DNA from: a bacterium
Lineage (GTDB): Bacteria > ARS69
Direction of reading: 5' to 3'
Assembly (NCBI GenBank): GCA_025774805.1
Contig: JALGZR010000092.1
Span: 1 to 15,437, forward strand
Length of the DNA stretch: 15,437 nt
Made by a program: the position numbers and the translations under genes. Below the pieces are notes generated by a model. It worked only from the letters and a program-made list of their open reading frames with translations. It had not been told where the DNA came from and ran no database searches. Shown here piece by piece: positions 1-15,437 of this stretch (positions are counted from its first letter, which is position 1; each line of letters opens with the position of its first letter).

Positions 1-1229
1 TACACGTCCGGAGAGTAGATGTGCTGGAGAATCCTCCGATATCCGTCGCGCAAGACGTCCATGTCCATGCGGGGGATGATGTTCGTGGATCCGTCCACGT
101 TGTCTCCCGTGAACTGTCCGAGAAGCCGTCCCTCTTTCTGGAGCCGCTGGTACAGCCGCGTGCCGTGGGGGGCCTGCAGCAGACCGACCATTGCCGTCAC
201 GATTCCGCTCTTCTGGATGAAGTCGATCTGACGCTGGAAGATGGAAGGGGTGTCGCAGTCGAATCCCACGATGAACCCGCCCTGGACCTGCATCCCCGCC
301 CGCTGGATCCTCTTGACGTCCTCCACGAGATCCCGCCGGCGGTTCTGCTTCTTGCTGCACTCGGCGAGGCTTCCCTCGTCCGGGGTCTCGATGCCCACGA
401 ACACCGTGTCGAATCCCGCACGGGTCATCATGTCCATCAACTCCTCGTCATCGGCGAGGTCGATGGACGCCTCGGTATAGAACGGGATCCCTCCCCTCCT
501 CTTCTGCCACTCGATGAGGGCCGGAAGGAGCTCGGTGCGGAGCTGCCGCTTGTTACCGATCAAGTTGTCGTCCACGAAGAAGACGCGTTCCCTCCAGCCG
601 AGCTCCCACAGGTAGTCGAGCTCCGCCACGATCTGCCCCGCGGTCTTCAGGCGGGGACGATGACCGAAGAGCGAGGTCACGTTGCAGAACTCGCAGTGGA
701 ACGGGCAGCCCCGGGAGTACTGGATGCTCATCGAGGCGTAGCGATCGAGGCGCGCGAGCTCCCACGCGGGGATCGGGGTGGACCGGACGTCGGGGAACTC
801 GGTGGATCGATAGATGGGTCGAGCGCACCCCTTCTGCAGATCCTCGAGAAACGGGGGAAGGGTGGACTCCGCCTCGTCCAGAACGAAGTGGTCGACTCCA
901 TCGAACGAGTGGTGCTCGCTGGTGAAGAGAGGTCCCCCCGCCACGATGCGAACGCCCGCTCGCCGACAGCGGGCGATGACGCGTCGGGCGGACTCTCTCT
1001 GAACGGTCATTCCGCTGACGAAGACGCAATCCGCCCATGCGAGGTCCTTCTCGGTGAGCTTCGACACGTTGAGATCGACGAGCCGTCGATTCCACTCGGG
1101 CGGCAGCATCGCCCCGACGGTCAACAGGCCCAGTGGAGGGAGTGAAGCCCGCTTCCGGATGAACTTCAGCGTGTGCTTGAAACTCCAGAACGTGTCCGGA
1201 AACTCGGGACTGATGAGAAGGACGTTCAC
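1..1229 (-). CDS. B12-binding domain radical SAM protein (DUF4070 type), 3' end cut by window
   Basis: The minus frame is open from the left edge up to a GTG at 1229-1227, giving 409 visible residues and no stop. The N-terminus (VNVLLISPEF..DTFWSFKH, then PPLGLLTVGAMLP) is the usual opening of cobalamin-binding radical SAM enzymes of the HpnR/DUF4070 group. The [4Fe-4S] motif is CX3CX2C at C175, C179 and C182 (SRGCPFHCEFCN). It is followed by the family hallmarks VDDNLIGN, a TEAS-type strand, VFVGIETP, GGFIVGFD and MVGLLQAP. Residues 1-130 would form the B12 fold and about 165-370 the SAM barrel; most of the C-terminal domain lies outside the window. Members methylate or rearrange unactivated carbons (HpnR does C-3 hopanoid methylation), but the substrate here cannot be read. 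The GTG was chosen because GGGAGGAAG lies 8 nt upstream and the protein then begins where homologues begin. The frame stays open to an ATG at 1391, but that 54-residue Arg/Pro-rich extension looks unreal. Confidence 0.88.
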   Translation of the reverse strand, partial: MNVLLISPEFPDTFWSFKHTLKFIRKRASLPPLGLLTVGAMLPPEWNRRLVDLNVSKLTEKDLAWADCVFVSGMTVQRESARRVIARCRRAGVRIVAGGPLFTSEHHSFDGVDHFVLDEAESTLPPFLEDLQKGCARPIYRSTEFPDVRSTPIPAWELARLDRYASMSIQYSRGCPFHCEFCNVTSLFGHRPRLKTAGQIVAELDYLWELGWRERVFFVDDNLIGNKRQLRTELLPALIEWQKRRGGIPFYTEASIDLADDEELMDMMTRAGFDTVFVGIETPDEGSLAECSKKQNRRRDLVEDVKRIQRAGMQVQGGFIVGFDCDTPSIFQRQIDFIQKSGIVTAMVGLLQAPHGTRLYQRLQKEGRLLGQFTGDNVDGSTNIIPRMDMDVLRDGYRRILQHIYSPDV

Positions 1230-1757
1230 CCGGAGCCCTTCCTCCCGCAGAACACCGCCGGCTCCGGTGAGAGCGAGGGGCCGCCCAAACGCGGCGCTCT
1301 CGGAGAGGGGGCAGGCATGCGGGGACCTCTTCGACTGACGTTGCCGCCGCCGAGCCGCGCCGTCAAGGAAACCGTGCCGGGGGTCCGACATGGGGGATGA
1401 CGGCCGCTCCGGTCCCAGATGCGAACTCTCTTATCACCTGGCGGGCGGGGCCGGGTCTGCGCATTCTCCCCAAATCGGGTGAGGCGGGCGCCGAAGAATC
1501 CAAGTTTTCGTCAAGGTCGACTAGAGTTCACCCCACCGCCCGGTCTACCATGAAGTGCGCCGAATTCGGAGACCCGGTGATCTTCCCGGGGTGAGCTCGC
1601 TTTCGGCCCGGACTCGCACACTGGAACCGCATCGTGACCGAGTTCTCGGAATTTCCTTGTCAGGCCCGGGTCTACGACGCCGCCTCCGGAGGGCATCCTG
1701 ACCCGTCCAGCAACCGATCTTCGCCCGCCTCGATTCCTTTCACCTCGATGAGATCGA
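1230..1757. other. Intergenic region between divergent radical SAM and sugar transferase genes
   Basis: This 528-base gap separates two divergently transcribed genes, so both promoters should lie here. I see no convincing -35/-10 pair. A TTGACG hexamer reads on the minus strand at 1514-1509 but has no acceptable -10 partner. A perfect 10-bp palindrome, CCGAATTCGG, sits at 1560-1569 and could be an operator or chance. Short open frames at 1397-1594 (plus) and 1511-1696 (minus) have no recognisable motifs and are not called. Confidence 0.4.
1238..1246 (-). promoter_or_regulatory. Ribosome binding site deciding the radical SAM start
   Basis: GGGAGGAAG on the minus strand lies 8 nt before the GTG at 1229. 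It supports this start over the upstream in-frame ATG at 1391. Confidence 0.7.
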
Positions 1758-2516
1758 ATGTCAAATACGCCCCTTGATCAGTGCCTGGTCCGAGATGATC
1801 CACCGAAGCGCTCCGGCCGTCCCAGGTCCCCCGGACGATTGCCAGCCCGTGTTCCTCGAGAGATTCCCGCGATCCCTTCCGGGCTGGAGAGCATCCCTCG
1901 ATCCAAGCGGATCGTGGACGTCGCAGCCGCGATCGTGATGTTTCCCATCTTCCTGATCGCGATTCCCTTCATGTGGGTCCGCGGAAGGATGAAGGGGCTC
2001 TCGGGTCTCTTCTTCCGACAGGAGCGGATCGGTTGGAGGGGTCAGCGGTTCCGCGTTCTCAAATTCCGAACCATGAATGAGGGGACAAACGGGCACCCGC
2101 CGAACGGCGTGCTGACATTCGCCCGGCGGATCGGTGTCGACGAGCTTCCCCAGGTTATCCACCTGCTTCAGGGGCGCATGTCGTGCGTGGGACCCCGACC
2201 GCTCGTTCCCGGGGACCTGCAGGACTGCCTTCCGGAAGAGGTTCGCCTCCGCCAATCGGTTCTTCCCGGGATGGCGGGGCTCTCCCAGATCGCCGGAGCG
2301 TTCCGATCGCGCCGCGGTCGGTTGAGCCGCGACCTGATGGACCGCGACCTCTGGTACGTCCGTAATCGTTCCCTGGGACTGGATCTCCGCATTCTCGGGA
2401 GCACGTTCGTCTATGTGATCACGTTCGGAAGGTCGCGCGTCGCGTGGCTTCCCCAACCGCCCCGTCGCGAGCGGGATCCCGTCGTATCCACGGGGGCCGA
2501 CGCGGGTACGGGCTAG
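1758..2516 (+). CDS. Bacterial sugar transferase (undecaprenyl-phosphate sugar phosphotransferase, PglC-like core)
   Basis: The 252-residue product has the monotopic phosphoglycosyl transferase layout: a basic Pro-rich N-terminus (1-48), one hydrophobic re-entrant helix (about 53-74, starting SKRIVDV), the KFRTM motif at 102-106, DELPQ at 128-132, GPRPL at 145-149 and a PGMAGLSQIAG segment at 170-180. Asp128-Glu129 correspond to the catalytic Asp-Glu dyad known from PglC. The enzyme would move a sugar-1-phosphate from a UDP-sugar to undecaprenyl phosphate at the inner membrane, starting a glycan for polysaccharide or protein glycosylation. It lacks the multi-TM N-terminal domain of WbaP-type enzymes, so it is the small form. 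The sugar specificity is unknown. The ATG at 1758 has only a weak GAG upstream, so the exact start is less certain. It converges on the GT-C gene and shares four bases (CTAG) at the stops. Confidence 0.85.
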   Translation: MSNTPLDQCLVRDDPPKRSGRPRSPGRLPARVPREIPAIPSGLESIPRSKRIVDVAAAIVMFPIFLIAIPFMWVRGRMKGLSGLFFRQERIGWRGQRFRVLKFRTMNEGTNGHPPNGVLTFARRIGVDELPQVIHLLQGRMSCVGPRPLVPGDLQDCLPEEVRLRQSVLPGMAGLSQIAGAFRSRRGRLSRDLMDRDLWYVRNRSLGLDLRILGSTFVYVITFGRSRVAWLPQPPRRERDPVVSTGADAGTG

Positions 2517-4612
2517 CCCCCGGAGGTCTCCGGGGCCGCTCCCAGAGCGATCAGTCGCGCGGCGGCTTGGGCGTGGGCCGGGGCGATTCGCAGCGCCGTT
2601 CGGAACTGCTCCACCGCCTCGGGCGTGCGCCCGAGTCCCTCCAGTGCCAACCCCAGCCCGAAGTGCGCGTCCGAGATCGGGCGGCTGACGCCGGCCTCGC
2701 GGGCCAGGTTCACGACATCGTCGAGGGACGGCGGAGGGGCGAGGGCGTCGGGGTCGAGGCAGCGCGGTCCGTTGAGGTACTGCCGGCCGCGAAAGCGAAG
2801 CCCCCCCACCTTCCACCGCACCATGATCTCCCCCCCGAACCCGATGGCCGCCTCCGAGGTCGGATTGTTTCGGAGAATCGTTCTCATCTCTTCCAGCAGA
2901 CAGCCATAGGAAGCTGTCGCCAAGTAGGCGCGACCGAGCCTCAGGCGATACTCGTCCTCCATGACGTCGGCATAGGATCTCCCGGTCGCGCGGAGATGGC
3001 TCTCCAGCCTCGGGAGGATCCGGTCGAGCTCACCGGGGTCGACCGTGCGTTTCCACGGACGGTAGGGGCCGCGCGGCGGGCGGATTCGGGGAGACGATTC
3101 GTCGGCGAATGCATCCCGGGGCACGTCGTACTCGAACCACGTGTAGGCGATCTGCCGCACCGGCTCGAACCGCTTCAGCCAGAGAAATGCCTGGGGTCCG
3201 CCAAGCCCGTATGAACCGTAGAGCGCGCTCGCCTTGACGAGAATGCGTCCCGTCGCGGGACGAAAGGGGTCCGGATTGATCCGGACCTCATCCTCCGACC
3301 CGGCCAGGTACTCCTCGAGATACCGGTCGTTCTGCCCGAGATCGAAGTTCGATCCGATCAGCACCCGGTGCCCGTTCGTCGGCCCCCCCGCGAGCTCGTT
3401 GAAGTGGGAGAGATGGTGCGGGGCGTGGATCGCGATCGAGGCGGCCATCCAGACCGCGAGGAGTCCGAGGACGGCCCTCCCCGCCCTCCACCGTGCCAGC
3501 ACCGCGGCCCCGTGCCCGGCGATCAGGAACAAGAACGGATAGATCATGAGAACGTGACGGAGGCCGATGTTGAGCCTCGAAATCATTGCGGCGCCGAGGA
3601 ACGCCGCGGCCGGGACGAGGCCGTAGGCGAGGATCCGGCGGCTCCTTGTTGCGAAGAGACCCGCGGCCAGGAGAAGGAGGGTGGGGATCGGCGTCTTCAC
3701 GAACACCGCGACCGGAAAGTAATACCACCACCCCTTGGCGGAGTACTCCCCGTTGAGGTAGGCGATCTGGCCCGTCGGGAGCTCGCCGGTCGCGTGTCGC
3801 AGCTTCATCCGGAGTGCCCGAAGGAAGAGCGGGGGCACGATCTCACCGCCCCCGGAGAGTGGGGAGTGCCAGAAGACGACGTGCAGCACGATCCACGGAA
3901 TGACGACGACGGCGGCCCAGGACCATTGCGGGCGGGGACGCGTCCAGCGTCCCGCCTCCAGGCTCGGCCCCAGGATCAGGCCGAGAGCGACCAGGGGAAC
4001 GAGCAGAAAGCCCTGGACTTTCGTCGCCATCGCCGCGCCGAGGGCGAGACCCAGGACGGACATACGAATCCACGAGGGCCGCCGAACGGCCGCCCGGAGC
4101 GCGACCCAGGTCGCCAGGGTGAAGAACGCTAGCGGAAAGTCGATCGTGGCCAGAGCCCCGTGAGCGAGCATGTTCGGGGAGAGGGCGAAGAGGATGATCG
4201 CGAACAGGGCGGCGAGACGCCCGCTCACCCCCGCTGCGAATCGATAGAGAAGAAGACCGAGCCCGACTCCCAGGAGCAGCGACGGAAGTCGGAAGAGAGC
4301 GAGGTGCTGCTCCGTGAACGGCTCGTACTCGAGGCCGAGAAGGACGACCGGGAGCGCCATGAGGGCCTGCGCCAGCGGGAAGTTGCCGATGCCCCCGGAA
4401 TACTCCCCCGTCCGCAGATAGAGGTATCCGGCGGTGGTGTGACCCCCGATCTCGTCACTGACCGCCGAGTTGCGAAGGGCGGCGTGGAGTCCGAGAAGAA
4501 AGAAGGCGATCAGCAGAGCCGCGACGAGGAGGGGGACGATCCGCCGGCCTTCCCCCTCACCCGGCGCGACCGCAGCGGTCGAGACGGGCGATCGCCTGTG
4601 GGGAAGAGGCAT
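2513..4612 (-). CDS. GT-C membrane glycosyltransferase (PMT/ArnT-like, GT39 type) with C-terminal TPR
   Basis: This 699-residue multi-pass membrane protein has hydrophobic segments from about residue 25 to 395. Family marks are an acidic SDE at 52-54 in the first periplasmic loop (usual catalytic Asp position), a second loop with SPNMLAHGALATIDFP (D158), the GWWYYFPVAVFVKTPIP block at 294-310, a Leu-Asn-Ile-Gly-Leu-Arg-His stretch at 347-353, and HFNELAGGP plus SNFDLGQ at 403-427, where relatives usually have SN-x-DWGQ. GT-C enzymes of this clan transfer a sugar from a polyprenyl-phosphate carrier to lipid, glycan or protein on the outer face of the inner membrane. After a soluble middle region, residues about 648-690 form at least one TPR unit (HFGLGLALEGLGRTPEAVEQ). 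No clear Shine-Dalgarno precedes the ATG at 4612. The convergent sugar transferase suggests a shared glycan pathway, but co-regulation is not shown. Confidence 0.82.
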   Translation of the reverse strand: MPLPHRRSPVSTAAVAPGEGEGRRIVPLLVAALLIAFFLLGLHAALRNSAVSDEIGGHTTAGYLYLRTGEYSGGIGNFPLAQALMALPVVLLGLEYEPFTEQHLALFRLPSLLLGVGLGLLLYRFAAGVSGRLAALFAIILFALSPNMLAHGALATIDFPLAFFTLATWVALRAAVRRPSWIRMSVLGLALGAAMATKVQGFLLVPLVALGLILGPSLEAGRWTRPRPQWSWAAVVVIPWIVLHVVFWHSPLSGGGEIVPPLFLRALRMKLRHATGELPTGQIAYLNGEYSAKGWWYYFPVAVFVKTPIPTLLLLAAGLFATRSRRILAYGLVPAAAFLGAAMISRLNIGLRHVLMIYPFLFLIAGHGAAVLARWRAGRAVLGLLAVWMAASIAIHAPHHLSHFNELAGGPTNGHRVLIGSNFDLGQNDRYLEEYLAGSEDEVRINPDPFRPATGRILVKASALYGSYGLGGPQAFLWLKRFEPVRQIAYTWFEYDVPRDAFADESSPRIRPPRGPYRPWKRTVDPGELDRILPRLESHLRATGRSYADVMEDEYRLRLGRAYLATASYGCLLEEMRTILRNNPTSEAAIGFGGEIMVRWKVGGLRFRGRQYLNGPRCLDPDALAPPPSLDDVVNLAREAGVSRPISDAHFGLGLALEGLGRTPEAVEQFRTALRIAPAHAQAAARLIALGAAPETSGG

Positions 4613-4705
4613 GGCGGGACTCGTCGGGAGGAGTGGAGCCGGCCCGGAGGGACCGGCAGCCGACCGCGGGCCATTCTAGGGGCGGTATCGGAGCGTCGCA
4701 ACAGG

Positions 4706-4776
4706 CTAGCCTGCGTGTATCACGGGACTCGACACGAGGCAGCGGCCCGCCGCACCCCGTGAGGAATGCAGGCTAG
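4706..4776 (+). repeat. Structured palindromic repeat, copy A
   Basis: This 71-nt element runs from CTAG to CTAG. The outer arms CTAGCCTGC (4706-4714) and GCAGGCTAG (4768-4776) pair perfectly. A 5-nt poorly paired segment follows, then TCACGGG (4720-4726) pairs with CCCGTGA (4756-4762). Inside are two small hairpins: CTCG-ACA-CGAG (4728-4738) and GCGGC-CC-GCCGC (4742-4753). Together they make a three-way junction. Copy B (8803-8873) has the same length and layout and shares GGCAGCGGC and GCCGC in the same orientation. The element lies between the divergent GT-C and mutM genes, ending 12 bases before the mutM start. No target duplication is evident. A REP/BIME- or MITE-like element is the closest known category; I cannot assign a named family. 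Confidence 0.8.
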
Positions 4777-4779
4777 AAT
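4774..4779 (+). promoter_or_regulatory. Possible -10 element of mutM formed at the edge of repeat A
   Basis: TAGAAT (one change from TATAAT) ends 9 nt before the mutM ATG. Its first three bases are the end of repeat A. Transcription would begin at or just before the start codon, fitting a leaderless mRNA and the lack of a Shine-Dalgarno near the ATG. No good -35 hexamer is seen. This is inference only. Confidence 0.3.
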
Positions 4780-4788
4780 GGGTCCGCC

Positions 4789-5613
4789 ATGCCCGAGCTG
4801 CCCGAAGTCGAGACCATCGCCCGGGGACTGCGCCCCGTCGTCGAGGGAGCGGCCATCGCCGGCGTCGATATCCGCCGACCGGACTATGTCCGGTGTCTTC
4901 CGCCTTCGACGGCCGCGGACCTGGCCGGCCGGAGAATCTCGCGGGTCGGTCGTCACGGAAAGAGACTCATCCTCGAGCTGTCTCCCCCCGGAGAGATCGT
5001 CGTTCACTTCGGCATGAGCGGAAGGCTCCTGGTCGCGGGAATCCGGAACCGGATCGCCCCCCACACCCATCTCCGCCTGAGGCTTCGGGGACGCCGCCGT
5101 GAGCTTCGCGTGTGCGACCCGCGACGGTTCGGGGCGGTGTGGATTCGCTCCCGACCGAACGGCAACGCCGCGGCCGGGTCGGAACCCCCCCCGCTCGGCC
5201 CCGATGCGCTCGCGGTCCGCCTTCCGGCGTTCCGGAACCTCCTGGCGCGCCCCCGTCAGATCAAGGCCCTTCTTCTCGATCAACAAGCCATTGCCGGACT
5301 CGGCAATATCTACTGCGACGAGGCCCTCTTCGCTGCGTGCATCCATCCCGCGACGCGGGCGGCGAGACTCGAGGAGGACGAGACCCGCCGTCTTCTCCTC
5401 GTTCTGCGGAGAATCCTCCGGACCGCGATTCGGCACGGCGGATCGACTCTGAGGGATTACCGGGACTTGCGCGGCCGGCCCGGCGCGTTTCGGCGACACC
5501 ACCGGGTGTACGGTCGGACCGGGCAGCCCTGTCCGCAGTGTGAAACTGCGATCGTCCGCCTGATCGTGGCCGGGCGCTCCTCGCACGTCTGCCCGCGCTG
5601 TCAGACAGAGTGA
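4789..5613 (+). CDS. mutM: Formamidopyrimidine-DNA glycosylase / AP lyase
   Basis: The 274-residue length is typical of Fpg. It begins MPELPEVET, so after Met removal the catalytic Pro and the following Glu are in place. K58 (GRHGKRL), M76 (FGMSG) and R112/R113-F114 (CDPRRFG) match the conserved lysine and the Met/Arg/Phe wedge that fills the space of the flipped base. The helix-two-turn-helix carries GLGNIYCDEAL at 170-180. The C-terminal zinc finger is CX2CX16CX2C (C248, C251, C268, C271) with the conserved GRSSHVCPRC end. The enzyme removes 8-oxoguanine and FapyG from DNA and cuts the strand by beta/delta elimination. It stands alone on the plus strand. The start is fixed by the invariant N-terminus although no ribosome binding site is visible, and repeat A lies immediately upstream. 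Confidence 0.97.
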   Translation: MPELPEVETIARGLRPVVEGAAIAGVDIRRPDYVRCLPPSTAADLAGRRISRVGRHGKRLILELSPPGEIVVHFGMSGRLLVAGIRNRIAPHTHLRLRLRGRRRELRVCDPRRFGAVWIRSRPNGNAAAGSEPPPLGPDALAVRLPAFRNLLARPRQIKALLLDQQAIAGLGNIYCDEALFAACIHPATRAARLEEDETRRLLLVLRRILRTAIRHGGSTLRDYRDLRGRPGAFRRHHRVYGRTGQPCPQCETAIVRLIVAGRSSHVCPRCQTE

Positions 5614-5702
5614 TGCACGGCCGTCACGACACCCCCACGGGCTCAGGCCGGACCCCACGTCGCGAGGAGGTCCGTGAGCCGGAAGGGATTCCTTCGAGAG
5701 GT

Positions 5703-5768
5703 CGGCGGGGAGCCGCCGGCATGGAGCCGAGGAAACGGGACGGGGCTCCCGCGGGCCGCTTCGCCCGC
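5703..5768. terminator. Two GC hairpins between convergent mutM and lipoprotein genes
   Basis: CGGCGG-GGAG-CCGCCG (5703-5718) and GCGGGC-CGCTTC-GCCCGC (5751-5768) each have a perfect 6-bp stem. They lie in the 183-base gap between two convergent genes, where a two-way terminator is expected. No T-run follows either one, so the role is uncertain and could simply reflect high GC. Confidence 0.3.
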
Positions 5769-5796
5769 CGGGGCCCCGCCGGTGGCTCGCTTCGGA

Positions 5797-6129
5797 TCAG
5801 TCGAACGCCTTCTTCGCCGCGTCGAACGCTTCCTTGAGCGCAGGGGTCTCCGAGACGGTCTTCATCATCTCGTCGAACTTCTCCTTCGTGATCCCCTTCT
5901 CTTCGAGGATCTCCTGAATGCGGCCGGGCTCTTTCTCGATGGCGGCCGCGATCTCGGCGAGCTCGCGAACCTTCTCCGTCGAGAGCTCCGCCAGCTCGGA
6001 GACGGCGCCTTCAACCTTCTCCGCGGCCGATTGCGTGGCATCTTCGGGTGTCGAGTCGCCCGCACAGGCGGTCAGCCCCAGAAGGGCGCCAAAACAGAGA
6101 ACCGCGATCACTTTCCGGTACACGCTCAT
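5797..6129 (-). CDS. Small helical lipoprotein of unknown function
   Basis: The 110-residue product begins MSVYRKVIAV with a short basic n-region, a hydrophobic stretch (7-19) and a lipobox LTAC with the lipidated Cys at 22. The mature part is almost wholly alpha-helical and charged: residues 33-75 (Glu/Ala-rich, EKVRELAEIAAAIEKEP) look coiled-coil-like, and 76-110 form a further helical unit (ILEEKGITKEKFDEM). I do not recognise a family. The open frame extends 20 codons further to 6189, but GGAGG at 6136-6140 sits 6 nt before the ATG at 6129, and only this start gives a proper signal peptide. It follows the DUF4197 gene by 56 bases on the same strand, so the two are probably co-transcribed and both products likely sit in the periplasm or on a membrane. 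Confidence 0.8.
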   Translation of the reverse strand: MSVYRKVIAVLCFGALLGLTACAGDSTPEDATQSAAEKVEGAVSELAELSTEKVRELAEIAAAIEKEPGRIQEILEEKGITKEKFDEMMKTVSETPALKEAFDAAKKAFD

Positions 6130-6135
6130 GGGTAT

Positions 6136-6140
6136 CCTCC
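6136..6140 (-). promoter_or_regulatory. Ribosome binding site deciding the small lipoprotein start
   Basis: GGAGG on the minus strand lies 6 nt before the ATG at 6129. It favours the start that gives a lipoprotein signal peptide over the longer open frame. Confidence 0.75.
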
Positions 6141-6185
6141 CTTCGGCTCTGGACGGTCCTCGGATCTCTCGGGTTCCGGGTTCCT

Positions 6186-6971
6186 TCACTCCGGTGAAGA
6201 TCGCGCCGTGCTCGAGAACACGGTCTGCAGAAGCTTGGTCGTCCGCGCTACGGGATCGTCTCGAATCCTCTTCTCCTCCTGGCCCAAGACGGTGAACAGC
6301 CCGTCCAGGGCTCTCTGCGTCACATAGTCGTCGGGGTCGAACTCCGGCTCCGTGGTGAGTGGGAGTGCAAGGTATCCCTGCAGCACCCGGTCATAGAGGC
6401 GATAGACGCCCACGTCGGAGAGCTTGTCGATCACGATGGGCCGAAACCGCGTTCTCAGCTCGTCCTCCGTCCGGTTCCGGAAGTACTCCGTGGCGGCGGT
6501 GTCATGGCCGCGCAGGATACCGAACGCGTCCGTGAGCGTCATCGAGGTAATGGCGCCGACGAAAACGTCCAGGGCCTCTCCCGAGGCCTTCTCCGCGGCC
6601 CGGTTCATGGCCAGCTCGAACTCGTCGACGGTGCCTCCGAGGCCCACGCTCCGGAGGGTGCGGGAGACGGGTTGCAGCTGGTCGGGAAGTGGAATGCGAA
6701 TGAGAGGATTGCCCGCGTATCCATCGAGTCGTGAGGTGGAGGCCACCGTCCGGTCGGTGCCCACACGAAGCGCCTCCTTCAGCCCGGCGACCACGGTCCT
6801 CTCGTCGACGACCACCCCCCCCTCGGAATCCGATCCGAGGATCCGTTCGAGAGAGAAGGGGTCGACACTCGCGCACCCCGCCCCCAGGAGAGCGGCCGCT
6901 CCGAGAAGGACGGGGGGGGCGGCCCCGACAGAGGAGATCCGCAGACGATTGCGGGTCCGTCGAGCCGGCAT
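6186..6971 (-). CDS. DUF4197 family exported protein
   Basis: The 261-residue product fits DUF4197 along its whole length: an early GLKEAL motif, GYAGNPLIRIPLP (84-96), the helical stretch FELAMNRAAEKA, AITSMTLTDAFGILRG followed by DTAATEYF, a YVTQRALDGLF block, and the C-terminal EEKRIRDDPVARTTKLLQTVF. The biochemical role of this family is unknown. The N-terminus is basic (MPARRTRNRL) with a hydrophobic stretch ending LLGAGC, so C33 could be lipidated, although the Leu is at -4 and the lipobox is imperfect; signal peptidase I cleavage is the alternative. The ATG at 6971 was chosen over a GTG at 7004 because AGGAG lies 7 nt before it at 6979-6983. It is probably the first gene of a two-gene operon with the small lipoprotein. 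Confidence 0.9.
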   Translation of the reverse strand: MPARRTRNRLRISSVGAAPPVLLGAAALLGAGCASVDPFSLERILGSDSEGGVVVDERTVVAGLKEALRVGTDRTVASTSRLDGYAGNPLIRIPLPDQLQPVSRTLRSVGLGGTVDEFELAMNRAAEKASGEALDVFVGAITSMTLTDAFGILRGHDTAATEYFRNRTEDELRTRFRPIVIDKLSDVGVYRLYDRVLQGYLALPLTTEPEFDPDDYVTQRALDGLFTVLGQEEKRIRDDPVARTTKLLQTVFSSTARSSPE

Positions 6972-7278
6972 CCTCTTTCTCCTCTCGGGTCGTCGGACGG
7001 CCACCCGGGCCGTGCGCGGGACCGCCCGGCCACCCGATCACTCGGCGGGTGGTTCTCCTCGCGGCGAATCCTGAACCGGAGGGAGCAATCGGACAAGGGC
7101 CGATTTCGCGAGGTCGGGGGAGAGCCGACTCCCGTCAGGATCGGGGGATTCGGGGCGAAACCGAGGCCTTGCCGGTGCCGATGTGTGACAAGGAGCGCTC
7201 CGAGGAGGGCCTATGGGCCCATGACGGAATCCACGCAGTCCCTGCGTCCGGTCCCCGGTTCGACGATTTCCGCAAAAC
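6972..7278. other. Intergenic region between divergent DUF4197 and beta-barrel genes
   Basis: This stretch lies upstream of both divergent genes. The only structure I see is the small stem GGGCC-TATG-GGCCC near 7207-7220. A short open frame at 7185-7373 runs through into the leader of the next gene and has no protein features, so it is not called. No clear promoter for the DUF4197 gene was recognised. Confidence 0.35.
6979..6983 (-). promoter_or_regulatory. Ribosome binding site deciding the DUF4197 start
   Basis: AGGAG on the minus strand lies 7 nt before the ATG at 6971. It selects that start over the GTG 11 codons upstream. Confidence 0.7.
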
Positions 7279-7319
7279 TTGACAAGGATTGCCAAGTTGC
7301 CGCTCGAATGATGGTCGAA
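7279..7319 (+). promoter_or_regulatory. Candidate promoter/operator of the beta-barrel gene
   Basis: A perfect -35-like TTGACA lies at 7279-7284, but no good -10 is found 16-18 nt downstream (GCTCGA at 17). The hexamer is part of a dyad, ACTTG with CAAGT 12 nt later. A second dyad, ATGAT with ATCAT, follows at about 7308-7325. Either could bind a regulator. The evidence is motif-level only. Confidence 0.3.
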
Positions 7320-7331
7320 CGATCATGGCCA

Positions 7332-7405
7332 CCCCGGTTCCGGTCTCAAGCCGGGGCGCTTGCTCTCCGTTAAGGGGGCGAATCCCCGCGCTGATCACTG
7401 CGGGG
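7332..7405 (+). promoter_or_regulatory. Structured 5' leader of the beta-barrel gene (two hairpins)
   Basis: Two stems lie before the ribosome binding site: CCCCGG at 7332-7337 with CCGGGG at 7351-7356, and CCCCGC at 7384-7389 with GCGGGG at 7400-7405. The strands are interchangeable in part (CCCCGG/CCGGGG versus CCCCGC/GCGGGG), so alternative pairing is possible. I do not recognise a known riboswitch. AAGGAG at 7418-7423, 8 nt from the ATG, remains unpaired in this model. Confidence 0.35.
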
Positions 7406-7431
7406 ACCTCCATCCACAAGGAGAAGTCCGA

Positions 7432-8070
7432 ATGAATCGCGCCATGTGCCTGCTCGTCGCCCTGGGCATGTTCCTCGTCCTGCAGGCGCCGGCGGCGGCG
7501 ATCGAAGAGATCCACGCCGGGGTCAAGGGCGGTGTCAACATCGCGAACCAGAGCGTCGATCCGAGCGACTCGGAGTACTCAGACTACCGGAGTGGGATGG
7601 CCATCGGTGGCTACATCGGCATCCCGCTGGCCCCGGGGTGGTCGATCCAGCCCGAAGCGCTCTTCTCCATGAAGGGCGACAAGGAAGAGGCCTCCGGCGT
7701 CTCTGGAAGCGCCAAGCTCGACTACATCGAGGTGCCGGTGCTCGCGAAGGCGAGCTTCATGCCGCACGCCTCCGCCCACCCGTCGCTGTTCGCCGGTCCT
7801 TCGGTGGCGTATAACCTCTCCTCGAAGACTGCAATCGAAGGGATGGGCGCACCGTTGGACGGGGAGTACGACATGAAGGACGAGACCAGCGCGTTCGACT
7901 TCGGGCTCGTCTTCGGCGGAGGCCTCGAGATCCCGATGTCGAGCGGCGTCCGGACCGTCGGCATCGACGTCCGGTACACGCTCGGCCTCACGAACACGAT
8001 CGACCAGGACACCGGCGTCGAGGCCAAGAACCACGTCCTGTCGATCATGGGATCGATCGGGTTCCTGTAG
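7432..8070 (+). CDS. Outer-membrane beta-barrel protein (porin family, OMP_b-brl_2-like)
   Basis: The 212-residue product opens with a signal peptide (MNRAMCLLVALGMFLVL, cleavage after Ala-Ala-Ala near residue 23). It continues with HAGVKGGVNIAN, the common first strand of small porin-family barrels. Alternating amphipathic strands follow: GGYIGIPLAPGWSIQPEAL, KLDYIEVPVLAKASF, SLFAGPSVAYNLSS, FDFGLVFGGGLEIPM and VGIDVRYTLGLTNTI. The C-terminus ends in Gly-Phe-Leu, close to the usual terminal aromatic signal. About eight strands are likely. The function is unknown; such proteins occur as small pores or structural barrels. The frame is open upstream to 7360, but AAGGAG 8 nt before the ATG at 7432 and the signal peptide fix the start. 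A strong terminator follows at once, so it is probably monocistronic. Confidence 0.88.
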   Translation: MNRAMCLLVALGMFLVLQAPAAAIEEIHAGVKGGVNIANQSVDPSDSEYSDYRSGMAIGGYIGIPLAPGWSIQPEALFSMKGDKEEASGVSGSAKLDYIEVPVLAKASFMPHASAHPSLFAGPSVAYNLSSKTAIEGMGAPLDGEYDMKDETSAFDFGLVFGGGLEIPMSSGVRTVGIDVRYTLGLTNTIDQDTGVEAKNHVLSIMGSIGFL

Positions 8071-8097
8071 GAGCGACCACGGGCCCACGAGACCGGG

Positions 8098-8126
8098 AAG
8101 GGCAGGGGATTTCCCCTGCCCTTTTC
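8098..8126 (+). terminator. Rho-independent terminator of the beta-barrel gene
   Basis: AAGGGCAGGGGA at 8098-8109 pairs with TCCCCTGCCCTT at 8112-8123 (12-bp perfect stem, tight loop). The stem runs into TTTTCCTT on the plus strand, 27 bases after the stop codon. This is the clearest terminator in the window. Confidence 0.9.
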
Positions 8127-8328
8127 CTTGGCGCCCTCTCTTCCACTCCCGAGTCACCGGACGCGGTCCCTTCGCGGCGGACGTGACTCTCTCGCGACAT
8201 GGCGGGTCTGAGGAAACGGCACCGGGAGACCGTCGCGCTCGTGCCTTGAAGCCGCTCCCGGAGACCACCTCTACGCGAATGCCGGGACGATCGTGTTTCT
8301 CGGTCGCGGGGGGCGCGGCCGATCGGAC
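8127..8328. other. Intergenic stretch between convergent genes
   Basis: This region of about 200 bases lies between the terminator and the 3' end of the DUF1232 gene. I see no coding region, no repeat and no clear minus-strand terminator. Confidence 0.4.
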
Positions 8329-8772
8329 TCAGAACCGATCGGCGATCCCCCGCAGCCTTTTCCAGAGTCCGCTTCCGATCATCGAGTTCGCGACGTCCAG
8401 GACTCGCTGGATCACCTCGAGCACGTCACCGCTGCCCGCCCAGTGACGCCGCACGACCTCCGGATCCGTTCGGTTGACGAGACCGCTCAGGACGTAGGCC
8501 GCCAGGGCGGTGTCGTCGAGATATCCGACCGGACCGAAGAGAGCTTCGGGAAAGAGATCGAGGGGGGTCACGAAGTAGATGATGGCGGCGAGGAGCTTGA
8601 CCTTCTCCTGCTTCGGCACGTCCGGATCGCCGGAGAGCTTCAGGAGCAGGTAGAAGAAGTCGGGAGCGGCCAGAAGGATGTCGAGGTGGCGGTGCAGCTG
8701 TCCCGCACCACCCGCCCACTCCTCGACACGCCCGCGAAGACGCCGGTAGAAATCGAGATGCTCTTCGTCCAT
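8329..8772 (-). CDS. DUF1232 (YkvA-like) small membrane protein
   Basis: The 147-residue product carries the DUF1232 core at about 57-96: KVKLLAAIIYFVTPLDLFPE followed by GPVGYLDDTALAAYVL, with the hallmark Pro-Leu-Asp-Leu and Gly-Tyr-Leu-Asp-Asp. The N-terminal 50 residues are amphipathic helix and the C-terminal part is helical. The role of the family is unknown. The ATG at 8772 has no visible Shine-Dalgarno. It lies 97 bases downstream of the giant surface gene on the same strand, with repeat B filling most of the gap, so it may be the last gene of that operon or be separated from it by the repeat. Confidence 0.85.
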   Translation of the reverse strand: MDEEHLDFYRRLRGRVEEWAGGAGQLHRHLDILLAAPDFFYLLLKLSGDPDVPKQEKVKLLAAIIYFVTPLDLFPEALFGPVGYLDDTALAAYVLSGLVNRTDPEVVRRHWAGSGDVLEVIQRVLDVANSMIGSGLWKRLRGIADRF

Positions 8773-8802
8773 TCGTGCGGCCCGGTCGGTCGCGCCGTCA
8801 GG

Positions 8803-8873
8803 CTAGCCTGCATATCTCACCAGCCTCTGCTGCGGCAGCGGCAAAGCCGCGCCTGGTGAGAAATGCAGGCTAG
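8803..8873 (+). repeat. Structured palindromic repeat, copy B (most intact)
   Basis: This 71-nt element runs from CTAG to CTAG. With one extra base on each side, its arms 8802-8823 and 8853-8874 are complementary at 21 of 22 positions. Inside are two hairpins: CTGC-TGCG-GCAG (8827-8838) and GCGGC-AAA-GCCGC (8838-8850, sharing one base). Copy A has the same length and architecture. The inner end of the long stem differs in a compensatory way: TCACCAG/CTGGTGA here against TCACGGG/CCCGTGA in copy A. The right edge lies inside the giant gene's terminus: the CTA at 8870-8872 is that gene's TAG stop codon. The left edge lies 30 bases before the DUF1232 start. Confidence 0.88.
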
Positions 8874-11800
8874 CGCAAGACGACGAGCTTTCTCTTCCTC
8901 GTCTCGTCTCCGGCGCGCAAGACGCAGAAGTACACTCCGCTGGCCACGACGTGCCGGGAGCCGTTCCTTCGGTCCCAGATCTCCACGTGGTAGCCCGGGG
9001 TCCTCGGCTCGCCGTCGACGAGCGTGCTCACCTCTTGTCCGAGAACGTTGTAGATCCTCAGCGTCACCGGAGTCTCCCGCGGGACCCCGTAGCGAATCGT
9101 CGTGAGCCCGCGGAACGGGTTCGGGAAGTTCTGCGCCAGCACGAAACTCGGGGGAATCAGGTCGAGGACGCGGATCTGGGCGTCGACGAAGGGCCGCGGT
9201 CCGACGAGAAGTCGTAGGCCGGCCACGTTCTCTTTCCCCCGGGACACGAAGGCATGGGTGTTGCGCCCCCGCAGGTCCTGTGCGATCTGGAGCTGCTCGT
9301 CGGCCAGCCAGACCTCGTGCTCCTCCGGGACTTCGGCAATGCCTTCGAATCGGAGCTCGACCCGGTCGGGGATGTTCGTCCGCACCGTGAATCGCCAGAC
9401 CTGTCCCTCTCCGACCTCCGGCCGCGCGTCGGTTCGCAGTCCGGGCAGCCCCGATCCGGCCGGCGGGTCGAACGCGACCGACACGTAGCCCCCGATCACG
9501 GGCGGTTCGATGCGATCCCGGGCGTCGAATCCGTCCGATGCCGTCGGGGCGATCGCGGCGGTGTTTTCCGCGTCGTGGGCGTCCTGGACCCGCGCTCGGA
9601 TGCGAACCGCCCACCCGGCCGGATCCGCCGCGGGGCCGGGGCTCGGGGACGGCGCAAGGTCCGGGTCGATCCGGAGGTGGTCGGCCCCGTTCGCCCAGAT
9701 CGCGTATCCCTCATAGGGCACGAGCATGCCGGGAGAGATCCAGCCGTTGCCGCCCTCGTACGTCAGGATGTCGGGCCCGCCACCCGACTCCAGCGCGACG
9801 TTCGAGAGCGGGATCGAGAATGTGAAGGGGTTTCCTACGAAGTTCCACTGCGGGTGGAGATCGATCGCGAACGAGGTGTCCGCTTCCACCGTCGTTCCGG
9901 GGCCGGTGTCGATGACCTTCCCCGGCTCCTTCACCGCGAGCCAGAACGACCGGCCGGCCGCCATCCCGACCGTCCCGGGGAACTCCGTATACGCCTGGTC
10001 CGACCGGAGTTCGAAGAACCTCCAGCTCTTCGAGTCGTATTCACCCAGATCGTCTTCCAGGACCGCGGCCGGGCTCTCGTCGTCGAGGTCCAGGGGAACC
10101 GAGAACAACCGGTAGGCCGTCTGCTCCGATCCTCCCGGTTGCGCGCTGTCCCTGGTCTGGTTGGGGACCGCCACCCGGATCGCGAACCGCTCCGACCGGC
10201 CCTCGAACCCTCGCGAGTCCTCCGCCGTGAGATAGCCGACCAGACCGAGACTCGTGACGTCGGCCGCGGGGACGACCCCCTGGTAGACGTCGCCGGACAG
10301 GTTTACCATTCCGACACTCCGGACGCTCCCTGGCCCGCCCGGCGCGTAGTGAATCGCCGGCGAGACGACACCGTCCGGATCGGTGATCGCCGCCGAGACC
10401 GTCACGTCGGCCCCGAGCGTGGCCACCGGAGCGTTGATCGAAGCGAAGAGCGGATGCTCGTTCCCCACGATGGTGACGCTCGCGGAGTTGTTCCCGTAGA
10501 CCTCGTCGGCCCTCTCGCTCGAAGAGATCGTCGCCACATTCGTCAACGGGGTCGCCTGCTCGACCGTCGCCACGATCTCCAGGGTCTCGATGGCTCCCGT
10601 CGGCAGCGGATCGCCCAGAGTCCAGACTCCCGCGGCGTAGCTTCCCCGACTCGGGGTGGCCGAAACGAACGCAAGTCCCGGAGGCAACGAATCGGCCACC
10701 TCGACGTCGGGGGCCTCGTCCGGTCCGTGGTTCGTCGCGGTGATCGTGAACGTGACGTCCGTGCCCCGGTTCGGGTTCGTCTGATCGGTGGTGATCAGAA
10801 CCTGGAGATCCGCCGATCCGGAGAAGACCGATGCGCTCGCCTCGTCGTTGAACGGGTTCGGATCGTACTGATCCCGACCCGTGATCCTGGCCACGTTCGC
10901 CATCTGACCCACGCTGTCCACCCCGGCAACGATCGTCAGCGTTTCGGTAACGGCCACGGCCAGTTCGAACGGGAGTCTCCACGTCCCGTCCACGTAGAAT
11001 CCTTCCGTCGCGGTGATGCTCCCGAAGCCGAGACCGTCGGGCACCGAGTCTCTCACCGTGATGCTCGTCGCCGGGTCGGGCCCCCGGTTCGTGATCGTGA
11101 CCGTGAAGGTCACCGAATCTCCCAGCGCCGCCACGGCCTGCGGGTCACATCCCGGGGCGCCCGCGGAGACACACTTCGTGACCTCCAGATCCGCAAGTCT
11201 CCCGGACAGGGTCGCGCCGGCCCGGTCGTTCCCGGGGAGTTCGTCCGCCGCTCCGGTGGCCGTGATCGTCGCCGTGTTCGTGATGCTCCCCGCTCGATCC
11301 ACCCGGGCGGTGATGGCCAACACCGCGCTGGAGTCGACCGCCAGCGACTCGACGCTCCAGACTCCGTCCGCATACGTTCCCGTGTCCGGGTTCGGGGGTT
11401 GAAAGGTCAGCCCGTCGGGCGCGGCGTCCGTCACCTCGATGTCCGTGGCGTCGTCCGGACCGTGGTTCGTGAGCGTCACCGTGAACATCACCGTGCCGCC
11501 GACGTTGGGGGAGACGGCATCCACCGACTTGGTCAACGCGAGATCCGCCATCACGGTGGAGAGTGTCACGCCGGCCGCGTTGTTGTTCGGGTTCAGATCG
11601 GGCGGATCGGCCCTGAGGATCTCCGCCTCGTTGCGGATCGGGAGGGCGCCGTCGACCCGTCCCCGGATCCAGAGGTTCGCGGAGCTTCCGAAGGGAAGCG
11701 ATCCGAGGGTCCAGTGGCCGTCCGAGTACGATCCCGCGGTCGTCGAATCCGTGACGAACGCGAGCCCGGGGGGTTGCACGTTGCTCACCTCGATCCCCAT

Positions 11801-12769
11801 CGCGTCGCTCGGTCCGAAATTCGTGATCTGCACCGAGAAGAAGACGGTGTCCCCGGGGGCCGGTTCCACGTCGTCCGCGGACATACTGAGCACGAGGTCT
11901 GCGGCCTGCCCGGTCAACGGAGCGCTCGCCGCGCCGTTTCCCGGCACGGGGTCCCCCTGGTCCGCCCGGGTGATCGCGGCCGTGTTCACGATTGCGTCCG
12001 GGGACAGCACGCGGGCCACCAGTGAGAGCTCGGCGGATTCCCCGCTCGGAAGGGACCCGAGCGTCCAGTCCCCCCTCGCGAACGTGCCGGTCGTCGTCGT
12101 GGTGGCGGTCGTGTCGACGGCGAGCCCGAGGACCGGCGGATCGGAGACGACGATTCCCGAGGCGTCGTCCGGGCCGTAGTTCGTGACCGTGACGGTGAAC
12201 ATCACGTCGTCCCCGACGCTCGGCGTCGAGTCCGACACGCTCTTCGTCAGACCGAGATCGGCCTCGACGGCGGACACCGTGGCGCTCCCCTGATCGTTCG
12301 TGTCGTTCGGGTCCTCTTGGTCGGACGCCGTGACCCTCGCCGTGTTCTCGTGGGTCCCGAGTTGATCGAGCGTGGCCCGGATGACGAGCGTCGCCGTCGA
12401 GTCGCTCGCGAGAGTCCCCACCATCCACGTGCTGTCCGCATAGGTCGTCGAGCCGCTCGTCGTGATCTCGGTGAACGTCAGCCCCGGAGGGGCCCCGTCC
12501 GTGATCTCGACTCCGGTGGCCTCCGCCGGCCCGAGGTTCGTCAGCGTCACGGCAAACGTCACGGCGTCCCCCAGATTCGCCCGGGGGGTGTTCACGATCT
12601 TCGTGAGGGCCAGATCGGCCGTGGACGGAACGCCGGCCGTGCCGGGGCGAGGCTTCGCGTCGGATGCCGAGGCGATCGCTGCGCCGAGAATCACCAGACC
12701 CGAGCTCACGAGTCCGGATCGCGCGAGTCGCTGCCGCAGAAGAGACTGGTGAGATATTCCGGCTAACAT
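8870..12769 (-). CDS. Large exported surface protein: six DUF11 repeats, Ig-like domains and C-terminal FlgD/sorting-type tail
   Basis: The 1299-residue product has these parts in order: a signal peptide (1 to about 35, hydrophobic GLVSSGLVILGAAIASA); six DUF11-type beta-sandwich repeats starting at 51, 170, 290, 408, 526 and 653, each with a version of the ADLALTK opening, FTVTVTNYGP, a PPGL turn and a final PGNN/DPNP asparagine motif; an Ig-like stretch at about 770-870; a Trp/Gly-rich beta region at about 885-1030; a further beta domain at about 1050-1200; and a terminal FlgD-Ig/type-A sorting-like domain at 1212-1299 (QNFPNPF, YNVLGQEV, GVYFCVLRAG, KLVVLR). It is probably exported and held at, or released from, the surface. 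Only repeat 5 has a Cys pair (C533, C541). The ATG at 12769 overlaps repeat C, which encodes residues 2-14 including the basic n-region; the stop lies in repeat B. It follows the TPR gene by 59 bases. Confidence 0.9.
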   Translation of the reverse strand: MLAGISHQSLLRQRLARSGLVSSGLVILGAAIASASDAKPRPGTAGVPSTADLALTKIVNTPRANLGDAVTFAVTLTNLGPAEATGVEITDGAPPGLTFTEITTSGSTTYADSTWMVGTLASDSTATLVIRATLDQLGTHENTARVTASDQEDPNDTNDQGSATVSAVEADLGLTKSVSDSTPSVGDDVMFTVTVTNYGPDDASGIVVSDPPVLGLAVDTTATTTTTGTFARGDWTLGSLPSGESAELSLVARVLSPDAIVNTAAITRADQGDPVPGNGAASAPLTGQAADLVLSMSADDVEPAPGDTVFFSVQITNFGPSDAMGIEVSNVQPPGLAFVTDSTTAGSYSDGHWTLGSLPFGSSANLWIRGRVDGALPIRNEAEILRADPPDLNPNNNAAGVTLSTVMADLALTKSVDAVSPNVGGTVMFTVTLTNHGPDDATDIEVTDAAPDGLTFQPPNPDTGTYADGVWSVESLAVDSSAVLAITARVDRAGSITNTATITATGAADELPGNDRAGATLSGRLADLEVTKCVSAGAPGCDPQAVAALGDSVTFTVTITNRGPDPATSITVRDSVPDGLGFGSITATEGFYVDGTWRLPFELAVAVTETLTIVAGVDSVGQMANVARITGRDQYDPNPFNDEASASVFSGSADLQVLITTDQTNPNRGTDVTFTITATNHGPDEAPDVEVADSLPPGLAFVSATPSRGSYAAGVWTLGDPLPTGAIETLEIVATVEQATPLTNVATISSSERADEVYGNNSASVTIVGNEHPLFASINAPVATLGADVTVSAAITDPDGVVSPAIHYAPGGPGSVRSVGMVNLSGDVYQGVVPAADVTSLGLVGYLTAEDSRGFEGRSERFAIRVAVPNQTRDSAQPGGSEQTAYRLFSVPLDLDDESPAAVLEDDLGEYDSKSWRFFELRSDQAYTEFPGTVGMAAGRSFWLAVKEPGKVIDTGPGTTVEADTSFAIDLHPQWNFVGNPFTFSIPLSNVALESGGGPDILTYEGGNGWISPGMLVPYEGYAIWANGADHLRIDPDLAPSPSPGPAADPAGWAVRIRARVQDAHDAENTAAIAPTASDGFDARDRIEPPVIGGYVSVAFDPPAGSGLPGLRTDARPEVGEGQVWRFTVRTNIPDRVELRFEGIAEVPEEHEVWLADEQLQIAQDLRGRNTHAFVSRGKENVAGLRLLVGPRPFVDAQIRVLDLIPPSFVLAQNFPNPFRGLTTIRYGVPRETPVTLRIYNVLGQEVSTLVDGEPRTPGYHVEIWDRRNGSRHVVASGVYFCVLRAGDETRKRKLVVLR
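10463..12619 (-). repeat. Six tandem DUF11-type coding repeats
   Basis: The units, in protein order, lie at 12619-12263, 12262-11903, 11902-11549, 11548-11195, 11194-10814 and 10813-10463, or 117-127 residues each. Units 1, 2 and 4 keep the ALTK/GLTK opening; unit 3 has VLSMS, unit 5 EVTKC and unit 6 QVLIT. Unit 5 is longer because of a Cys-bounded insertion. Identity between units is moderate at protein level, so the array is old rather than a recent expansion. Confidence 0.85.
12729..12767 (-). repeat. Palindromic repeat, half copy C, within the start of the giant gene
   Basis: Read on the minus strand from 12767 down to 12729, this matches the first 39 bases of copy B (8802-8840) at 34 of 39 positions, including an uninterrupted ATATCTCACCAG and CTGCGGCAGCG. 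The second half of the element (second hairpin and right arm) is missing. The first base of the match is the G of the giant gene's ATG start codon, and the repeat is translated as Leu-Ala-Gly-Ile-Ser-His-Gln-Ser-Leu-Leu-Arg-Gln-Arg. Confidence 0.82.
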
Positions 12770-12828
12770 CGTGTCTTTCCCGGGCAGTTCTCGGAGTGGT
12801 GGTCGATCGATAACGGGTCTCGCTTCGA

Positions 12829-13452
12829 CTACGGTTGGGGAGGTAGATCGGGTGGATCCGGAAGGGACGTCGATCCCCCGTTGCCACCGTCATCGCCGGC
12901 CGCGATCAGTCCCACGACGACACCGGTCACGACGGCCCCGCCGGCGGCGAGGAGCCACTTCCTCCATCCCCGTCTCGCCGAGCTCTCGACCTCGGGCGCG
13001 GACGCCTCCACTCTTTGGGAGCGCACATCTTCCACCAATGCCACGAATTGCGGAGGGTCCCGATTCGGATCGAGCTCATAGTCGGGATCGATCTCGAGAA
13101 GGCTCTCGACCGCTCCGCGTGCCTGGTCGAGGCGGTACAGCGCGATGAGGGTGAGCCCCATCAGCCGATGCGCGAGACGGCTCTCGTCCGGCGAAATCCC
13201 CTCCTGATCAAGACAGGTTTCGAGACGGTAGAGGGCGTCGTCGAACTGGCCGCTCGAGTAGTACCGCTCGGCATCCGCCAGCTCGGATTCGCAGTCGGCG
13301 GCGGAAGTGACCGAGAAGGGAAGCAGAAGCGTGACGATCAGGGAGAGGAATGCCCGACGGAGCCCTGCGGCATCCAGGGAATGGTCGGCCTCGGGAGAAT
13401 GCACGGCACCTCTCCGGTCCGTGGACGGAACGGGTGGGATCCCTCTACTCAT
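12829..13452 (-). CDS. Exported TPR protein with C-terminal membrane segment
   Basis: This 207-residue protein has a hydrophobic signal segment at about 35-50 (cleavage near Ser-Ala-Ala-Asp-Cys). TPR-like helices at 54-125 include AERYYSSGQFDDALYRLETC and then RLMGLTLIALYRLDQARGAV. A DPDYELDPNRDPPQFVALVEDVR motif, common in envelope TPR proteins, spans about 122-144. A single transmembrane helix at 167-186 leads into a short Gly- then Pro-rich tail. C54 and C80 could form a disulfide. It probably acts in the periplasm as a scaffold. It is followed by the giant surface gene on the same strand, suggesting a role in that protein's export or assembly (inference from position). The ATG at 13452 has GGGAAGG touching it, which is too close. 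A GTG at 13404 with GGAGAGG 4 nt upstream would give a shorter, more normal signal peptide and may be the true start. Confidence 0.78.
   Translation of the reverse strand: MSRGIPPVPSTDRRGAVHSPEADHSLDAAGLRRAFLSLIVTLLLPFSVTSAADCESELADAERYYSSGQFDDALYRLETCLDQEGISPDESRLAHRLMGLTLIALYRLDQARGAVESLLEIDPDYELDPNRDPPQFVALVEDVRSQRVEASAPEVESSARRGWRKWLLAAGGAVVTGVVVGLIAAGDDGGNGGSTSLPDPPDLPPQP
13409..13415 (-). promoter_or_regulatory. Ribosome binding site favouring an internal GTG start for the TPR gene
   Basis: GGAGAGG on the minus strand lies 4 nt before an in-frame GTG at 13404. Using it would remove 16 residues and leave about 20 residues before the hydrophobic core of the signal peptide. Confidence 0.45.
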
Positions 13453-13504
13453 CCTTCCCTCGAGACCCGTGGGATCGGATCGGTCGGTTTGCCACCCAAC
13501 GATC

Positions 13505-13525
13505 GCGCCAGGGCGGCTCTGGCGC
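13505..13525 (-). repeat. Inverted repeat in the TPR gene leader
   Basis: GCGCCAG and CTGGCGC form a perfect 7-bp stem with a 7-nt loop, about 53 bases upstream of the ATG at 13452. It could be a leader hairpin or an operator. No T-run accompanies it. Confidence 0.35.
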
Positions 13526-13827
13526 CGGCAATCCCGATACCGAACCTCGACTTACCCTTCCACCGGTCGTTCAGGATATCACCCACTCGGGCACCTTCTC
13601 GATGGGTTTCTCAGGCGGGGAGGACGCGGGGGCGGTGTGCCCGCGAGGTTGAAGAACGTGGGAAACGGCGCGGCCGGGCGGGACTCCTGGCGGGGCCCGC
13701 GGATGGCCGCCGGCCTCCGCCGGCCCCCGCGAGACGCCTCGGGGGCCGCATGATCCATCGACCCCGGCGCGTGTCGCTCCGACCCGGGAGCGAGTGGCCC
13801 CGGCCGGCCGGCATGTCCCGCAACTCT

Positions 13828-13838
13828 TTGTCCGACAA
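13828..13838 (+). promoter_or_regulatory. Short palindrome upstream of the sigma-54 promoter
   Basis: TTGTC-C-GACAA is a perfect 5-bp dyad about 25 bases upstream of the -24 element. It could be an activator or repressor site. It is nearer to the promoter than typical sigma-54 enhancer sites, so confidence is low. Confidence 0.25.
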
Positions 13839-13862
13839 TACTTTCCGCCTTGGGGCCGGTTC

Positions 13863-13878
13863 TGGCACGCCCGTTGCG
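13863..13878 (+). promoter_or_regulatory. Sigma-54 (RpoN) promoter, -24/-12 type
   Basis: TGGCACG-CCCG-TTGCG matches the RpoN consensus TGGCACG-N4-TTGCW at every defined position except the last. The invariant GG (13864-13865) and GC (13876-13877) have the required 10-base spacing. Transcription would start near 13889, leaving a leader of about 24 nt before the ATG at 13913 that contains a full Shine-Dalgarno. Correct strand and distance relative to the next gene make chance unlikely. Confidence 0.85.
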
Positions 13879-13900
13879 GATCCTCTGAGGCGCGGCATCC

Positions 13901-13909
13901 AGGAGGTGA
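13901..13909 (+). promoter_or_regulatory. Strong ribosome binding site of the Trp-rich protein gene
   Basis: AGGAGGTGA is a full-length complement of the 16S rRNA 3' end and lies 3 nt before the ATG at 13913. It is the best Shine-Dalgarno in the window, consistent with high expression when the promoter is on. Confidence 0.85.
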
Positions 13910-13912
13910 ATC

Positions 13913-15208
13913 ATGAAAGCGCACGCGACACACCAGCGAAAACGAAAGCGGACGGCGTGGACGGCCCTGGCGTGTTCCGCCGCGGTCGCGCTGCTCGCGC
14001 TCTCCCCTGCGGCCCGGGCGCACGACGATCACGATGAGGACGATTGGTACGGCGACCGGGACGATTACGGACGGTACGACGACTCCCGCTACTACGACGG
14101 CGAGTACTACCTCGACGATCTCCATGGATTCGGATCGCGCCCGTACTACGGTCCGTACCCCGCCGAGGTCGTCCGCTTCGAGTTCCTGCACGGTTACGGC
14201 CACTGGCGCTGGGTGCCGAGGCTGCGCGCGCATCTGTGGTTCCCGTTCGTCGAGGCGTCCTGGCGACCGTATGTCTACGGCCACTGGATTCACACGTCCC
14301 ACGGAATGACCTGGGTCTCCTACGAGCCCTGGGGGGAAATCCCGCACCACTACGGTCGGTGGGTGTACGTCGACCATGCGGGCTGGGGCTGGGTGCCGGG
14401 CTACACGTACGCTCCGGCGTGGGTCACCTGGGCCGTGGTCGACGGTTGTGTCGGCTGGGCGCCGCTGCCGCCCGCCGGATACCGGTACCCCCGGTATCAC
14501 CGCTACCATCTCACGGCCTATCCCGTGGACTACGGATATGGCGGCACCTTCGTCTACCACGACTCCGGCCTGGACTTCCGGTTCTGGATCTTCGTGTCCG
14601 ATCGGGACTTCTACGGAACGAGCGTGCACCGACACATCCTGCCGGTCGAGCACACGCTGAGTCTCTTCAAGAAGAAGAAGGTCCTGCCCGTCGGCCGAAG
14701 TCTCCACTTCGACTACGCACAGAAGATCTCCAAGAACAAGATCCGCACCGTGAAGACCGGTCTCAAGAAGAAGCGGGCCGGCGACCGGTGGCTGGTCCTC
14801 CACGAGCCGCACGGTCAGCGGGAGAAGGTGCGTGCGGGACGAGAGGCCGTGAAGCGCGTGGTGACGCACGAGAAGGTTCGTGCGGGAAGGAGCGTCGCGA
14901 AGCCCGACATCGCCCGGGACAGGATCCGCAAGGAGAAGACCGTCGTGAAGCGAGAGGTCACCGGGGAGAAGAGCCGCGAGGTCGCGGCCGCCGGGAAGGT
15001 GCGCGCCGCAGATGAGCGCGCTCGCCCGGGCGCGTCGAAGGGCGAGGACCGCGAGTTGAAGAAGGAATCTCGAAAGGAAGAGTCGCGCGATCGCTCCAGG
15101 GGTGCGCCGCAGAAACGGGCTGGCGAACGAAAGACCGAGAAAAGCAAGAAGAGCAAGCAGCACGAGAAGGACGACAAGGAGAACAAGAAGAAGGGTCGTT
15201 CCGGCTGA
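13913..15208 (+). CDS. Exported Trp/Tyr-rich (DUF6600/YXWGXW-like) protein with long basic tail
   Basis: The 431-residue product has a basic n-region and signal peptide ending Ala-Arg-Ala at 36. A His/Asp-rich stretch (HDDHDEDDWYGDRDD, 37-51) could bind metal. An aromatic core at about 93-187 repeats the pattern GHW-x-W-x-P: GYGHWRWVP, YVYGHWIHTSHGMTWVS, EPWGEIPHHYGRWVYVDHAG, WGWVPGYTYAPAWVTWA and GWAPLPP. This matches the DUF6600 / YXWGXW type of envelope proteins, whose function is unknown. From about 249 to the end it is a Lys/Arg/Glu-rich, presumably disordered tail with short imperfect repeats (EKVRAGREAVKR, then EKVRAGRSVAK). The tail could bind anionic polymers such as LPS, polysaccharide or nucleic acid (inference). 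The sigma-54 promoter and strong ribosome binding site point to tightly controlled, inducible, high-level expression. Confidence 0.85.
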   Translation: MKAHATHQRKRKRTAWTALACSAAVALLALSPAARAHDDHDEDDWYGDRDDYGRYDDSRYYDGEYYLDDLHGFGSRPYYGPYPAEVVRFEFLHGYGHWRWVPRLRAHLWFPFVEASWRPYVYGHWIHTSHGMTWVSYEPWGEIPHHYGRWVYVDHAGWGWVPGYTYAPAWVTWAVVDGCVGWAPLPPAGYRYPRYHRYHLTAYPVDYGYGGTFVYHDSGLDFRFWIFVSDRDFYGTSVHRHILPVEHTLSLFKKKKVLPVGRSLHFDYAQKISKNKIRTVKTGLKKKRAGDRWLVLHEPHGQREKVRAGREAVKRVVTHEKVRAGRSVAKPDIARDRIRKEKTVVKREVTGEKSREVAAAGKVRAADERARPGASKGEDRELKKESRKEESRDRSRGAPQKRAGERKTEKSKKSKQHEKDDKENKKKGRSG

Positions 15209-15251
15209 TCCGAGAGCGATGGCGGAGAGTCGGGCCCTACGCTTTCCGGGT

Positions 15252-15285
15252 CCGCGAGCGGGTCACCCCGGTACCCGCGAGCGGG
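15252..15285. repeat. Short direct repeat between convergent gene ends
   Basis: CCGCGAGCGGG occurs at 15252-15262 and again at 15275-15285. Each unit is itself nearly palindromic. The second copy lies inside the end of the VanZ-like gene. It could help end transcription from both sides, but no T-run is present. Confidence 0.3.
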
Positions 15286-15437
15286 CCCGGTGCCAGATCC
15301 AGGCACCGAGGAACGCGCCGGCCCCGCCGAGGATCACGTCGGTCGTGTCGGGGACGCGCGCCGGGAGCAGGACCTGTCCGCCCTCGACGAGCGCCCCGAC
15401 GACCGCGCCCGCGATCCCGGCCCGCAGGGGCGTCACG
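15263..15437 (-). CDS. VanZ-family protein, C-terminal end only (5' end outside window)
   Basis: The minus strand from the right edge is open for 57 residues to a TGA at 15265-15263. The peptide shows the VanZ-family signature: Glu18 then Gln21 and Pro25-Ala-Arg27 (VEGGQVLLPARVP), Asp30 and Asp33, then GGAGAFLGAWIW, a final glycine-rich transmembrane helix, and a basic end (HRARSRVPG). VanZ-like proteins are small multi-pass inner-membrane proteins. The name comes from low-level teicoplanin resistance in one member and implies nothing about resistance here. The fragment converges on the Trp-rich protein gene with a 54-base gap. Confidence 0.72.
   Translation of the reverse strand, partial: VTPLRAGIAGAVVGALVEGGQVLLPARVPDTTDVILGGAGAFLGAWIWHRARSRVPG

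Follow-up and report, generated by a model that had tools for sequence, protein, structure and literature searches.

Results

Palindromic repeats in the window

The locus raises the question of what kind of element its short palindromic repeats are, what moves them, and at which level their common fold is maintained. The window, i.e., the whole stretch of 15,437 nt that was analyzed, is one entire contig of a 5.1-Mb genome assembled as a MAG in 284 contigs. The original prediction described two copies, A and B (Table 1), and direct inspection confirmed that each spans exactly 71 nt, including the CTAG at either end, and has two hairpins inside a long outer stem. The compensatory differences between the two are also as described: TCACGGG/CCCGTGA in A against TCACCAG/CTGGTGA in B, and CTCG/CGAG against CTGC/GCAG. 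Compared with dinucleotide shuffles, the + strands of A and B fold with z-scores of −6.0 and −7.1, respectively, and none of the shuffles folded equally well. A 19-nt pattern of the arms has three matches in the window, against 0.00 expected by chance. To the two copies described before, a third one, the half element C, has to be added.

Copy A lies 12 bp upstream of the start codon of mutM/fpg (ORF 4789–5613, + strand), and copy B shares 97% identity with a 71-nt copy at another place in the genome. Both B and C overlap the ORF of a 1299-aa DUF11/Por_Secre_tail protein (8870–12769, − strand). The TAG stop of this ORF is formed by bases 8870–8872 on the − strand, while copy C is located at its 5′ end and codes for the first residues following the start Met (LAGISHQSLLRQR).

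Table 1. Features of the putative MITE copies in the window.
Feature	Positions	Strand
Copy A, 71-nt internally deleted MITE, divergent member	4706..4776	- (motif-oriented strand)
Left terminal inverted repeat of copy A, starts with CTAG	4706..4724	+
Right terminal inverted repeat of copy A, ends with CTAG	4758..4776	-
Copy B, 71-nt internally deleted MITE, near the family consensus	8803..8873	-
Left terminal inverted repeat of copy B, CTAGCCTGCATATCTCACC	8803..8821	+
Right terminal inverted repeat of copy B, GGTGAGAAATGCAGGCTAG	8855..8873	-
CTAG at the right end of copy B	8870..8873	.
Copy C, decayed half element: one terminal repeat and ~20 nt	12727..12766	-

The family and its full-length unit

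That the copies belong to a dispersed family was borne out by genome-wide counts. There are 373 occurrences of the half-site TGCATNTCTCACCNG and a single one of the reversed pattern; a longer end pattern has 294 matches, against 0 for its control, and BLAST with copy B gave 103 matches in its own genome. When facing pairs of terminal repeats were collected from 1.16 Mb of the genome, their lengths clustered at ~55, 71, 78, 83, and ~182 nt, and the 182-nt form contains all the others. The 71-nt length is not in itself preferred and turned out to be one internal-deletion class of the ~182-nt element: it corresponds to the 182-nt consensus minus the stretch between two 6-bp CCAGGC repeats. Likewise, the 55-nt form matches a deletion between two 7-bp GAGGCTG repeats and the 78-nt form from one across a 3-bp GCG; for the 83-nt class, no single clean deletion of the 182-nt consensus fits. 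The 182-nt element folds as one long imperfect hairpin, with a z-score of −11.4 on the motif strand and −7.9 on the opposite one. Since the middle of this hairpin is deleted in A and B, their three-way junction is what remains of it.

The elements are thus short (55–186 nt), present as hundreds of half-sites, and carry no gene inside. Many copies are truncated, and copies that abut in the window's genome have one CTAG in common, as a 4-bp duplication model predicts. Rfam gave no gathering-level match over the elements (best weak match, E-value 0.92), and plasmid and phage collections, queried with one relative element each, gave no match.

A scan of 84,980 species genomes for the element ends CTAGCCTGCATNTCTCACC found at least 107 stretches; among the matches listed are Deltaproteobacteria, Bryobacterales and other Acidobacteriota, Gammaproteobacteria, Verrucomicrobia, Nitrospira, Eisenbacteria, and others. 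In those genomes, facing end pairs are mostly 182–186 nt apart, and the inner sequence varies by genome while the plan stays constant. Within the small phylum of the window's own genome (five genomes), the other genomes are at background, except for one that holds a single short element of ~52 nt.

Conservation of the structured core

Eighteen full-length elements from several phyla were aligned, giving a structure of 40 base pairs in which 92.8% of the cells are paired and 24 of the 40 pairs have changed on both sides. The covariation that had been anticipated is strong in the core across phyla, with a score of 0.388 against 0.18 for shuffled and at most 0.10 for slid partners, although the structure comes from the same alignment and kinship is ignored in the score. 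For this reason, an independent test was added with a covariance model, R1, of the inner region only, built without terminal repeats and with the window's own genome and the Bryobacterales left out of the training. R1 recovers the 182-nt elements in the window's genome, typically at E-values of 1e-5 to 1e-2, and the Bryobacterales elements at E-values down to 1e-11.

The same model revealed a second family in the window's genome, 184 nt long and with other ends, CTAGCCCGGACTATTCATGAAG. Its half-sites number 62 in this genome. Identical or similar ends were also counted in one Eisenbacteria genome (40) and one Acidobacteriota genome (four). With the core model, the copies from Acidobacteriota score 63–91 bits, and those from Eisenbacteria match it weakly and in part. 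A search for IS1380 ends identical to this second terminal repeat returned similar ones only. The core is therefore recognizable without its terminal repeats and beyond the training sequences, and is conserved apart from the ends that carry it. Two internal-loop motifs, CGTCGCGAG/GCAGYAG and AGGCG-hairpin-CGTCG, are kept across phyla and with both types of terminal repeat, and the stems around them change while retaining their pairing.

Strand bias and the level of selection

To determine which strand folds, we used a palindrome alignment that gives zero credit to wobble pairs. On the strand defined by the motifs, G-U pairs outnumber A-C pairs by 74 to 27 over 16 lineages, and G-U is the more frequent in 14 of the 15 untied lineages (p ~0.001). 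This excess marks one strand as the folding one; G-T being tolerated in DNA as well, the bias is compatible both with RNA and with single-stranded DNA.

Among the copies of the window's own genome, the derived mutations gave 50 G-U against 42 A-C, i.e., no wobble bias, and on this ground selection at the level of the copy was rejected. C>T and G>A changes are balanced among them, and inner changes on both sides account for 10 of 165 changed cells. Once inserted, a copy decays neutrally; it is the propagating lineage that retains the fold. The proposal of selection on a folded single strand stands as far as covariation and the strand-specific G-U preference are concerned, but the compensation between A and B belongs to the lineage, as individual copies show no pair-preserving bias.

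Compensation could also arise by mutation, if template switching between the arms of the palindrome corrected one arm from the other with no selection on the fold. Long imperfect palindromes are a classic substrate of such quasipalindrome correction; the whole element is a near-perfect hairpin, and changes on both sides are frequent. Arm correction should, however, erase mismatches, and from phylum to phylum the internal loops keep the same mismatches even as adjacent pairs change. Nor would it be expected to prefer G-U over A-C on one strand, and both the balance of C>T and G>A and the rarity of inner both-side changes within the window's genome speak against it. We regard this as the strongest of the alternatives, yet an unlikely one; template switching may contribute, but alone it is insufficient for the persistent loops or the strand bias.

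Ends shared with IS1380-family insertion sequences

The element ends CTAGCCTGCATNTCTCACC are the ends of IS1380-family insertion sequences. The transposase domain PF13701 is present in 12 of the 25 genomes carrying these ends, against 3 of 14 controls, and three complete insertion sequences are bounded by the same terminal repeats (L211, 1732 bp; L200, 1731 bp; L201, 1614 bp). The transposase of L211 scores 385 bits with the NCBIfam model NF033539 for IS1380 (cut-off 180) and 489 bits with PF13701. Autonomous insertion sequences that encode a DDE transposase and share the terminal inverted repeats of the MITEs are thus found in relatives' genomes rather than in the window's own assembly. All that the insertion sequences have in common with the MITEs is the terminal repeat. 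The idea that the core derives from the insertion sequence was rejected for the copies examined, in which it is absent.

In the window's assembly, no intact IS1380 was found; a C-terminal relic on another contig lacks these ends. Long terminal-repeat pairs within 1.16 Mb, whose longest frames were inspected by eye, contain no obvious transposase. On the basis of the long pairs in these 1.16 Mb and of the relic, an autonomous copy within this genome was rejected. The partner in this genome is therefore one that we infer from relatives: an IS1380 transposase would be what moves the copies here. Multi-copy insertion sequences are often missing from MAGs, which is an argument and not a result.

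The relic state of IS1380 would also suit a transposase of another family moving the elements in this genome, with the IS1380 link valid only elsewhere. We find this quite improbable, although among the alternatives only template switching is more likely: complete IS1380 copies in other genomes have these very ends, and the window's genome is the only one of the five in its phylum with an IS1380-type match.

The CTAG target and the placement of copies

Movement by an IS1380-type transposase is consistent with the target sites. In the Bryobacterales genome JAPPLB, the IS1380 of L211 and a 185-nt MITE (L134:7575) are each inserted within another MITE. Empty versions of both sites, found by BLAST in other copies, carry a single CTAG (GCTTGCGC-CTAG-TCCTGACGG and GTCAGGA-CTAG-GCGCAAG), so both the insertion sequence and the MITE duplicate CTAG (4 bp). 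The 4-bp target-site duplication was thus observed in this Bryobacterales genome rather than in the window's own.

Genes were called with a simple hexamer method. By this measure, an overlap with genes of below 10% was seen for 54 of 74 elements, compared with 14% of placements chosen at random. The CTAG at an element end coincides with a TAG stop codon in 48 of 118 cases (41%), compared with 56 of 221 free CTAGs; in the window, copy B is such a case, its terminal CTAG holding the stop of the 1299-aa protein. As CTAG holds TAG on both strands, insertion at the end of a gene re-creates a TAG stop, and copies gather between genes and at stop codons.

The very stable fold, the intergenic position, the frequency of stop codons at element ends, and the strand-specific wobble bias could all be read as signs of a host-useful RNA or regulatory element (a terminator, an mRNA 3′ end, or an RNase III site) selected at each location. 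This is very unlikely: orientation relative to the flanking genes is random (20 vs. 18), many copies are truncated, and the pair-breaking mutations described above are strand-blind, as under neutral decay.

An IS200/IS605 mechanism is not known to generate such a 4-bp target duplication. The least probable explanation, which extends the comparison with REP elements made in the original prediction, is that the copies are REP/BIME-type palindromes mobilized by a Y1 (RAYT) transposase or an IS200/IS605 relative and cut as single-stranded hairpins: they are palindromic, intergenic, and present in hundreds of copies, and their core has CGTC and GTAG/GCAG motifs resembling known REP tags (PMC3733652), but they measure 55–186 nt rather than 20–40 nt, have long terminal inverted repeats of ~20 nt and a 4-bp CTAG duplication at empty sites, and a search for Y1 transposases (PF01797) that was positive in 5 of 14 controls found none in the window's genome. 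Ends of the IS1380 type together with the CTAG duplication identify the elements as IS1380-type MITEs and not as REP/RAYT elements.

Discussion

Taken together, it is highly probable that A, B, and C represent a non-autonomous hairpin MITE built on IS1380-type ends and moved in trans, whose fold is constrained in the propagating lineage. An IS1380-family DDE transposase would recognize the terminal repeat CTAG-CCTGCATNTCTCACC in trans and insert the element at the palindromic CTAG, duplicating those 4 bp. Insertions at gene ends would re-create the TAG stop, and copies would in this way accumulate intergenically and at stops. Loss of the middle between the two CCAGGC repeats of a 182-nt element would give the 71-nt copies. 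The constraint would act on one folded strand in the propagating lineage and not at each inserted copy, and this strand, whether RNA or single-stranded DNA, may help the element to persist or transpose.

The IS1380 family (NF033539, PF13701; e.g., IS1247, ISPme1, and ISPsp9) has the same terminal repeats, CTAGCC[T/C]G[C/G]AT-TCTCAC[C/G], and its copies of 1.6–1.7 kb carry CTAG at both ends; in one genome, they share the CTAG target with the MITEs. In contrast, the MITEs are gene-free and have a structured core of their own. For IS1247, a 5-bp duplication has been reported (PMC3281130), whereas the sites in the present analysis show 4 bp. The TMos of Paracoccus (PMC3281130) are, as here, DNA without a transposase of its own that is moved by IS1380-family transposition, but a TMo carries an IS1380 copy together with a variable length of the genomic DNA next to it, while each MITE is a short element by itself and has both ends. 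Our literature search found no paper linking IS1380 to MITEs of this kind, nor one in which the end or core sequences appear as a repeat.

The hairpin MITEs QMITE2, Chunjie, Nezha, and Correia/NEMIS are also short and gene-free, with terminal inverted and direct repeats, a stable full-length fold, many intergenic copies, and shorter deletion forms (PMC10969869); QMITE2 of Coxiella, for instance, is a full-length hairpin of ~190 bp (PMC10969869). As described, each of these comes from one species or group, which sets them apart from the present MITEs, whose core is conserved and covarying over several phyla and common to two terminal repeats. REP elements associated with RAYTs are likewise palindromic intergenic repeats found across phyla, with a fold conserved over sequence (PMC3733652). 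REPs, however, are only 20–40 nt long and lack long terminal repeats, and their GTAG type is tied to Y1 transposases (PMC3733652), of which none was detected here.

A stronger reading is one that we put forward tentatively and as somewhat short of probable: the core may be a functional, strand-specific nucleic acid, most likely RNA, that forms a ~140-nt module with two internal-loop motifs, has been exchanged between at least two types of terminal repeat in several phyla, and actively aids transposition or persistence. If this is true, the core would be an active aid to the element and not filler. Bacterial MITEs are usually regarded as decayed leftovers of insertion sequences and as limited to a species. 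Here, one architecture of covarying stems and fixed loops occurs with two terminal repeats in Deltaproteobacteria, Acidobacteriota, Gammaproteobacteria, Nitrospira, Eisenbacteria, and the small phylum of the window's genome, and this recurrence across phyla suggests that some part of the element is important for its spread in ways other than transposase binding. A large load of unclassified repeats in uncultured genomes is thereby tied to a named transposase family and to a CTAG target that re-creates stop codons, and the finding helps to account for contig breaks in such MAGs.

A second MITE family

The genome to which the window belongs (G000) also carries a second MITE family of 184 nt, represented by 62 half-sites, which has different ends from the first, CTAGCCCGGACTATTCATGAAG, and the same structured core. 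Because these ends resemble those found beside IS1380-type genes in the genome stretches L202 and L210, their sequence suggests that the partner of this family is an IS1380 subgroup.

Representative elements and associated features
Feature	Location	Strand	Details
Second-family MITE, G000	L059:7188-7371
Second-family MITE, G000	L037:8709-8892
Second-family MITE, G000	L085:15383-15566
End adjoining IS1380-type gene	L202 ~1402-1424	-	CTAGCCCGAATGTTTCATAA
End adjoining IS1380-type gene	L210 ~1904-1926	-	TAGCCCGGATATTTCATCA
AT-richer element, G060	L243:1930-2097
AT-richer element, G060	L242:255-422
Large surface protein	window 8870-12769	-	1299 aa; six DUF11 repeats, C-terminal Por_Secre_tail (type IX secretion) domain

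Other elements

First-family ends were also seen on elements of 248-291 nt in Gammaproteobacteria (L097, L153, L168, L172, and L195), with a longer and different inner plan (core ..GTAGCTATGG..). The core covariance model did not match these elements, possibly another module beneath the same ends. In Bryobacterales (JAPPLB loci, e.g., L104, L188, and L189), AT-richer repeats (CACGAATCACGAGACACGAAACACG) are nested inside the MITEs, resulting in mosaics of 190-370 nt. The AT-richer element of genome G060 (150-170 nt, ends TAGCCCGGAAAATTCATGAA, subterminal repeat TATGCACAATCTCGC) apparently lacks the core.

Overlap with a surface protein gene

The CTAG of copy B provides the TAG stop codon of the large surface protein. 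At its start (12727-12769, minus strand), the gene is overlapped by the half copy C, whose sequence encodes the first residues (MLAGISHQSLLRQRL...). Directly after them lies an apparent signal peptide, so the N-terminus of a secreted protein may derive from what remains of a transposon.
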